Shown here piece after piece: positions 1 through 64,000 of a DNA stretch of 64,000 nt. Source of the DNA: Devosia neptuniae (GTDB lineage: Bacteria; Pseudomonadota; Alphaproteobacteria; Rhizobiales; Devosiaceae). The notes under the pieces are model-generated. The model saw only the letters and a list, made by a program, of their open reading frames with translations, ran no database searches and was not told the DNA's origin. A program made the translations under genes and the position numbers. How positions within the stretch are numbered: position 1 is the stretch's first letter; every line of letters begins with the position of its first letter. The DNA is taken from positions 682,001 through 746,000 of the forward strand of contig NZ_CP104965.1 in the NCBI RefSeq assembly GCF_025452235.1, written 5' to 3'.

Positions 1-719
1 TCCAGCGCCGTGCGGCAGGGCAGCACCAGCTTGGCATAGCGCGACACTGGGCTCATCCATTCATCGGTGATCAGGATGATCTGCGCCCGCCGCGCCGCCA
101 GTTCCCCCGCAGCTTCGAGCAGGCTGGGATCATAGCGCCGCACATCGAACAGTATGGCCGTATCGCCGGGGCGCACGTCGATCATCTGGTCGGCGCGGGT
201 GGCCGGGCGGCCGTCGAAGCGGCGCATGCCGGGGCGGATCAACCGCAAATGCGCTTCCATATAGCCGGCCAGGAAATCGGTGAAGCGGCCGCCGCCCAGA
301 TAGCATTGGCCCTTGGCCTCGGCGATGCGCTGGCACACCGCCTCGAATTCCGACGGCGGGATCAGCCCGGCAGAACCGCGTAGATTATCGGCGGCTTGGC
401 TCACGAACCGATCGAGGAAATGATTGTCGCCACCGGCACCGACATTGGCCGATTGGCCGCGCTGCAAGGGCGATTTGGCGCGCTCCTCCAGCTCATCGCG
501 CAAAGCGCGCTGGAAATCGGGATAGGATTTGTAGCCCAATTGCGAGACGAAACGCAGCACGGTGGCCGAGCTGGCGCCGGCCTGCTGGCCGAATTCGGCG
601 ACGGGGGCCAGGCCCAGTGTGGGATAGGCGCCGAGCAGGCCGCGTGCTGCACGCTTTTCGGCTGGGGTCAGCCGGTGAATGGCATCGTGAATGCGCGCCG
701 CGACGCTTTTTCCCTCCAA
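1..719 (-). CDS. RpiR/MurR-family transcriptional regulator (partial, cut by left edge)
   Basis: Only the N-terminal ~239 codons are in the window; the C-terminus lies beyond base 1. The best start is a TTG at 719, preceded by a run of six G five bases upstream; no ATG occurs before an in-frame TGA. The N-terminal ~75 residues form a helix-turn-helix of the HTH_6 type (segment FGQQAGASSATVLRFVSQLG), and from about residue 115 a SIS sugar-phosphate-binding domain begins (YLLGGGRFTDFLAGYMEAH). RpiR proteins normally sense a phosphorylated metabolite and control a neighbouring catabolic operon. Here it is transcribed away from the amidohydrolase and permease genes, so it is the likely regulator of that cluster. 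The ligand cannot be read from the sequence. Confidence 0.85.
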   Translation of the reverse strand, partial: MEGKSVAARIHDAIHRLTPAEKRAARGLLGAYPTLGLAPVAEFGQQAGASSATVLRFVSQLGYKSYPDFQRALRDELEERAKSPLQRGQSANVGAGGDNHFLDRFVSQAADNLRGSAGLIPPSEFEAVCQRIAEAKGQCYLGGGRFTDFLAGYMEAHLRLIRPGMRRFDGRPATRADQMIDVRPGDTAILFDVRRYDPSLLEAAGELAARRAQIILITDEWMSPVSRYAKLVLPCRTAL

Positions 720-735
720 GATCGCCCCCCGTTTT

Positions 736-753
736 CTGAAATTCAGATTTCAG
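736..753. promoter_or_regulatory. Perfect inverted repeat, candidate RpiR operator
   Basis: CTGAAAT-TCAG-ATTTCAG is a perfect 7-bp inverted repeat with a 4-bp spacer. It lies 17 bp upstream of the RpiR start and about 65 bp upstream of the divergent amidohydrolase gene. A TTGACA hexamer begins at 756, just beside it, and could be the -35 box of the rightward promoter, but no good -10 box is seen at normal spacing. RpiR-type proteins commonly bind short A/T-rich dyads in such divergent regions. That this one is the operator is inferred from position and symmetry. Confidence 0.5.
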
Positions 754-819
754 TATTGACAGATTTTGCAATTACGGAACACTTGATACAGAAGTTAATT
801 GGCCACGCGTAGAGGGAAA

Positions 820-1590
820 GTGGACGTTAGCGCAGAAAAATCGGTTCGAGTTCTCAATGCGCGGGGGCAATCGCCCTTCGTCATCGTATGCGACCACGCC
901 TCCAATCAGCTGCCGGCCAAATATGGCGATCTGGGGCTGAGCCATGCCGAGCGGGTCAGCCATATTGCCTGGGACCCTGGCGCGCTGGCGGTGAGCCGCG
1001 AGCTGTCGCATTTGCTCGATGCGCCCGTGGTGCAATCCACCGTCTCCCGGCTGATCATTGACTGCAATCGCGATCTGGACGCGCCGGATCTGATCTGGAC
1101 GCTGTCGGAGGCAACGCGAATTGCCGCCAATGAGAAAGTCGATGCGGAAGAGCGGCAATACCGCATCACCCATTTCCACAAGCCCTATCACGCCGCGATC
1201 GAAACCCTGCTCGAAGCGCGCCGCCATGCGGGGCAGGAGACGGTGCTGGTCTGCATGCATTCCTTCACGCCGGTCTATCATGGCGTGGCCCGACCCTGGC
1301 CGATTGGGCTGATCCATGGCACCGACACACGCTATACCAAAGGGCTGTTCGATGCGCTCAAGGCCGAAGCACCGCAGCTGAATATCGGCTGGAACGAGCC
1401 CTATGCCGCGCTCAACGGCGTGACGCTGACGCTGGAAAAGCATGGCGATGGCCGCGGGCTCGACGCCACCATGATCGAAATCCGCAATGACGAAATTCTC
1501 GAACCCGCCGGCGTGACCCTCTGGGCCGACCGGCTGGCCCGTTGTCTTGAGGCCGCACGATTGGCGCGGAAAGAGGCGATGGCAGTCTAG
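820..1590 (+). CDS. N-formylglutamate amidohydrolase-family protein
   Basis: A 256-residue protein of the N-formylglutamate amidohydrolase (FGase, HutG-like) fold, cytoplasmic, with typical segments VCDHASNQLP, DPGALAVSREL, STVSRLIIDCNRDLD and MHSFTP that carry the conserved His, Asp, Arg and Asn positions. Family enzymes hydrolyse an amide bond next to glutamate and release free glutamate. The GTG at 820 is preferred because GAGGG lies just upstream, although the spacing is short; a TTG at 799 in the same frame is the alternative. It heads a gene row of permease, glutamine-synthetase-like ligase, aldehyde and alcohol dehydrogenases, and no histidine-utilisation genes are present. The inferred job is therefore final hydrolysis of a gamma-glutamyl intermediate rather than histidine breakdown. 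Confidence 0.75.
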   Translation: MDVSAEKSVRVLNARGQSPFVIVCDHASNQLPAKYGDLGLSHAERVSHIAWDPGALAVSRELSHLLDAPVVQSTVSRLIIDCNRDLDAPDLIWTLSEATRIAANEKVDAEERQYRITHFHKPYHAAIETLLEARRHAGQETVLVCMHSFTPVYHGVARPWPIGLIHGTDTRYTKGLFDALKAEAPQLNIGWNEPYAALNGVTLTLEKHGDGRGLDATMIEIRNDEILEPAGVTLWADRLARCLEAARLARKEAMAV

Positions 1591-1624
1591 ACTCTACCGG
1601 GGCTAACAATCAGGGGACGTGATT

Positions 1625-3139
1625 ATGGCTGAGACAAGGAAGGTCGGCAGTGTCGCCTATGCGACACGCGACAAGGATTATTTCGAAAAACGTGGGCTCA
1701 CCCGCTATGCGGGCATCTGGTCGCTCTGGGCGCTGGGCGTCGGCGCGGTGATTTCCGGCCACTTCTCCGGCTGGAATTTCGGCTTCATGACCGGCGGCTG
1801 GGGCGGCATGGTCGTCGCCGCCGGCATTATCGCCATCATGTATCTGGGCCTGGTCTCATCCATCGCTGAAATGAGCCCGGCTCTGCCCCATACCGGGGCA
1901 GCCTATTCCTTCGCCCGCACTTCGATGGGCCCATGGGGCGGCTTCATCACGGGCCTGTTTGAAAATGTCGAATATGTGCTGACCCCGGCGGTGATCGTCA
2001 CCTTTATCTCGGGCTATTTCGGCTCGATTACCGGGCTCGACACCGCCTATTACCCGATCCTGTGGATCGTGTTCTTCGCCATCTTCCTCGCGCTCAACAT
2101 CTATGGCGTGGCGCTCAGCTACAAGGTCACGCTGGTCGTGACGCTGATCTCGCTGGCGGGCCTGGTGTTCTTCTGGTTCAGCGCCTTCCCCCATATCGAT
2201 TTCTCGCGTTGGGCGCTCAATATCGGCGTCGGCCCGGATGGCGCTGCGGTCGAATTGCCCGAGGGCAATGGCTCGTGGTTCCCCTTTGGCTGGCAAGGTG
2301 TTTTGGCCACCCTGCCCTTCGCGGTCTGGCTGTTCCTTGCCATCGAGCAGGTGCCGCTGGCGGCCGAGGAATCGGTTGATCCCAAGCGCGACATGCCCAA
2401 GGGCATCCTGCTCGGCTTCTGCACGCTGTTGTTGTCAGCGTTCATGATCGTGCTGCTCAACCCATCCATTGCCGGCGTCGGCTCGTTCAGCCTGGGCTCC
2501 TCGCTCGAGCCGGCATTGCAGGGTATCCGCGCCATCTATGGTGACGCTGCTGCGCCGATCTTTGGCATCGTCGCCCTGATCGGTCTGGTCGCTTCTTTCC
2601 ACACCATCCTCTATGCGCAGGGCCGGCAGGTCTATTCGCTCAGCCGGGCGGGCTATTTCCCCTCCGCGCTGTCGGTGACCCATCCCAAATACAAGACGCC
2701 ACATGTCGCCATGGTCTCGGGGGCCCTTTTGGGCTTGGCCGTGATGCTGGTGATCTGGTTCGTCAATGGCGGTGGCGGTGCCGGCGAAACCCAGCTGGGC
2801 GATGACATTATCGGCTCGGTGCTGCTCAACATGGCGGTGTTCGGCGCAATGCTGAGCTACATCATGCAGGCGCTCAGCTTCATCATCCTGCGCCGCAACC
2901 TGCCCAATATCGAGCGGCCGTTCCGCTCGCCGGTGGGCATTCCGGGCGCTGTGCTGACCATCATCATCGCTGCCGTCACCCTGTTCTACCAGCTCCAGGA
3001 CCCGAACTTCTTCAAGGGCGTGATCTGGGTCGTGCTGTGGTGCGCGGTGGGCATCGTCTACTTCGCCATTGTCGGCCGCCACAAGCTGATCATGTCGCCC
3101 GAAGAAGAGTTCGCGCTGGAACACAAGGCCATTGCGTAA
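1625..3139 (+). CDS. eat: APC-family ethanolamine/amino acid permease
   Basis: A 504-residue integral inner-membrane transporter of the amino acid-polyamine-organocation superfamily, with about twelve hydrophobic segments. The N-terminal stretch RYAGIWSLWALGVGAVISGH and the following FSGWNFGF resemble ethanolamine permeases more than general amino acid permeases. It probably imports ethanolamine or another small amine by proton or cation symport. ATG 1625 is chosen because GGGGA lies about eight bases upstream; a GTG at 1619 is also in frame. It sits 34 bp behind the amidohydrolase gene and 77 bp ahead of the glutamine-synthetase-like gene, so it is probably in one operon with them. The substrate is inferred from resemblance and neighbours. 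Confidence 0.8.
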   Translation: MAETRKVGSVAYATRDKDYFEKRGLTRYAGIWSLWALGVGAVISGHFSGWNFGFMTGGWGGMVVAAGIIAIMYLGLVSSIAEMSPALPHTGAAYSFARTSMGPWGGFITGLFENVEYVLTPAVIVTFISGYFGSITGLDTAYYPILWIVFFAIFLALNIYGVALSYKVTLVVTLISLAGLVFFWFSAFPHIDFSRWALNIGVGPDGAAVELPEGNGSWFPFGWQGVLATLPFAVWLFLAIEQVPLAAEESVDPKRDMPKGILLGFCTLLLSAFMIVLLNPSIAGVGSFSLGSSLEPALQGIRAIYGDAAAPIFGIVALIGLVASFHTILYAQGRQVYSLSRAGYFPSALSVTHPKYKTPHVAMVSGALLGLAVMLVIWFVNGGGGAGETQLGDDIIGSVLLNMAVFGAMLSYIMQALSFIILRRNLPNIERPFRSPVGIPGAVLTIIIAAVTLFYQLQDPNFFKGVIWVVLWCAVGIVYFAIVGRHKLIMSPEEEFALEHKAIA

Positions 3140-3216
3140 GGGCTAGGTTCTACTCCCGCTCGCGATGCCGGAGGGGCATTGCGGGCGGGCAAGCCACAAA
3201 AACAAACGAGGGAAAT

Positions 3217-4578
3217 ATGGCCTATTCACTGGAAGAGCTGCGCGAGGATGTCGCTGCCGGCAGGATCGATACCGTGCTCGTGGCCTTCCCCGACATGCAA
3301 GGCCGCATGATCGGCAAGCGCTTCCAGGCCGAGTATTTTCTCGAAACCGCCCATGACGAAACCCATGGCTGCGATTACCTCTTGGCCGACGACATCGATA
3401 TGGAGCCGGTGCCCGGCTATGAGGCAGCCAATTGGGCCAAGGGTTATGGCGATTTCGTCATGAAGCCGGACCTGACCACCCTAATGAAGGCCAGCTGGCT
3501 CGAAGGCACGGCCATCGTGCTGTGCGATCTGAGCGATCATCACCATCACGAACCCATTCCGCATTCGCCGCGCGCCATTCTCAAGGCCCAGATCGAGCGG
3601 CTCTCGGCCATGGGCTATACCGCCAATGCGGCGACCGAGCTCGAATTCTACCTGTTCGACGACGATTATCGCACGATCAGCCAGAAGGGCTATCGGACGG
3701 CCCAGACGGCGGGAGACTACATCCAGGATTACCACATCTTCCAGACCACCAAGGAAGAAGGCGTGATGCGCGCCCTGCGCAAGCATTTGCAGGCCTCGGG
3801 CATTCCGGTGGAGAGCTCCAAGGGCGAGTGGGGCCCGGGCCAGGAAGAGATCAACGTTAGATATTCGGACGCGCTGACAATGGCCGACCGCCATGTCGTG
3901 CTCAAGAATGCCACCAAGGAAATCGCCTATGCCCAGGGCAAGGCCGTGACCTTCATGGCCAAGTGGGATTATGCGCTGGCCGGCTCGTCGAGCCATATCC
4001 ACATGTCGCTGGCCGATAAATCGGGCAAGCCGTTATTCGTCGATGGCAAGGACGAGCGCGGCATGAGTGCGCTGATGAAGCATTTCATGGCCGGGCAATT
4101 GGCCTATGCCCGCGACATCACCTATTTCCTCGCGCCCTATATCAATAGCTACAAGCGCTTTCAGGCCGGCACATTCGCGCCCACCAAGGCGATCTGGAGC
4201 CCGGATAACCGCACCGCCGGCTTCCGCCTCTGCGGCGAACATTCCAAAGCCATCCGCGTCGAATGCCGCATGGGCGGGGCTGACCTCAACCCCTATCTCG
4301 CCATCGCCGCGCTGATCGCCGCCGGCATCAAGGGCATCGAAGACAAGCTCGAGCTTGAACCCGCCTTTGTCGGCGACGCCTATGTGACCAAGAATCTGCG
4401 CGAAATTCCCAAGACCCTGCGCGAAGCCATCGAAACACTGCGCCAGTCGAGCATGCTCAAAGAGGCGCTTGGCGAACAGGTGATCGGCCATTACGTGCAT
4501 ACGGCGGAATGGGAACAGGCAGAATATGATCGCCGCGTGACCGATTGGGAACTCAAACGCGGGTTCGAGCGGAGCTAG
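3217..4578 (+). CDS. Glutamine synthetase-like gamma-glutamyl-amine ligase
   Basis: A 453-residue ATP-dependent ligase of the glutamine synthetase family. It carries the beta-grasp N-terminus and the catalytic domain with ELEFYLF, GPGQEEINVRYSDAL, SSSHIHMSL and WSPDNRTAGFR, which supply metal, glutamate and ATP ligands. The C-terminal part lacks the NLYDLPPEE-like adenylylation loop of GlnA, as is common in relatives such as PuuA, IpuC and Streptomyces GlnA4, which attach glutamate to amines instead of ammonia. ATG 3217 follows a good CGAGGGA site. Placed between an ethanolamine-type permease and aldehyde/alcohol dehydrogenases, it most likely makes gamma-glutamylethanolamide or a similar gamma-glutamyl amino alcohol. 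Ordinary nitrogen assimilation is less likely in this setting. Confidence 0.85.
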   Translation: MAYSLEELREDVAAGRIDTVLVAFPDMQGRMIGKRFQAEYFLETAHDETHGCDYLLADDIDMEPVPGYEAANWAKGYGDFVMKPDLTTLMKASWLEGTAIVLCDLSDHHHHEPIPHSPRAILKAQIERLSAMGYTANAATELEFYLFDDDYRTISQKGYRTAQTAGDYIQDYHIFQTTKEEGVMRALRKHLQASGIPVESSKGEWGPGQEEINVRYSDALTMADRHVVLKNATKEIAYAQGKAVTFMAKWDYALAGSSSHIHMSLADKSGKPLFVDGKDERGMSALMKHFMAGQLAYARDITYFLAPYINSYKRFQAGTFAPTKAIWSPDNRTAGFRLCGEHSKAIRVECRMGGADLNPYLAIAALIAAGIKGIEDKLELEPAFVGDAYVTKNLREIPKTLREAIETLRQSSMLKEALGEQVIGHYVHTAEWEQAEYDRRVTDWELKRGFERS

Positions 4579-4616
4579 CGCGATCCACCCAAGCCCGTCC
4601 ACCCCACCGGGCTCTT

Positions 4617-4687
4617 CCTCGGGCTTGACCCGAGGACCACTTTGACCGCACGCCAGTCCACGAGTGACCCTCGGGTCAAGCCCGAGG
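4617..4687. repeat. Paired palindromic repeat (REP/BIME-like, family A)
   Basis: Two 19-bp palindromes, CCTCGGGCTTGACCCGAGG (4617-4635) and its reverse complement CCTCGGGTCAAGCCCGAGG (4669-4687), are separated by 33 bp. Each has 7-bp arms and a 5-base loop; the loops read CTTGA and TCAAG. The pair can fold as two small hairpins or one long one. It lies between the ligase and the aldehyde dehydrogenase, and matches the design of the element at 6158-6234. Confidence 0.8.
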
Positions 4688-4739
4688 GCGAGCGCGGTGC
4701 TGGGGCGGAACGGTGCCACAAGTTTTAGAGGCCAATAGC

Positions 4740-6122
4740 ATGACCGAAACGATCAAAATCATCTCGCCCATCGACGGCTCTGTCTATGCCGAGCGCCCGC
4801 TCGCCAGCGGCGCCGAAATCTCGGCCGCCGTCACCCGCGCCAAGGCGGCACGACTGGGCTGGGGGGAGCTGACCATTGCCGAGCGCGGCAAGATCGTTTC
4901 CCATTTCGTCGATGCGCTGCTGGGTATGAATGACGAGATCGTGCCTGAACTGGCCTGGCAGATGGGCCGCCCGATCCGCTTCGGCGGAGAAAAGCGGGGC
5001 GTCGAAGAACGCGCGCGCTATATGATCGACCTGGCCGCCGAAGCCCTCGCTCCGGCCGAAAAGACCGGCAAGGAAGGCTTTACCCGCTATATCACCCGCG
5101 AGCCGCTGGGCACGGTCATGGTCATTGCGCCCTGGAACTACCCCTTCCTCACCGCGGTCAATTCCATCATCCCGGGGCTGATGGCGGGCAATGCCATCAT
5201 TCTCAAACATGCCAGCCAGACGCTGCTGGCCGGCGAGCGCTTTGCCGCTGCCGCGCGCCAGGCCGGCCTGCCCGAGGGCCTTTTCCAGAACCTGGTGCTT
5301 GGCCATGCCGATACCGAAAAGCTGATCGCCTCGGGGCAGATCGACCACATCAATTTCACCGGCTCGGTCGAGGGGGGACGCCGCATTGAGCAGGCCGCTG
5401 CTGGTACGTTTGCGACATTGGGGCTCGAGCTGGGCGGCAAGGACCCCGCCTATGTGCGCGAGGATGCCAATGTGGCCAATGCAGTCGAAAACCTGGTCGA
5501 TGGCTCGTTCTTCAATTCCGGGCAGAGCTGCTGCGGCGTCGAGCGCATCTATGTGCATGCCTCGATCCACGACGATTTCGTCGCCCGCTTCATCGACAAT
5601 GCCAAGGGTTGGACGCTGGGCAATCCGCTTGATGCCGACACCATTGTCGGGCCCATGGCGCGCGGCAGCTTCGCCGATCACGTCCGCCAGCAGACCGAAG
5701 AGGCCGTGCGCGGCGGGGCGACGCGGCATCTCAATTCCAAACATGCGCTCGACAAACCCGGCTCGCCTTATCTGGCGCCCGAAGTGCTCACCGGCGTCAA
5801 TCACCAGATGAGCGTGATGCGCGAAGAGAGCTTCGGCCCGGTCGTCGGCATCATGAAAGTGGCCGACGACGCCGAGGCCGTCACCCTGATGAATGACAGC
5901 CCCTATGGCCTGACCGCCTCGATCTGGACGCAGGATCTCGACACCGCCGCCAAGCTGGGCGCCAAGATCGAGACCGGTACGGTCTTTGCCAATCGCTGCG
6001 ATTATCTCGATCCGGCTCTGGTCTGGACCGGGGTGAAAGACACCGGCAAGGGCGGCGGCCTCAGCGAAATCGGTTACGCGAACCTTAGCCAGCCCAAGTC
6101 GTTTCATCTGAAGCGGGTTTAA
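4740..6122 (+). CDS. NAD(P)-dependent aldehyde dehydrogenase
   Basis: A 460-residue aldehyde dehydrogenase superfamily enzyme. The general-base glutamate is E230 in LELGGKDP and the nucleophile is C264 in NSGQSCCGVER; APWNYP marks the cofactor-binding region. ATG 4740 gives the natural N-terminus (MTETIKI). In this cluster it should oxidise the aldehyde formed by the neighbouring alcohol dehydrogenase. If the substrate is ethanolamine, that step would turn a gamma-glutamyl aminoacetaldehyde into gamma-glutamylglycine. The gene follows the ligase after a 160-bp gap that holds a REP-like pair. The enzyme class is firm; the substrate is inferred from neighbours only. Confidence 0.9.
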   Translation: MTETIKIISPIDGSVYAERPLASGAEISAAVTRAKAARLGWGELTIAERGKIVSHFVDALLGMNDEIVPELAWQMGRPIRFGGEKRGVEERARYMIDLAAEALAPAEKTGKEGFTRYITREPLGTVMVIAPWNYPFLTAVNSIIPGLMAGNAIILKHASQTLLAGERFAAAARQAGLPEGLFQNLVLGHADTEKLIASGQIDHINFTGSVEGGRRIEQAAAGTFATLGLELGGKDPAYVREDANVANAVENLVDGSFFNSGQSCCGVERIYVHASIHDDFVARFIDNAKGWTLGNPLDADTIVGPMARGSFADHVRQQTEEAVRGGATRHLNSKHALDKPGSPYLAPEVLTGVNHQMSVMREESFGPVVGIMKVADDAEAVTLMNDSPYGLTASIWTQDLDTAAKLGAKIETGTVFANRCDYLDPALVWTGVKDTGKGGGLSEIGYANLSQPKSFHLKRV

Positions 6123-6157
6123 TTCCGGGGAGCCCCCACCGCTCCCCGTCCATCGTC

Positions 6158-6234
6158 ACCACCGGGCTTGTCCCGGTGGTCAATGCCGCCGCCAGCGCGA
6201 TCCCGCGATGGATTGCCGGGACAAGCCCGGCAAT
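6158..6234. repeat. Paired palindromic repeat (REP/BIME-like, family A)
   Basis: Two 23-bp palindromes with 9-bp arms and 5-base loops occupy 6158-6180 (loop CTTGT) and 6212-6234 (loop ACAAG). Their cores, CCGGGCTTGTCCCGG and CCGGGACAAGCCCGG, are reverse complements, so the two copies lie head to head. The element separates the aldehyde dehydrogenase from the iron alcohol dehydrogenase and shares its plan with 4617-4687. Confidence 0.8.
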
Positions 6235-6279
6235 GACGGCGGTGCAGGGGCCAGTGGCCCCCAAACAACGAGGCCCAAA

Positions 6280-7434
6280 ATGACCAAAGCCAACTGGAAC
6301 TACCCCACCGCTATCAAGTTTGGCCCCGGCCGCATCGCTGAACTGCCCGAAGTGCTGAAGGCCACCGGCATTACCAAGCCGCTATTCGTCACGGACGCCG
6401 GTCTCGTCAATCTGCCGGTGACGCAAAAGACCATCCAGCTGCTGAGGGATGCGGGCATTCCGGTGGGTGTCTTCGCCGAGGTGAAACCCAATCCGATCTC
6501 GGCCAATGTGGAAGCCGGCATCAAGGTTTTGCGCGAGGGCGGGCATGATGGCGTCATCGCCTTTGGCGGCGGCTCTGGCCTCGATGTGGGCAAGGTCATC
6601 GCCTTCATGGCCGGCCAGACCCGCCCGATGTGGGATTTCGAGGACATTGGCGATTGGTGGACCCGCGCCGATCCCAAGGGGATTTTCCCGATCATCGCCG
6701 TGCCGACCACGGCAGGAACCGGCTCGGAAGTCGGCCGCGCCGGTGTCATCACGGACGAAACGACGCATACCAAAAAGGTCATCTTCCACCCCCTGATGAT
6801 GCCAAAGGTGGTGATTGCCGATCCCGAATTGACGGTGGGCATGCCCCGCTTCATCACCGCGGGCACCGGCATGGATGCGCTGGCCCATTGCCTCGAAGCC
6901 TATTGCGCGCCGGGCTATCACCCGCTGGCCGATGGCATTGCGGTGGAAGGCATTCGGCTGGTGTTCGAAAACCTGCCCAAGGTCGTGGCCGACCCCAACG
7001 ATGTCGAAGCACGCGGCCATATGATGAGCGCGGCAGCCATGGGCGCCACCGCCTTCCAGAAGGGACTGGGCGCCATCCACGCGCTGAGCCACCCGGTGGG
7101 CGCGCTCTATGACACCCATCACGGCATGACCAATGCGGTGTTCATGCCCTATGTGCTGATGGTCAATAAGCCAGTCATCGAAGCCAAGATCGCCCGGCTG
7201 GCCGCGTATCTGGGCCTGTCGCCAACCTTTGAGGCGTTCCTGCACGCAGTGATCGGCCTGCGCCTGCGGCTCGACGTGCCGCATACCCTGGCCGAGTTCA
7301 AGGTGGATGGCAGCAAACGCGAGTTGATCGGGGATATGGCGATTGTCGATCCCACGGCGGGGGGCAATCCGGTGGAACTGACCAAGGCGCGGGCGCTGGA
7401 GATTTTCGATCGGGCGATGGAGGGAAGGGTTTAG
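6280..7434 (+). CDS. Iron-containing alcohol dehydrogenase
   Basis: A 384-residue cytoplasmic group III (Fe-type) alcohol dehydrogenase. The N-terminal dinucleotide domain has FGGGSGLDVGK, and the C-terminal metal domain has GMDALAHCLEAY, AIHALSHPVGALYDTHHG and neighbouring positions that supply the usual Asp and three His ligands. ATG 6280 (MTKANWNYP) fits the family N-terminus, with AACGAGG upstream. It is the last gene of the putative amino-alcohol cluster and would oxidise the hydroxyl group of the gamma-glutamylated substrate before the aldehyde dehydrogenase acts. The assignment to this pathway is inferred from gene order. Confidence 0.85.
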   Translation: MTKANWNYPTAIKFGPGRIAELPEVLKATGITKPLFVTDAGLVNLPVTQKTIQLLRDAGIPVGVFAEVKPNPISANVEAGIKVLREGGHDGVIAFGGGSGLDVGKVIAFMAGQTRPMWDFEDIGDWWTRADPKGIFPIIAVPTTAGTGSEVGRAGVITDETTHTKKVIFHPLMMPKVVIADPELTVGMPRFITAGTGMDALAHCLEAYCAPGYHPLADGIAVEGIRLVFENLPKVVADPNDVEARGHMMSAAAMGATAFQKGLGAIHALSHPVGALYDTHHGMTNAVFMPYVLMVNKPVIEAKIARLAAYLGLSPTFEAFLHAVIGLRLRLDVPHTLAEFKVDGSKRELIGDMAIVDPTAGGNPVELTKARALEIFDRAMEGRV

Positions 7435-7435
7435 A

Positions 7436-7553
7436 ATACCCCCTCCTAACCTCCCCCTGATAGGGGGAGGGATCTCTCCACTCTTGGAACCTGATCGAGT
7501 TCTAGCCACAAGGCGGTCCCTCCCCCTGTCAGGGGGAGGCTAGGAGGGGGTAT
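7436..7553. repeat. Large intergenic inverted repeat (family C)
   Basis: Arms 7436-7470 and 7519-7553 are near-perfect reverse complements. Each arm contains a palindrome of the type CCTCCCCCTG-AN-AGGGGGAGG next to a CTAGGAGGGGG-like tail. The element fills the space between the convergent ends of the iron alcohol dehydrogenase and the mannitol-dehydrogenase-family gene, where it could act as a two-way transcription stop. Related copies are at 26158-26424 (interrupted) and 54626-54648 (single). Confidence 0.8.
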
Positions 7554-7557
7554 CCTC

Positions 7558-9027
7558 CTACCCCACAATCTCCCGCACCGTCTCCGCCGCGCCCACATCG
7601 AACAAACTATCGAGGTGTTCCACCACATCGGCGCCGAACACCTCATTGTCGGCCAGATCGTCGCCGAACACTTCGGTCAGCCCGACCAGCCCCTCATACA
7701 GTTCCTCCGGATCGCCGCCCGCGCCGGCAGAAATCGCCATCATCCGCATGGCGAGCGGGTCGCGCACGTCGATATTTTCGCCCTTTTCGTCAATGCCCAT
7801 GACATAGCGCATCCAGGCCGCCACCCCGAGCGATAGCCGCTCGATGCTCTGCCCCGTGGCCAGCCGGTCGCGGATGGTGCCGAGCAGGCGCTGCGGCAAT
7901 TTCTGGCTGCCATCCATGGCGATCTGCCAGGTGCGGTGCTTGAGCGCCGGATTGGCAAACCGCTCCAGCAATTGGTCGCGATAGGCGCCCAGATCCGTGC
8001 CGGGCATATCGAGCGTGGGCATGACTTCCTCAGTCATCAGCCCATGGATCAGCGCCACAAAAGCCGGATCGCCCATGGCGTCGGAGACATATTCGTGCCC
8101 CGCCAGATAACCGAGATACGCCATGGTCGAGTGGCTGCCATTGAGCATGCGCAGCTTCATGCGCTCGAAGGGCTCGACATCCTCCACCAGTTGCGCGCCG
8201 GCGCGCTCGAAGGCCGGGCGCCCATCGGGGAAATTGTCCTCGATCACCCATTGAGTGAACGGCTCGGTCATGATCGGCCAGGCATCCTCCGTCCCGATCA
8301 ATTCGGCCACCGTGGCGCGGTCAGCATCGGTGGTCGAGGGCACGATGCGGTCGACCATGGTGCCGGGGAAAGCCACCTTGTCGGCAACCCATGCGCCCAG
8401 CGCCGCATCGCGCAGGCTCGCCAGCTTGCTGACAATGCGCTTCACCGTCGCCCCGTTGGAAGGCAGATTATCGCAGCTCATAACCGCAAAGGGGGTGATC
8501 CCGGCCGCATGCCGCCGCGCCAGGGCTTCCACCAGCATGCCGGGGGCCGATTTCGGCGCCGTGGGATTGGCCAGGTCATAGACGATATCGGGATGGCGCT
8601 GGTCGAGCTCGCCCGTTGCCGGATCGTGGCAATAGCCCTTTTCGGTCACGGTCAGCGAGACGATGCGGATTTGCGGGCTGGCCATCAGCGCCAGCAGCTC
8701 CTCGCGCTCAGTATTGGCGTCGAGCACTTTCAGGATCGAACCGATAACCCGCGGATGGGTACCGGCAGCGTCGCGCACGGCAATGGTATAAAGCCCGTCC
8801 TGCGGCTGCAGCGCGTCCTTGGTATCGGGGCGGCGCAGGCTGGCGCCGACAATGGCCCAGTCGGGCTGGTCCTTGAGCAGGTCGTCGACATAGACCGCCA
8901 TATGCGCGCGATGGAAAGCGCCGATGCCCAGATGGACAATGCCGGGGGTGATCGCAGCGCGATCATAATCGGGAACGGCAACGCCCTGCTTGATGGCGGC
9001 GAGGCTGGTGGCGCTAAGGCGCGTCAT
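7558..9027 (-). CDS. Mannitol dehydrogenase-family oxidoreductase, probably fructuronate reductase
   Basis: A 489-residue polyol/hexuronate dehydrogenase of the long-chain mannitol dehydrogenase family. The N-terminal Rossmann domain begins with VHLGIGAFHRAHMAVY, and the catalytic helix region contains RMLNGSHSTMAYLGYLAG. Members interconvert fructose/mannitol (MtlK) or fructuronate/mannonate (UxuB). A 2-keto-3-deoxygluconate kinase gene lies divergently next door, which favours the uronate pathway (mannonate oxidoreductase), but the two cannot be separated by motif alone. ATG 9027 follows a GGAGAC ribosome site. A perfect dyad and a TATAGT-like -10 box lie just upstream. Confidence 0.8.
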   Translation of the reverse strand: MTRLSATSLAAIKQGVAVPDYDRAAITPGIVHLGIGAFHRAHMAVYVDDLLKDQPDWAIVGASLRRPDTKDALQPQDGLYTIAVRDAAGTHPRVIGSILKVLDANTEREELLALMASPQIRIVSLTVTEKGYCHDPATGELDQRHPDIVYDLANPTAPKSAPGMLVEALARRHAAGITPFAVMSCDNLPSNGATVKRIVSKLASLRDAALGAWVADKVAFPGTMVDRIVPSTTDADRATVAELIGTEDAWPIMTEPFTQWVIEDNFPDGRPAFERAGAQLVEDVEPFERMKLRMLNGSHSTMAYLGYLAGHEYVSDAMGDPAFVALIHGLMTEEVMPTLDMPGTDLGAYRDQLLERFANPALKHRTWQIAMDGSQKLPQRLLGTIRDRLATGQSIERLSLGVAAWMRYVMGIDEKGENIDVRDPLAMRMMAISAGAGGDPEELYEGLVGLTEVFGDDLADNEVFGADVVEHLDSLFDVGAAETVREIVG

Positions 9028-9054
9028 GAAAGTCTCCGGCTCTAAATCGGCGTC

Positions 9055-9084
9055 ACTATAGAGGCCTTCCATCTTGTATGGAAG
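9055..9084 (-). promoter_or_regulatory. Candidate promoter and operator of the uronate gene pair
   Basis: CTTCCAT-cttgt-ATGGAAG (9066-9084) is a perfect 7-bp inverted repeat with a 5-base spacer. On the leftward strand a TATAGT -10-like box occupies 9055-9060, so the dyad would cover the spacer and -35 region of the dehydrogenase promoter. This is the geometry expected of a repressor site, for instance for a GntR- or LacI-type uronate regulator, none of which is encoded nearby. The -35 box itself is weak. Confidence 0.45.
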
Positions 9085-9118
9085 ATCATTGACGAGCTAA
9101 TACCCGTCCTACACACGA

Positions 9119-9188
9119 TGTCATCCCCGCGAAAGCGGGGACCTCCGTTCCCTCACAAACAGAGGTTCCCGCTTGCGCGGGAATGACA
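9119..9188. repeat. Inverted palindromic repeat pair (family B)
   Basis: Hairpins CCCCGCGAAAGCGGGG (9125-9140) and TTCCCGCTTGCGCGGGAA (9166-9183) are enclosed by TGTCAT and ATGACA, so the whole segment is one large imperfect inverted repeat. It lies in the divergent space between the fructuronate reductase-like gene and kdgK, upstream of both. The design (TGTCAT plus a GC hairpin) recurs in the nested element at 26215-26362. Confidence 0.75.
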
Positions 9189-9227
9189 CCGTGGGTAAGC
9201 CACTTGCAACAGGGTAGGAGAGGCGGT

Positions 9228-10139
9228 TTGGCACAGCAGCGTTTCGTCAGCATCGGGGAATGCATGATCGAGATGAGCGGGGGCGAGGATCGCCAATACC
9301 GCTTGGGCTATGCGGGCGATACGCTCAATACCGCCTGGTATATGCGGGCGCTGCTGGGCCAGGATTGGTCGGTCGATTATTTCACCGGCTTGGGCGAAGA
9401 CCGCTATTCCGACGATATCCGCACTTTCCTGCAAGCCCATGATATCGGCACCAGCCATATCCGCACCGTCGCTGGGCGTCGCCCCGGCCTCTACATGATC
9501 CACCAGGACAAGGGCGACCGGCACTTCACCTATTGGCGCGATACCTCGGCGGCAAAGCTTCTGGCCGACGACAAGGAAGCGCTGCACACAGCGCTGAACG
9601 GCGCCAGCATGGTCTATTTCTCGGGCATCACCCTGGCCATCCTCGCGCCCCGCGCCCGCGGCCGGCTGCTGGGCGCCATCGTCAGGGCGCGCGACGCGGG
9701 CGCAAAGATCGTCTTCGACACCAATCTGCGCCCGGCCCTGTGGACCAGCCCACGCGTCATGGCCTCGGTGCTGACGGCCGCCGCAACGCTCTGCGATATC
9801 GTGCTGCCCACCCACACCGATGAAGCTCCGCTGTTCGGCGACAAATCGGTGGAGGAAACCGCCGACCGCTATCTCGAACTGGGCGTCGAGGAAGTCGTGG
9901 TCAAGGACGGCGCCGGCGAGGCGCTGATCGCTACCGCCAGCGAACGCGTCAAGGTCGCGCCCAAGCCGGGCGCCAAGGTGGTGGATGCAACCGGCGCCGG
10001 CGACAGCTTTAACGGCGCCTATCTCAGCGCGCGATTTGCAGGCAAGTCACTGCAGGAAGCCGCCGAAGCCGCGCATCGCGTGGCCGGCGTGGTCATCGGG
10101 CAAAAGGGCGCTTTGGTCGATCCGAAGCTGGTGCGGTAG
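9228..10139 (+). CDS. kdgK: 2-keto-3-deoxygluconate kinase (PfkB family)
   Basis: A 303-residue PfkB/ribokinase-fold sugar kinase that phosphorylates 2-keto-3-deoxygluconate to KDPG, the entry to the Entner-Doudoroff pathway. The N-terminus FVSIGECMIEMSG and the C-terminal PfkB signature DATGAGDSFNGAYL, whose Asp is the catalytic base, are both present. A TTG at 9228 is preferred as start because AGGAG lies seven bases upstream. The divergent neighbour is a fructuronate reductase-like gene, and the two steps fit uronate breakdown. The gene ends three bases from the convergent DUF924 gene. Confidence 0.85.
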   Translation: MAQQRFVSIGECMIEMSGGEDRQYRLGYAGDTLNTAWYMRALLGQDWSVDYFTGLGEDRYSDDIRTFLQAHDIGTSHIRTVAGRRPGLYMIHQDKGDRHFTYWRDTSAAKLLADDKEALHTALNGASMVYFSGITLAILAPRARGRLLGAIVRARDAGAKIVFDTNLRPALWTSPRVMASVLTAAATLCDIVLPTHTDEAPLFGDKSVEETADRYLELGVEEVVVKDGAGEALIATASERVKVAPKPGAKVVDATGAGDSFNGAYLSARFAGKSLQEAAEAAHRVAGVVIGQKGALVDPKLVR

Positions 10140-10142
10140 AGC

Positions 10143-10688
10143 TCAAAACGCCCGGCCCCCCTGCTCCTGCATATAGGCCAGCTCCGCCGCCGAACTCTGC
10201 CGCCCCAGTGCCGCATTGCGGAACGGAAACCGGCCGAAGCGGGCGATGCAGTCGCGGTGACCGCTCATGAAAGCGAGTTGCTCGGCATCGCCCAGCGCCG
10301 TGAACAAGCGCACGCCCTCCTCCTGAATGACCAGCGATTCGGCATGCATGAAGGGCATGTAGAAGAAGGCTCGCCACGCCGGTTGCACCGCCTGATCGGC
10401 TCCGGCGGCGATGGCCTCCTGCGCCAGCACCAGGGCCATCTTGTCCTGCGCGAAAGCTTCGGCCGAACCGCGATGCAATTGCCGCGAGAACTGGTCGAGC
10501 ACGATGATTTCGGCCAGCCGCCCTTCCGATGTCCGCCGCCAGGTCCAGGCTTCGCCCCGCGCCACTTCGGCATGGCTTTGCGCAAACGCCTGCGCCAAAA
10601 CCGCGTCGAATTCGGGCTTGCCGCCGAACCAATCGTCCTTGCCATGGTCGATGAACCAGAAGCGGATGACATCGTGACTGCTGCGCAT
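10143..10688 (-). CDS. DUF924 family protein
   Basis: A 181-residue all-helical cytoplasmic protein. The start VIRFWFIDHGKDDWFG and the central segments IIVLDQFSRQLHRGSAEAF and FFYMPFMHAE are hallmarks of the DUF924 (YPO1639-like) family, whose function is unknown; a distant resemblance to TPR proteins has been noted for the family. ATG 10688 has GGAGCAGG upstream. It lies 11 bp downstream of the zinc dehydrogenase gene on the same strand, so the two are probably co-transcribed. Confidence 0.85.
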   Translation of the reverse strand: MRSSHDVIRFWFIDHGKDDWFGGKPEFDAVLAQAFAQSHAEVARGEAWTWRRTSEGRLAEIIVLDQFSRQLHRGSAEAFAQDKMALVLAQEAIAAGADQAVQPAWRAFFYMPFMHAESLVIQEEGVRLFTALGDAEQLAFMSGHRDCIARFGRFPFRNAALGRQSSAAELAYMQEQGGRAF

Positions 10689-10699
10689 GACCTGCTCCC

Positions 10700-11701
10700 C
10701 TAAACCGTGATGATCGCCTTGATCAGCCCCTCGCGTTCATGCGCCCATTTGGGCAGATTTTTGGGCACATCGTCCAGACTCGTGGCATGCGTGGCCAACC
10801 GGTCGGTGGGCACCTCGCCTCGCCGGATCGCCGCCATGACATGCTCGAAATCCTCGCGCGTGGCATTGCGCGAGGCGCGGATGGTGAGTTCGCGCCGGTG
10901 GATTTCGGGGTCTTCCCAGCTGAGGGTCCCCTTAACCACGCCAACCAGCGTCAGCGCGCCCCCATTGCGGCAATAGTGGATCGCCTGGTTCATGGCCGGA
11001 ATGGCGCCGGTAGCGTCAAACACGGCGTCAAAGCCGCTGCCCATCTTGGCCTTGAACGCCTCGCCCTCGCGATCCGCCAGCGAAGCCGCACCAAAGCCAA
11101 AGCCGCGTGCCGCCGCAAGCTTATCGGCGGCGGCATCGAGAATGGTGACATCGGCGCCGGCAATGCGCGCGAAAAACGCCGCGCCCAGCCCGATCGGCCC
11201 GCCGCCCACCACCAGCACACGCCAGCCCGGCTTGAGTTCGGTGCGCCGCACCGCATGGGCGCCAATGGCCAGAAATTCCACCATGGCCGCATCGCGCAGC
11301 GACAGATCGCCCGCCGGATACAGGTTGGCCTCGGGTATGACGATTTCTTCGGTCATGCCGCCATCGCCGTGTACGCCGAGCACGCTCAGCGTTTCGCAGC
11401 AATTGGTCTTGCCTTCGCGGCAGGCCGGGCAATGGCCGCAGGGCAGATAGGGGTTGACGACCACCGGATCGCCGTCGCGCAGGCTTGCCGCGCCATTGGC
11501 ATCGAGCACCACCCCGCTCAGTTCATGCCCCATGATGCGGGGATATTGCAGGAACGGATGCTTGCCTTCGTAGATGTGATAATCGGTACCGCAAATGCCG
11601 ATATGGCGGATGCCGACCCGCACCCAGCCGGGCTTGAGCGCGGGCCGTTCGATCTCGATCAATGCCAGTTCGCCCGGCGCGGCGCAGGAAATGGCTCGCA
11701 T
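10700..11701 (-). CDS. Zinc-dependent medium-chain alcohol dehydrogenase
   Basis: A 333-residue medium-chain dehydrogenase. The catalytic zinc site has GICGTDYHIYEGKHP and GHELSG; the structural zinc site is four cysteines in CGHCPACREGKTNCC; the NAD-binding site is VVGGGPIGLGAAF. Such enzymes oxidise secondary hydroxyls of sugar acids and polyols (idonate, galactonate, sorbitol, threonine). Near uxuB- and kdgK-like genes, a sugar-acid substrate is plausible but not proven. ATG 11701 is preferred over a GTG five codons upstream because GGAGAA precedes it. It forms a leftward gene row with the VOC protein (44 bp upstream) and DUF924. Confidence 0.85.
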   Translation of the reverse strand: MRAISCAAPGELALIEIERPALKPGWVRVGIRHIGICGTDYHIYEGKHPFLQYPRIMGHELSGVVLDANGAASLRDGDPVVVNPYLPCGHCPACREGKTNCCETLSVLGVHGDGGMTEEIVIPEANLYPAGDLSLRDAAMVEFLAIGAHAVRRTELKPGWRVLVVGGGPIGLGAAFFARIAGADVTILDAAADKLAAARGFGFGAASLADREGEAFKAKMGSGFDAVFDATGAIPAMNQAIHYCRNGGALTLVGVVKGTLSWEDPEIHRRELTIRASRNATREDFEHVMAAIRRGEVPTDRLATHATSLDDVPKNLPKWAHEREGLIKAIITV

Positions 11702-11745
11702 GTCTGGTTCTCCCACCTCATTGGCGGGAGAACTAACATGTTAGC

Positions 11746-12666
11746 CTAGGCTTCGACCACAATTTTCAGCCGATTGCCGAACGGATCCTGCGTTTCCACA
11801 CCGCCATCCACCTCGGCAATCGGCGCATTGGCCGCAGCCAGCCGGCTCTTGACGCCATCCAGCGTCGCCGCATCCGGCACGACGATGGTGAACCAGCGCA
11901 GTCCGGCCGAGCCGGCTTGCGGCAGGCCGGCATTGGGACCGGACCAGATGTTGAAGGCAATGGTGTGGGGCATGTAATCGAGCCCGACATCACCCATGCC
12001 GAAGGACTGGATCAACAGGAAGCCGGCAAAGCCGATGACGTCGCGATAGAAATCCATCGCCATATGCAGGTCGTTGACATGGACATGCACATGCCCAATC
12101 CGCGTGCCGGCCGGCATGCGCAGCGCGAGCACGGGGTTCTCGCCCAGTTCCGCCAGCAGACCATCGAGATCAATGGGGTCGCGGCCCGAATGCGGCTTGC
12201 CCTCCTTGGTCACGGCATAATGCCCCTTGTCGGGATCGCTCAACGTGCCGCGCCAGGGCGTCTCGAAGGTGATTTCGATGCCATTGCCATCGAGGTCCCA
12301 CAGGTAAATCGCCTCGGACACCAGATGGTCGGTGGGCGAAATCCGCACATTGCGCTGCAAGGCCCGCACCGCCATCTGCGCCAGATCGACGCGATGCAGC
12401 ACATGAATGGCGACGTGATACAGCCCGATCGTATGGCGCTGGCTGGACCGAACGGCGCCGGTTTCGAGCACGATCAGCGGCTTGCCGCCGGCGCCGAGAG
12501 TGAGCTCATTGCCCTGTTCGGCAATGAGATCGAGCCCCACCACATCCTGCCAGATGGCAAGGGCGCGGGCCCGGTCGGTAACGGCGATATGGACCGGACC
12601 CAGACGAGTGGTCAGCGGCAGGACAGGCTGGGACCGAACATCGGTCTGGATGCTGGCATCGATCAC
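11746..12666 (-). CDS. Two-domain VOC-family protein (catechol 2,3-dioxygenase-like)
   Basis: A 306-residue protein with two vicinal-oxygen-chelate domains, roughly residues 15-130 and 165-305. Likely metal ligands are His in GPVHIAVTD and in HVHVHVNDL, a second His in GLYHVAIHV, and Glu in GNGIEITFE. The arrangement is that of CatE-type extradiol dioxygenases and glyoxalase relatives. The GTG at 12666 is chosen because a perfect AAGGAGG lies five bases before it. It is first in a leftward row with a zinc dehydrogenase and DUF924. No other aromatic-ring degradation gene is present, so the substrate is open. Confidence 0.75.
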   Translation of the reverse strand: MIDASIQTDVRSQPVLPLTTRLGPVHIAVTDRARALAIWQDVVGLDLIAEQGNELTLGAGGKPLIVLETGAVRSSQRHTIGLYHVAIHVLHRVDLAQMAVRALQRNVRISPTDHLVSEAIYLWDLDGNGIEITFETPWRGTLSDPDKGHYAVTKEGKPHSGRDPIDLDGLLAELGENPVLALRMPAGTRIGHVHVHVNDLHMAMDFYRDVIGFAGFLLIQSFGMGDVGLDYMPHTIAFNIWSGPNAGLPQAGSAGLRWFTIVVPDAATLDGVKSRLAAANAPIAEVDGGVETQDPFGNRLKIVVEA

Positions 12667-12776
12667 GATGGCCTCCTTGCATGGATGATTGAGCCTAGAG
12701 ATAGGCGCCCCCAAGCCCGCCGGGCATCCCCAGTTCATCGAACAGTGTGATCGGTCTGGCTACGGATCGACGATAA

Positions 12777-14360
12777 TCAGGGGATTTCGATGTCCTCGGC
12801 CAGCTTGACCAGCTCAAACCGACTGGCGCGGATGTCCATTTCCATGTGCCAGATGCCGGGCACGGGAATGGTCAGTCCCTCGATACGCCAGACGCCGTCC
12901 TGTTCGATGGCCGCGCGCTTGAACGGTTCAATGCCCAAAGCGGGTTCGGACAGCGTCACCGAAACCTCGATTGGCGAGATCGGCAGGCCCTCAAGGTCGC
13001 TCAGCCAGATGTCCAGAGCCACCGGCCCCGCCTGCCCCGGCGTGAGGCTGACCATGGCCATGGTCTTGGCGTCCATCAGGTGAAGCATCAGTGGCTCAGC
13101 GGGAACACTCGCCTCGACCGTGGCGAGCGCCCGCGGCGGCGGCGTGAAACGCCAGCCGGCCACGAGGCCCAGAATGAGGAGGATCAGCAGCGCTTCGAGC
13201 ACGATGGATTGGCGCAGCCGCTGCCGCGCACTGGCGTCGCCAGCCAGAGCCGGCTTGGTCAGCCATTGCCGGTTCCACAGCGCCAGGCCAAACAGCACGG
13301 CAAGCAGACAGAGTTTTGCGCCAAGGATCAGGCCATAGGGCGCCAGCCAGTGCGGGCCGGGCCAACCCATCTGGATCGCCGCCAGCGTCACGCCGGAAAC
13401 CACGATGGGCGCCACGGCAAAGGGCACGAAGCGGGAGAATTGCGCCAGCCCATGGTCCGCCGCAACACTGCGCTCGCGCAGCAACAAAAACAGCGGCAGC
13501 AGCGCGCCGACCCAGAAGATAATGCCCGCAATATGCAGGAACACGGCTGGCCGGGTGAGCCATTGCGGGCTGGCGGCGCCGGCATGGCCGCTCAGCGCCA
13601 GCGCCAGTGCCCCAGTGATCAGCGCAAGCCAGGCAAACACCGCCGATACCTTGCCCCTAGGCATGCACAGCGCAACCAGCGCCAGCAGAAATCCGACGCC
13701 GATGGCGAGAACCGTCGCGCCATAGCTGGTGGCAAAGCCGGTCGCCAAAATGCGCTGATTGGCGGACAGCAGCGGCAGGCCCAGCGCGTCGAGCCCTTGC
13801 AGCCACAGGCTGAGTGCGGCAGCCGGCAGGCCGACAATAACCAGGCCAATGGCGGTCCTTTGCGCCCCCGGCGGCAGGCCCGCAACCGAACCGAACACCG
13901 CCCCGCCAATGCCGGCGAACAGAGCGATGAACAGCACCGCCTTGCTGGCCCACAGGATCACAGCGACAGCGGGATCACTCACCTCTGCCGCAGCAGCCCC
14001 GGTGATCGTGCCAATGGAAAACACCAGCGAGCCACCAATCGGGTGGCCATCGGTGGACACGACCCGCCAGCTCAGAACATGGGTGCCCTGGGGCAGTTCA
14101 GCCGGCAGCGTCACCGCCACAATTTCCCCGCCGGTCGTGTCGGCAAGCAGGTCGGTTTTGCCGCCAGCGCTGTCGATCAGGCTGATGGCGAGCGGGCTGA
14201 CCGGCTCGTTGAACTGCAGCTGCACCGCCTGCGGGGCGCTATCCAGCACGGCGTTTTCGACAGGATCGGTCGATAGCAATTGCGCATGCGCCCAGGCCTG
14301 CATTGGCGCAAGCAGGGCCAGCAGCAGGCCGAAAACAAGGATGATCCGTGAATGGCGCAT
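12777..14360 (-). CDS. Copper resistance/uptake CopC-CopD fusion protein
   Basis: A 527-residue membrane protein. A signal peptide ends at AWA, leaving HAQLLSTDPVENA, the CopC domain whose N-terminal His is part of its copper-binding histidine brace; DGHPIGGSLVFSIG supplies the matching Asp-His pair. From about residue 130 a CopD/PcoD membrane domain with about eight segments follows, and the last ~110 residues form a periplasmic YtkA-like tail. CopC-CopD fusions pass copper from the periplasm across the inner membrane. ATG 14360 has GGAG before it. The neighbours YcnI and DUF2946 also handle copper, so the three form one functional group. Confidence 0.88.
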   Translation of the reverse strand: MRHSRIILVFGLLLALLAPMQAWAHAQLLSTDPVENAVLDSAPQAVQLQFNEPVSPLAISLIDSAGGKTDLLADTTGGEIVAVTLPAELPQGTHVLSWRVVSTDGHPIGGSLVFSIGTITGAAAAEVSDPAVAVILWASKAVLFIALFAGIGGAVFGSVAGLPPGAQRTAIGLVIVGLPAAALSLWLQGLDALGLPLLSANQRILATGFATSYGATVLAIGVGFLLALVALCMPRGKVSAVFAWLALITGALALALSGHAGAASPQWLTRPAVFLHIAGIIFWVGALLPLFLLLRERSVAADHGLAQFSRFVPFAVAPIVVSGVTLAAIQMGWPGPHWLAPYGLILGAKLCLLAVLFGLALWNRQWLTKPALAGDASARQRLRQSIVLEALLILLILGLVAGWRFTPPPRALATVEASVPAEPLMLHLMDAKTMAMVSLTPGQAGPVALDIWLSDLEGLPISPIEVSVTLSEPALGIEPFKRAAIEQDGVWRIEGLTIPVPGIWHMEMDIRASRFELVKLAEDIEIP

Positions 14361-14400
14361 GGCGCACTCCATGGCTGAACTCTGAGAGCCCCGATCAGTC

Positions 14401-14511
14401 CCCTCCCCCTTGAGGGGAGGGCTAGGGTGGGGGTTCTGCGGCCTTCACAAACTCTTTGCCTATGGAGGTTTCAGAACCCCCACCCTCAATCCCTCCCCTC
14501 AAGGGGGAGGG
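14401..14511. repeat. Intergenic inverted repeat (family D)
   Basis: Arms 14401-14438 and 14472-14511 are near-perfect reverse complements, each containing a CCCTCCCC-nTTGA-GGGGAGGG type palindrome followed by a run ending in GGGTGGGGGTTCTG. It sits in the ~200-bp gap between the ycnI-like gene and the CopC-CopD gene. The same family occurs at 21009-21119. Confidence 0.8.
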
Positions 14512-14563
14512 AAGCGGAGCGTGGCTTGCCTAGCTCACCGTAAGACCTGAATGTCGAAAGATC

Positions 14564-15088
14564 TTAATGCCCCACCGCATCCGCCGGCAGCAGTTCCAAA
14601 CTCGGTGCGGGCATTTCGGCATCCTCAGCGCCGGTCACATCGATCCAGGCTTCCTCGCCGCTGGCGCATTCCTGCACCACGGGGAAGTAGAACTGGCCCG
14701 GCTCCAGCGTGCTGGCAAAAGTGCCACGGAACAAGAATTCGTCGTAGAATTCGTTGGGCAGGCTGCCGCCCGACCAGACGATTTCCTTGACGCCTTCGGT
14801 GACGGTCGTGCCATGATTATCATAGCTGCCGGCATAGGGGCCGGTGATGGTTTCCAGCGTCCAGCCGGCATGCGGCATGGGCTTCACATTGTAAAAACCC
14901 TCGGGGATCTGGATGCGCAGCGTGGTGGTCGCCTCGGTGCCGCAGCCATGCGGCACGCGGACTACGGCCTTATAGGTGGAGCCCAGCTTGGCCTCTTTCA
15001 CTTCGAGCGTGACATGGGCAAAGGCGGGCACGGACAGGGCCGCAAGGGTTGCGACGGCGACGGCCGCGCGAGCAAAAATACGGATCAT
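14564..15088 (-). CDS. YcnI/DUF1775-family copper-binding protein
   Basis: A 174-residue secreted protein. A signal peptide ends at VPAFA and the mature chain begins HVTLEVKEAKLG. The exposed N-terminal His is the copper-binding residue in YcnI proteins. VRVPHGCGTEATTTLRIQIP and the conserved KPMPHAGW segment confirm the DUF1775 family. YcnI proteins are periplasmic or surface copper chaperones usually encoded beside CopC/CopD-type importers, as here. Unlike many family members, no membrane anchor is seen at the C-terminus. ATG 15088 is the natural start before the signal peptide; upstream purines are weak. Confidence 0.88.
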   Translation of the reverse strand: MIRIFARAAVAVATLAALSVPAFAHVTLEVKEAKLGSTYKAVVRVPHGCGTEATTTLRIQIPEGFYNVKPMPHAGWTLETITGPYAGSYDNHGTTVTEGVKEIVWSGGSLPNEFYDEFLFRGTFASTLEPGQFYFPVVQECASGEEAWIDVTGAEDAEMPAPSLELLPADAVGH

Positions 15089-15142
15089 GATGATTTCCAG
15101 CAAAATAAAATGGTCTGATTGGCAGCAAAGCTGCCGCTTGGG

Positions 15143-15529
15143 TCAGGCCAAAGCTGGCGGCGCGCGCGCTTGCCCGATATGGGCGGGCAGAGCGAAGGCA
15201 TCGGGCGCGGGTCGTGGCACATAGGCGACGACTTCGCCAATGCGGATGATCCCGACATGCAGCACTGCCGGCTCCACCGCCGCCAGTTCGTTCTTGGCAA
15301 TGCCGGAGGCGGCGCATTTGACCGCGACCGTGGTCTTGTTGCCGTCGGCATCCTGGGCCAAGGGCGCGCAGATCGACCAGCCGCTATCGGTTGCAAAGCC
15401 GATGCTGGCCAGATCGCGCTGCAGGCCGGCGGCCTGATGCAGCGGCGCCAGGAGCGTCAGCACATAGATGGCCAGCACCGCAAAAGCGGCGCCCATCTCA
15501 CGTGCTATGGTCCTGTTGCGAAACGGCAT
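15143..15529 (-). CDS. DUF2946-like small membrane-anchored protein of the copper group
   Basis: A 128-residue protein with an N-terminal hydrophobic segment (MGAAFAVLAIYVLTLLAPLH) and two cysteines in the exported part (SICAPL and VKCAAS). Proteins of this size with a Cys-containing periplasmic tail are assigned to DUF2946 and are often encoded next to copper transport genes. It precedes ycnI by 54 bp on the same strand, consistent with an operon. ATG 15529 has GGGGGAAGG upstream. The family call rests on overall layout and context and is less certain than for its neighbours. Confidence 0.6.
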   Translation of the reverse strand: MPFRNRTIAREMGAAFAVLAIYVLTLLAPLHQAAGLQRDLASIGFATDSGWSICAPLAQDADGNKTTVAVKCAASGIAKNELAAVEPAVLHVGIIRIGEVVAYVPRPAPDAFALPAHIGQARAPPALA

Positions 15530-15699
15530 GCAAACCTTCCCCCGTGGTAAGGCTGTAGCGCGGGGCTCGCTCTGCCACAAGGCTGCAGATGTCGCAGGTG
15601 GCCTCGCGACGTCAGCTGAGGATATCACGGGCCATTGGGTGTCATCCCCCGAGCAAGCCCGATATGGTCGCGCCTCGATTTGGAGCATCCGACACACTT

Positions 15700-18000
15700 A
15701 TGGCCGACCTCGACACCCGTATCGCCACCCAGATTGCCACTGAAATTGCGGCCCGCCCGGCTCAGGCCCTGGCGGCCATCGAATTGCTGGATGGCGGGGC
15801 GACCGTGCCCTTCATCGCCCGCTACCGCAAGGAAGTGACGGGCGGGCTGGACGATACGCAATTGCGCCTCTTGGCCGAGCGGCTGGGCTATCTGCGCGAG
15901 CTCGAGGCGCGGCGGGCGACGATTCTGAAATCCATCGAGGAGCAGGGCAAGCTGACGCCGCTGCTCACCGCCTCGATCATGGGCGCGGCGACCAAGGCGG
16001 AGCTGGAAGACCTTTACCTGCCCTTCAAGCCCAAGCGCCGCACCAAGGCGGAAATCGCGCGGGAGCGCGGATTGGGCCCACTGGCCGAGGCGATCCTGGC
16101 CGACCGTCGCGCCGATCCGGTGGTGCTGGCGGCTGCCTATATCAACCCCGAAGTGCCCGGCACCAAGGAAGCGCTGGAAGGCGCGCGCGATATCGTCATC
16201 GAGGGCCTGACCGAGAATGCAGCCCTGCTCGGGCGGCTGCGCCAACATATGCGCGACAAGGCCATGCTGCGGGCGCGCGTCGTGACCGGCAAGGAAGAGG
16301 CCGGCGCCAAATTCTCGGATTATTTCGACCATTCCGAGCGCTGGACCAAAGTGGCCGGACACCGCGCCATGGCCATGATGCGCGGCCGCGACGAAGACAT
16401 GCTCAGCCTTGAAATCGAGGTCGATGCGGATGTGACCGATCCGGTCAAGCCGGTGGAACGGCTGGTGATCGGTGCCCTTGAAGCCCAGGGCCCCGGCGCC
16501 GGCGATGCCTGGCTGCGCGAGGTCGCCAGCTGGGCCTGGCGCACGCGGTTGCGCGTGTCGCTATCGGTCGATCTGATGGTGGAATTGCGCGAACGGGCCG
16601 AGGTGGAAGCCATCGCGGTCTTTGCCCGCAATCTCAAGGATCTGCTGCTGGCCGCCCCGGCGGGCGCCCGCCCCACAATGGGGCTCGATCCCGGCATTCG
16701 CACGGGCGTCAAGGTCGCGGTGATCGACGCCACCGGCAAGGTGCTCGATACCGATACGGTCTATCCCTTCCAGCCGCGCAACGATGTGACGGGCGCGCAA
16801 GCCAGCCTCAAGCATTTGATCGCCAAGCATAAGGTGGAGCTGATCGCCATCGGCAATGGCACCGGCAGCCGGGAGACCGAAAAGCTGGTGCTGGACCTGA
16901 TCGAGCGCCTGCCCACCCCCAAGCCCACCAAGGTAATCGTCTCGGAAGCCGGCGCCTCGGTCTATTCGGCCTCCGAACTGGCCGCCGCCGAATTCCCCAA
17001 TCTCGACGTCTCGCTGCGCGGCGCGGTCTCCATCGCCCGGCGCCTCCAGGACCCCTTGGCCGAACTGGTCAAGATCGAGCCCAAGGCGATCGGCGTCGGC
17101 CAATACCAGCACGATGTCGATCAATACCGGCTCAGCCGCTCGCTCGATGGCGTGGTGGAAGATGCGGTGAACGCGGTGGGCGTCGATCTCAACACCGCCT
17201 CCGCCCCGCTCCTCGCCCGCATTTCAGGGCTGGGCTCATCGGTAGCCGAGGCCATTGTCAGCCACCGCGACGCCAATGGCCCCTTCCCCACCCGCAAGGC
17301 CCTGCTCGAAGTCCCGCGGCTGGGCCAGCGCACCTTCGAGCAATGCGCCGGCTTTTTGCGCATCAGCAATGGCGCCGAACCCCTCGACGCCTCCTCGGTT
17401 CACCCCGAAGCCTATGGCGTGGCCCGCAAGATCGTCGCCGCCTGTGGGCGCGACCTGCGCAGCCTGATGGGTGACAAATCGGCGCTGGCCGGGCTCGATC
17501 CCGCCCGGTTCGTTGATGACCGCTTCGGCCTGCCCACCGTGCGCGACATTTTCCTCGAGCTGGAAAAGCCCGGCCGCGATCCCCGCCCCGCCTTCAAGAC
17601 GGCGACCTTTGCCGAGGGTGTCGATGACATCAAGCATCTCAAACCCGGCATGCAACTCGAAGGCACGGTGACCAATGTCGCCGCCTTCGGCGCCTTCGTC
17701 GATATCGGGGTGCATCAGGATGGGCTGGTGCACGTCTCCCAATTGGCCGACAGCTTCGTTAGGGACCCCCATGCCGTGGTCAAGGCCGGCGACGTGGTCA
17801 AGGTCCGCGTTGTCGAAGTCGATGTGCCCCGCAAGCGCATCGGCCTGACCATGCGCCGCGAGATTGACGTCAATGCCCCGCGCGACACGCCCCGCGACAA
17901 GCCGGTCCGCCCCTCGCAGCGTCCGCCGCAACAGCCGAGCGGTTCATTGGGTTCGCTCGGCGACCGCCTCAACGAGGCGATGCGCAAAAGGGAGCGGTGA
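15700..18000 (+). CDS. tex: Tex-family S1 RNA-binding protein
   Basis: A 766-residue cytoplasmic Tex protein. In order it has the N-terminal Tex helical domain ([19 protein letters not shown]), the YqgF RNase-H-like domain ([16 protein letters not shown]), a helix-hairpin-helix region ([17 protein letters not shown]) and a C-terminal S1 domain ([20 protein letters not shown]). Tex binds nucleic acid and influences transcription and stress tolerance; its exact role is unsettled. ATG 15700 (MADLDTRI) fits the family N-terminus, though the TGGAG upstream is far; an ATG at 15664 is in frame. It is divergent from the copper genes. Confidence 0.93.
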
Positions 18001-18077
18001 TCGCCACCATTCCGCCACTTGCACGTTCCCTCCTGCGTGTCCTGCCGCAGGGGCGGGCAAGCGCAAGGAGATTTTCT

Positions 18078-18503
18078 ATGACCAAGATCATGTACACCGC
18101 CAGGGCCACCTCAACCGGCGGCCGTTCGGGCCATGGCAGAACCGATGATGGCGTGTTGGACGTGACCCTGACCACGCCCAAGGAAATCGGCGGCGATGGC
18201 GCGCGCGGCACCAATCCCGAACAGCTGTTCGCGGTGGGCTATTCGGCCTGTTTCCTGGGCGCCATGAAGGCGGCTGCCCGCAAGAGCGGCGACACCATTC
18301 CCGAAGACGCCAAGGTCACCGCCGAAGTCAGCTTCCGCGACCGCGACGATGGCGAAGGCTTCTGGATCCAGGCGGCGCTCAAGGTGGACGTGCCGGGTCT
18401 CGACAAGGCCAAGGTCGAGGACATCGTCAAGCGCGCCCATGTCATCTGCCCCTATAGCGAGGTCAGCCGGAAGGGGTTCGAGGTGGATTTGCAGGTGGTG
18501 TGA
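18078..18503 (+). CDS. ohr: Organic hydroperoxide resistance protein (OsmC/Ohr family)
   Basis: A 141-residue thiol peroxidase of the Ohr/OsmC family that reduces organic hydroperoxides in the cytoplasm. Both redox cysteines are seen: the peroxidatic one in VGYSACFLGAMK and the resolving one in HVICPYSEVSR, a spacing typical of Ohr rather than OsmC. ATG 18078 has AAGGAGA upstream. It lies 77 bp after tex in the same direction. No OhrR-type regulator gene adjoins it. Confidence 0.9.
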   Translation: MTKIMYTARATSTGGRSGHGRTDDGVLDVTLTTPKEIGGDGARGTNPEQLFAVGYSACFLGAMKAAARKSGDTIPEDAKVTAEVSFRDRDDGEGFWIQAALKVDVPGLDKAKVEDIVKRAHVICPYSEVSRKGFEVDLQVV

Positions 18504-18515
18504 GCCACTGCCCTT

Positions 18516-18659
18516 CCTTCTCCCCTTGAGGGAGAAGGTGCCCGAAGGGCGGATGAGGGGTCGCTTTCTAGGCTTCCGGCATGGGATGACGCAGCACCCC
18601 TCACCCTGTCATTTCTGCTGAACGCAGAAATGCCGTCCCTCTCCCTCAAGGGGCGAGGG
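18516..18659. repeat. Intergenic repeat cluster (family E)
   Basis: A hairpin CCTTCTCCCC-TTGA-GGGAGAAGG (18516-18538) is followed by TGCCCGAAGGGCGGATGAGG. An inverted copy of similar type ends at 18659, and an extra palindrome ATTTCTGC-TGAAC-GCAGAAAT lies between them (18611-18631). It separates the convergent ends of ohr and the ABC exporter gene. Related elements are at 23521-23657 and 48346-48486. Confidence 0.75.
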
Positions 18660-18699
18660 AAAGAAACAACGCCGGGGCTCTCACCCCGGCGCTTCCTTA

Positions 18700-20508
18700 T
18701 CAGGCTACATTGAGCCCCTTGGTCAGTTCCAGCGCCTGCCGCTCGAACAGCCGGCGATAGATGCCACCCTTGAGCGTGATCAGCTTGGCATGATCGCCTT
18801 CCTCGACGATGCGGCCCTTGTCGAACACCAGCAGCCGGTCCAGCGCGCGGACCGTGGACAGCCGATGCGCAATCACCAGGGTGGTGCGACCGACCATCAG
18901 CCGTTCCATCGCCTCCTGAATCTGCACTTCGCTTTCGCTGTCCAGGCTCGATGTCGCCTCGTCCAGGATCAGCACCGGCGCATCAGCCAGGAACGCCCGG
19001 GCGATGGCGACACGCTGCCGCTCGCCACCCGAGAGCTTGACGCCACGCTCGCCCACCATGGTCTCATAGCCCTTGGGCAGGCTCAGGATGAAGTCATGCG
19101 CATTGGCCTGCAACGCCGCTTCCTCGATCTCGGCGCGCGAGGCGCCGGGCCATGCATAGGCGATGTTCTCGGCCAGCGTGCGATGGAACAGGATGGGTTC
19201 CTGCTGCACGATGGCGAGCTGGCTGCGCAGGCTCGATTGCTGCACATCGGCAATATTGACCCCATCGATGGTGATGGCGCCGCCATTGACGTCATAGAGG
19301 CGTTGGATCAGCTTGACGAAGGTCGTCTTGCCCGAGCCCGAATGACCCACCAGCCCGACGCGTTCGCCCGGCGCAATCTTCACCGAGAAATCGCGATAAA
19401 GCGGGGTGGCGTGCGAGCCATATTGGAACGTCACATGGTCGAAGGCGATGGCGCCTTCCCCGATCTTGATCTTGCCCGAGCCCGGCTTGTCGGCAATGCC
19501 ATAGGGCTGCTTGTCGAGCGCGACCAGTTCTTCCATGTCATTGACCGAGCGCTGCAGGTTGCGGATATGCTGCCCCACATCGCGCAGATGGCCCTGCAGC
19601 ACGAAGAACATGGTGAGCACAAAGGTGATATCGCCCGGCGTCGCCGCGCCCTGCTGCCACAGCCAGAGCGCCGTGCCCAGAATGGCGGTCTGCATCACGG
19701 CCATCATCAGGCCCTGCGCGCCACCATTGAGCGTGCCGCGCTGCCAGACGCGACGCGTGCGCTTGCGCCATTTGCCCACGACCCGGCCCAGAATGCCCTC
19801 TTCGCGCTGTTCGGCGCCAAAGGCCTTGACCACCGAATTGCAGCTGACCGCATCGGCCAAAGCACCGCCCATTTTGGTGTCCCAGGCATTGGCGAGGGCA
19901 CCGGCCGGCGCGACGAAGCTCATGGACAGCCACACCGTGACAGTCACATAGACCAGCGAGCCCAGGCCGACGACCAGCCCCATGACCGGCCAGACCGCGC
20001 CAAGGATGACCGTGGCGCCGATCAGCATGACCAGCGAAGGCCACAGCGCCACCAGCAGCACGTCATTGAGCAGGTCGAGCGCGCCCGAGCCACGCGTGAT
20101 CTTGCGCACCGTGGAGCCGGCAAAGCTATTGGCGTGCCAGTCCGAGGAGAAGCGCTGCACCCGATGGAAGGCATTGGTGATGACGTCATTCATCATCTGC
20201 AGCGTGAAGGCGATCAGGCTGAAGAACACGAATTGGCGCAGGATCACCGAAGCCAGGTACAGCGAAGCCATGATCCAGAACGCGCTCAGCGCCTGGGCCC
20301 AGAAGGCTTCGTTCTGCCCGCTGCCGGAGGCGACGGCGTCCACCAGCCGCCCCGCAAAAACCGGGCTGAAGGCTTCCGCCAGCGTCGCCGCGAGCACGAG
20401 CAGGGCAATGCCAGCCGCCCGCAGGGGTTGCTTGGCCCAATGATGGAACGTGAAGCCGAGCACATTGGCGAATGCGTCGGCGCGGAAATCGAGTTTCTTG
20501 CGACTCAT
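18700..20508 (-). CDS. ABC exporter, fused membrane and ATPase domains
   Basis: A 602-residue half-transporter that should work as a dimer in the inner membrane. The first ~320 residues form the six-helix transmembrane domain. The ATPase domain has Walker A GHSGSGKTTF, signature LSGGERQRVAIARA, Walker B VLILDEATSSLD and the switch His in IAHRLSTVRA. The layout is that of MsbA- and multidrug-type exporters. The substrate is unknown and neighbours give no help. The upstream region is unusually long (see 20509-21150). Confidence 0.9.
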   Translation of the reverse strand: MSRKKLDFRADAFANVLGFTFHHWAKQPLRAAGIALLVLAATLAEAFSPVFAGRLVDAVASGSGQNEAFWAQALSAFWIMASLYLASVILRQFVFFSLIAFTLQMMNDVITNAFHRVQRFSSDWHANSFAGSTVRKITRGSGALDLLNDVLLVALWPSLVMLIGATVILGAVWPVMGLVVGLGSLVYVTVTVWLSMSFVAPAGALANAWDTKMGGALADAVSCNSVVKAFGAEQREEGILGRVVGKWRKRTRRVWQRGTLNGGAQGLMMAVMQTAILGTALWLWQQGAATPGDITFVLTMFFVLQGHLRDVGQHIRNLQRSVNDMEELVALDKQPYGIADKPGSGKIKIGEGAIAFDHVTFQYGSHATPLYRDFSVKIAPGERVGLVGHSGSGKTTFVKLIQRLYDVNGGAITIDGVNIADVQQSSLRSQLAIVQQEPILFHRTLAENIAYAWPGASRAEIEEAALQANAHDFILSLPKGYETMVGERGVKLSGGERQRVAIARAFLADAPVLILDEATSSLDSESEVQIQEAMERLMVGRTTLVIAHRLSTVRALDRLLVFDKGRIVEEGDHAKLITLKGGIYRRLFERQALELTKGLNVA

Positions 20509-21150
20509 GGTGGTGACCCGGACGCCAAGCGCGCCGGCCCTTATGTGAAAGTCATGAAAGGCACAGCCGGGAACGGGACAAATATTCCCGTCAGATCAGA
20601 AATGGCTGCGATGGAAAAACCGCGGGCGGCTGGCCTTGTCGGCGGGCCGCGGATGGCAGGGACCTAACGGTGTGCCATGCCAAGAGGGGAAGCGGTAAAC
20701 GGTACTGTCATACGACGCCTCCCTTGTTTGTGATCTGAAGCGGTAGACGATTACTAGCCAAACCGTTCGGCTTTGCCAACCCGGTTTTTCACCCCATTGT
20801 GACGGCCCACCAAAAGCCGTTGCAAAGATGCCGCAGTCGAGGATGGGGCAATGGGCCATTCAGGTGAGCGAGCGATCACCGCACTCGCCCCCACCCCGAT
20901 GCGTCCTCGGACCCGCCCCGAGGGAAGCGAAGGGATGGGGCTCGGGAGCTCCCAAAGGCTGAATCAACAAAGTTCCAGGGGTGGAGTTAAGCGAGCCGCG
21001 ATCCGCCTCCCTCCCCCTTGAGGGGAGGGATTGAGGGTGGGGGTGCCGAGCTATCCAAGGCTATCGAACATTTGGAGGGCACAGCACCCCCACCCTAGCC
21101 CTCCCCTCAAGGGGGAGGGGACTGGATCGAGGCTCTCCCAAAACGTCTTC
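20509..21150. other. 642-bp intergenic region with direct repeat and REP-like element
   Basis: No convincing gene is seen between the ABC exporter start and the lipid kinase stop. The stretch holds an imperfect 18/19-bp direct repeat, GAAGCGGTAAACGGTACT (20689-20706) and GAAGCGGTAGACGATTACT (20737-20755), 48 bp apart. It also holds a GC-rich partial repeat at about 20885-20950 and a complete family D inverted repeat at 21009-21119. It may carry the exporter promoter. One leftward reading frame (20596-20859) has no recognisable protein features. Confidence 0.5.
21009..21119. repeat. Intergenic inverted repeat (family D)
   Basis: Arms 21009-21046 and 21084-21119 are near-perfect reverse complements built from CCCTCCCC-nTTGA-GGGGAGGG palindromes with a GGGTGGGGGTGC tail. 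Sequence and layout match 14401-14511; only the short loop differs. It lies just downstream of the lipid kinase gene. Confidence 0.8.
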
Positions 21151-22041
21151 CTAAGCCGCAAACACCGTAATCGCACCGGGCCGGATGATAAAATGCGCCG
21201 GCGTCTCGGTGACAATGTCCCCATCGGTATTGATCTCGCGCGGCTCGCGCGTCCGAATATCGAATTCGGTGCTCTTGGAGGTCCGCACCTCGTCCCAGGC
21301 ACCGTGCTGGCCACGCCGGAAGGCGCCCAGCATCAGCCCGAATTTCCAGACGTTCTTGAGCTCAAGACTATAGAGATCGAGATGCCCATCCTCGATCGTG
21401 GCATCCTCATGGATCACCGTGCCGCCGCCATAATGCACGCCATTGCCCACCGCGATCTGCAGCGTCTTGACCGTCACCGCCGCGCCATCGTCGCCGATGG
21501 TCTGCGCCCGGAACGGCCGCGCCGAGGCCAGCACCCGAATAGCCGCCAGCCCATAGCCGAGCTTCCCCCAACGTTTCTTGGCTTCCGGTGTCAGCCCACG
21601 CGCCAGATCGGCGCTGAGGCCAAGGCTGGCGACGTTGAAAAACGGATGGCCATTGACTTCGCCAAGGTCGATGCGGCGCTGATGGCCCGCCACGATAATA
21701 TCGGCCGCCTTAAGCAGATCGTCGGGAATGGCCAGCGTCCGTGCCAGATCGTTGGCCGTGCCCATGGGCAGGATGCCCATCGGCAGCCCCGTGGCGAGCA
21801 CGCCCTTGGCCGCTGAATTGATGGTGCCGTCGCCACCGCAGACAATGACCAGATCGGCCTCGTGCCGCCGCCGGGCGATATCGGCTGACACTTCCTCGGG
21901 CGTTTCGAAGCGCTCGACCACCACGTCGATGCCACCCGCTTCAAGCCGGGCAATCACGGGCTCCAGCGCCGCGCCGCCACGGCGGGATTTGGGATTGACC
22001 AGCATCAGGCCGCGACGGCGGGAAGGCATGGCAGCTGTCAT
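21151..22041 (-). CDS. Diacylglycerol/lipid kinase-family protein (YegS-like)
   Basis: A 296-residue member of the diacylglycerol kinase catalytic-domain family. It shows MLVNPKSRRGG at the N-terminus and VCGGDGTINSAAKGVL with PMGILPMGTANDLART, the GGDGT and GTAND nucleotide-binding motifs. The remainder is the beta-sandwich domain. Relatives phosphorylate lipids with a free hydroxyl (diacylglycerol, phosphatidylglycerol, sphingoid bases) at the membrane. The natural lipid cannot be told. ATG 22041 begins MTAAMPSRRRG; an ATG four codons later is a possible start. Confidence 0.88.
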   Translation of the reverse strand: MTAAMPSRRRGLMLVNPKSRRGGAALEPVIARLEAGGIDVVVERFETPEEVSADIARRRHEADLVIVCGGDGTINSAAKGVLATGLPMGILPMGTANDLARTLAIPDDLLKAADIIVAGHQRRIDLGEVNGHPFFNVASLGLSADLARGLTPEAKKRWGKLGYGLAAIRVLASARPFRAQTIGDDGAAVTVKTLQIAVGNGVHYGGGTVIHEDATIEDGHLDLYSLELKNVWKFGLMLGAFRRGQHGAWDEVRTSKSTEFDIRTREPREINTDGDIVTETPAHFIIRPGAITVFAA

Positions 22042-22251
22042 CAGGCAAAGATCCGGTGGCTTGTGGGCAGGTGCTCTAAATGGTTGGCCCGGCGAAATGT
22101 CACAAGAGCCGGCACATTACCATTTGGTCATCCGAACCGGGCATGTGGGGACCACCCTCACGCAACATTTTTTCCTATATGGCTGACATTGCCCACAAAG
22201 CAGCGCTAGGCTCAGCCTTCAGCGATTCAAAAACCAAGAGGCTGACGCCCA

Positions 22252-23490
22252 ATGAGCTCCAATCCCATCGATCCCGTCAAACTGGACAAGCTGGCCCAGG
22301 TGGCCATCAAGGTCGGGCTGCAATTGGCCGAGGGCCAGGACCTGCTGATGACCGCGCCGATGAGCGCAGCGCCGCTGGTGCGCCGCATCACCGAGCATGC
22401 CTATAAGGCCGGGGCGGGTCTGGTCACCACCATCTATTCCGATGAGGAAGCCACGCTCGCCCGCTACAAATACGCCAATGACAAGAGCTTCGACAAAGGC
22501 GCCGCCTGGCTCTATGCGGGCATGGCCGAGGCCTTCAAGGCCAATACCGCGCGCCTCGCCATTTCGGGCGATAATCCGATGATGCTGGCCGGCCAGGACC
22601 CCGACAAGGTATCCCGCGCCAACCGCGCCAATTCGGCCGCCTATAAGCCGGCGCTGCAGCTGATCACCGGTTTCGATATCAATTGGAATATCGTCTCCTA
22701 CCCCAATGCGGCCTGGGCCAAGCTGATTTTCCCCAATGACAGCGAAGAGATCGCGGTGGGCAAGCTGGCCGACGCTATCTTCAAAGCCTCGCGCGTCGAT
22801 GTGGACGATCCGATCGCCGCCTGGAAGGAGCACAATGCCAATCTCAAAAAGCGCTGGAGCTGGCTCAACGGCAAGAATTTCGCCTCGCTTAAATATTCCG
22901 GCCCCGGCACCGACCTGACCATTGGCCTGGCCGATGGCCACCGCTGGAAGGGCGGCGCTTCGGAAGCCAAGAACGGCATTACCTGCAACCCCAATATCCC
23001 CACCGAAGAAGTGTTCACCACGCCCCACCGGCTGCGCGTCGAAGGCACTGTCAGTTCCACCAAGCCGCTGAGCCACAATGGCACGCTGATCGAGGATATG
23101 CAGGCGCGCTTCGAGGGCGGCCGCCTGGTCGAGCTCAAGGCCTCCAAGGGCCAGGATATTTTCAACCGCGTGCTAGACACCGATGAAGGCGCCCGCCGGC
23201 TGGGCGAAGTGGCCCTCGTGCCCCATTCCTCGCCAATCTCGGCCTCGGGCCTATTGTTTTACAACACCCTCTACGACGAAAATGCCTCCAGCCATATCGC
23301 CATGGGCCAGTGCTATGCCGATTGCTTCGTGGGCGGGAAGGAGCTGACCCAGGAGCAGATTTTTGCCAAGGGCGGCAACACCTCCAACATCCATATCGAC
23401 TGGATGATCGGCTCGGACAAGATCGACATCGACGGCGTCCACGCCGACGGCAGCAGCGAGCCCGTCATGCGCAAGGGCGAGTGGGCTTAA
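22252..23490 (+). CDS. M29-family (AmpS/PepS-type) aminopeptidase
   Basis: A 412-residue thermophilic-type (M29) metallo-aminopeptidase that removes N-terminal residues from peptides in the cytoplasm. Family features include the N-terminal LAQVAIKVGLQLAEGQDLL, the metal-ligand segments RVEGTVSSTKPLSHNGTLI and GARRLGEVALVP, and the C-terminal HIDWMIGSDKIDIDGVHADG. The length is normal for the family. ATG 22252 fits the family N-terminus; the upstream purines are ordinary. It stands alone, flanked by a divergent lipid kinase and a repeat-rich gap. Confidence 0.92.
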   Translation: MSSNPIDPVKLDKLAQVAIKVGLQLAEGQDLLMTAPMSAAPLVRRITEHAYKAGAGLVTTIYSDEEATLARYKYANDKSFDKGAAWLYAGMAEAFKANTARLAISGDNPMMLAGQDPDKVSRANRANSAAYKPALQLITGFDINWNIVSYPNAAWAKLIFPNDSEEIAVGKLADAIFKASRVDVDDPIAAWKEHNANLKKRWSWLNGKNFASLKYSGPGTDLTIGLADGHRWKGGASEAKNGITCNPNIPTEEVFTTPHRLRVEGTVSSTKPLSHNGTLIEDMQARFEGGRLVELKASKGQDIFNRVLDTDEGARRLGEVALVPHSSPISASGLLFYNTLYDENASSHIAMGQCYADCFVGGKELTQEQIFAKGGNTSNIHIDWMIGSDKIDIDGVHADGSSEPVMRKGEWA

Positions 23491-23520
23491 GCATTCGTTC
23501 TTTGGTGTTTGCGGCGGCAG

Positions 23521-23657
23521 ACCCCTCACCCGTCTCGGCCTGATGGCCGATCCACCCTCTCCCTCAAGGGGAGAGGGGAGGCAATGTGCCTGGCCTAAGC
23601 TCGGAGCCCAACCTTCTCCCCTTGAGGGAGAAGGTGCCCGAAGGGCGGATGAGGGGT
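23521..23657. repeat. Intergenic inverted repeat (family E)
   Basis: ACCCCTCACC and an ACCCTCTCCC-TCAA-GGGGAGAGGG hairpin on the left are mirrored by CCTTCTCCCC-TTGA-GGGAGAAGG, GCCCGAAGGGCGGATGAGG and GGGT on the right. The whole forms a long inverted repeat in the ~250-bp gap before the YdcF-like gene. Same family as 18516-18659 and 48346-48486. Confidence 0.75.
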
Positions 23658-23739
23658 CAGGCGCTATCAAGGCGCATTGAGCGTCGGCCAAACACCGGAG
23701 ATAGCGACGATGGACGCCACGCCCTAGAATGCGCCTACC

Positions 23740-24333
23740 ATGCGCCTAGTCCACCGCATCTATCGTGCGATCTTTGCCCTGTCCCTGCTCATCGTCGTGG
23801 TGGCGGGCGGGCTAGCGCTCGATATCTGGCGCTATGCCGGGCAATCCTCGACCCAAAGGGCCGATGCCGCGCTCGTGCTGGGCGCCGCGGTATTATGGGA
23901 TCGCCCCAGCCCCGTGCTGACCGAACGCTTGCGCCATGCCAAATCGCTCTATGACACCGGCCAGGTCAGCCATATCGTGGTCACCGGCGGGCGCAGCCCG
24001 GAGGATAAGCTCAGCGAAGCCGAAGCCAGCCGCAATTGGCTGGTCGCCAACGGCGTGCCGGCCGGCGCGATCATCGAGGAAAACCAGTCGCGCACCACGA
24101 TCGAAAATCTCGCTTTCGCCGCTCCGGTGCTGACCGAAGCGGGGCTGGCCAGCGTCCTGATCGTGTCCGATCCGCTGCATATGCGCCGCGCCATGCTGAT
24201 CGCCGGCCGGGCGGGTCTCAACGCCCACCCCTCCCCCACTCCGACCAGCCGCTACCTCAGTTGGGAGACGACCATGCCGTTTCTCGCCCGCGAAGTGTGG
24301 TTCATGGGGCAATATCTGGTGGCGGGGCTGTGA
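23740..24333 (+). CDS. YdcF/DUF218-family membrane-anchored protein
   Basis: A 197-residue protein with an N-terminal membrane anchor (AIFALSLLIVVVAGGLALDI) and a DUF218/ElyC-like domain. Family motifs are ADAALVLGAAV near the start, HIVVTGG, the SRTTIENLAFA segment and VSDPLHMRRAM. Related proteins (ElyC, SanA, YdcF) take part in envelope integrity in E. coli, but the biochemical role is unsettled. ATG 23740 directly precedes the anchor. It is followed by a TIM-barrel amidohydrolase gene 75 bp later. Confidence 0.85.
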   Translation: MRLVHRIYRAIFALSLLIVVVAGGLALDIWRYAGQSSTQRADAALVLGAAVLWDRPSPVLTERLRHAKSLYDTGQVSHIVVTGGRSPEDKLSEAEASRNWLVANGVPAGAIIEENQSRTTIENLAFAAPVLTEAGLASVLIVSDPLHMRRAMLIAGRAGLNAHPSPTPTSRYLSWETTMPFLAREVWFMGQYLVAGL

Positions 24334-24408
24334 GTGACTCTCAATGCTAACAGTCCGTTAACCCAAACGGGCCCGATGTGATGGCAAAACGGTGGTGAGG
24401 AGACCCCA

Positions 24409-25230
24409 ATGCGCATTCTCGATACCCATCTGCACCTGGTTTATCCCCGTCAGTTTTCCTATCCTTGGCTGGCCGGCCAGCCGGTGCTCAACCGGGAGTG
24501 GACCCTCGAGGATTACTTTGCCGAAGCCGTGCCGCTGGGCATCGAATCGGCGCTGCATATGGAGGTCGATGTCGCCGAACAGGACATGCTGGCCGAGACC
24601 GAATTCGTGCTCGCTTTGCCCCGCATTATCGGCGCCATCGCCGCCTGCCGCCCGGAAAACCCGGCCTTTGTCGACCAGATCGAGCGGCTGTCCGAACATC
24701 CCCATGTCAAGGGCGTCCGCCGGATCCTGCACGAGGCGCCCGATGATCTCAGCCAATCCGATCTGTTCGTCGAAAACATCCGCCACCTACCCGATTATGA
24801 CCTGAGCTTTGACCTCTGCGTGCGGGCGGACCAATTGGGCATCGGCAAAATGCTGGTGGAGCGGGCGCCCGACGTCTCGTTCATCCTCGATCATTGCGGG
24901 GTGCCCGACGTCACCGGCGCCGGGCTCGATCCATGGCGCGCCGACATCAAGGCGATTGCCAAGCTGCCGAACCTCAATGCCAAAGTGTCTGGAATCATTG
25001 CCTATTCCGGCCCTGACTGGACGGTGCAAACGCTGCGCCCCTATGTCGAACACATCATCGAATGTTTCGGCTGGGACCGGGTGGTGTGGGGCTCCGACCA
25101 TCCGGTGGTCACCAAGACCGGCTCGCTCACCCGCTGGGTCGAGGCCAGCCGCGAGATCGTCAGCGGCGCCACCGAGGACGAGCAGGCCCGCCTGTTCCAC
25201 CGCAATGCCGAACGCATCTACAAAGCCTGA
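24409..25230 (+). CDS. Amidohydrolase 2-family (lactonase-like) metal hydrolase
   Basis: A 273-residue TIM-barrel hydrolase of the amidohydrolase-2 / COG3618 group. The metal motif HxH is in ILDTHLHLVYP, a His ligand is in FILDHCGVPD, and the catalytic Asp is in WGSDHPV. Close family members open sugar lactones (L-fucono-, L-rhamnono-lactone) or similar esters. ATG 24409 follows GGTGAGGAG. It is followed after 74 bp by a sugar-isomerase-fold TIM-barrel gene, so a sugar-acid pathway is plausible. The substrate is not identified. Confidence 0.85.
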   Translation: MRILDTHLHLVYPRQFSYPWLAGQPVLNREWTLEDYFAEAVPLGIESALHMEVDVAEQDMLAETEFVLALPRIIGAIAACRPENPAFVDQIERLSEHPHVKGVRRILHEAPDDLSQSDLFVENIRHLPDYDLSFDLCVRADQLGIGKMLVERAPDVSFILDHCGVPDVTGAGLDPWRADIKAIAKLPNLNAKVSGIIAYSGPDWTVQTLRPYVEHIIECFGWDRVVWGSDHPVVTKTGSLTRWVEASREIVSGATEDEQARLFHRNAERIYKA

Positions 25231-25304
25231 ATTTTGCTGTGCCGCCTTGATGACGTCACCGGACCGTTGCAGTCTGGTTGGTAACAAGAACAGGGATCAC
25301 ACCC

Positions 25305-26138
25305 ATGACATCCATCGCCGACCGCATCGCCGTTTCCACCTGGTCGCTACATCGCATTCTGGGCAGCATTTATCCCCACGACCTGACCACCAACGCCATC
25401 GGCCCCGAAGACCAGCGCTATGGCGACGGCGAAGAACCGCTCCTGGGCCTCCCATCGGTGCTGAGTAACCATGGTTATCACCGGCTGGAACTGGTGTCGT
25501 TCCACCTGCGCAGCCGCGATTCGGTCTATCTGGGAGAGCTGCGCGACCAGCTCAAAGTCTCCGGCGTGACGCTGCAGACGCTGCTGATCGATGCCGGCGA
25601 TATCAGCCATCCCGAACATGGCGCGCGCGATACCAAGTGGATTGCCGGCTGGCTTGAAGTCGCCAACGAATTGGGCGCCGAGAACGCGCGGGTAATCGCC
25701 GGCAAGCAGAAGCCGACCCGCGATGCGCTGGACCGCTCGGTCAAGGCGCTGACCACTTTGGCCGACGGCAATGCCGGCTCCAAGGTGCGGCTGGTGACCG
25801 AGAACTGGTTCGACCTGCTGGCCGAGCCGGCGCATGTGCATTACCTGCTCGACAAGCTGGACGGGCGGGTCGGGCTCCTGGCCGATATGGGCAATTGGAC
25901 CGGCCCGGAGAAATATGCCGATCTGCAATCGATTTTCGGCCGCGCCGAATTGTGCCACGCCAAGGCCAGCTTCATCGATGGCGATCTGGACGAGGCGGAC
26001 TATGGTCTGTGCATCGCTGCCGCGGAAGAGGCCGGATACAAGGGACCCTATACGCTGATTTTCGACAGCGAAGTGCCGGGGGAATGGCACGGGTTGGCGG
26101 CGGAACGGGATTTTGTGACGACGCGGCTGGAGGCATAG
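25305..26138 (+). CDS. Xylose isomerase-like TIM-barrel protein
   Basis: A 277-residue protein of the AP endonuclease 2 / sugar isomerase superfamily. It starts with RIAVSTWSLHRILG, and later has YHRLELVSFHL, VTENWFDLLAEPAH, LLADMGNWTG and CHAKASFIDGD, which hold the usual Glu, Asp and His metal positions around the barrel. Such proteins act as sugar epimerases or isomerases. ATG 25305 (MTSIADRIA) is preferred over a GTG at 25278 because AGGGATC precedes it. It probably works with the lactonase-like neighbour. The exact reaction is unknown. Confidence 0.8.
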   Translation: MTSIADRIAVSTWSLHRILGSIYPHDLTTNAIGPEDQRYGDGEEPLLGLPSVLSNHGYHRLELVSFHLRSRDSVYLGELRDQLKVSGVTLQTLLIDAGDISHPEHGARDTKWIAGWLEVANELGAENARVIAGKQKPTRDALDRSVKALTTLADGNAGSKVRLVTENWFDLLAEPAHVHYLLDKLDGRVGLLADMGNWTGPEKYADLQSIFGRAELCHAKASFIDGDLDEADYGLCIAAAEEAGYKGPYTLIFDSEVPGEWHGLAAERDFVTTRLEA

Positions 26139-26157
26139 CCCCACACTGGGATCGGAG

Positions 26158-26424
26158 TACCCCCTCCTAGCTCCCCCTGATAGCGGGTGTTTACTCGGGA
26201 CTCGCCCCGCCCACGGTGTCACCCCGGCGCAGGCCGGGGCCCATCCTGAGATGCTGCGGCGACAAGGTGTGTGAGCGGGGCGCCGGGATGGTGCTTGTCA
26301 GGCGATCTGGCGGCGAGTTTGGACAGCTCAGGATGGGTCCCGGCCTGCGCCGGGATGACACCGCGTTCTTGAAGGCGTCCAAAGTAAACACTCCCCCTAT
26401 CAGGGGGAGGTTAGGAGGGGGTAT
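26158..26424. repeat. Family C inverted repeat split by a nested element
   Basis: The left half (CCCCTCCTAGCTCCCCCTGA, from 26161) and the right half (AGGGGGAGG then TTAGGAGGGGGTAT, to 26424) are the two arms of a family C repeat such as the one at 7436-7553, but here they are more than 200 bp apart. Between them lies the segment 26187-26391 with its own terminal inverted repeats. The arrangement looks like a repeat interrupted by a smaller insertion. Confidence 0.65.
26187..26391. mobile_element. Candidate MITE-like nested element (about 205 bp)
   Basis: The segment begins GTGTTTACT (26187-26195) and ends AGTAAACAC (26383-26391), a perfect 9-bp terminal inverted repeat. Inside, 36-bp arms at 26215-26250 and 26327-26362 are reverse complements at 34 of 36 positions and hold GC hairpins of the family B type next to GGTGTC/GACACC. 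No open frame with transposase features is present. Size, ends and position inside another repeat suggest a non-autonomous insertion or a composite REP element. No clear target duplication is seen. Confidence 0.45.
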
Positions 26425-26427
26425 CCC

Positions 26428-27806
26428 CTATTCCAACGGCTTCAAATCCGCCAACAGCGTCGGGATTAGCTCCGTCACCGTGGGATGAATATGCACCGCA
26501 TGCATCATCGTCTTGTAGCTGAGCCCCCCGCCATCAATTGCAGCAGCGAGTGCACGATCTCGTCTCCGCCGATGCCCAGGATCGAGGCCCCAAGCACCTG
26601 TTCGCTCTCCGCATCGACCAGCACTTTCATCAGGCCCTGGGTTTCCCCGCGCTCCTTGGCGCGGCTGACGCGTGACATGGGCATGGTGCCCATCAGCACT
26701 TTGCGGCCCAGCTTGCGGGCCTCGGCCTCGGTGATGCCGATCCGGCCCAGCGGCGGGTCGATGAACAGGCCATAGACCGGAATGCGATTGGCGATGGACC
26801 GGCTGCCGCCATCGATCACATTGTCCGCGACAATCTCGAAATCATTATAGGACGTATGGGTAAAGGCGCCGCGCCCATTGATGTCGCCCATGGCCCAGAT
26901 GCCCTTGACCTTGGTGCGCAGGTGATCGTCGACCGGGATATAGCCGCGCTTATCGGTTTCAATGCCGGCGGCGGCAAGGTTGAGATCGGCCGAATTGGGA
27001 GTGCGGCCCAGAGCGATCAGCAAATGGCTGGCTTCGACCGAGGACAGCCGCCCACCGGTATCGAGCGAGAGCAGCACGCCATTGCCGGCCCGGGCCACCG
27101 CCTGCACATTGGTGTTGAACAGGAAGGTGACGCCATCGGCCTCGACGATTTCGCGGATCGAGGCCGAGATATCCTCATCCTCACGGGCGGCGGGGCGCGG
27201 GCCGCGCTCGATCACCGTGACCTTGGCGCCGAAGCGGGCATACATCTGGGCGAATTCGAGCCCGATATAGCTGGCGCCGGCGATGAACAGATGGCTCGGC
27301 AGCGTGTCGAGATCCATCATGGTCGTATTGGTAAGATAGGGGACTTTATCGAGGCCCGGCCAATCGGGAATGCTCGCCTTGGCGCCGGTATTGATGAAAA
27401 TCTGCGGCGCGGTCAGCGTGTGGCCATTGACCGATATTTCAGTGGGCGAAACGAAACTGCCCGAACCCTTGATATAGTCGAGCATTTCGAGGCTCCCCAG
27501 CCAATCGGTCAGGCTTTTGACCGAGGCCCCCACCACCTTGTCCTTGCGCGCCTTGACCGCCTTCATGTCCACAGTGACCGGCCCTTTGACGACCACGCCG
27601 AAATCCTTGGCGTGGCGCGCGCTCCAGGCGGCGCGGGCACTGGCGACCAGGGTTTTGGTCGGCGTGCAGCCATCGTTGACGCAGGTGCCGCCCAGATGCT
27701 CGCGCTCGATCAGCGCGGTCTTGCGCCCCGTGCCGGCAAGCCTGGCGGCAAGGAAAGGGCCGGACTGACCGGCGCCGATAATGATGGCATCGAATTGTTC
27801 GGACAT
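26428..27806 (-). pseudogene. Mercuric reductase-like flavin disulfide oxidoreductase, frameshifted near C-terminus
   Basis: A class I pyridine nucleotide-disulfide oxidoreductase: FAD motif IIIGAGQSGPFLAARL, redox pair in GGTCVNDGCTPTK, second dinucleotide site IAGASYIGLEFA and FAD motif GIWAMGDING. The reading frame from ATG 27806 runs to a TGA at 26505 and ends in MAGGSATRR. In another frame, from a six-G run (C on the plus strand, 26524-26529), the sequence continues with LSYKTMMHAVHIHPTVTELI and then PTLLADLKPLE to a TAG at 26428. This is the normal family C-terminus with the HIHPT active-site His. One base lost, or two gained, in the G run explains it. It may be a true mutation or a sequencing error. 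Redox substrate unknown. Confidence 0.8.
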
Positions 27807-27942
27807 GGCCGCCGCACCCCCACAGTCGAGCCAAGCTTATGGCGGAGTTGGCAAAGACGCCAGTGGGTGAACGGGCCGGCAATCGTCGCTGGTGTGCGCT
27901 CAACGCTTGACGAACCGCCCCCAAACCGGCGAACACCGCCCC

Positions 27943-29454
27943 ATGAGCTTGCTTTCCCTCAAAGACGTGACCAAGGCCTATGGCGGCGTTCCGGCCCTTA
28001 GGGGTGTGGACCTCGACATTGCGCCGGGCGAAATTCACGCGTTGATGGGCGAAAACGGCGCCGGCAAATCCACGCTGATCAAAATTCTGGCCGGTGTCGT
28101 TTCTCCCGACCGCGCCGCTATCAGCCTCGACGGCAAGCCAGTTCATATCGACAGCGCCCAGCAGGCCCATCGCCTGGGCCTGCGCTTCATCCACCAGGAA
28201 TTCAACGTCGTCCCCGCCCTGTCGGTGGCCGAAAACATCTTCATGGGCCGCGCCTATCCGCGCCGCGCCGGCGTGTTCGTCGATTGGAAAAAGCTCAACA
28301 CCGCTGCACAGGCAACCCTGCTCAAGCTGGGCATCACCCATATCGATCCCCGTCAGAAGCTCGGCACGTTGACCCTGGGCGATCAGATGCTGGTGCGCAT
28401 TTCCAGCGCCTTTGTCGGCGAAGCCGGCGCTCCCGCCCGCCTTTATGTGCTGGACGAACCCACCGCTGCCCTCACGTCAGAGGAATCCGAACGCCTCTTC
28501 ACCGTGCTCCGCGAACTCCGTTTGCAGGGCGCTTCGGTGCTTTACGTCTCCCATCGCCTCGACGAGATTATGACCATTTGCGACAAGGCCACCGTCATCC
28601 GCGACGGCCGCAGCGTCGATACCGGCAAAATCGCTGACATCACCCATGACGACCTGGTCGCCCTGATGATCGGCCGCCGCGTCGAGGAAGCCTATCCGCG
28701 CCAGCTCACCCCGCCGCAAGACCACATCATCTTCACCGCCACCAACCTCACCATTCGCGGTCGCCCCCCCATCTCCCTCGCGGTCCATGCCGGGGAAATC
28801 CTGGGTCTGGCCGGTATCGCCAATGCCGGTCAGCGCGAAGTGCTGCGCGCCCTGTTCGGCGACCTCGCCCCCGCGAGTGGCACCATGGGCCTGGCCGGTC
28901 ACGCCTATCGCCCGCGCAGCCCCGCCGATGCCTGGCGCGCCGGCATTGCCTATATCCCGCGCGAGCGGCGCTCGGAGGGGCTGATCCTCTCCCGCCCGAT
29001 TTTCGAAAACACCACCCTGCCCCACCTCAAGGCGCAAAGCCGCTGGGGCACCTTCCTCATGCCCCGCCGCGAACGCCGCCTCACCGAGGAACGCGGCCAG
29101 CTCGTCCGCCTCAAATCCGCCGGGCCGAACCAGCGCGCCCGTGAACTCAGCGGCGGCAATCAGCAGAAGGTGGTTTTCGCCAAGGCCCTGGTCGGCGATC
29201 CGCGCCTGCTGCTGCTCGACGAGCCCACCCGCGGCGTCGATGTCGGCGCCAAATTCGATATCTATAGTGTGATCCGCGAAATGGCCGCCCGCGGCATGGC
29301 GGTCATCCTGGTCTCGTCCGACCTGCCCGAATTGCTCGGCATGGCCGACCGCATCGCCGTGATGCGCGATGGGGCCATTACCGATATCGTCGCGGCATCA
29401 GCACTGAGCGAAGAAATGCTCATCAACCTCACCTATGGTCGCGCTCAAGGGTAA
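27943..29454 (+). CDS. Sugar-type ABC transporter ATP-binding protein (two ATPase domains)
   Basis: A 503-residue RbsA/MglA-type protein with two fused ATPase domains. The N-terminal one has Walker A GENGAGKST, a weak signature (TLTLGDQMLVRIS) and Walker B LYVLDEPTAAL. The C-terminal one has the usual degenerate Walker A (GIANAGQREVL), a good signature LSGGNQQKVVFAKAL and Walker B LLLLDEPTRGVDVGAK. It powers import of a monosaccharide or related solute through the permease encoded next. ATG 27943 is chosen because homology to the family begins there. No periplasmic binding protein gene is adjacent. Confidence 0.9.
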   Translation: MSLLSLKDVTKAYGGVPALRGVDLDIAPGEIHALMGENGAGKSTLIKILAGVVSPDRAAISLDGKPVHIDSAQQAHRLGLRFIHQEFNVVPALSVAENIFMGRAYPRRAGVFVDWKKLNTAAQATLLKLGITHIDPRQKLGTLTLGDQMLVRISSAFVGEAGAPARLYVLDEPTAALTSEESERLFTVLRELRLQGASVLYVSHRLDEIMTICDKATVIRDGRSVDTGKIADITHDDLVALMIGRRVEEAYPRQLTPPQDHIIFTATNLTIRGRPPISLAVHAGEILGLAGIANAGQREVLRALFGDLAPASGTMGLAGHAYRPRSPADAWRAGIAYIPRERRSEGLILSRPIFENTTLPHLKAQSRWGTFLMPRRERRLTEERGQLVRLKSAGPNQRARELSGGNQQKVVFAKALVGDPRLLLLDEPTRGVDVGAKFDIYSVIREMAARGMAVILVSSDLPELLGMADRIAVMRDGAITDIVAASALSEEMLINLTYGRAQG

Positions 29455-29458
29455 CAGT

Positions 29459-30427
29459 GTGTTAACATTACTTCGCCGTTACGGCACGCTTATCGGCTGC
29501 GCAGCGATCCTGATTTTCTTCTGGGTCAGCCTGCCCGATACCTTCATGACCGCGCGCAACTGGCTCAATATCAGCCAGCAATTGTCCATGCTGATCGTGG
29601 TCGCCGCCGGCATGACCATCGTCATGGTGATGGGCGATTTCGACCTCAGCGTCGGCTCGATGGCCAGCCTTGCCGGCATTGTCGTCGCGGTGCTTTTCAC
29701 CTTCGACATTCCGGTCTGGGCCGCGGTTTCCCTCGCTTTATTGGTGGGCCTGGCGGGTGGCGCCATCAATGGCGCACTGATCAGTTTCATCGGCATCCTG
29801 CCCTTTGTCGCCACCCTTGCCACCCTCACCATGTTCTCCGGCGCCGCCTTCGTCGTCAGCGGCGGCAAGACCATTTCGGGCCGCGCCATCCCCGAGGATT
29901 TTTCCCAATTTTCCCGTGGGGGCATAGGTTTAGGCGAATGGGGCGGCGTCGCCGTCAGCATCCCCAATCTCACCATCCTGGCCCTCGCCGTGGTCGTTGT
30001 GGTCTGGGTCCTGCTCGAGCAAACCACCTTTGGCCGCCGCCTCTATGCCATTGGCGGCAATAGCGAAGCCGCCCATTTGAGCGGCGTTGCCGTGCGCAAA
30101 CTCAAGCTCATCGCCTTCGCCCTCACCGGCAGCACGGCGGCGCTCGCCGGCATCATGTATGCCAGCCGCGTCGCCTCGGCCAATCCCACCCAGGGCTCCA
30201 GCCTCATGCTCAACGCCATTGCCGGCGTGTTCCTCGGCTCGACCCTCAGCGAACACGGCGAGCCGCGCATTCTCGCGACAATTGTCGGCGTCCTCATCCT
30301 GGGCGTGCTCGACAATGGCCTGACCCAAATGAGCGTCGACAGCTATGTCAGGCAAATCCTGGTTGGCGGCATCATCATCCTCGCCGTCTCGGCCAGCTCC
30401 CTCACCAAGCGCCTGCGCAGCCGATGA
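29459..30427 (+). CDS. Sugar-type ABC transporter permease (RbsC-like)
   Basis: A 322-residue inner-membrane permease of the BPD_transp_2 family with about ten hydrophobic segments. MTIVMVMGDFDLSVGSMASL and the EAA-like loop region GRRLYAIGGNSEAAHLSGV are typical of ribose/xylose-type permeases. The GTG at 29459 follows CAAGGG by seven bases; an ATG at 29435 inside the preceding gene is the alternative. It is translationally close to the ATPase gene and overlaps the nitroreductase start by four bases. The partner binding protein must be encoded elsewhere or be absent. Confidence 0.88.
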   Translation: MLTLLRRYGTLIGCAAILIFFWVSLPDTFMTARNWLNISQQLSMLIVVAAGMTIVMVMGDFDLSVGSMASLAGIVVAVLFTFDIPVWAAVSLALLVGLAGGAINGALISFIGILPFVATLATLTMFSGAAFVVSGGKTISGRAIPEDFSQFSRGGIGLGEWGGVAVSIPNLTILALAVVVVVWVLLEQTTFGRRLYAIGGNSEAAHLSGVAVRKLKLIAFALTGSTAALAGIMYASRVASANPTQGSSLMLNAIAGVFLGSTLSEHGEPRILATIVGVLILGVLDNGLTQMSVDSYVRQILVGGIIILAVSASSLTKRLRSR

Positions 30428-31026
30428 GCCTTTTCCCCAACGAAGCGGCCCTCCGCCTGCTCGAAACCCGCCGCTCGGTGCCCACCAGCCAATTGGCCGA
30501 ACCCGCGCCGAGTGATGCGGAACTCGCCCGCATCCTCACCATCGCTACACGCGTCCCCGATCACGGCGCGCTCAGCCCCTGGCGCTTCATCGTCTTTTCC
30601 GGCGACGCCCGCCACCAGGTCGGCCAGCGCCTCTCCGCTGTCTATCGCCTTGAAAAACAAGACATGTCGCCCGAGCGCCTCGAGAAATTCGCTGACATCA
30701 TGACCCGCGTTTTCACCTATGCGCCGCTGGTCATCCTCATCGTCTCCAGCCCCGCGCCCGACGCCAAGATCGCCTTGCTCGAACAGGAACTCTCTGCCGG
30801 CGCCGTGGCCATGAACCTGCTCAACGCCAGTCATGCCAGCGGCTATGGCGCGATCCTTCTCACCGGCTGGGCCGCCGAAAGCCGCAGTGCCGCTGCTATC
30901 TATGGCCTAGCCCCCCACGAGCACATTGCCGGCATCGTCCATATCGGCACTGCCACAGATATCCCCGCCGACCGAGCCCGACCTAAACTGGCGGACCTGG
31001 TCACCCATTGGACCGCCCCGGAATGA
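30424..31026 (+). CDS. Nitroreductase-family flavoprotein (YdjA-like)
   Basis: A 200-residue FMN-dependent NAD(P)H oxidoreductase. The N-terminal LLETRRSVPTSQL holds the FMN-phosphate-binding Arg, RVPDHGALSPWRFIVF is the second flavin contact, and ASGYGAILLTGW the third. Length and motifs fit the short YdjA subfamily. It may reduce nitro compounds, quinones or flavins; the physiological substrate is unknown. Its ATG overlaps the stop of the sugar permease, suggesting co-translation rather than a shared pathway. Confidence 0.88.
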   Translation: MSLFPNEAALRLLETRRSVPTSQLAEPAPSDAELARILTIATRVPDHGALSPWRFIVFSGDARHQVGQRLSAVYRLEKQDMSPERLEKFADIMTRVFTYAPLVILIVSSPAPDAKIALLEQELSAGAVAMNLLNASHASGYGAILLTGWAAESRSAAAIYGLAPHEHIAGIVHIGTATDIPADRARPKLADLVTHWTAPE

Positions 31027-31085
31027 CACCGCGCGGCGGTTCAGATAAAGCAAATCCATCCGCGACCAACGCGAAAGTGCCTGCC

Positions 31086-32060
31086 ATGACCTCCGCCGCC
31101 GTCACTGTCGAAGATGTGCGCGCCACCTATGGCACCAAAGCCGCGCTTGATGGCGTCAGCCTCACCATTCCGCGGGGCTCCAGCTTCGCCCTGCTCGGCC
31201 CCAATGGCGCAGGCAAAACCACGCTGGTCAACATCCTGTGCACCCTGCGCCGCCCCGATGGCGGCCGCGCCGTGGTCGCGGGGGCCGATGTCGTGCGCCA
31301 GCCGACCAAGGCCCGCCGCTCCATTGGCGTCGTGTTCCAGGATTCAAGCCTCGATGACCGCCTCAGCGCCTGGGAAAATCTCGAATTCCATGGCCTGGTC
31401 TATGGCCTTGCGCCAAAAGTCCGCCGGGAGCGCAGCGCCGCCGTACTGGCTTTGGTGGAACTCGAAGACTGGCGCGACGAGATCGTGCGCAGCTTTTCCG
31501 GCGGCATGCGCCGGCGCCTCGAAATCGCCCGCGCTTTGCTGCACGAGCCCGAAATCCTCTTTCTCGACGAGCCTACGGTGGGCCTCGACGCGCAGACGCG
31601 CCAGCGCATCTGGCAATATCTGGACCAGCTCCGCCGCGAGCGCGAACTGACGGTGCTCACCACCACCCATTACATCGAAGAAGTCGAAAGCGCCGACATG
31701 GTCTGCATCATCGACCACGGCAAGATCATTGCCCAGGCGCCGCCCGACGACCTCAAGGCACAGTATGGCACGCGCTGGCTGCATATCCTGCCCCGCGACG
31801 CCGCCGCCACGGCAGCAATCCTCGCGCGCTATCCAAATGCCCAGCCACTGGGCAGCCATAGCCTGGCCCTCCCCGCCGACGAGAATGCCGTCACCGACGC
31901 TTTTCTTGCCGAATTCCGCGACAGCCTGTCCGAAGTCCGCTTTCAGGAACCGACGCTTGAAAGCGTCTTCCTCTCCCTCACCGGCCGCGAATTGCGCGAC
32001 CGGGCCGATGGCCAGCGCGATGCCGAAAAGGCCGCCGGCAAGCGCGGAGGCCGCCGATGA
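31086..32060 (+). CDS. ABC-2 transporter ATP-binding protein of the quinoprotein module
   Basis: A 324-residue ATPase of the DrrA/CcmA type: Walker A GPNGAGKTTLVN, Q-loop VVFQDSSLDDRLS, signature FSGGMRRRLEIARALL, Walker B ILFLDEPTVGLDAQ and switch His in TTTHYIEEV, followed by a ~90-residue C-terminal regulatory extension. With the next gene it forms a complete ABC-2 exporter. Similar exporter pairs (the Ped genes of Pseudomonas) accompany PQQ-dependent alcohol dehydrogenases, and a PQQ dehydrogenase gene lies 2.5 kb downstream here. ATG 31086 is preferred because the family match starts right after it, although its ribosome site is weak. Confidence 0.85.
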   Translation: MTSAAVTVEDVRATYGTKAALDGVSLTIPRGSSFALLGPNGAGKTTLVNILCTLRRPDGGRAVVAGADVVRQPTKARRSIGVVFQDSSLDDRLSAWENLEFHGLVYGLAPKVRRERSAAVLALVELEDWRDEIVRSFSGGMRRRLEIARALLHEPEILFLDEPTVGLDAQTRQRIWQYLDQLRRERELTVLTTTHYIEEVESADMVCIIDHGKIIAQAPPDDLKAQYGTRWLHILPRDAAATAAILARYPNAQPLGSHSLALPADENAVTDAFLAEFRDSLSEVRFQEPTLESVFLSLTGRELRDRADGQRDAEKAAGKRGGRR

Positions 32061-32869
32061 GCAGTCCCATCATTCTCATGCGCGGCGTCTATGGCGTCTG
32101 GCTGCGCGAAATCATGCGCGCCACCCGCGACCGCGGCCAGATGATCGGCGGCGTCAGCCGGCCATTGATCTGGCTGCTGATTCTGGGCGTCGGCCTCAAT
32201 CCCTATTTTCGTGGCGAGGTCTATGGGGAGGTGCGCTACGTCATCCCCTATACCTATCTGCAGTTCCTCTTCCCCGCCGTCATCGTGCTCAACATCATGT
32301 ATACCTCGATCCAGTTTGCCGTTTCGGTGATCTGGGATCGTGAATTCGGGTTCCTGCGCGAAGTGTTGGTCTCCCCCATGCCCCGCGCGCTGATCCTTCT
32401 CGGCAAGGTGCTGGGCGGCAGCACCGTCGCCATGATCCATGGTGGGCTCGTGCTGATCCTGGCCCGCTTTGCCGATGTCACGCTGAGCCTGGAACAAATG
32501 GCCATGGCGCTTGGCCTCATGTTCGTTCTGGCCTTTGGCCTCACCTGTTTCGGCGTGGTGCTCGCCGCCCGGGTGCGCAGCTTTGAAGGCTTTGGCGTTT
32601 TCTCCAACACCATCATTCTGCCGCTGTATTTCACCTCATCCTCGGTGTTCCCGCTCGATCCAGCGCTGACCCGCACCCAGACCGCCACCGCCTACCCCGA
32701 ATGGCTGGTGTTCCTGGTGCAGATCAATCCGATCACCTATGCGGTCGATGCCCTGCGTGGCGTTGTCATCGGCTTCAACCAGTTCCCCGCCATCTATGGC
32801 CCCGCTGTCATCTGCACCATGGCCGTGGTGTTCTTCATCATGGCGCTGATCGATTTCGGCCGCTCATGA
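32057..32869 (+). CDS. ABC-2 transporter permease (PedC-like)
   Basis: A 270-residue inner-membrane permease with about six segments. It shows WLREIMRATRDRGQMIGGVS at the N-terminus, SVIWDREFGFLREVLVSPMP in the conserved ABC-2 loop and NPITYAVDALRG near the C-terminus. Its ATG overlaps the stop of the ATPase gene and its own stop overlaps the next start, so the three genes are translationally linked. The overall pattern matches the permease linked with PQQ alcohol dehydrogenases (PedC). The transported compound is unknown; an alcohol-derived toxin or a cofactor are both conceivable. Confidence 0.85.
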   Translation: MSSPIILMRGVYGVWLREIMRATRDRGQMIGGVSRPLIWLLILGVGLNPYFRGEVYGEVRYVIPYTYLQFLFPAVIVLNIMYTSIQFAVSVIWDREFGFLREVLVSPMPRALILLGKVLGGSTVAMIHGGLVLILARFADVTLSLEQMAMALGLMFVLAFGLTCFGVVLAARVRSFEGFGVFSNTIILPLYFTSSSVFPLDPALTRTQTATAYPEWLVFLVQINPITYAVDALRGVVIGFNQFPAIYGPAVICTMAVVFFIMALIDFGRS

Positions 32870-33687
32870 CCGCCAAGCGCCCGCATCGCTGGCTGCAGGC
32901 CGGGCTCAATATCGCCTTCATCGCGGCTCTGCTCACCGCCATCAGCTTCCTGCCGCCCGACACTTCGCTGGCCGACAGGCAAAAAGCGGGTGTGCTCAAG
33001 GTTTGCGTGCCGGCAAGCTATCCCCCGCTGATCACCGGCAATCCGGCCGAGCCCGGTTACGATGCTGAACTGGTGGCGGCCATTGCTGGGGAGTTGGGCC
33101 TTAGGTTGACGCTCAACACGCTGCCAGCCATCGGGCAGGATTTCAATCCGCGCAACTGGTTCCTCACCCGGGCGCAATGCGATCTTGTCGCGGGTGGGGT
33201 GGCCGATACAGCGCAGACGCGCGGGTTCCTGCAGACCATTCCCACCGATGCCGAAACCGGCTGGGTCGGCATCTCGGCCAATGGCGCCATGCCTGCCTCG
33301 GGCAGCGCTGTCGGCGTATTGCCCGGCACGTCCGGCCTCGATCGCCTCGCGCTATCGACCTGGCTACGGCAGCAAGGCCTGCGCGCCCAATTGCTGCGCA
33401 GCCCGGCCCAACTCCAGTCCTCGCTCGAAAGCGGCGCCATCGACGCCGCCATCACGGAGCGATTCGTTGCGGGAACGATCGATTTGAAAGAAAATACGTT
33501 CGGATTGTTCTGGTTACCCGAAAGCATCTTTCCACATTATCGAATGGCGCTTGGCCTGTGGAAGGGTGATCAGACGCTCAAGCGGGCGGTCGCCAACGCG
33601 TTGGACAACCTAGCGAAAACCGGTGCTTTGACCGCCCTGGAAGAGCGTTACGGACTGGGCGGGACGATAGCTTCCGCCGCGGAATAA
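32866..33687 (+). CDS. Quinoprotein-associated periplasmic binding protein-like protein (MxaJ-like)
   Basis: A 273-residue protein of the family 3 extracellular solute-binding fold. An N-terminal hydrophobic segment (NIAFIAALLTAISFLPPD) serves as signal or anchor, followed by VLKVCVPASYPPLI, EPGYDAELVAAIAGELGL and RAQCDLVAGGVADTAQTRGF. Proteins of this sort recur beside PQQ dehydrogenases (MxaJ/XoxJ and relatives), where they are thought to assist the enzyme rather than feed an importer. Its start overlaps the permease stop. It ends 192 bp before the cytochrome c gene. It is distinct from the second MxaJ-like gene at 36436. Confidence 0.8.
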   Translation: MTAKRPHRWLQAGLNIAFIAALLTAISFLPPDTSLADRQKAGVLKVCVPASYPPLITGNPAEPGYDAELVAAIAGELGLRLTLNTLPAIGQDFNPRNWFLTRAQCDLVAGGVADTAQTRGFLQTIPTDAETGWVGISANGAMPASGSAVGVLPGTSGLDRLALSTWLRQQGLRAQLLRSPAQLQSSLESGAIDAAITERFVAGTIDLKENTFGLFWLPESIFPHYRMALGLWKGDQTLKRAVANALDNLAKTGALTALEERYGLGGTIASAAE

Positions 33688-33763
33688 TGTTCACGCATAG
33701 CACTTTAAGCGCCTAAATATGGCCACGAAACCGCCCTGCAGTGGACGGATTTGACCAAAGTGT

Positions 33764-33858
33764 CATTGTGCTTTCGTGCCGCATGTGTAACGGTGGCGCA
33801 TCACAATGAACCCCAGCGTTAACCGACTGAAGGCTAACGCCTTTTCGCATTGTGCTTT
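33764..33858 (+). promoter_or_regulatory. Putative control region upstream of the cytochrome c-PQQ dehydrogenase genes
   Basis: The 192-bp gap holds an 11-bp direct repeat CATTGTGCTTT at 33764-33774 and 33848-33858, exactly 84 bp apart (about eight helical turns). An imperfect hairpin, GCGTTAACC (33816-33824) and GGCTAACGC (33832-33840), lies between them, followed by CTTTT. The repeats could be activator sites. The hairpin could be a weak terminator of the ABC genes or another operator. All of this is inferred from pattern only. Confidence 0.35.
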
Positions 33859-33879
33859 ACAACTCATTGGGAGGGTACC

Positions 33880-34509
33880 GTGCCTTTCAGATCCAAGCGG
33901 ATCACCGCCCCCGTCGCCTTGTTTGCACTTGCCGCCAGCGTGTTGAGCGCTGGTTCGGCCATGGCTGCCGGCTTCACCGCCGAACAAGCCACCGCCGGTA
34001 AGACTGCATTCGATTCCAACTGCGCCCAATGCCACGGCTTCCAGCTCGAAGGGCCCGATGCTCCGGGCCTTGCCGGGCGTGACGTGATGCAGAATTGGGA
34101 TACTGCCGGCGGGCTTTACGACTTCATTTCGGTCGCCATGCCCCCATCCGCGCCGGGCCTGCTCGGCGAAGAGACTTATGTCAACATCGTCGCCTATATC
34201 ATGCAGTTCAACGGCGCCGCGCCGGGTGATACCCCGCTCGCAACCGGTGACGCGATGTACGAAGTTTCGCTCGCGACCGAAACGGCCGCCGGCGCTGCCA
34301 GCATGGCCGCTGCCGCAGCCGACGCCGGTGGGGCCGCTGCGCCCGCGGACGCCGCTGCTGCTCCTGCCGTGCCGCAGGCCTTTACCTGGGGCAAGCAGCT
34401 CCCCGGCGGCCTCGCGCCCGCCGACATGGCTCCCACGGCCGACGCCGCTGCGCCGACTGTCCCGCAAGCTTACACCTGGGGCAAGACGCTGCCCACGGCC
34501 GGCAATTAA
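33880..34509 (+). CDS. Secreted c-type cytochrome of the quinoprotein module
   Basis: A 209-residue periplasmic monoheme cytochrome c. The signal peptide ends about residue 30 (GSAMAAG), heme binding is C48-A-Q-C51-H52, and the likely distal ligand is M87 in VAMPPSAPGLL. After the heme domain an Ala/Pro-rich linker leads to a duplicated motif, VPQAFTWGKQLP and VPQAYTWGKTLP, at the C-terminus. The GTG at 33880 has GGGAGGG upstream. It lies 50 bp before the PQQ dehydrogenase gene, so it is the likely electron acceptor of that enzyme (XoxG/MxaG-like role). The C-terminal repeat is unusual. Confidence 0.85.
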   Translation: MPFRSKRITAPVALFALAASVLSAGSAMAAGFTAEQATAGKTAFDSNCAQCHGFQLEGPDAPGLAGRDVMQNWDTAGGLYDFISVAMPPSAPGLLGEETYVNIVAYIMQFNGAAPGDTPLATGDAMYEVSLATETAAGAASMAAAAADAGGAAAPADAAAAPAVPQAFTWGKQLPGGLAPADMAPTADAAAPTVPQAYTWGKTLPTAGN

Positions 34510-34559
34510 CAACAGTCAACTAAGGCGTGCGTGAAGCGCGCTGACATATGGAGGTATCG

Positions 34560-36323
34560 ATGAAAATCGATCTGATGAAGTCTCTGCTGGTGGCAACGAC
34601 CGCGTTTATCGCGCTGTCCGCCCCTGCGCATGCGCAGGGCGTCAAGGCGGATTATGTTCCAGTCACCGACGAGATGCTGGCCAATCCGCCGGCCGAAGAC
34701 TGGCTGATGTTCCGCGGCGCCTATAACAACCAGGGCTATAGCCCGCTCGACCTGATCAACAAGGACACGGTCGGCAAGCTGCAGCTCGCCTGGGCCTGGC
34801 CGATGGCCGAAGCCGGCATTCAGGAAACCGCTCCGCTGGTGCATGACGGCGTCATGTTCCTGCAGACCAACAACAATATCGTCGAGGCGCTCGACGCCAA
34901 GACGGGCGACTTGATCTGGCAATATCGCCATGTTCTGCCCCAGCTCCCCACCTCGTGGAGCTACCAGATCAACCAGGCCCGCCGCCAGAAGAACTCGATC
35001 GCGCTGTACCAGGACAAGGTGATCCTGACCACGGCTGACGCCAAGATCGTTGTGCTCAATGCCGCCGACGGCAAGGTTGCCTGGGAAAAGCAGGTCATCG
35101 ACTACAATCTGGGCTATAGCTACACCGTTGGCCCGCTGATTGCCGATGGCAAGATCATCACCGCCATTTCCGGCTGCTCGATCGCCGGCACCGCTGGCGG
35201 CTGCTACATCTTTGCCCATGACGTGAATACCGGCGACGAGCTGTGGCGCTTCAACACGATCGACGATCCCAACAACCAGGCCCAGCAGGACAGCTGGGGC
35301 GGCGTTCCCGCTGAAAACCGTTGGGGCGGCACGCCTTGGACCACCGGCGCTTATGATCCGGAAACCAAGACCACGTTCTGGGGCATCGGCATGCCCGGCC
35401 CGTATTCCGAACTCATCCGTGGTTCGGGCGACGGCTCGGTGCTCTATACCAATTCGACCCTGGCGCTCGACGTCGAGACGGGCAAGCTGAAGTGGTACTA
35501 CCAGCACCTGCCGCGCGATAACTGGGATCTGGACAGCCCGTTCGAGCGTATCCTGGTCGACCAGGAAGTCGACGGCCAGACGCACAAGCTGCTGATCACC
35601 GCAGCCGGCAAGAACGGCATCGCTTTCGGCCTCGATCGCGACACCGGCAAGTATCTGTGGTCCAAGGACACGGTCGTCCAGAACGTAGTCACCGGCATCG
35701 ACCCGAACGGCACCGTTCACATCAACGAAGACCTGATCTCCAAGGCTGTGGGCGAAGAACACCTGGTTTGCGCCTCGGTTTCGGGTGGCAAGCTCTGGCA
35801 GGCCGGCGCCTATAGCCCGCTGACCCAGGCTTACTTCGTACCCCTGACCGAAGCCTGCAACACCGTTGCTCCGACCCAGACTGAATTCACGGCCGGTAAC
35901 GCCGTAGGCGCCGTCAAGTTCGGTCCGCGCGTGCTGCCCGAAGGCATCACCGATGCCGGCTTGCTGCAGGCTCTCAGCATCAATCCCACCCAGGGCGATT
36001 CCAAGTGGCAGGCGCGTGAGCGTCCATCCATGACCAGCTCGGTTCTGGCCACGGCTGGCGGCCTGGTGTTCGGCGGCGACGCTGCCCGCGAAGTCAAGGC
36101 ATGGGACCAGGAAACTGGTGACGTGGTCTGGTCGCAGCGCCTCAATGCGCCGATCGGTGGCTATCCGATGACCTACGAAATCGACGGCGAGCAGTATCTG
36201 GCGGTTCCCACCGGCTATTCCAACTCGGCCAGCTCGATTTCCTCGGCCTTCCCGGAAATCCCGCTGCCCACCGGTTCGGGCAACTCGGTCTTCGTGTTCA
36301 AGCTGCCAAAGGCCGCAAGCTAA
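34560..36323 (+). CDS. PQQ-dependent dehydrogenase with WDxD (lanthanide-type) motif
   Basis: A 587-residue periplasmic quinoprotein with an eight-bladed propeller. The signal peptide ends at PAHA. W-motif blades such as DAKTGDLIWQYR and DRDTGKYLWSKD are present. The catalytic region RDNWDLDSPFERI has D323 and D325; the second Asp marks lanthanide-dependent XoxF/PedH-type enzymes, whereas calcium enzymes carry Ala or Ser. Unusually, where methanol dehydrogenases have the metal-binding Glu (GAEFG) this protein has SGCSIAG, and where they have Asn (GNPAPW) it has IGMPGPY (M278). C206 and C215 may form a disulfide. There is no vicinal Cys pair. ATG 34560 follows GGAGG. It should oxidise an alcohol or aldehyde and pass electrons to the upstream cytochrome. 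Substrate and metal are inferred. Confidence 0.88.
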   Translation: MKIDLMKSLLVATTAFIALSAPAHAQGVKADYVPVTDEMLANPPAEDWLMFRGAYNNQGYSPLDLINKDTVGKLQLAWAWPMAEAGIQETAPLVHDGVMFLQTNNNIVEALDAKTGDLIWQYRHVLPQLPTSWSYQINQARRQKNSIALYQDKVILTTADAKIVVLNAADGKVAWEKQVIDYNLGYSYTVGPLIADGKIITAISGCSIAGTAGGCYIFAHDVNTGDELWRFNTIDDPNNQAQQDSWGGVPAENRWGGTPWTTGAYDPETKTTFWGIGMPGPYSELIRGSGDGSVLYTNSTLALDVETGKLKWYYQHLPRDNWDLDSPFERILVDQEVDGQTHKLLITAAGKNGIAFGLDRDTGKYLWSKDTVVQNVVTGIDPNGTVHINEDLISKAVGEEHLVCASVSGGKLWQAGAYSPLTQAYFVPLTEACNTVAPTQTEFTAGNAVGAVKFGPRVLPEGITDAGLLQALSINPTQGDSKWQARERPSMTSSVLATAGGLVFGGDAAREVKAWDQETGDVVWSQRLNAPIGGYPMTYEIDGEQYLAVPTGYSNSASSISSAFPEIPLPTGSGNSVFVFKLPKAAS

Positions 36324-36335
36324 AAATCAAGCAAA

Positions 36336-36363
36336 GAAAGGGGCTTCGGCCCCTTTCGTCTTT
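36336..36363 (+). terminator. Intrinsic terminator after the PQQ dehydrogenase gene
   Basis: GAAAGGGGC-TTCG-GCCCCTTTC is a perfect 9-bp stem with a stable UUCG tetraloop (36336-36357), followed by GTCTTTCT. It starts 12 bp after the dehydrogenase stop codon and would end most transcripts before the MxaJ-like gene, so that gene may have its own promoter or depend on read-through. Confidence 0.85.
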
Positions 36364-36435
36364 CTAGGCGCTGCAGCGCCATTCGTGACGGGACGCCGGC
36401 CTTCCTTGGACCGCCAGGCGACCAAGGAGAATTCG

Positions 36436-37257
36436 ATGCTTCGTTATCTCACCCTGGGTCTGGCCCTGCTCATGGCCGGTGGCGTCTATGCGCAGTCTTC
36501 CGGCATTCCGCCCGAAGAGATGGACAATTCGCGGCGGCTGGCCGGCGACGCCATCAATGTGTGCTTCGATATCACGAGCCTGGGCCGCGCCTTTGACGAA
36601 GACGTCGCCAAGGCGATTGGCGATGCGCTGTTCCTCGAGGTCAATGTCGTGGAAGGTTTTGGCGGCTTCCCGCTCAATGGCGATGGCTTTCTCGATGAAC
36701 TGACGCTGGCCATGAACAATACCTGCGACATGTTCATGGGCGTTTCGGTTTCGACCAATTCTCCGGTGTCGGACGCCTTCGCGCTGACCCGGCCCTATGC
36801 CACCATTCCCTTCGTCTTCGTCGTCGCTGACCCCGATTGGCAGAAGCTGGGCGACATTCCCAAGGATCGCAAGCTGGGCACCGCCATGGCGAGCCTGGGC
36901 GAGATGAACTACATCACCTGGGCGCAGCAACAGCCTGAGGCCGAGCGCTGGGTGCGCTATCCCTATGCCAATTTCGACCTGATGACGACGCGCGTGCTCG
37001 ACGGCACCATTGCCGGCATGGTGCTGTGGCAGCCCGCACTGGCGCGGCTGTTGCAACAGCGCCCTGACGCCGCCGCCCTGCGTGTCATCGCCAATGACCC
37101 CATTCCCGCTGCCGAAGTGCGTGTCGGGGCGCTGGTGTCGAGCCGCAACAGCTTCCTGCGCAGCCAGGTCGATCAGGCCATCGATGCGCTGGTCGCCGAT
37201 GGGACTATTGCCGGGTTCCTGGAAAAATACGGCTATACCGGGCATGCCGGCGAATAG
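36436..37257 (+). CDS. MxaJ/XoxJ-like periplasmic protein
   Basis: A 273-residue secreted protein. A signal peptide (LTLGLALLMAGGVYAQ) is followed by a family 3 solute-binding fold: AINVCFDITSLGRAFDEDVA, CDMFMGVSVSTNSPVSDAF and a C-terminal VDQAIDALVADGTIAGFLEKYGY cut here as VDQAIDALVADGTIAGF and LEKYGY. MxaJ/XoxJ proteins sit next to methanol/lanthanide dehydrogenases and are proposed to help activate or mature them. ATG 36436 has AAGGAGA upstream. It lies behind an intrinsic terminator after the dehydrogenase gene and converges with the transhydrogenase gene, with a 15-bp gap. Confidence 0.8.
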   Translation: MLRYLTLGLALLMAGGVYAQSSGIPPEEMDNSRRLAGDAINVCFDITSLGRAFDEDVAKAIGDALFLEVNVVEGFGGFPLNGDGFLDELTLAMNNTCDMFMGVSVSTNSPVSDAFALTRPYATIPFVFVVADPDWQKLGDIPKDRKLGTAMASLGEMNYITWAQQQPEAERWVRYPYANFDLMTTRVLDGTIAGMVLWQPALARLLQQRPDAAALRVIANDPIPAAEVRVGALVSSRNSFLRSQVDQAIDALVADGTIAGFLEKYGYTGHAGE

Positions 37258-37272
37258 GCCTGCAGCGGAGAC

Positions 37273-38691
37273 CTATTCGGCGAGTGGTGCAATCGGCGTG
37301 GTCCGCGGCATGCGGTTCCAGGCATCGAGCGCGGCAATCTTATAGGCCTCAGCCAGAGTGGGATAATTGAAGGTATTCTCGACAAAATAATCGAGCGTGC
37401 CGCCCAGGTTGAGCACGGCCTGGCCGATATGGATCAGCTCGGTCGCGCCCTCACCCACAATATGGACGCCGAGCAATTTGCGGGTGTCGAGCGCGAAGAT
37501 CATTTTCATCATGCCCGACTGCAGACCCATAATGTGGCCGCGCGAGGTTTCGCGGAAGCGGGCGACGCCACATTCGTACGGCGTGCCGGCGGCGCGGACC
37601 TGCTGTTCGGTGAGCCCGATGGTGGAAATTTCGGGCACGGCATAAATGCCATAGGGGAAAAACTGCGGCGCGGGCGGCATGGCGGCACCGAAGGCGTGCA
37701 GCGCCGCGATCCGGCCCTGCTCCATGGAAGTGGACGCAAGCGAGGGAAAGCCGATGACATCGCCAGCGGCATAGATATTGGGAATCTGCGTCTGGAAGGT
37801 CGCCGGATCGACCTTGAGGCGGCCGCGGTCATCAGGAACGACGCCACAGGCGTCCAGCCCCAGATTGGCCGTGGCGCCGACCCGGCCGGCGGCATAGAGC
37901 AGCATGTCGGAGCGGACGCGGCGGCCGTCGGTGAGGATGGCAATGGCCCAGCCCTGTTCATCCAGCTCGACGCGATCGACCTTGGCGCCCAGGCGAATGG
38001 TCATGCCGCGCTTGCGCAAATCGTGGGTGAATTCCTCGATGATCTCGCGGTCGATGAAATCGAGATAGTTTTCCTTGGGCTCGATCAGCGTGACGGGCAC
38101 GTCCAGCGCCGAGAAAATGGTGGCATATTCCATGCCGATGACGCCGGCGCCCACCACGGTAAGGCTGCGCGGCACGCGCGGCTCGGTGACCAGGCTATCG
38201 CTATCGAGCACCGAATGATCGTTGAAGGGGATATTGGCCGGCCGGTAGGGTGCTGTGCCCACCGCGATGACAGCGAAATCAAAGCTGAAGGCGTGATCCT
38301 CCCCGGCGTGGTCGATGACCGTGATGTGGTTGGCATCGGTGAACCTGGCCATGCCGCCGAAAGTGCGCACGCCATTGCGGGCGAATTGATGCTCGAGCAC
38401 TTCGATTTCGTAGTCGAGCGTCATGCGCAGGCGGGCGCCGAGGTCCTTGCCCTCGATATCCTTCTTGACGCGATAGGCGAGGCCATAAAAGCCGCGCTCG
38501 CGCCAACCGGACAGATTGAGCACGGTTTCGCGCAGGGTCTTGGAGGGGATGGTGCCGGTATGGACGGACACGCCGCCCAGGCGGAGGCGGTTTTCCACCA
38601 CCAGCACGGATTTGCCCAGCTTGGCCGCCTGAATGGCGGCGCGGCGCCCGGCCGGTCCGCTGCCGATGACGACGAGATTATAGTGCTCCAA
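37273..38691 (-). CDS. sthA: Soluble pyridine nucleotide transhydrogenase
   Basis: A 472-residue cytoplasmic FAD enzyme that balances NADPH and NADH. FAD site is VVIGSGPAGRRAAIQAA; the segment GGVSVHTGTIPSKTLRE shows one of the usual redox Cys positions replaced (no CxxxxC pair), as expected for SthA; the second nucleotide site is VVGAGVIGMEYATIF and FAD motif IYAAGDVIGFPSLAS. The C-terminal dimer domain ends ALDAWNR. No ATG fits; a TTG at 38691 begins LEHYNLVVIGSG, with a GGGG run close upstream. Length agrees with SthA of other bacteria. Confidence 0.9.
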   Translation of the reverse strand: MEHYNLVVIGSGPAGRRAAIQAAKLGKSVLVVENRLRLGGVSVHTGTIPSKTLRETVLNLSGWRERGFYGLAYRVKKDIEGKDLGARLRMTLDYEIEVLEHQFARNGVRTFGGMARFTDANHITVIDHAGEDHAFSFDFAVIAVGTAPYRPANIPFNDHSVLDSDSLVTEPRVPRSLTVVGAGVIGMEYATIFSALDVPVTLIEPKENYLDFIDREIIEEFTHDLRKRGMTIRLGAKVDRVELDEQGWAIAILTDGRRVRSDMLLYAAGRVGATANLGLDACGVVPDDRGRLKVDPATFQTQIPNIYAAGDVIGFPSLASTSMEQGRIAALHAFGAAMPPAPQFFPYGIYAVPEISTIGLTEQQVRAAGTPYECGVARFRETSRGHIMGLQSGMMKMIFALDTRKLLGVHIVGEGATELIHIGQAVLNLGGTLDYFVENTFNYPTLAEAYKIAALDAWNRMPRTTPIAPLAE

Positions 38692-38794
38692 GCCCCTGCC
38701 CCGATTTGGTGTGTTGGTCTGCCCTAGCGGAGGAGTGTGACACTGCGATTGCGGCAGTGGCAATGGCGGGGTGGGCAGAGCAGGGATGCTTGGA

Positions 38795-39655
38795 TTACTT
38801 CCAACCCGGCGGCGGGCCCAGATCGGGCAATTCATAGAAGGCGCGCACCACGTCCCAGCCCTGCTGGGCGGTGTCGACCACAGTGAACAAGTCCGGATCG
38901 GTGGGGGCGATGGTGCCGGCTTCGGCCAGCGCCTCAAAATTGATCACCTTGCCCCAGAATTCGGCGCCGAACAGCAGCAGCGGAATGCGCTCCATGCGGC
39001 CGGTCTGGATCAGCGTGAGGGTTTCAAAGAACTCATCGAGCGTGCCAAAGCCGCCGGGGAAAATAGCCACGACCTTGGCGCGCAACAGGAAGTGGATTTT
39101 GCGGGTGGCGAAATAGTGGAAATTGAAGCTGAGCTCCGGCGTGACGAAAAGATTGGGCGCCTGCTCGTGCGGCAGCACGATATTGAGCCCGATCGATTGC
39201 GCGCCCAGGTCCGCCGCGCCGCGATTGCCCGCCTCCATGACGCCGGGACCGCCGCCGGTGACCACGACGAATTCCTTGTCATCCAGGCTATTGGAGGTCA
39301 TGGCCGCCAATTGGGCGAAGCGGCGGGCTTCGTCATAATAGCGGGAGGCGAGTTCGAGATTTTTCTTCTGCGTCTCGTTCTTGGCGGCCCAGGCCGGCTT
39401 GCCGGGCTCGGGAATGCGGGCGCCGCCGAACAGCACAACTGTCGAATTGATGCCGTGTTCGCGCAGGCGGTGTTCGGTTTTTTGATATTCGAGCTGGAAA
39501 CGGATGCCGCGGGTATCCTCGGAGGTGAGGAAATCATCATCGGCAAAGGCGAGGCGGAAGGCCGGGGACTGGGTCTGCGGCGTCTGCGGGGCCCGCTTGG
39601 AGGCGGCAACGTCCTGCTCGGATGTGCGCAAGGGGGTGGGGCGGCGTTTGGCCAT
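38795..39655 (-). CDS. LOG-family protein (TIGR00730 Rossmann fold)
   Basis: A 286-residue LOG-family protein with the nucleotide-binding and catalytic motifs VVTGGGPGVMEAGNRGA and AIFPGGFGTLDEFFE (PGGxGTxxE). Family enzymes hydrolyse nucleoside 5'-monophosphates at the glycosidic bond; plant-type members release active cytokinins, while bacterial members may act on damaged or other nucleotides. It has a ~70-residue N-terminal extension typical of the longer bacterial group. ATG 39655 has GGAGC upstream. It is encoded about 100 bp upstream of sthA on the same strand. Confidence 0.88.
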   Translation of the reverse strand: MAKRRPTPLRTSEQDVAASKRAPQTPQTQSPAFRLAFADDDFLTSEDTRGIRFQLEYQKTEHRLREHGINSTVVLFGGARIPEPGKPAWAAKNETQKKNLELASRYYDEARRFAQLAAMTSNSLDDKEFVVVTGGGPGVMEAGNRGAADLGAQSIGLNIVLPHEQAPNLFVTPELSFNFHYFATRKIHFLLRAKVVAIFPGGFGTLDEFFETLTLIQTGRMERIPLLLFGAEFWGKVINFEALAEAGTIAPTDPDLFTVVDTAQQGWDVVRAFYELPDLGPPPGWK

Positions 39656-39816
39656 AGGAGCTCCGGCAGGTGCAGTCCGATTCGATGGGACCCGGATTAC
39701 CCCGCCCGGCCATGGCGGTAAAGCGCAAGCTGGCGGCGCACGGACTTGTCATCGGCCCGTAACATTGCCGGACCATGACTGCCGTCCAGCGGCGCGATGG
39801 CGCCATGGAGATTGCT

Positions 39817-41121
39817 ATGAAGACGCTGAGCGCATTGCTGTGTACCGTTTCGCTGCTAACAATAATGCCCGCAATGGCGGCCGACTGGAGTATTGCCGAG
39901 GTTACCCCGGTATTGCAGACGCCCGTGCTGACCGAAGCGGATGCCGACGCCGATGCGGATGATCCGGCCATCTATGTGCATCCCACCGATCCGGCGCGAA
40001 GCCTGGTGGTCACGGCGGTCAAGAATGGCGGCATAAGGGTTTATGAGCTCGATGGCACGCTCAAGCAGACGTTGCTGCCGGCCGAGGATGGGCGGATCAA
40101 CAATGTTGACGTGGTCTATGGCTTTGCGCTGGCCGATGGCAGCAAGGCCGATATCATTGTGGGGGCCGATCGCGGGCTCGATATCATTCGCGTCTATCGC
40201 ATCGATGCAGACGCGACCGAGCCGCTGAGCGAGATTACCGATCCGGCAGCGGCGCGGGCTTTCCCGACGCGTTACCTGCCGGACGCGACAGAAACCGAAG
40301 ACAATCCGGTGGATGACCAGAACACCGTCTATGGCCTGGCGGCGTGGCATGACACGGCCAGTGGCACAGTGTGGGTCGTGGGTACGCAGCGGCATCAGCC
40401 CACGGTTGGCGTGTTCAAGCTGGTGGCGACCGCCGATGGCGTGCATGCCGAACTGGATCATGATTTCCGCGCCCCGGCGACGCAGAACGGGCAGGACCTG
40501 TTCAGCGAGAATGACGACGATGTCTTGCTCGATTTCAGCCCGCAATTCGAAGGCAGTGTGATCGACCGGACGACAGGCGTGATCTATGCGGGTCAGGAAG
40601 ATGTGGGCATCTGGCAGGTGCCGGTCAGCGGGGGCGAACCCAAACTGGTCTATGCCACGCGCGGCTCAACCAAGAGCCCGTTCAACAATCCCGATAGCGT
40701 CATTTCGCGCGATGTCGAAGGGCTGACGATCTATTACGGCGCCGACGGCGTCAAATATCTGCTGGCCTCGAGCCAGGGCGGCGCGCATGGCGAAGGCGGG
40801 GTGGCCGACGCACCCTATGACGACAGCTTTGCGGCCTTTGCCATCGGCGACACGCTCGAACTGCTCGGCTCGTTCCGGGTCGCGGCGGCGGGCGCAATGG
40901 ATGCGGTGCAGGAAAGCGACGGCGCCGACGTGACCTCGGTGAGCCTGCCGGGGTTCGAGAATGGGCTGTTCGTCACCCAGGACGGCTATGCCGGCGACCT
41001 CAATGGGCTGGATGGCGAAGTTGCCTCGAGCAATTTCAAATTTGTCGACTGGGCTGAGATCGCCAACAGCTTTACCCCGCCGCTGGTGGTGACCCCGGCG
41101 GCGTTCGATCCGCGGAAGTAG
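39817..41121 (+). CDS. Secreted beta-propeller phytase (3-phytase)
   Basis: A 434-residue exported enzyme. A signal peptide ends at PAMAA; the mature chain has phytase motifs DADADDPAIYVHPTDPA, VKNGGIRVYELDG, NNVDVVYGF, VIYAGQEDVGIWQ and DVEGLTIYYGADG, which supply calcium-site Asp/Glu residues. Beta-propeller phytases release phosphate from calcium-phytate at neutral pH outside the cell or in the periplasm. ATG 39817 has GGAG six bases upstream. The gene stands alone between the LOG-family gene and a DUF817 gene, with no phosphate transporter next to it. Confidence 0.9.
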   Translation: MKTLSALLCTVSLLTIMPAMAADWSIAEVTPVLQTPVLTEADADADADDPAIYVHPTDPARSLVVTAVKNGGIRVYELDGTLKQTLLPAEDGRINNVDVVYGFALADGSKADIIVGADRGLDIIRVYRIDADATEPLSEITDPAAARAFPTRYLPDATETEDNPVDDQNTVYGLAAWHDTASGTVWVVGTQRHQPTVGVFKLVATADGVHAELDHDFRAPATQNGQDLFSENDDDVLLDFSPQFEGSVIDRTTGVIYAGQEDVGIWQVPVSGGEPKLVYATRGSTKSPFNNPDSVISRDVEGLTIYYGADGVKYLLASSQGGAHGEGGVADAPYDDSFAAFAIGDTLELLGSFRVAAAGAMDAVQESDGADVTSVSLPGFENGLFVTQDGYAGDLNGLDGEVASSNFKFVDWAEIANSFTPPLVVTPAAFDPRK

Positions 41122-41126
41122 GCACC

Positions 41127-41151
41127 GCCGGGCGCGACATGCTCGCCCGGC
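41127..41151 (+). terminator. Hairpin downstream of the phytase gene
   Basis: GCCGGGCG (41127-41134) and CGCCCGGC (41144-41151) form a perfect 8-bp GC stem with a 9-base loop six bases after the phytase stop. There is no U-tract, so efficient intrinsic termination is doubtful. Confidence 0.35.
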
Positions 41152-41170
41152 CACAATTGCGCGCGCTTTG

Positions 41171-42064
41171 ATGGGTCATAAGCCTGCTGTGGGAGCAGGG
41201 GCGGAGAGCTTGGGCCAGTTTACGAGTTTGGAAGCGCGCATCGACGCGGCGGCGCATGCGGTGCTGGCGCGGCTGCCGCGTGGGCGGCTGACCGATGGGG
41301 CGGTGGAATTTCTGGTCTTCGGACTGAAACAGGCTTGGGCGTGTCTGTTTGGCGGGCTGATGCTGGGGATGATCCTCGTCACTCGGCTGTGGTGGCCAGA
41401 GGTCGGGCTGGCGCGTTACGACTTCTGGTTTTTGGCGGCGCTGCTGATCCAGCTTGGCATGCTGGTGTTTCGGCTCGAAACACCGAGCGAAGCCAAGGTG
41501 ATCCTGATTTTCCACGTGGTGGGAACTGGCATGGAGCTGTTCAAGACGGCGGCCGGATCGTGGATTTATCCCGAGGAGGCGCTGTTCCGGATCGGTGGCG
41601 TGCCGCTGTTTTCGGGCTTCATGTATGCCTGTGTCGGCTCCTACATGGCGCGCATCCAGCGGATTTTCGACATCCGGTTTTCGCACTATCCGCCAGTCTG
41701 GGCGACCGTGCTGCTGGGGATGGCCATTTATATCAATTTCTTTTCACACCACTTCATTGTCGATTTGCGTTGGGTGCTGTTCGCGGCCGTGGCCCTGCTC
41801 TATTTCCGCAGTTCCATGCATTACCGGGTCTTCCGCTTCCGCCACCGCATGCCCATGCTGCTGGCGTTCCTGCTGGTCGCGCTATTCATCTGGATCGGGG
41901 AAAATATCGGCACCTGGTCGCGCGCCTGGATCTATCCCGACCAGGCGGATGGCTGGTCGCTGGTCAGCTGGAGCAAGCTGGGCTCGTGGTATCTTCTAAT
42001 GCTGATCTCTGTGGTGCTGGTGACGTTGGTGCATCCACCCAAAGCCTATCAACAGAACAGCTGA
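41171..42064 (+). CDS. DUF817 family integral membrane protein
   Basis: A 297-residue inner-membrane protein with about eight hydrophobic segments. Characteristic stretches of DUF817 are FGLKQAWACLFGGLMLGMIL, GTGMELFKTAAGSWIYPEE, GVPLFSGFMYACVGSYMARI and IGENIGTWSRAWIYPDQ. The function of the family is unknown; conserved Glu, Trp and Tyr residues near the membrane surface suggest an enzyme or carrier. ATG 41171 is preferred over an adjoining TTG. It is followed closely by the SRP RNA gene. Confidence 0.9.
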   Translation: MGHKPAVGAGAESLGQFTSLEARIDAAAHAVLARLPRGRLTDGAVEFLVFGLKQAWACLFGGLMLGMILVTRLWWPEVGLARYDFWFLAALLIQLGMLVFRLETPSEAKVILIFHVVGTGMELFKTAAGSWIYPEEALFRIGGVPLFSGFMYACVGSYMARIQRIFDIRFSHYPPVWATVLLGMAIYINFFSHHFIVDLRWVLFAAVALLYFRSSMHYRVFRFRHRMPMLLAFLLVALFIWIGENIGTWSRAWIYPDQADGWSLVSWSKLGSWYLLMLISVVLVTLVHPPKAYQQNS

Positions 42065-42104
42065 GGCCTTGCCAAGGGCACATTTTATTCGCATATAGCG
42101 GGCG

Positions 42105-42195
42105 GGAGGTTGGCGCGGACGTGTTCCTCGCCAACCGGGTCAGGTCCGGAAGGAAGCAGCCCCAACGAGACCTTCACGGGTCGTTGCCAGCCTCC
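42105..42195 (+). ncRNA. ffs: Signal recognition particle RNA (4.5S, small bacterial type)
   Basis: The conserved apical core GGTCAGGTCCGGAAGGAAGC followed by AGCC is present, with the GGAA tetraloop. The ends pair: GGAGGTTGGC (42105-42114) with GCCAGCCTCC (42186-42195), allowing one G-U pair. A TGTTTTCC run follows, which may end transcription. This RNA binds Ffh and directs membrane proteins to the translocon. Its position directly upstream of dnaX is common in alphaproteobacteria. Exact ends are estimated from the pairing. Confidence 0.93.
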
Positions 42196-42320
42196 TACTG
42201 TGTTTTCCTGTGGCGTTCGGTTCGGTAAAGCCGGTATGCACTTTTGCTGGAAACGCTGCCATGCCTATGATGGCCAAATGGCTTCAGGCAGATTCCACTC
42301 AACCGATGCGGAAGGGCACG

Positions 42321-44093
42321 ATGGCTGACGCTGCGACATCGCCCTATCTCGTCCTCGCCCGCAAATATCGCCCGCGTGACTTCACCACCCTGGTCGGCCA
42401 GGACGCCATGGTGCAGACGCTGGGCAATGCCTTTGCACAAAACCGCATTCACCACGCCTTTATCCTGACCGGCGTTCGCGGCGTGGGCAAAACCACGACG
42501 GCGCGCATTCTGGCGCGGGCGTTCAATTATGAAGATGCCAGCGGGCCCCACCCTACGCTTGATCTGAGCGTGGAGGGAGAGCATTGCCGCGCCATTATCG
42601 AGGGACGGCATGTCGACGTCATCGAGATGGACGCCGCGAGCAATACCGGCATCAACGACATCCGCGAAATCATCGACTCGGTGAAATACGCCCCGGCCTC
42701 GGCACCCTATAAGGTCTATGTGATCGACGAGGTGCACATGCTCTCCACAGCCGCCTTTAACGGGCTGCTGAAGACGCTGGAAGAGCCGCCGCCCTATGTG
42801 AAATTCATTTTCGCCACCACCGAAATCCGCAAGGTGCCGGTGACGATTTTGAGCCGCTGCCAGCGGTTTGATCTCAGGCGCATCACGCCCGAAATCATGT
42901 CAAGCTATCTCGAATCGATCCTGGCGCAGGAAGGCATCGGGTTTGAGCCCGAGGCTTTGGCGATGATCGTGCGGGCCGGCGAAGGCTCGGCGCGCGATAA
43001 TCTAAGCCTGCTCGATCAGGCCATCGCCCATGGCAATGGCACCGTGACGGCAGCAACCGTCAAGGCCATGCTGGGGCTGGGTGACCGAGCGCGGATCATT
43101 GATCTGTTCGAAGAGGTTTTGGGTGGGCGCATTGGCGAGGCCATCGAGACCATGCGAGCGCTCTATGACATGGGCGCCGATCCGCAGACGCTGATTGCCG
43201 ATCTGGCTGATTTCACCCATTTGGTGACCCGCATCAAAGTGGTGCCGGCGGCGGCCGAGGATATGTCGCTGACGCCCGACGAGCGGGTGCGCGGGGCCGA
43301 ATTTGCCGGCAAGCTCTCGATGCGGGCGCTGACGCGTGCCTGGCAGATCTTGTTCAAGGGGCATGATGAGGTGGCGCGGGCCAATAATGGCTTGCAGGCC
43401 GCCGAAATGGCGCTGATCCGGTTGGCCTATGCTGCCGACCTGCCCAGCCCCGATGAATTGATCGCCAAGCTGGCCAACCAGCCGGCGCCGGCCCCTGCCC
43501 TGCCGCAGGGCAATGGCATGATGCCACGTGGGCCATCGGGCGGCTCCAATGCCCTGCGGGTGGAAGCGCCGCAGATTGTGCGGACGGAAGCGGTGGCGCC
43601 GCAGCCGGGGCAGCCGCAGGCTTCGTTGCAGCCGCAAGTGGCACCCAGGCCCATCGCCGCGCCGGCTCTGGCCAGCGTGGGCAGCTACAAGGATTTGATC
43701 GCGCTGGCGGGCGCCAAGCGCGACATTATCGTGCGCATGGCGCTGGAAGGCTCGATGCGGCCGGTTTCGTTCGAGCAGGGGCGGATCGAGGTGGCGTTGG
43801 CCGATGGCGCCGACCCCGGCATTATCGCCACGCTTTCGGCGCGGCTGCAGGCCTGGACCGGCGAGCGCTGGCTGATCACCGTTTCGAGCAAGCCGCCGGA
43901 GGGGCTGACCCTCAAGCAGGAACAGGCCAAAAAGGTCGAGGCCGCGCATGCCGCGGCCCATGAAGACCCACTGGTCAAAGCCATTCTCGAGACATTTCCT
44001 GGGGCCAAGGTGGTCAATGTGACCGTGCGCGAAGAGGCCGCCGCAGCGGCGCCTGACGTGCCACCGCCCCCACCAGAAGAGGACGACGAATGA
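42321..44093 (+). CDS. dnaX: DNA polymerase III subunits gamma/tau
   Basis: A 590-residue clamp-loader ATPase. It has [20 protein letters not shown] at the N-terminus, Walker [21 protein letters not shown] (Walker B), the SRC motif in [14 protein letters not shown], and a Pro/Ala-rich linker (about residues 390-470) leading to the tau C-terminal domain. Between Walker A and B the usual zinc-binding cysteines are reduced to one (EHCRAI), as is seen in alphaproteobacteria. ATG 42321 has GGAAGGG upstream; ATG 42306 is also in frame. The stop overlaps the ybaB start, marking an operon with ybaB and recR. Confidence 0.95.
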
Positions 44094-44413
44094 AAGACAT
44101 TATGGGCATGATGAAGGCCGCCAGCGAGATGAAAGGCAAGATGGAGGCCATGCAGGCCGACCTCGCCAATCTCGTGGTGGAAGGCCGCTCGGGCGGCGGG
44201 CTGGTGGTGGTTTCGCTGTCGGGCAAGGGCGACCTGCGCGGCGTCAAAATCGATCCGAGCCTCTTCAAGGAAGATGATGTCGAGGTGCTTGAGGATTTGA
44301 TCGTGGCCGCGCATGCCGACGCCAAGACCAAGAGCGAAGCCGAGATGCAGCAGCGCATGGCGGAAGTGACATCGGGGCTGCCGATCCCGCCGGGCATGAA
44401 GTTTCCGTTTTAG
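44090..44413 (+). CDS. ybaB: YbaB/EbfC family nucleoid-associated protein
   Basis: A 107-residue small DNA-binding protein. [20 protein letters not shown] is the first helix, [20 protein letters not shown] the beta-sheet core, and [20 protein letters not shown] the dimer helix; [12 protein letters not shown] is the usual tail. YbaB dimers bind DNA non-specifically or with weak preference. Its ATG overlaps the dnaX stop, and recR follows, a gene order found in most bacteria and pointing to a shared role in replication/repair. Confidence 0.94.
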
Positions 44414-44485
44414 AATTTTGGGCTTTTGTCTGCGCGTTCTTCGTTCTCCCCTTGAGGGGAGGCCTAGTGGTTGGACGGCATAGCG

Positions 44486-44584
44486 CCACGACCTCGTGGT
44501 TCGACGGGCTCACCATGAGGTCTACGCGCGGAGCCGTATTCACAGTAGACCTCATCCTGAGCTTGTCGAAGGATGAGGTCGTGG
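44486..44584. repeat. Intergenic inverted repeat (family F) between ybaB and recR
   Basis: The left arm (44486-44525) runs from CCACGACCTCGTGGTTCGAC to ATGAGGTCTAC; the right arm (44545-44584) runs from GTAGACCTCATCCTGAG through CTTGTCGAAGGATGAGG to TCGTGG. They are near reverse complements. The element interrupts the otherwise tight dnaX-ybaB-recR unit and ends only ~15 bp before the recR start, so it may influence recR translation. Part of a family D-like palindrome (CTCCCCTTGAGGGGAGG) lies just upstream at about 44446. Confidence 0.75.
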
Positions 44585-44599
44585 CAAGGAATGAGTGGA

Positions 44600-45196
44600 A
44601 TGGCTTCCGGCGGACCCGAGATTGAACAATTGATCCAGCTGCTGGCGCGGTTGCCCGGGTTGGGGCCGCGCTCGGCGCGGCGGGCTGTGTTGCAGCTGAT
44701 CAAGAAAAAAGAACAGCTGATGATCCCGCTCTCGGCGGCGCTGGACCGCGCGGTAATTGCCGTGCGCAGCTGCGAAGTGTGCGGCAATGTCGATACGGTC
44801 AGCCCCTGCTCGATCTGTGCCGATCCGCGTCGCAATGAGAGCGGCATGTTGATCGTGGTCGAGGATGTGGCTGACCTGTGGGCGCTGGAACGAGCCGGCG
44901 TTGGGGCGGTCAAGTATCACGTACTTGGCGGCGTATTGTCGCCACTTGACGGCGTGGGGCCGGAAGACCTGACGATTGAGGCGCTGCTGGCGCGGGCAGC
45001 GGAATTCCGCGAGATCGTGCTGGCGGTCAATGCGACTGTCGAGGGGCAGACCACGGCGCATTACATCACCGATAGGCTGGCCGGAGCTGGTGCCAAAGTC
45101 ACGCGCCTCGCTCACGGCGTACCGGTGGGCGGAGAGCTGGATTATCTCGATGAAGGCACGCTAAGCCAGGCGCTCAAGGCGCGAACCGAGATTTAG
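44600..45196 (+). CDS. recR: Recombination protein RecR
   Basis: A 198-residue RecR that works with RecF/RecO in recombinational repair. It has the helix-hairpin-helix [20 protein letters not shown], a four-cysteine zinc finger [18 protein letters not shown], and the Toprim domain ([29 protein letters not shown]), ending with the Walker-B-like [22 protein letters not shown] 44600 is chosen because AAGGA lies nine bases upstream; ATG 44591 is in frame but too close to that site. It follows ybaB after a repeat element. Confidence 0.95.
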
Positions 45197-45199
45197 GTG

Positions 45200-45220
45200 C
45201 CCCTCCCCCGAAGGGAGGGG
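45200..45220. repeat. GC hairpin after recR
   Basis: CCCCTCCC-CCGAA-GGGAGGGG is a perfect 8-bp stem starting four bases after the recR stop and ending about 55 bp before the convergent acidic-protein gene. It looks like a shortened family D repeat. It may help terminate transcription from both sides, but there is no U-tract. Confidence 0.55.
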
Positions 45221-45275
45221 TCTGAGAAGTCCGTGGCCGGACGCGAACGGTGCCTCTGGCCCGCTGTGCGCCGTC

Positions 45276-45770
45276 CTAGTGCAGGTCCTTTTCCGGGTGG
45301 AATTCGTCGCTGCCATCCCAAGGGGTTTCCTCGATGGGGCCAAGGTCATCCTCTTCGAAGAATTCTTCTTCCGGATCGCCTTCAATGGCCTGGCGGCCTT
45401 CCTCGTCGTCTGGGGAAAGCATGTCAAGGCGGCCGTCGGGATCGCGGTCGAGCGGGGCATCGAGATCGGCAAAGTCATTGGTGTCGTCGGCATTGGCGAT
45501 CGTGGCGCTCAATTCATCGATGGCGCGATCGAGCTCGTCCAGCATGGCCGCCGGGTCCTGATCGCCCCAGTCGCCGCTTTCGCGAATGCTCGTTTCCTCG
45601 CGCAATTCGCGTAAGCGCGCCAGCCGCTCCATGGCCGGACGGTCATCGCCATAGAGCAGATCTTCGATTTCGCTCTGGCTGTAAGGCTGGGCGATGCCGG
45701 GCTGATCGGCATTATCGAAATTGGTCTGTTGCGGCACCATGGTGCCGTGATGGTCGTGATGCTGAGCCAT
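45276..45770 (-). CDS. Acidic hypothetical protein with His-rich N-terminus
   Basis: A 164-residue predicted cytoplasmic protein with no family that I recognise. It starts MAQHHDHHGTM, a possible metal-binding cluster, and is increasingly acidic toward the C-terminus (DDEEGRQAIEGDPEEEFFEE, then DDLGPIEE). Helical stretches (SEIEDLLYGDDRPAMERLAR, MLDELDRAIDELSATI) suggest short coiled coils. No signal peptide or membrane segment is seen. ATG 45770 has a good GGGAGAC site. It lies downstream of rmuC on the same strand, 79 bp away, and converges with recR. Function unknown. Confidence 0.75.
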   Translation of the reverse strand: MAQHHDHHGTMVPQQTNFDNADQPGIAQPYSQSEIEDLLYGDDRPAMERLARLRELREETSIRESGDWGDQDPAAMLDELDRAIDELSATIANADDTNDFADLDAPLDRDPDGRLDMLSPDDEEGRQAIEGDPEEEFFEEDDLGPIEETPWDGSDEFHPEKDLH

Positions 45771-45849
45771 TATCGTCTCCCATGTTGAACAGCTTGCGTG
45801 GCTGAATAACGCGGGGCGCCGCCAGAGGTTCGACAGAAATGCGATAAAG

Positions 45850-47262
45850 TCAGGAGAGGTCGCCGGGCTCCTCGCCGACAAGACGCAGCACGCGGACATC
45901 CTCGGAACCGCCATCCCAGCCGGCGGGGAGCTGCTTGCTGGATTTGGCGCCCAATTCGCGCAGCATTTCCACCTGTCGCACGACGCTGCCCTTGCCAGAC
46001 AATTGCCCCTTGGCATCAGCAAAGCTCTGCTGGGCGCGGTCGATATGGGTGCCCATCTTGTCCATGGTGGCCAGGAACCCCACGACCTTGTCGTAAAGGC
46101 TGCCGGCGCGGGAGGCGATTTCCTCGGCATTCTGGTGGCGCTTTTCGATGTCCCATACATTGCGCACGGTGCGCAACACGGTCATCAGCGTCGTGGGCGT
46201 GGTCAGCATGACGCCCCGGCTCATGCCGAATTCCACCAATTGCGGATCGGCCTGCATGGCCGTGGCCAAAGCGGATTCGATGGGCACGAACATCATCACG
46301 AAGTCCATCTTGGACTGCGCGTGGCGCTGATAGGTCTTCTCGCCCAGAGTGCGGATATGGGTGCGGATCGAGGTGATATGGGCCTGCAAGTGCTGCTGGC
46401 GGGTTTCGTCCTCGCTTGATGTATAGGCCTCGAAGGCGGTCAGCGAGACCTTGGAATCGATGACCAGCCGATCATTATTGGGCATCAGCACTTCGACATC
46501 GGTGCGGACGCGCGAGCCGTCTTCGGCGGTGTGGCTCTGCTGGGTGACGAATTGCTCGCCTTCGCGCAAGCCGGAGCGTTCGAGAATCGTCGAGAGGATC
46601 ATCTCGCCCCAGGCGCCCTGCGACTGCGCATTGCCCTTGAGGGCGCGGGTGAGATTGTTGGCCTCGGTGGTGATCTGGATATTGCTTTCGTAGAGCTGGC
46701 GGATCTGCTCGCCCATGGCGGAGCGATCCTTGATCATATTGCTCTGGAACTCGACGATCTTGTCATTGAGCGGCTTGAGCAGCACATCGACCTGCTCGCG
46801 GTTCTGCTTGGAAAAGGTCTCGCTATGGGTCTTGAGCACGTCGCCGGCGATGGACTTGAACTCGTCGGTCATCTGTTGACGGGCTTCGAGAAAGCGCGCG
46901 AGATTGGCTTCGGCTTGCTTGGCCTGCTCGGCCATGCGGGCACGCAGGGCGGACACTTCGGTCAATAATTCGGCAGTTTTCTCGCGTTCCCTATCGAGCA
47001 GGTCGACGCCTCGCTCGCGCTCGACGCGCACCTGATGGTCGAGCGCCTGGATGCGGGCATCGCGATCGGCCAGCTGGTCGAGAAAGCTTGTGCGCAACTG
47101 CTCGGCGAGTTGACCGGCGGCTTCGGACGCGCGCTGCGCACTGGCCCGCATGACGGCAACCAGCACCACCACGAGCAGCAACGCCAGCACAATGACCGCG
47201 CCGATGGCGGCCTGCGCCTGGGTCACGGGAAAATCGCCGACAAGAAAAAGCACATTATCCAT
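45850..47262 (-). CDS. rmuC: DNA recombination protein RmuC
   Basis: A 470-residue RmuC-family protein. An N-terminal membrane segment (IGAVIVLALLLVVVLVAVM) is followed by a long coiled coil (about residues 45-190) and the RmuC nuclease-like domain: NAQSQGAWGEMILSTILERS, VEVLMPNNDRLVIDSKVSL and GVMLTTPTTLMTVLRTVRNV. RmuC limits DNA inversions and rearrangements in E. coli; its precise activity is not settled. ATG 47262 has AGAGGGG upstream. The neighbouring leftward gene is an acidic hypothetical. Confidence 0.92.
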   Translation of the reverse strand: MDNVLFLVGDFPVTQAQAAIGAVIVLALLLVVVLVAVMRASAQRASEAAGQLAEQLRTSFLDQLADRDARIQALDHQVRVERERGVDLLDREREKTAELLTEVSALRARMAEQAKQAEANLARFLEARQQMTDEFKSIAGDVLKTHSETFSKQNREQVDVLLKPLNDKIVEFQSNMIKDRSAMGEQIRQLYESNIQITTEANNLTRALKGNAQSQGAWGEMILSTILERSGLREGEQFVTQQSHTAEDGSRVRTDVEVLMPNNDRLVIDSKVSLTAFEAYTSSEDETRQQHLQAHITSIRTHIRTLGEKTYQRHAQSKMDFVMMFVPIESALATAMQADPQLVEFGMSRGVMLTTPTTLMTVLRTVRNVWDIEKRHQNAEEIASRAGSLYDKVVGFLATMDKMGTHIDRAQQSFADAKGQLSGKGSVVRQVEMLRELGAKSSKQLPAGWDGGSEDVRVLRLVGEEPGDLS

Positions 47263-47306
47263 GCCCCTCTTGTACCGCGATTCGCGCGTTCGCGGAATGT
47301 TCCAGC

Positions 47307-47684
47307 TCAGGAGGGGTCCCGGGGGAATTGACCGGCGCCCGGCAGGGCGGTCAGCCAATGCTCGCGGCGGATGATCCAACCTTCGCGGGAGGGCACAAAC
47401 GGGCTGGGCACGGCGTCGAGGGAGCCCAGCACGATTTCGGCACGGTCGTCGGACAGATGAAAGACCGGCGCACCGCACTGGGGGCAAAAGCTGCGGCCTT
47501 CATAGGTGGCATAGGCGCCGGTAGTGGAAAATCGCTGCCGCGGCCAATCGGCATAGGCCAGAAACGAGCTGCCAGTTTCGCGCCGGCAATCGGCGCAGTG
47601 GCAGAGCCCGACCACATCGGGTTCGCCTTCGAGCTGATAGCGAACGGCCCCGCAGCGGCAGCCGCCGGCATAAATCGGGTTCAT
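47307..47684 (-). CDS. GFA/CENP-V-family zinc protein
   Basis: A 125-residue protein of the glutathione-dependent formaldehyde-activating (GFA/CENP-V) fold. The zinc ligands are seen in GGCRCGAVRYQLEG, CHCADCRRETGS and FCPQCGAPVF. Relatives bind glutathione conjugates or formaldehyde adducts, but most bacterial members are uncharacterised, and this short form is one of the generic ones. ATG 47684 has AGGAGAG upstream. It lies 44 bp upstream of rmuC on the same strand and is divergent from def. Confidence 0.88.
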   Translation of the reverse strand: MNPIYAGGCRCGAVRYQLEGEPDVVGLCHCADCRRETGSSFLAYADWPRQRFSTTGAYATYEGRSFCPQCGAPVFHLSDDRAEIVLGSLDAVPSPFVPSREGWIIRREHWLTALPGAGQFPRDPS

Positions 47685-47806
47685 CGGCGCTCTCCTGTAA
47701 CTGCATCGGCAACGGGCTTGGCGCAGTGCGGTTCCGCTCCGGAGTTGACCCAGGGGCGGAAAATACCATATCGAAAGGCAAATCCTGTTTCGCTGGACAT
47801 TCACCC

Positions 47807-48322
47807 ATGGCTATCCGCCCCATTCTTGTCATTCCCGATGCGCGCCTGCGCGCCGTTGCCGACCCCATCATCGAGGTCGATGACGAGATCAAGACGCTGG
47901 CCAAGGACATGCTCGACACCATGTATGACGCGCCGGGCATTGGCTTGGCTGCACCCCAGATCGGGGTGATGAAGCGCATCGTGGTGATCGATCTGGCCCC
48001 TGAAGGGGAGGCTCCTGATCCGATGGTGCTGATCAATCCCGAAATCACCAAGTTTGGCGAGGAAATGCAGGTGACCGAGGAAGGGTGCCTCAGCATTCCC
48101 GAGCTGTTCTACGAGGTGGAGCGGCCCAATGCGGTGACGGTGAAATATACCGATCTGGATGGCAAGGAAGTCACCAAGGATGCCGAGGGCAAGCTTGCAG
48201 TGTGCATCCAGCATGAACTCGATCACCTCGATGGCGTGCTCTATATCGATTATCTGAGCCGGCTGAAGCGCGATCGGGTGATCAAGAAGTTCGACAAGGC
48301 TGCCAAGCGGATGGCTGGGTAG
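47807..48322 (+). CDS. def: Peptide deformylase
   Basis: A 171-residue metallo-enzyme that removes the formyl group from new proteins. All three family motifs are present: GIGLAAPQIG, EGCLSIPE (Cys metal ligand) and QHELDHLDG (two His ligands and catalytic Glu). ATG 47807 begins MAIRPILVIPD, the normal N-terminus. It is followed by fmt after a ~180-bp repeat-containing gap, so formylation and deformylation genes are neighbours as in most bacteria. Confidence 0.96.
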   Translation: MAIRPILVIPDARLRAVADPIIEVDDEIKTLAKDMLDTMYDAPGIGLAAPQIGVMKRIVVIDLAPEGEAPDPMVLINPEITKFGEEMQVTEEGCLSIPELFYEVERPNAVTVKYTDLDGKEVTKDAEGKLAVCIQHELDHLDGVLYIDYLSRLKRDRVIKKFDKAAKRMAG

Positions 48323-48345
48323 GTCTTCTGCCCCATCAGTCGTCA

Positions 48346-48486
48346 ACCCTCGCCCCTTGAGGGAGAGGGTGGATGGCGCGCAGCGCCAGACGGGTGAGGG
48401 GTTCTTTCTGACGTCTCTGCCCTGCCCTAGCGTCGCTGACCCCTCATCCGCCCCTACGGGGCACCTTCTCCCTCAAGGGGAGAAGG
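48346..48486. repeat. Intergenic inverted repeat (family E) between def and fmt
   Basis: ACCCTCGCCCC-TTGA-GGGAGAGGGT (48346-48370) and ACCCCTCATCCG-GCACCTTC-type sequence up to the CTCCC-TCAA-GGGGAGAAGG hairpin (ending 48486) form the two arms, with CAGCGCCAGACGGGTGAGGG between. It fills nearly the whole def-fmt gap and ends 17 bp before the fmt start. Same family as 18516-18659 and 23521-23657. Confidence 0.75.
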
Positions 48487-48502
48487 AAGAAAGCGAGTGA
48501 CT

Positions 48503-49423
48503 ATGCGCGTCGTATTCATGGGTACGCCCGAATTTTCCGTGCCCACGCTGACCGAAATCGTCTCGTCGGGCCATGAAGTAGTGGCGGTCTATACGCGGGC
48601 ACCCAAGCCGGCGGGACGCGGGCAGGCTGAGCGCAAGTCGCCTGTGCATGAGGCAGCCGAAGGGTTCGGCATTCCGGTGTTTACGCCGAAGTCCCTCAAG
48701 GGGCTGGACGAGCAGGGCGTGTTTGCGCTGCATGATGCCGATGTTGCCATTGTCGTGGCCTATGGGCTGCTGCTGCCCAAGGCGATCCTTGAGGCGCCGC
48801 GCATGGGGTGTCTTAACCTACATGGTTCGCTCTTGCCGCGCTGGCGGGGCGCAGCGCCGATCCAGCGGGCGGTGATGGCGGGCGACGCGCAAACCGGCAT
48901 CATGGTGATGCAGATGGACGAAGGGCTCGATACCGGCGCAGTCGCTCTGGGCGAGGTCATTGCCATTGGGCCGGACATGACTGCGGGCGAATTGCATGAC
49001 CAGATGATGCGGGTGGGCGCGGACCTGATGGGCCGCGCGTTGGCGGCGCTGGAGCGGGGGAGCCTGGACTTCAAGCCGCAGCCTGAGGATGGCGTGACCT
49101 ACGCCAAAAAGATCGAAAAGGCCGAAAGCCGGATCGACTGGTCGTGGCCGGCGGATGAGGTGCACAACCATATTCGTGGGCTCTCGCCGTTTCCGGGGGC
49201 CTGGTTCGAGGTGGAATTGGGCGGCAAGCCGGTGCGGGTCAAGGTGTTGCGCTCGAGCCTGGCGGAGGGCTCCGGCGCGCCGGGGACGGTGCTGGGGGAT
49301 TTGACCATTGCCTGTGGCAATGGCGCGGTGCGGCTGGTGCAGGTGCAGCGCGAGGGTAAGTCGGCCATGGATACGGCGACGTTCCTGCGCGGCATTGGGA
49401 CCATGCCGGGGATCGTCCAGTAG
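48503..49423 (+). CDS. fmt: Methionyl-tRNA formyltransferase
   Basis: A 306-residue enzyme that formylates initiator Met-tRNA using 10-formyl-tetrahydrofolate. It starts [16 protein letters not shown] and has the catalytic segment [20 protein letters not shown] (Asn and His of the family around LNLHGS) and [14 protein letters not shown], followed by the C-terminal OB-like tRNA-binding domain. ATG 48503 is preferred over a GTG two codons upstream. truA follows two bases after its stop. Confidence 0.96.
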
Positions 49424-49425
49424 CC

Positions 49426-50163
49426 ATGCCGCGCTACAAGCTCACCGTGGAATATGACGGCACCCCCTTCTCCGGCTGGCAGCGGCAGACGAGCCGACCG
49501 AGCGTGCAGCAGGCGCTGGAAGAAGCGATCGAGCGGTTTTCTGGCGAGGCCGTGACGACGCAAGCGGCGGGGCGGACCGATGCGGGCGTGCACGGGCTGG
49601 GCCAGGTGGTGCATTTTGACCTCAGCAAAGATTGGGACCCGTTCCGCATTCGCGAGGCGCTGAACTATCATTTGCGGCCCGATCCGGTGGCGATCATCGA
49701 GGCCGAGGCAGTTGGGGATGAGTTCGAGGCGCGGTTTTCGGCCAAGGCGCGGCATTACGAATATCGGATACTGAACCGGCGGGCGCCGCCGGTGATCGAG
49801 CGCAATCATGTGTGGCATTTGCCCATGCCGCTCGATGCCGACGCGATGGACTATGCCGCCGGGATGATCCTGGGGACGCATGATTTCACCACGTTCCGTT
49901 CGGCGGAATGCCAGGCCAAGTCACCGCTGCGCACGCTCGACGCCTTTGCGGTGCGGCGGGAGGCGGAGCATATCGTGATCACGGCCAGCGCGCGAAGCTT
50001 CCTGCACCATCAGGTGCGCTCCATGGTGGGCTCGCTCAAGCTCGTGGGCGAGGGCAAATGGAAGCCGCGCGATTTACGAGCAGCGCTGGATGCGCGGGAT
50101 CGCCAGCGCTGTGGCGCCATGGCGCCGTCGGGTGGGCTCTATCTGACGCGGGTGGATTATTAG
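49426..50163 (+). CDS. truA: tRNA pseudouridine synthase A
   Basis: A 245-residue enzyme that makes pseudouridine at positions 38-40 of the tRNA anticodon arm. It begins [20 protein letters not shown] and has the catalytic Asp in [37 protein letters not shown] and [14 protein letters not shown] are the other conserved parts. It is translationally linked to fmt, two bases upstream. Its last four bases overlap the end of the convergent membrane-protein gene. Confidence 0.96.
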
Positions 50164-50726
50164 ACCGCTGGGGCCGGCGGGACGAAGAGGATCGCCACGA
50201 CGGCAAGCGCCAGAAACACGCCGACGGCTTGCGAAACGAACAGGATGCCGATCTGCAATGGCGTCAGGGTGACGATGAAGCGGCCGATATTGATGAAGGT
50301 CGCCAGCGCCAGGATGACCACCAGGGCCAGAATGACGACGCCCAAGGGGCCGAGCAGGGTGGAGAGCAGCAGCAGGACCGCCGAGGCCAGGGTGACCCAG
50401 TTGGACGCCACCAGATAAGGCACGAAGCCATCCTGCCGGCCCATCTGGCGCAAAGCGAGGAAGCCGGTGGCGGCTTGGGCTGCAAAAAGCACGGCATTGA
50501 CCACGATGGATTGGGTGGCAGCGCCCGCGGGCAGTGGCACACCGATCAGCACCGGGCCGAAGCCAGCCAGGGCGATGGCAATGGTGGTGGCGATGAGGCT
50601 GCCGATCAGGCCGCGCTGGCTGAAATCAAACCAGGTGGGGGCCTGCCGATCGCCGGTCAGCAGGGCAAAACAGCCACGCGCCGCGTTCTTGAGTTCTTCG
50701 AGAAAGGTCGAGGTCGATTGGGCCAA
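50160..50726 (-). CDS. Hypothetical integral membrane protein
   Basis: A 188-residue protein with about five hydrophobic segments after a short N-terminal cytoplasmic stretch ([20 protein letters not shown]). The shape resembles Yip1/YIF-like small membrane proteins, but no firm motif is seen. It is encoded directly after another membrane protein (15 bp gap) and dapE in one leftward row, so the three are likely co-transcribed. Its role is unknown. Confidence 0.75.
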
Positions 50727-50741
50727 AAGCTGTCTCGGATG

Positions 50742-51284
50742 CTAGATGGGAGGAGTGGCAGGGTTGGACAGCATGTAAAGCGTCACCGGCATGGCGACAA
50801 GCAGCAGGACGGTCAAAACTGCAAAGGCCAGGCTTATGCCTATGCTCCAGGGGGTCGCGACACGGGCCAGGCGATAGAGCAGATAGCCCAAAACGACCCA
50901 GAGCAGCACGAGGACTGGGCCGCCGATCAGCGAGAGAATCGCCCCTACGATCAGGTAGAACACCAGCACGTAAGTGCCCGGCACCATCAGATCGAGCATG
51001 GGCTGAGGGGATTTGAGCATCGCCTTGGTGCCCTGGATGGCGAGGGCCAGCGCGACCAGCGACAGGCCCTGCACGATGAGCGCACTGGCAATGCCCGTCA
51101 GGCCCGGCATGCCGATATTCATCGAGGCAAAGGCCACGGCGAGGAAGGCAAAGAAGAAATAGATCAGGATGGCCGTGACCAGCCCGGGGGCGGTGAAGGC
51201 GAAATGGCTGCGCCAATCGGCCTCTCCGCGGGTGATCTTGACCCAGCCGGCAAAAGCATTGGCGAGAGCGGCCCAGAGCTTCAT
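50742..51284 (-). CDS. Hypothetical integral membrane protein
   Basis: A 180-residue protein with four or five hydrophobic segments and a positively charged N-terminal region (WVKITRGEADWRSHFAFTAP). No family recognised. Its start codon overlaps the dapE stop by four bases, so translation is probably coupled to dapE. A related-looking membrane protein follows. The pair may be paralogues of one small family, since both begin with a ~30-residue amphipathic stretch before the first segment. Confidence 0.75.
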   Translation of the reverse strand: MKLWAALANAFAGWVKITRGEADWRSHFAFTAPGLVTAILIYFFFAFLAVAFASMNIGMPGLTGIASALIVQGLSLVALALAIQGTKAMLKSPQPMLDLMVPGTYVLVFYLIVGAILSLIGGPVLVLLWVVLGYLLYRLARVATPWSIGISLAFAVLTVLLLVAMPVTLYMLSNPATPPI

Positions 51285-52447
51285 GCGGCGGGCCCCGCGA
51301 AAAAGCGCGTCATGAAAGCGCGGTAGATTTCGGTAAGGCCCGTGAGGTCATCCAGAGCAATATGCTCGTCGGCCTTGTGCATGGATGGGCCGACCAGGCC
51401 ACATTCGACCACGGGGCCATATTGCGCGATGAAACGGGCATCCGACGTGCCGCCGCCGGTCGAGAGTTCGGGGCGGCGGCCGGTGATCGACTCGATGGTC
51501 GCTGAAAGGGTTTCGACATCCGCGCTGAGCGGGGAGAGGAAGGAGCGGGAGGGCGTGCCCGAGACCTCAAAGCCAATCCTAGTGCCATTGGCGTCGACGC
51601 TGGCGATGCGGTCGCGCACCCATTCGGCCAGGGTCTGGGGTGTCCACAGATCGTTGTAGCGGATGTTGAAGCGGACGGTGCCGCGCGCCGGGATGACGTT
51701 CGAAATGGGATTGCCGACATCAATCGTGGTGACTTCGAGATTGGTCGCGGGGAAATGTTCGCTGCCCTGATCGATCTGCGTGTCGCTGAGTGCGATGACG
51801 ATGCGGGCCAAAGTGGGCAGCGGGTTGTTGGCCTTGTGCGGATAGGCCACGTGCCCCTGCGCGCCTTCGACGGTGATGAGGCCCGAGAAGGAGCCGCGCC
51901 GGCCGATCTTGATACTGTCGCCGAGCAAGGTGGCCGAGCTGGGTTCGCCCACAATGGCGAAATCGAAGCTATGCCCCTGGTCCTTGGCCCAGGCCATGAG
52001 CTTGTCGGTGCCGTTGATGGCGTCGGCTTCCTCGTCATTGGTGATGGCGAGCATAATCGTGCCCACGTCGGCGGGAATGGATGCTGCGGCAGCGATGAAG
52101 GCGGAGATGCCCGATTTCATATCGGCGGCGCCACGGCCATAGAGCTTGCCATCGGCCTCGCGTGGGGTGAACGGGTCGGCGGTCCAATCTGCGAGTTCGC
52201 CGGGCGGCACCACATCGGTATGGCCGGCAAAGAGCAGGCTTCGGCCGCCATTGCCGCGGATGGCGAAGAGATTGTCGACGGGATAGGAGCCGTCGCCCTC
52301 AAAGCGCAGGTGGGCGGTGGTGAAGCCCAGGCTGCTGAGGGCCGTGTCGAGCACGTCCAATACGCCGGCGGGTTCGGGCGTCACCGAAGGGCAGGCGATC
52401 AGGGCTTTGAGAAGCTGGACGGGATCGTCCGCAGCAATGTCAGTCAC
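51281..52447 (-). CDS. dapE: Succinyl-diaminopimelate desuccinylase
   Basis: A 388-residue M20-family zinc amidohydrolase of lysine/diaminopimelate synthesis; it releases succinate from N-succinyl-LL-diaminopimelate. Metal and catalytic residues are in LLFAGHTDVVPPG, YGRGAADMKSGI and AITNDEEADAINGTDKLM, and the dimer domain has RRGSFSGLITVEGAQGHVAY; STGGGTSDARFI is also typical of DapE. The GTG at 52447 (VTDIAADDPVQ) gives the normal length. dapD lies ~600 bp upstream on the same strand with a DUF805 gene between. Confidence 0.95.
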   Translation of the reverse strand: MTDIAADDPVQLLKALIACPSVTPEPAGVLDVLDTALSSLGFTTAHLRFEGDGSYPVDNLFAIRGNGGRSLLFAGHTDVVPPGELADWTADPFTPREADGKLYGRGAADMKSGISAFIAAAASIPADVGTIMLAITNDEEADAINGTDKLMAWAKDQGHSFDFAIVGEPSSATLLGDSIKIGRRGSFSGLITVEGAQGHVAYPHKANNPLPTLARIVIALSDTQIDQGSEHFPATNLEVTTIDVGNPISNVIPARGTVRFNIRYNDLWTPQTLAEWVRDRIASVDANGTRIGFEVSGTPSRSFLSPLSADVETLSATIESITGRRPELSTGGGTSDARFIAQYGPVVECGLVGPSMHKADEHIALDDLTGLTEIYRAFMTRFFAGPAA

Positions 52448-52470
52448 GAGACAATCCCGTCTGTTGATGA

Positions 52471-52956
52471 TCAGGCCGTAGCCGGATTGGCCACCGGGTC
52501 GGCGCCATATTCGTTGCTGCCGATAGTGCCGCGCAGGAAGCCCAGTTGCACCAGCATGTAAAGGGCATAGACGCCGATTGCCAGCAGCAGGATGGAGAAC
52601 CAACCGGCGGGCGCAGGAACCATGACGCCATTGCCGATATCGCTGGCGGTGATACCGATGCCCAGGGTTTGCAGCACCGAGCTCAGCAACGAGAGGCCGA
52701 GCAGGATTTTGAGATCGAGGCCATTATTGCCGCGATCCTGCCGGCGCTTGAGCGACAGGCAATAGCTCGGATAGAGCAGCAACAAAGTGACCAGCAGCGA
52801 GCCCCAGCCGGCGCTGCTTGCGCTGGGCCCGAGGCCAATTGCACCCAGCAGCAGCGTCAACACGATGCCGGCAACGCCCAATATGATCACGCCGATCCAC
52901 CAAGTCTTGCGCGACACGCGGCCCGCCGTGGTGGTGTAGAGTGCCTGGAAATCCAT
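52471..52956 (-). CDS. DUF805 family membrane protein
   Basis: A 161-residue inner-membrane protein with four hydrophobic segments. The start MDFQALYTTTAGRVSRKTWW and the loop LSLKRRQDRGNNGLDLKILL match the DUF805 pattern (R-x-RRxDxG). The family is widespread and uncharacterised. It lies between dapD and dapE on the same strand, 23 bp from dapE, so it is probably co-transcribed with the diaminopimelate genes without an obvious link to that pathway. Confidence 0.88.
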   Translation of the reverse strand: MDFQALYTTTAGRVSRKTWWIGVIILGVAGIVLTLLLGAIGLGPSASSAGWGSLLVTLLLLYPSYCLSLKRRQDRGNNGLDLKILLGLSLLSSVLQTLGIGITASDIGNGVMVPAPAGWFSILLLAIGVYALYMLVQLGFLRGTIGSNEYGADPVANPATA

Positions 52957-53032
52957 GATGTCCCCCTCAGAATCATCGGTCCGGGCGGAAATGCCCGGCC
53001 GGGGGAGTTTAATTCAGAGAGGGACGTGATTC

Positions 53033-53875
53033 CTAGTCGCGCAGCAATTCGTTGATGCCCGTCTTGGACCGCGTCTGGGCGTCGACGGTTTTGACGATGA
53101 CGGCGCAGTAGAGCGAGGGGCCCGGATTGCCGTTGGGGAGGGGCTTGCCTGGTAGGCTGCCCGAGACCACGACCGAATAGGGCGGCACTTTGCCGATGTG
53201 GATTTCGCCGGTGGCGCGGTCGACGATCTTGGTGGAGGCGCCGATGAAGACGCCCATGGAGATCACCGCGCCCTCGCCCACGACGACGCCCTCAACGACT
53301 TCGGAGCGGGCGCCGATGAAGCAATTGTCTTCGATAATGACGGGACCGGCCTGGAGCGGCTCGAGCACGCCGCCAATGCCGACGCCACCCGAAATGTGGA
53401 CATTCTTGCCGATCTGCGCGCAGGAACCGACGGTGACCCAGGTATCGACCATGGTGTTTTCATCGACGAACGCACCGAGGTTAACGAAGCTGGGCATCAG
53501 GATGACGCCCTTGCCGATATGGGCGGAGTGGCGGACGATCGCGCCCGGCACGGCGCGGAAGCCGGCTTCGCGGAAGTGGTTTTCGCCCCAGCCTTCGAAT
53601 TTGGTGGGCACCTTGTCCCAATAGGACGAGCCGCCAGGGGCGCCTTCGATGAGCTTGTTGTCATTGAGGCGGAAGGAGAGCAGCACGGCCTTTTTGAGCC
53701 ATTGATTGACCTGCCACTTGCCGTCGATCTTTTCAGCGACGCGGGCCTGGCCGCTATCCAGCAGGGCCAGGGCGGTCTCGACGGCCTCGCGGACTTCGCC
53801 TTTGGTGGCAAGGTTGATCTCTGCGCGGGCCTCGAAGGCGGCGTCGATTGTGGCGGCGAGATCGGCGTGGGACAT
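53033..53875 (-). CDS. dapD: 2,3,4,5-tetrahydropyridine-2,6-dicarboxylate N-succinyltransferase
   Basis: A 280-residue left-handed beta-helix (hexapeptide-repeat) enzyme that succinylates tetrahydrodipicolinate, two steps before DapE. Conserved parts are [60 protein letters not shown] and the C-terminal [23 protein letters not shown] 53875 ([10 protein letters not shown]) fits the family start, with AGGA a little far upstream. It heads the leftward dapD-DUF805-dapE row. Confidence 0.96.
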
Positions 53876-54020
53876 CAGTTCATCATCCTGGTGGGCGTTT
53901 GGGCGGACCATAGCGGGGAGCGGGATGGTGTCAATCTCGGAGCGCTGGTTAGGCCCTTTTCCCGCCGCAAAGGGACGGCTAAACAATTGTGGCAGAACTA
54001 CTTGCCCGAGGGAGCATGGC

Positions 54021-54584
54021 GTGAACAAACAAGCAGTGATTATTGGCGTGGCGACGGCTTTTGGACTGCTTGGGACCCAGGCGCAGGCCGCCCGCATCCA
54101 TGCAGAGACGGCGCCAGCGCTGAGCGAGACCGATACCTATGCGCTCGAAACGGCGGCAGCGGCTTGCAAGGATGAAGATTTTAACGCGCTGATGGGGGCC
54201 ATGGCGATTTCCGAGGCGGTGCGCCTCAAATATAGCGCGCCTGAGATCACCGTGGTGAAGGACGGGACGACAAGCACTGTAGCGAGCGGGGACTATGCCG
54301 ATTTTCCGATCGGCATGATGGACTATTATTATGTCAGCCGCGCCTCAATGCAGGCCTGGGACAGCAATCCGGATGCCGAGCTGGAATATCTGGATATGGA
54401 ATTCAACCAGAGCCAGTACAATCAATGGGCCGTGGAGTGGCAGCATGTCCGCTTCGACGGCAATTCGGAGGGCGGAGACGATCAGGGAGAGATCGTGGAA
54501 CGGTTCGGCGAGCCGGCTGTGCTCAGCTTTGAGCCGTTTGATGGGTGCTGGCGGTTGGTCGAGGATTTTCGCGGGCAGGGTTGA
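54021..54584 (+). CDS. Hypothetical secreted protein
   Basis: A 187-residue protein with a signal peptide ([18 protein letters not shown]) and no domain that I recognise. The mature part has two cysteines (AAACKDEDF and [10 protein letters not shown]), which could form a disulfide linking the ends, and an acidic central stretch rich in Tyr ([12 protein letters not shown]). The GTG at 54021 has GAGGGAG six bases upstream. It is divergent from dapD and converges with pheA. Likely periplasmic; function unknown. Confidence 0.75.
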
Positions 54585-54625
54585 GGCCCGGCGAGTCTAC
54601 TGCGGGATTGGAGTACCCCCACCTA

Positions 54626-54648
54626 GCCTCCCCCTGTCAGGGGGAGGC
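54626..54648. repeat. Single family C palindrome, possible two-way terminator
   Basis: GCCTCCCCCTG-TC-AGGGGGAGGC is one arm of the family C element, standing alone. It lies between the convergent ends of the secreted hypothetical gene and pheA, where a hairpin could stop transcription from both sides. Flanking CCCCCACCTA on the left matches the family C tail. Confidence 0.65.
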
Positions 54649-54664
54649 TCTCTCTAAAGAGACG

Positions 54665-55489
54665 CTATTTCAGCTCGTTCTTGGGATAGACGCCAAGCAC
54701 GCGGAAATAGTCGGTGAAGAAGCCCAGTTCCTCGAAGGCATGCTGCACGCCAATATCGGAAGGGTGGCCCTCGATATCCGCGTAGAATTGAGTGGCGGTG
54801 AAGGCGCCGCCGACCATGTAGCTTTCGAGCTTGGTCATGTTGATGGAATTCGTGGCAAAGCCGCCCATGGCCTTGTAGAGCGCCGCGGGCACGTTGCGGA
54901 CGCGGAAGACGAAGGTGGTCTTGACGTCGCCGGGAGCCGCCTCTTTTTGCTCGCGCGAGAGCACGAGGAAGCGGGTCGTGTTGTGCTCGGCATCTTCGAT
55001 ATTGGAGGCCAGCACGTTGAGGCCATAAATCTCGCCAGCAAAGCGGGAGGCGATGGCGGCGACGGATTTGTCGGCCTTCTCGGCGACTTCGCGGGCCGAG
55101 CCGGCTGTGTCCACGGCGTTGATGGTACGGAAGCCATGATCAGAAATGAATTTGCGGCATTGGCCGAGCGCGACCGACAGCGACTGTACCGCTTTAATAT
55201 CGTCCAGCGTGGCGCCGGGCACGGCGAGCAGGTTCATCTCGACGCGCAGATAGGTCTCGCCGATGATGAAAAGACCGCTCTCAGGCAGCAGATGGTGGAT
55301 ATCGGTGATGCGGCCATAGAGCGAGTTTTCCACCGGCACGACGGCAAAGTCGGCCTTGCCGTTCTGCACGGCGGCAATGGTTTCCTCGAAGGTCACGCAG
55401 CCGATCACCTCGTCATGGGGGAAGACATTGGCGGCGGCGGCGTGGCTGAAGGCGCCCGGCTCACCCTGGAAGGCGATCTTTTTCGTCAT
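54665..55489 (-). CDS. pheA: Prephenate dehydratase
   Basis: A 274-residue stand-alone prephenate dehydratase of phenylalanine synthesis, without a chorismate mutase domain. The catalytic domain starts KIAFQGEPGAFSHAAAANVF and has the key Thr-Arg-Phe in HNTTRFLVLSRE. The C-terminal ACT domain has NSINMTKLESYM, where the usual ESRP phenylalanine-binding motif reads ESYM. Feedback inhibition may therefore differ from E. coli PheA. ATG 55489 is the natural start. It is divergent from the cycM-like gene. Confidence 0.94.
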   Translation of the reverse strand: MTKKIAFQGEPGAFSHAAAANVFPHDEVIGCVTFEETIAAVQNGKADFAVVPVENSLYGRITDIHHLLPESGLFIIGETYLRVEMNLLAVPGATLDDIKAVQSLSVALGQCRKFISDHGFRTINAVDTAGSAREVAEKADKSVAAIASRFAGEIYGLNVLASNIEDAEHNTTRFLVLSREQKEAAPGDVKTTFVFRVRNVPAALYKAMGGFATNSINMTKLESYMVGGAFTATQFYADIEGHPSDIGVQHAFEELGFFTDYFRVLGVYPKNELK

Positions 55490-55749
55490 GACACTGTCCG
55501 TAGGTCTATCGGCTGATGGCTTTTGAACCCGGGCGGATCGGGTGTCAATTCGGCCATGGGCGGGGCGGCACACGCCAAGAGGGTGGAGGAATTGTCGCAA
55601 CCGGGCTTTGCCCTGTTGCACCTCACGCCTTTTTGCGACTATCTTCCGCGCGCGTCGGGCCCCTCCGTTGAGGCGATTTCCTTGTGGGACAATCGAAAGT
55701 TGGGTGGCACGGCTGACGTCCGCAGGGGATGGACCGGCAGGAAGACCAA

Positions 55750-56571
55750 ATGAATTCGTTCGAGCTTAACAAGATCATGGGCGCCGTTCTGGGCACCCTG
55801 TTGTTTGTCATGGGTGTCGGTCTCGTTGCCGAAGCCATCTATCACCCTATCGAAGATCGCGGCCCGGGCTATGCCCTGCCCGAACCCGAGCCGACCACGG
55901 CTGTGGCCGAAGCCGGCCCGGCCGAGCCGGAAGTACCCTTGGGGACGCTGTTGGCCAGCGCCAGTGCCGAGCGCGGCGCGGCGGCGGCGCGGAAATGCCA
56001 GTCCTGCCACAATTTCGGTGAGGGTGATCCCAACAAGACCGGTCCCCACCTTTATGACGTGGTGGGTCGCCCTGAAGGCAGCGTGCCCGACTTCGCCTAT
56101 TCGGACGGGATGAAGGCGCATCATGACGCCGGCGACACCTGGACCTATGAAAATCTCAACCACTTCCTGACCAGCCCGAAGGACTATGTCCCCGGCACGA
56201 AGATGAACTTTGCCGGCGTGCGTACCCCCGAGGAACGCGCCGACATCCTGGCCTATCTGCAGACGCTGTCGGCCAATCCGGTGCCGTTCCCGGCGGCGGA
56301 AGAAGCAGCGCCGGCTGCTGAGGAAGCAGCCCCTGCGGCTGAGCCTGCTCCGGCTGCCGAACCCGCCCCTGCAGCAGAGCCCGCTCCGGCTGCCGAGCCT
56401 GCTCCGGCGGCTGAACCTGCTCCTGCGGCGCCTGAGGCCGGCGCAGCAACGGAAACGCCCGAGACCACCCAGCCGGAAACGCCGGTGGAAGGCACGCCGA
56501 CCACCACTGCGCCACCGCCTGCCACGACGGCTCCGGCTCCCACGACCCCACCGGCGCCAGCTACGCCCTAA
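55750..56571 (+). CDS. cycM: Membrane-anchored cytochrome c (CycM-like) with long Ala-Pro tail
   Basis: A 273-residue class I cytochrome c tethered to the inner membrane by an uncleaved N-terminal segment (IMGAVLGTLLFVMGVGLVAE). Heme binding is KCQSCHNFGEGDPNKTGPHL and the Met ligand lies in VPGTKMNFAGV. CycM-type cytochromes carry electrons from the bc1 complex to aa3 oxidase. After the heme domain about 90 residues of Ala/Pro/Glu-rich sequence follow, including repeated PAAEPA units. Such a tail is longer than in typical CycM. ATG 55750 has AGGAAGA upstream. An intrinsic terminator follows. Confidence 0.88.
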   Translation: MNSFELNKIMGAVLGTLLFVMGVGLVAEAIYHPIEDRGPGYALPEPEPTTAVAEAGPAEPEVPLGTLLASASAERGAAAARKCQSCHNFGEGDPNKTGPHLYDVVGRPEGSVPDFAYSDGMKAHHDAGDTWTYENLNHFLTSPKDYVPGTKMNFAGVRTPEERADILAYLQTLSANPVPFPAAEEAAPAAEEAAPAAEPAPAAEPAPAAEPAPAAEPAPAAEPAPAAPEAGAATETPETTQPETPVEGTPTTTAPPPATTAPAPTTPPAPATP

Positions 56572-56598
56572 ACGGCCATTTGCAGGCCAATCGATCGG

Positions 56599-56627
56599 GC
56601 CGCGCCAGATTCTGGCGCGGCTTTTTT
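56599..56627 (+). terminator. Intrinsic terminator of the cycM gene
   Basis: GCCGCGCCAGA and TCTGGCGCGGC (56599-56609 and 56611-56621) form a strong GC stem, effectively with a small loop, followed directly by TTTTTT (56622-56627). It lies 28 bp after the cytochrome stop codon and separates it from the hydroxyacid dehydrogenase gene. Confidence 0.92.
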
Positions 56628-56650
56628 CATGTCAAAGCCGGGAGGCCAAA

Positions 56651-57589
56651 ATGCTGCTATTGCACCTTTCCGATGTCGACGAGGCGAGCTGGGCGGAAAA
56701 GCTGCGCGCGGCACTGGCGCCCTATCCCGTGGTGCGGCAAAGCGATGCCTTCGACCCCAAGGACATCCGCTATATCTTTGTGTGGAAGCCCAAGCCGGGG
56801 GCGTTTGACGGACTGACCAATCTCAAGGCCATTTTGTCGCTGGGCGCGGGCGTGGATGCACTGCTCAAGCATCCCAGGCTGCCAGATGTGCCGGTGGTGC
56901 GGTTTGTCGATGAGGACCTGAGCCAGCGCATGAGCGATTATGTGGTGGCCCATGTCACCATGCATCAACGGCTCTATAGTCGTTTTCGCGCGGCGCAACT
57001 GGCACGGCGCTGGGACCAGCTCTATCCGCCAGCTGCCTCGCAGACTGCCGTGGGCATAATGGGCATGGGCGTATTGGGGCAGGATGCAGTCAAAAGGCTC
57101 AAGCCGCAGGGCTTTACCCTGCGCAGCTGGAGCCGCACGCCCAAGGCCATCGAAGGTGTGGAGGGATTTGCCGGGACCGAGCAGTTCGATGCGTTCCTGG
57201 CGGGCACCGATATCCTAGTCAACCTGCTGCCGCTGACGCCCGAAACCACGGGCATTCTCAACTATGAGACCTTTGCCAAGCTGCGGCGTGGCGGACTCCA
57301 TGGGGGGCCGGTGATCATTAACGCGGCGCGAGGCGGGCATCAGCGCGAGGCCGATATCGTGCGGGCGCTGGGCGATGGCACTTTGGGCGCGGCCAGCCTT
57401 GATGTGTTCGAGACCGAGCCGCTGCCGCAGGAAAACCCGCTCTGGGCAATCGAGAATTGCTACATTACTCCACATATTGCGGCTATTTCCAGCGAAACGG
57501 CCGGGGTGGCCTATTATGCCGGCATCATTGCCGCGCATGAGGCGGGCAAGCCATTGATCAATGTAGTGGATCGGACGCGCGGCTACTGA
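56651..57589 (+). CDS. Glyoxylate/hydroxypyruvate reductase A-like 2-hydroxyacid dehydrogenase
   Basis: A 312-residue D-2-hydroxyacid dehydrogenase. The NAD(P)-binding motif is VGIMGMGVLGQDAVKRL, the substrate-binding Arg is in INAARGGHQ, the acid/base Glu in LDVFETEPLP and the catalytic His in YITPHIAAIS. Sequence pattern and length resemble GhrA, which reduces glyoxylate and hydroxypyruvate. ATG 56651 follows GGGAGGCC. The gene stands alone between the cytochrome terminator and a VTT-domain gene. The exact substrate is not certain. Confidence 0.9.
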   Translation: MLLLHLSDVDEASWAEKLRAALAPYPVVRQSDAFDPKDIRYIFVWKPKPGAFDGLTNLKAILSLGAGVDALLKHPRLPDVPVVRFVDEDLSQRMSDYVVAHVTMHQRLYSRFRAAQLARRWDQLYPPAASQTAVGIMGMGVLGQDAVKRLKPQGFTLRSWSRTPKAIEGVEGFAGTEQFDAFLAGTDILVNLLPLTPETTGILNYETFAKLRRGGLHGGPVIINAARGGHQREADIVRALGDGTLGAASLDVFETEPLPQENPLWAIENCYITPHIAAISSETAGVAYYAGIIAAHEAGKPLINVVDRTRGY

Positions 57590-57686
57590 CGCGATTGTTA
57601 TCCACTGGATGGCCCGCGGCGGGTGGATTTGTTAAGCGCAACACGGTCTGTTGTCGTTCCGACATCGCACACAGCCAGGGGGCCGG

Positions 57687-58370
57687 ATGAGCGACGCCAC
57701 GCCGCAGCCGCAGAAGATCAAGTTCTATGACCGCCTGAAACTGGCGACCAAGCACCGGCTGGCCGAGCCGATACTGGGGCTGCTGTGCTTTCTTGAAGCC
57801 AGTATCTTGCCGATCTTTCCCGAGATCATGCTGGCCCCAATGATCATCGCCGACCGCAAGCGGGCGTGGCGGCTGGCGACGATCTGTACGGTGACCTCGG
57901 TGCTGGGCGGGTTGGCCGGCTATGCGGTAGGCTATTTCCTGTTCGATACGGTGGGGCGCGCCATTATCGCCTTTTATGGCGCCGGAGACGGCTTTGCCTC
58001 GCTGATGCAGAGCTTTAACGACAATGGCCCGCTGATGATCCTGATCGGCGCGATCTCGCCCATCCCCTACAAGGTGGTGACCATCACCAGCGGCGTGGCG
58101 GGGCTGGATCTGTGGACCTTCATTTTCTACGGGCTGGTCGGACGCGCCACGCGCTATTTCGTGCCCTGCGGGCTGTTCTACTTCTTTGGACCAGCTGCCA
58201 ACCATTTCATCGAAAAGCACAAGGCGATTGCCGGCTGGGCCCTGGTGGCGCTGACCATTATCGGCTTTGCCGCGGCGCCACTGCTATTTCCGAAATCTGG
58301 CGTGGCCGAGGTGGAAAGCGTGGTGGAAGCAATCGATCATACGCTGGGGGATCTGACGCCGGAGGGCTAA
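57687..58370 (+). CDS. YqaA/DedA-type VTT-domain membrane protein
   Basis: A 227-residue inner-membrane protein of the SNARE-associated/VTT (DedA) superfamily. Typical parts are FLEASILPIFPEIMLAPMII at the first segment, VTSVLGGLAGYAVGYFLFD and the re-entrant-loop stretch ISPIPYKVVTITSGVAGLDL. Relatives affect membrane lipid distribution and undecaprenyl phosphate recycling; the YqaA-like branch is uncharacterised. ATG 57687 has GGGGGCCGG upstream. It converges with the MarR-GNAT gene with a six-base gap. Confidence 0.9.
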   Translation: MSDATPQPQKIKFYDRLKLATKHRLAEPILGLLCFLEASILPIFPEIMLAPMIIADRKRAWRLATICTVTSVLGGLAGYAVGYFLFDTVGRAIIAFYGAGDGFASLMQSFNDNGPLMILIGAISPIPYKVVTITSGVAGLDLWTFIFYGLVGRATRYFVPCGLFYFFGPAANHFIEKHKAIAGWALVALTIIGFAAAPLLFPKSGVAEVESVVEAIDHTLGDLTPEG

Positions 58371-58376
58371 CGGATC

Positions 58377-59318
58377 CTATCGCTTGAGCTGCAGGCGCCA
58401 GTATTGGCCATTCAGGTCGGCGCCAAAGGAATGATGCGGCTCTTCGCGTTCGAGAATGAAGCCGGCCGCCTGGTAGATCTTGCGCGCGGCGGCGAGGCAG
58501 TCCTGGGTCCAGAGCAGGATGCTGGAATAGCCCGAGGCGCGGGAGAAGCGGATGGCTTCCTCGACGAGGCGCTTGCCGATGCCGTGGCCGCGGAAGGCGG
58601 GTTCGACATAAAGCATGCGCAACTGGGCGACCGCCGGATCAGCGGCTGAGGGCACGATAAAGAGCGAGCCGGCCACCTGCCCCGCCATTTCGGCGACCCA
58701 GAGCGATTTGGGTGGCGTGGCGGGTGCGGCTTCGTACTCGGCATAGATGCGGGCGATCAGGGTCTCGAACTCGCCATTCCAGCCTTGCTCGAGGTGATAG
58801 AGCAGGCCTTGGCGGTGGATCAGCCAACCCAGTTCCCCAACGCGGTGAGGGCGCAGGATGAGCGTCTCGGCAGGGTCGGGCTCAGCCAGGATAGTGTGGA
58901 TGCGACGCATTGAATCCACCAAGTCGCGGCGGAGAAAATTGTCCAGCGGAGCGAGCAGTTCGGCGGCGGCGCCGTCACTCCATTCGTTGAGCTGACGATA
59001 GATGCGATCGCCATCGGCGGTCAGCGCCAGCGTGCTGGACCGGCGGTCATCGCTATGTGGCACCATGGCGAGCAGACCCTGATCGATCAGCCGCCAGACC
59101 AGCCGGCTCATCTGCCCGCGATCCATTCCCAGATCCGCAGCAAGGCCGGCGGACGTGGTTGATACCCGCTTGCCGATTTCATGGATCAGCCGTGCCTCGG
59201 CCAAGGGATGAGGGCTCTTGTGCATGCCCTCATTCAGCAGGCCGATAACGCCCGTATAGAAGCGATTAAACGCTCGGATGGTCGCGATCTGTTGGCTTTG
59301 GTCCGGCTGCTCAGCCAT
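58377..59318 (-). CDS. MarR-type regulator fused to a GNAT acetyltransferase
   Basis: A 313-residue fusion. Residues ~1-140 are a MarR winged helix (LAADLGMDRGQMSRLVWRLI, SDDRRSSTLALTADG); residues ~150-313 are a GNAT domain with LRMLYVEPAFRGHGIGKRLV (acetyl-CoA site R/Q-x-x-G-x-G/A) and AARKIYQAAGFIL. Such fusions occur in many alphaproteobacteria; the acetyl group acceptor is unknown. ATG 59318 is the only reasonable start. A dyad 42-56 bp upstream may be its own operator. Confidence 0.9.
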   Translation of the reverse strand: MAEQPDQSQQIATIRAFNRFYTGVIGLLNEGMHKSPHPLAEARLIHEIGKRVSTTSAGLAADLGMDRGQMSRLVWRLIDQGLLAMVPHSDDRRSSTLALTADGDRIYRQLNEWSDGAAAELLAPLDNFLRRDLVDSMRRIHTILAEPDPAETLILRPHRVGELGWLIHRQGLLYHLEQGWNGEFETLIARIYAEYEAAPATPPKSLWVAEMAGQVAGSLFIVPSAADPAVAQLRMLYVEPAFRGHGIGKRLVEEAIRFSRASGYSSILLWTQDCLAAARKIYQAAGFILEREEPHHSFGADLNGQYWRLQLKR

Positions 59319-59359
59319 AGATTTGCTCCATGTCGATGAATGACATGGTCAAATAGTTC

Positions 59360-59374
59360 GTTGTCAAAGTCAAC
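59360..59374 (-). promoter_or_regulatory. Dyad upstream of the MarR-GNAT gene
   Basis: Read in the gene direction, GTTGACTTTGACAAC is an imperfect 15-bp palindrome (GTTGAC / GACAAC, five of six pairs). Flanking TAGTT and AACTA add outer symmetry. It starts 42 bp before the start codon and includes TTGAC sequences that could serve as a -35 box, the place expected for a MarR-type autoregulatory site. It also touches the stop codon of the upstream aminopeptidase gene. Confidence 0.45.
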
Positions 59375-60726
59375 TAGTTTGCGGGATAGCGCTGCTTGAG
59401 CACACCATAGACGGCGCGGATGCCATGGTCGGTGCCGCCTTGGGGACGACCGGGGCGGACTTCGGGGGCCCAGGCCATGATATCGAGATGCACCCAGGCC
59501 TTGGCCTTGCTGACGAAGCGCCGCATGAACAGGGCGGCGGTGATAGAGCCGGCAAAGCCGCCGCTGCCGGCATTGTTCACATCGGCGATCTTGGACGACA
59601 TCATGCCGTCATAGGGGGACCAGAGCGGCATCTGCCAGAACGGATCATCGGCGAGCAGGCCCGCGGCCATCAGGTCGCGCGCCAAGGCGTCATCGGTGGA
59701 ATAGAGCGCGGGCAGATCAGGGCCGAGCGCCACGCGGGCAGCGCCGGTCAGGGTGGCCATATCGATGAGGAGGTCCGGGCTTTCCTCGTCAGCCAGGGCC
59801 AGCGCATCGGCCAGGATCAGGCGCCCTTCGGCATCGGTATTGCCGATTTCGACGGTGAGACCCTTGCGGGAGGTGAGCACATCACCGGGGCGGAAGGCAT
59901 TGCCGGCAATGGCATTCTCGACAATGGGAATGAGCACGCGTAGGCGCACCGCAAGGCCAGCCGAGACGATGGTATGGGCTAGGCCCAGTACATTAGCAGC
60001 GCCGCCCATGTCTTTTTTCATCAGCAGCATGCCGCTGGCGGATTTGATGTCGAGCCCACCCGTATCGAAAGTGACGCCCTTGCCTACCAGGGTTACCTTG
60101 GGATCGGTGTCGCGGCCCCAACTCAGATCGAGCAGGCGGGGTGCCTGGGGCGCGGCGCGACCCACGGCGTGGATCATCGGGAAATTAGCGGCGAGCAGGT
60201 CATCGCCGACAACGGACGAAACGCTCATGCCGCGGGTGATGGCGAAGTCGCGGATGGCGGCTTCGAAGGCCTCGGGACCAAGATCGTTGGCGGGCGTATT
60301 GACCAGATCGCGGGCGAGCGTGGCGGCCTCGACGAGACGGTCGATCTCAGCCGTGTCGGCGCCATCAGGCGGGGTGAGATGCGGGGCGGGTTCGGCCTTG
60401 CGGTACCGGGCGAAGCGATAGGCGCCGAGACGAAAGCCGACTACGGCCAGGACCGGGTCGCCAAAGGCGCCTTCGAGTTGATAGTCGCCGGCCGGCAGCG
60501 TTGCGCCGGCCAGGCCCATGACCAGCGCAGAGCGGCTGGCGGGCTCGCCAATGCCGAACAGATAGCCAGTCACCGCGCCATCGTCGCCTGGCAGCGCCAG
60601 CAGGCGCCCGCGCTGGCCGGAAAAGCCGTTGGCCATTGCCCAGGCAGTCCGTGCCGGCGGGAGGTCCGCCGCAGCGAGTTGCCCCTCTTCAATGACGATG
60701 ATGGGCAGGGATTGGGCGTGCGACAT
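59374..60726 (-). CDS. M17-family leucyl aminopeptidase
   Basis: A 450-residue cytosolic aminopeptidase with two metals. The C-terminal catalytic domain has VGKGVTFDTGGLDIKSASGM (Lys and Asp ligands), KKDMGGAANVLG and the family signature NTDAEGRLILADAL, followed by ATLTGAARVALG. The N-terminal ~150 residues are the regulatory macro-like domain. It is shorter than PepA of E. coli, as in many alphaproteobacterial second copies. ATG 60726 has GGAG upstream. The gene is upstream of the MarR-GNAT gene on the same strand. Confidence 0.93.
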   Translation of the reverse strand: MSHAQSLPIIVIEEGQLAAADLPPARTAWAMANGFSGQRGRLLALPGDDGAVTGYLFGIGEPASRSALVMGLAGATLPAGDYQLEGAFGDPVLAVVGFRLGAYRFARYRKAEPAPHLTPPDGADTAEIDRLVEAATLARDLVNTPANDLGPEAFEAAIRDFAITRGMSVSSVVGDDLLAANFPMIHAVGRAAPQAPRLLDLSWGRDTDPKVTLVGKGVTFDTGGLDIKSASGMLLMKKDMGGAANVLGLAHTIVSAGLAVRLRVLIPIVENAIAGNAFRPGDVLTSRKGLTVEIGNTDAEGRLILADALALADEESPDLLIDMATLTGAARVALGPDLPALYSTDDALARDLMAAGLLADDPFWQMPLWSPYDGMMSSKIADVNNAGSGGFAGSITAALFMRRFVSKAKAWVHLDIMAWAPEVRPGRPQGGTDHGIRAVYGVLKQRYPAN

Positions 60727-60868
60727 GGCGGGCTCCGGCAGGGATTTTCCGGTGCATTTGTAGCGGGCGGGCATGGCGGCCACAACGGCGGAAATGCCGC
60801 TTTAACGGGCTGTTAGGGTTAATGATTTATTGATTGAGGCGGGCGAGGCTGCCCGAGGAGTGCCTAGC

Positions 60869-61633
60869 GTGTTGTCGTCATTGTCCCCCTTGTTCAAGCC
60901 CTTGCGCATCGTGCTGCTTGCTGGCGCGGCCATGGTGGCAATTTCGGCCTGCGCCGCTACGAGGCCTCCCACGTCGGCGCTGGGCTATGCAGCGGGGCAG
61001 CCGCAATTGGGCATTGCCGAACTGACGACGCGTTACCGCGCCAATCCCAAGGACAAGGGCACAATCATCACCTACTCCGCCGCCTTGCGCGCTGCGGGGC
61101 AGAGCGGACAGGCCGTGGCGGTACTCGAACAGGGCGTCGGCACTTATCCCAATGACCCCGATATCGCCGTGGCCTATGCCAAGGCACTGACGGCGGACGG
61201 GCGGTTCGAGCAATCGCTGGGCGTGCTCGATCGCGTCATCCGGCCGGATGCGCCGGACTGGAATGCGCTCCTGGTCAAGGGGGCGGCAATGGACCAATTG
61301 GGGCGCAATGCCGAGGCGCGGCAAGTTTATGGCCAAGCCCTGGTCATGGCGCCGGGCGAAGCCTCAATCGAGGCCAATCTTGGCCTCTCCTATGCCATGA
61401 CCAACGAACTCGGCGCGGCCGAACAGCATTTGCGCCGGGCGGTGCAGATGCCGGGCGCGACCAGCAAGATACGGCAGAACCTGGCACTGATCGTGGGCCT
61501 GCAAGGCCGGTTCGATGAGGCGCGCAAGCTCTATGCGGCTGAGTTGCCGCCCGACCAGGTCGAGAGCAACATGGCCTATGTGCGCTCGATGCTGACCCAG
61601 CAGAACCGTTGGGATGCGGTTGCGAAGAGTTAG
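60869..61633 (+). CDS. tadD: TadD-like TPR lipoprotein
   Basis: A 254-residue exported protein. Its signal peptide ends in a lipobox (VAISAC-AAT), so it is probably a lipoprotein. The mature part is made of tetratricopeptide repeats (YSAALRAAGQSGQAVAVLEQ, NDPDIAVAYAKALTADGRFE, ANLGLSYAMTNELGAAEQHL). TadD is the pilotin-like lipoprotein of the Flp/Tad pilus, and tadC, tadB and tadA follow on the other strand. The GTG at 60869 has GAGGAG eight bases upstream; a TTG next to it is also possible. Confidence 0.82.
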   Translation: MLSSLSPLFKPLRIVLLAGAAMVAISACAATRPPTSALGYAAGQPQLGIAELTTRYRANPKDKGTIITYSAALRAAGQSGQAVAVLEQGVGTYPNDPDIAVAYAKALTADGRFEQSLGVLDRVIRPDAPDWNALLVKGAAMDQLGRNAEARQVYGQALVMAPGEASIEANLGLSYAMTNELGAAEQHLRRAVQMPGATSKIRQNLALIVGLQGRFDEARKLYAAELPPDQVESNMAYVRSMLTQQNRWDAVAKS

Positions 61634-61710
61634 GCCTAGCGCTTGACCAGACCTGTCGCTCCTTCACCCCTTCAGTGAGCGGACAAGATGAGCCCGACCT
61701 TTTCAGTCGG

Positions 61711-62727
61711 CTAACCCATACCGCCGCTTGCTGCGCCGCCAGGTCCAAAAATCTTGATCGCGGCCGGGGCCAGGATGACGATGAACAGCACCGGCAGGAA
61801 GAACAGGATCAGCGGTACGGTCAGCTTGGGCGGCAGGGAAGCGGCTTTCTTTTCGGCTTCCATCATGCGTGCTTCGCGACCTTCCTCGGCCATGACGCGC
61901 AACGCCTGGCCGACGGAGGTGCCGTAGCGGTCGGCCTGGATCAGCGCGGTCATCACCGAGCGCACATTATCGAGCCCGATGCGGCGGCCCAGATTGTCAT
62001 AGGCGCGGGTGCGGTCTTCGAGGAAGGACAGCTCGGCCGTGGTCAGGGTCAGCTCTTCGGCCAGTTCGGCGCTTTGCTGGCCGATCTCCCGCGCGACGCG
62101 CTTGAAGGCGTGTTCCATCGACATGCCGGCCTCAACGCAGAGCAGCAGCAGATCGAGGCAATCGGGCCAGGCGCGGCGGATGGAGAATTGGCGTTTGCTC
62201 GTCGTGTTCTTGAGCAAAAGAATAGGCAGATAGGAGCCGACAATGCCCGCCCCGATCGAATAGACCAGGTTGAGATAAAGCGGGCGGCCGCCGGGTGCGA
62301 GCACCATCAGATAGAGCGCGGCGAACAGGAAGATACCGAGCGGCGTGGCAAGGCGCATGAACAGGAACGTGGTCAAATGTCCCTGCCCGCGGAAACCGGC
62401 CATGGCGAGCTTGTCGACGGTAGCATCGTCCTGAAATGCTTTTTTCAGGTCGAACCGCTCGACCACTTTTTTCATGTAGGACTTGGTTTCGCCGGCCCGC
62501 CTGATGGAGCCGCGCCCTTCCCCGCCATTGGAGGCAAGACCCCGCAACCGGGCCATTTCCTCCGCGCGCATCTTGTCGCGCTCCAGCGCCACCCGGCGAA
62601 TGCGCGTCTTCATTTCCGATCTGACGATGAAGGACGAGCCGAAGGTATAGACGATGGCGGCGGCGGAGATGGCCGCCAGAATGGCGATGAGCGATTCCCG
62701 CTGGGTCAGCATTTCGACGATGTTCAT
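61711..62727 (-). CDS. tadC: Flp/Tad pilus assembly membrane protein TadC
   Basis: A 338-residue inner-membrane platform protein of the type II secretion F (GspF) superfamily. Features are an N-terminal membrane segment (ILAAISAAAIVYTFGSSFIV), the T2SSF domain with LLLLCVEAGMSMEHAFKRVA and VRSVMTALIQADRYGTSVGQ, and C-terminal segments (PLILFFLPVLFIVILAP). With TadB it forms the base on which the TadA ATPase acts. It lies 16 bp downstream of tadB. The tadD-like gene converges on it. Confidence 0.93.
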   Translation of the reverse strand: MNIVEMLTQRESLIAILAAISAAAIVYTFGSSFIVRSEMKTRIRRVALERDKMRAEEMARLRGLASNGGEGRGSIRRAGETKSYMKKVVERFDLKKAFQDDATVDKLAMAGFRGQGHLTTFLFMRLATPLGIFLFAALYLMVLAPGGRPLYLNLVYSIGAGIVGSYLPILLLKNTTSKRQFSIRRAWPDCLDLLLLCVEAGMSMEHAFKRVAREIGQQSAELAEELTLTTAELSFLEDRTRAYDNLGRRIGLDNVRSVMTALIQADRYGTSVGQALRVMAEEGREARMMEAEKKAASLPPKLTVPLILFFLPVLFIVILAPAAIKIFGPGGAASGGMG

Positions 62728-62743
62728 GACATGCTCCCCGCGC

Positions 62744-63718
62744 CTAGAAGTCGAATTTGACCATGCGTTTCATGACGAAAATGCCTGCGGAGAGCATGAT
62801 CGCGCCGATGCCCAGCCAGATATGGCCCAGCGACGTGGTGACCAGCGGCTCGAGATAGCGGGGCGACACCACGCTGACGAGAATGCCCACCACGAAAGGC
62901 AGAGAACCGATAATGCCGGCCGAGGCCTTGGCCTCGGACGACATGGCCTTGACCTTCTGTTTCATCTTCTTGCGGTTGCGCAGCACGCGCGCCAGATTGC
63001 CCAGGGCTTCGCTGAGATTGCCGCCGGCCTGCTGCTGCACGGTGATGACCACGACGAAGAAATTGACCTCTGGCAGTGGCACCCGGTCGAGCAGCACCTG
63101 GACTGCTTCGGTCATAGACATGCCGAAGGCCTGCTGATCGAGCACCCGGGCGAATTCGGATTTCACCGGGTCCTTGGCATCCTTGGCAACGACGCGGATG
63201 GAATCGTTGAGCGGCAAGCCGGTCTTGACGCCCCGCACAATGGCTTCAACGGCATTGGGCAGTTCGTCGAGGAACTGATCCTGATATTTGCGACGCTTGC
63301 GGCCGACATAGAAGCGCGGCAGCAGATAGGCGGCGGCAAGCGCGAAAATGGCGGCGAAATAGAACGGCACCTGCACCAGCACCAAAAGAACGAACAGCAC
63401 CACACCAAGGATAATGCTGTTGCGGATGAAGGCGGCAGGTTTGATGGTCATGCCGGCCTGGAACAGCAATTGAGGCAGCGTGAGACGCTTCTTGGCGTTG
63501 AGCGCGTCAGTCTGGGTCTTGAGCGCTTGCTGCACACTCTTGCGGCGCTGATCGCGGCTGCGCGCCGCGTCCACCTCCAGGCGATTGACCCGCAGGTCGC
63601 CCTGAAACGCCTTGCGCCGCTTGTCCGCAGTGCTGTCGCCCAGCGCCGAAGGGACGAGGGCAAAGCCGGCGGCGCCAACGGCAACCATGGCCAGGATGAT
63701 GAGCAGCAGCGTGGTCAT
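62744..63718 (-). CDS. tadB: Flp/Tad pilus assembly membrane protein TadB
   Basis: A 324-residue T2SSF-family membrane protein. It has an N-terminal segment (TTLLLIILAMVAVGAAGFAL), a cytoplasmic region, a central pair of segments, and the T2SSF domain with FLDELPNAVEAIVRGVKTGL and FFVVVITVQQQAGGNLSEAL. It pairs with TadC in the pilus platform. Its ATG overlaps the tadA stop by four bases and tadC follows 16 bp later, so the three are one operon reading leftward. Confidence 0.94.
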   Translation of the reverse strand: MTTLLLIILAMVAVGAAGFALVPSALGDSTADKRRKAFQGDLRVNRLEVDAARSRDQRRKSVQQALKTQTDALNAKKRLTLPQLLFQAGMTIKPAAFIRNSIILGVVLFVLLVLVQVPFYFAAIFALAAAYLLPRFYVGRKRRKYQDQFLDELPNAVEAIVRGVKTGLPLNDSIRVVAKDAKDPVKSEFARVLDQQAFGMSMTEAVQVLLDRVPLPEVNFFVVVITVQQQAGGNLSEALGNLARVLRNRKKMKQKVKAMSSEAKASAGIIGSLPFVVGILVSVVSPRYLEPLVTTSLGHIWLGIGAIMLSAGIFVMKRMVKFDF

Positions 63719-64000
63719 GAATCCAGCAGCTCACGCTGTTCGATATTGGAGCGCTCGAGCGCTTCGACGAGATTGGCTTCCTCGTTGAAATAGCGGGCGC
63801 GTTCGGCAAATTGCGGCTTGGTGATGCCGGTCGAGCGATGGCGGCCCATCAGCATGCCAGACTGGTCTTCGCCCATGATGTCGTAGAGGAAGATATCCTG
63901 GGTGACGATGACATCGCCTTCCATGCCCAGCACTTCGGTGATGTGGGTGATGCGGCGCGAGCCGTCGCGCAGGCGGGCGGCCTGGACCACGACATCGATG
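63715..64000 (-). CDS. tadA: Flp/Tad pilus ATPase TadA (C-terminal part, cut by right edge)
   Basis: Only the last ~95 codons are in the window. VVVQAARLRDGSRRITHITE and VLGMEGDVIVTQDIF followed by LYDIMGEDQSGMLMGRHRST are the usual C-terminal region of CpaF/TadA-type secretion ATPases, after the Walker motifs that lie outside the window. TadA powers pilin assembly. Its stop overlaps the tadB start. The identity rests on this fragment plus the following tadB and tadC. Confidence 0.88.
   Translation of the reverse strand, partial: IDVVVQAARLRDGSRRITHITEVLGMEGDVIVTQDIFLYDIMGEDQSGMLMGRHRSTGITKPQFAERARYFNEEANLVEALERSNIEQRELLDS

Follow-up and report, generated by a model that had tools for sequence, protein, structure and literature searches.

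An APC permease and a predicted RpiR operator in a probable ethanolamine γ-glutamylation operon of Devosia neptuniae

Results

Gene content of the locus

The window, a stretch of 64,000 nucleotides, corresponds to C2:682001-746000 of the 4.7-Mb Devosia neptuniae genome. Its first 7,434 positions carry, in order, a divergent gene for an RpiR-type regulator on the minus strand and five plus-strand genes for an FGase-family hydrolase, an APC permease, a glutamine-synthetase-like ligase, an aldehyde dehydrogenase (ALDH) and an iron-containing alcohol dehydrogenase (Fe-ADH) (Table 1). The row from hydrolase to Fe-ADH lies as a first-pass annotation of this DNA had placed it, according to both the gene calls and the domain matches (FGase PF05013, 145.6 bits; AA_permease_2, 118.2; Gln-synt_C, 345.3; Aldedh, 391.5; Fe-ADH, 169.3). 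The gene starts listed are the likely ones. For the hydrolase, GTG 820 is preferred because a TTG at 799 has, as judged by eye, no counterpart in locus L034. The gap between the regulator and hydrolase genes measures 100 bp up to this GTG.

Table 1. Features at the start of the window (positions 1 to 7,434)
Feature	Position	Strand	Remarks
RpiR/MurR-family regulator (HTH_6 + SIS), 281 aa	1..719	-	begins at 719; 3' 127 bases outside window; full gene L003:9874-10719
Predicted RpiR operator, 18-bp palindrome	736..753	.	CTGAAATTCAGATTTCAG
TTGACA, putative -35-like box	756..761	+	just past operator
FGase-family hydrolase, probable γ-glutamylglycine amidohydrolase, 256 aa	820..1590	+	GTG start 820
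APC permease akin to ethanolamine permease (Eat), 504 aa	1625..3139	+	
Glutamine-synthetase-like ligase, probable ethanolamine γ-glutamylase, 453 aa	3217..4578	+	
Aldehyde dehydrogenase, probable γ-glutamyl-aminoacetaldehyde dehydrogenase, 460 aa	4740..6122	+	
Iron-containing alcohol dehydrogenase, probable γ-glutamylethanolamide dehydrogenase, 384 aa	6280..7434	+	

The genes that lie 3' of Fe-ADH (fructuronate-reductase-like, KDG-kinase-like, DUF924 and zinc-dehydrogenase genes) look like a matter separate from the operon. A search for EutB returned no match in the Devosia genome, in agreement with the first-pass remark that EutBC is absent; over 14 control genomes the same search was positive in E. 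coli only.

The ligase differs from GlnA and PuuA

The window ligase is 58.6% identical over 447 columns to PDB 5dm3, which we take to be the Chromohalobacter salexigens enzyme. It shares 28.7% identity with E. coli PuuA and 27.8% with GlnA of its own genome, a normal-looking protein encoded by the one other GS-domain gene present. Its scores fall below the cut-offs for type I and type III glutamate-ammonia ligases (245.9 versus 429.15 and 246 versus 469.6 bits) and for γ-glutamylputrescine synthetase (NF045547, 196.2 versus 650 bits).

In an alignment of cluster ligases, the flap glutamate of GlnA, presumably E327, is replaced by phenylalanine in 121 of 121 sequences, while the same position holds tyrosine in PuuA and tryptophan in the divergent ligase of locus L230. 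Eight other active-site positions that were checked are invariant across the 121 ligases. The site of GlnA D50, where the alignment is unsure (E in 97, D in 21 and A in 3 of 121), was set aside. A bulky aromatic residue in place of the ammonia-site glutamate would suit an amine acceptor in the cluster ligases.

These comparisons bear on two other interpretations. The Gln-synt_C domain would fit an ordinary additional glutamine synthetase with unrelated neighbours, as would the name glutamine synthetase (family) given to relatives where they are named among the matches listed. The genome already has GlnA, however, the flap change is universal in the cluster ligases, and the hydrolase and both dehydrogenases accompany the ligase in 50 of 70 loci (see below). 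This interpretation was rejected on profile scores, identities and the flap residue, and is almost certainly wrong. A polyamine route through γ-glutamylputrescine, as in the E. coli Puu pathway, shares with the window the logic of γ-glutamylation with an ALDH and a hydrolase; a GS-like ligase, an ALDH and an amide hydrolase do occur together here, and the NF045547 match, although weak, points the same way. Yet the Puu pathway employs the oxidase PuuB and the hydrolase PuuD, neither of whose types is found among the cluster genes, and an Fe-ADH suits an alcohol rather than an amine. Given also the distance from PuuA, the profile scores and the flap residue, this route was rejected as well and is very improbable.

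Conservation of the cluster among relatives

In a search of 199 genomes of the order, 104 gave a ligase match at E 1e-60 or better; where relatives among the 120 best matches carry a name, they are mostly Devosia. Surroundings were taken for 86 ligase loci, which are all listed matches of at least 50% identity outside the genome itself, and 70 of the 86 have full flanks (at least 4.5 kb upstream and at least 3.5 kb downstream of the ligase). Within 6.5 kb of the ligase in these 70 loci, FGase is found in 56, ALDH in 55, Fe-ADH in 59 and RpiR in 52. All three partner enzymes lie within this distance in 50 of the 70, and RpiR is present as well in 46. The cluster, which the first-pass annotation had read as a single route, is thus conserved in relatives. 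At least one partner enzyme is missing in 20 of the 70 loci and all three in 8, counts that may include divergent partners overlooked by the tblastn queries.

Because the same gene order recurs across genera, we treat the cluster as a unit. This order occurs with an APC permease other than that of the window in S. meliloti pSymB and R. leguminosarum. P. denitrificans and Ruegeria have it with TRAP genes instead, and there the hydrolase is annotated as N-formylglutamate amidohydrolase. A second set, made up of the best 80 of 590 confirmed relatives when ranking was against the sequence of 5dm3, leans to Rhodobacterales. Its closest member is Vreelandella arcis (Halomonadaceae), at 84%, and C. 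salexigens is not among the 80.

In P. pantotrophus and Roseovarius mucosus, bhcB and bhcC adjoin the cluster. Both belong to a glycine- and glyoxylate-using cycle, and their presence beside two clusters fits glycine as the pathway product. The best matches to BhcC in the Devosia genome reach only 36% and 31%, and so we do not infer a glycine/glyoxylate (bhc) cycle in this organism.

The importer varies between clusters

The nearest NCBIfam model for the window permease is TIGR00908, ethanolamine permease, at 331.9 bits and under the 381.75 cut-off; a relative beside EutBC in locus L233, a 466-aa piece, also scores under this cut-off at 367.5 bits. In the window operon, this Eat-like APC permease replaces the TRAP transporter EtoVWX. 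Among 50 full clusters, a TRAP transporter is found in 32, a TIGR00907-like APC permease in 8 and the window's APC type in 3, and the other 7 have no recognised transporter. Identity between the two APC types is 21% over 317 residues.

A ligase tree was built from 121 rows, 26 of 147 being left out because their transporter was undetermined or their ligase piece too short. On this tree, a total of 16 changes, whether gains or losses, is required to explain the transporter labels. For the window's APC type the number is 3, and for the other APC type it is 4 or more. The TRAP label of locus L134 rests on a 28% match and is doubtful. Clustering of the window's APC type (4 rows) on the tree is weak, with 17 of 500 shuffles equally low. 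Since the transporter varies on the ligase tree, we regard EtoVWX as a variable rather than a defining part of the operon.

The window permease has matches in 25 of the 199 genomes, and 24 of the permease loci were compared (the window's own, L034, L035, L063 and L227-L246; the 25th, in G152, was left out). Four lie in the γ-glutamylation operon, four are next to a divergent ligase accompanied by an ALDH and an Fe-ADH (L229, L230, L231 and L235), four adjoin EutBC (L233 at 65% identity; L242, L243 and L244 at 37-39%), and the remaining 12 are elsewhere or in partial clusters. Permease kin adjoins EutB/EutC in a P. aeruginosa record too. These EutBC neighbours speak for ethanolamine as the substrate. 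The Eut ammonia-lyase route thus resembles the window operon in its proposed substrate and in a related Eat permease, but differs in requiring EutBC, for which the EutB search of the Devosia genome gave no match.

Partial and exchanged clusters

The four loci with a divergent ligase combine the same kind of permease, an ALDH and an Fe-ADH with a ligase 33-37% identical to that of the window, and have no FGase in the cluster. In locus L232, permease, ALDH and Fe-ADH are present and the ligase is absent. The genomes of the FGase-less permease clusters carry FGase-family genes elsewhere. In G056, a genome of the sister genus, FGase, permease and ALDH lie together, with the ligase, Fe-ADH and RpiR absent from that place and two other GS-like genes elsewhere in the genome. 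Its partial cluster is flanked by a PPK2 gene and a gene of the mannitol dehydrogenase family, and looks to be at the same chromosomal site as the window operon, whose own PPK2-like neighbour was matched by eye. Partial clusters and divergent ligases imply that the operon can lose or swap components, and in some lineages the substrate may have shifted.

Proposed pathway

The FGase-family hydrolase scores 36.2 bits against the HutG N-formylglutamate deformylase model TIGR02017, whose cut-off is 278.75. Two further FGase-family genes are found elsewhere in the Devosia genome, one of them far stronger for the family (254 bits). The nearest NCBIfam model for Fe-ADH is 4-hydroxybutyrate dehydrogenase, with a score under the cut-off.

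We infer from sequence comparison both the substrate and every enzyme step of the following scheme. Ethanolamine would be imported by the APC permease and joined by the GS-like ligase, with ATP, to the γ-carboxyl of glutamate to yield γ-glutamylethanolamide. Fe-ADH would oxidize the alcohol of this compound to the aldehyde, which ALDH would convert to γ-glutamylglycine, and the FGase-family enzyme would finally release glutamate and glycine. γ-Glutamylation, as the first-pass annotation had suggested, is the best reading of the locus, judging from the gene order, the closeness of the ligase to 5dm3, the context of the permease and the change in the ligase active site. We consider it very probable that the genes form an ethanolamine catabolic operon of this type, controlled by RpiR through the palindrome described below. 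Weighing against this reading are the sub-threshold scores of the permease and of Fe-ADH, the 12 permease loci outside the three settings named above, the incomplete or exchanged clusters, and the 20 of 70 ligase loci short of a partner enzyme.

The same chemistry could serve another amino alcohol (alaninol, 1-amino-2-propanol or 3-aminopropanol) or a short alkylamine. Three observations would be compatible with such a substrate: the altered flap of the ligase argues against ammonia only, Fe-ADH resembles 4-hydroxybutyrate dehydrogenase, and in other genomes a divergent ligase accompanies a permease and dehydrogenases of the same kind. Against this, permease kin adjoin EutBC, the bhc genes by two clusters fit a glycine product, and an operon of the same order, in Phaeobacter sp. 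MED193, is induced by phosphoethanolamine and includes an ethanolamine-binding protein (Westermann et al. 2023, PMC10132767). Specifically, EtoX and the four enzymes are raised on phosphoethanolamine (Table 2 of that paper), and purified EtoX binds ethanolamine with a Kd of 7.9 uM. Another substrate is therefore unlikely, and ethanolamine is the preferred assignment.

A predicted operator for RpiR

A motif set was assembled from 97 gaps between RpiR and FGase genes (<500 bases), each with 30-base margins. The exact dyad TGAAA-N6-TTTCA is present in 14 of the 97; in a single shuffled version of the set, every dyad occurs at most twice. A palindromic model was trained on one random half of the gaps. 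Of the 49 gaps held out, 48 have a site above the 95% shuffle mark and 43 have one above the 99% mark, although the start seed of the model was drawn from the whole set of gaps. When loci from L100 upwards serve for training, the top-scoring site of the entire locus falls in the gap in 43 of the 44 others, and training on the other set places it there in 45 of 53 loci from L100 up, the two sets not being strictly separate clades. The corresponding means for 60 column-permuted models are 6.7 (of 44) and 5.8 (of 53), with maxima of 18 and 13.

TTGACA is found in 81 of the 97 gap sequences (margins included), and makes up part of the best operator site in many Rhodobacterales loci. The window's own palindrome, CTGAAA-N6-TTTCAG, is separate from its TTGACA box. 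Exact copies of CTGAAA-N6-TTTCAG occur at two places in the whole genome, a search by exact match that would miss weaker operators. The second copy, at 62431-62448, lies inside a T2SSF-type reading frame and was rejected as a member of the regulon.

The palindrome of the window is a predicted RpiR operator, new here; no description of an operator for RpiR of the MED193 operon was found in the parts of PMC10132767 consulted. RpiR would bind the palindrome beside the TTGACA box and thereby control the operon. It would most simply act as a repressor, relieved by the substrate or by a γ-glutamyl intermediate.

Discussion

The closest described system is the operon of Phaeobacter sp. MED193, given as RpiR-GGAH-EtoVWX-ETAGA-GAADDH-GETADH in the Fig. 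5 legend of PMC10132767, where the products are named γ-glutamylglycine amidohydrolase, EtoV, EtoW, EtoX, ethanolamine γ-glutamylase, aldehyde dehydrogenase and γ-glutamylethanolamide dehydrogenase. By printed order, and for GGAH by position, MED193 and the window have in common the class of regulator, an FGase-type hydrolase, the ligase, an ALDH and an ADH in the same arrangement; MED193 has the TRAP transporter EtoVWX, whereas the window has a single APC permease. According to PMC10132767, the MED193 genes are close relatives of those of the ethanolamine utilization pathway of C. salexigens and Agrobacterium tumefaciens C58, which it cites as demonstrated by Vetting et al. C. salexigens again differs from the window in its importer, with the TRAP binding protein Csal_0678 in contrast to the APC permease.

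The Streptomyces GlnA4 cluster, compared by its description in PMC6529630, resembles the window in having a γ-glutamylethanolamide synthetase, an ALDH, a putative transporter and a proposed amidohydrolase, but has a short-chain dehydrogenase in place of Fe-ADH, and EtuRI as regulator. That paper proposes an FGase-family γ-glutamylglycine amidohydrolase for the route, and the legend of its Fig. 2 names orf5 a glutamine amidotransferase. The first-pass annotation had counted an FGase-type last step and RpiR control as new details; both are already present in the MED193 operon (PMC10132767), and the former had been proposed for Streptomyces too.

The ethanolamine γ-glutamylation route is hence conserved and already described; what differs here is the importer, together with the newly predicted operator. 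In a literature search with most subscription papers outside its reach, we found no published account of an APC-permease version of the operon. A more far-reaching model, which we regard as possible rather than probable, is that of an operon with a replaceable importer (one TRAP and two distinct APC types) and a replaceable ligase (two lineages), paired with an RpiR regulator. Its 18-bp operator would overlap or abut the promoter, and the SIS domain might sense a γ-glutamyl intermediate rather than a sugar phosphate.

A pathway described from marine and halophilic bacteria, where the importer is of the TRAP type, thus occurs with other importers in Hyphomicrobiales. Counts of ethanolamine users in the ocean that rely on etoX only, as presented in PMC10132767, would miss such genomes. 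Furthermore, the predicted operator would offer a direct handle on what an SIS-domain RpiR regulator senses in amine catabolism.

Related clusters and neighboring features

Four comparison loci (L229, L230, L231 and L235) carry RpiR next to APC permease, divergent GS-like ligase, ALDH and Fe-ADH, and no FGase was found in these clusters. Their permeases share 64-74% identity with that of the window, and their ligases only 33-37%. These ligases represent a second lineage in the same setting.

On a Paraburkholderia sabiae plasmid (L098), a GS-like ligase of 60% identity neighbors genes annotated as 2-aminoethylphosphonate-pyruvate transaminase, homoserine O-succinyltransferase and the γ-glutamyl-γ-aminobutyrate hydrolase family. 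This locus apparently belongs to a different pathway that shares ligase kin with the ethanolamine cluster.

A sister-genus locus (L238 in G056, 5718-12281), which looks like the same chromosomal site as the window cluster, carries FGase, permease and ALDH and lacks the ligase, Fe-ADH and RpiR. This set could be a remnant or reflect changed function.

Features within the window and adjoining clusters at other loci
Feature	Locus	Position	Setting
Inverted repeat	Window	4605-4699	Ligase-ALDH gap
Inverted repeat	Window	7433-7556	3' of Fe-ADH
CTGAAA-N6-TTTCAG, second genome copy	Window	62431-62448	Within T2SSF-type coding frame
bhcBCD (β-hydroxyaspartate cycle)	L095	12038-15125	Adjoins ethanolamine cluster
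bhcC/bhcB matches (β-hydroxyaspartate cycle)	L110		Adjoins ethanolamine cluster
Na+/Pi cotransporter with PhoU domain	L102	5482-7155	Adjoins cluster
Na+/Pi cotransporter with PhoU domain	L103	6543-8243	Adjoins cluster

The inverted repeats (arms of 37 and 40 nt, respectively) resemble dispersed repeats or terminators, and the second copy of the predicted RpiR operator is likely a chance occurrence. Among the neighbors, the Na+/Pi cotransporters possibly indicate a link to phosphoethanolamine use, and the bhc genes agree with glycine as the cluster product.
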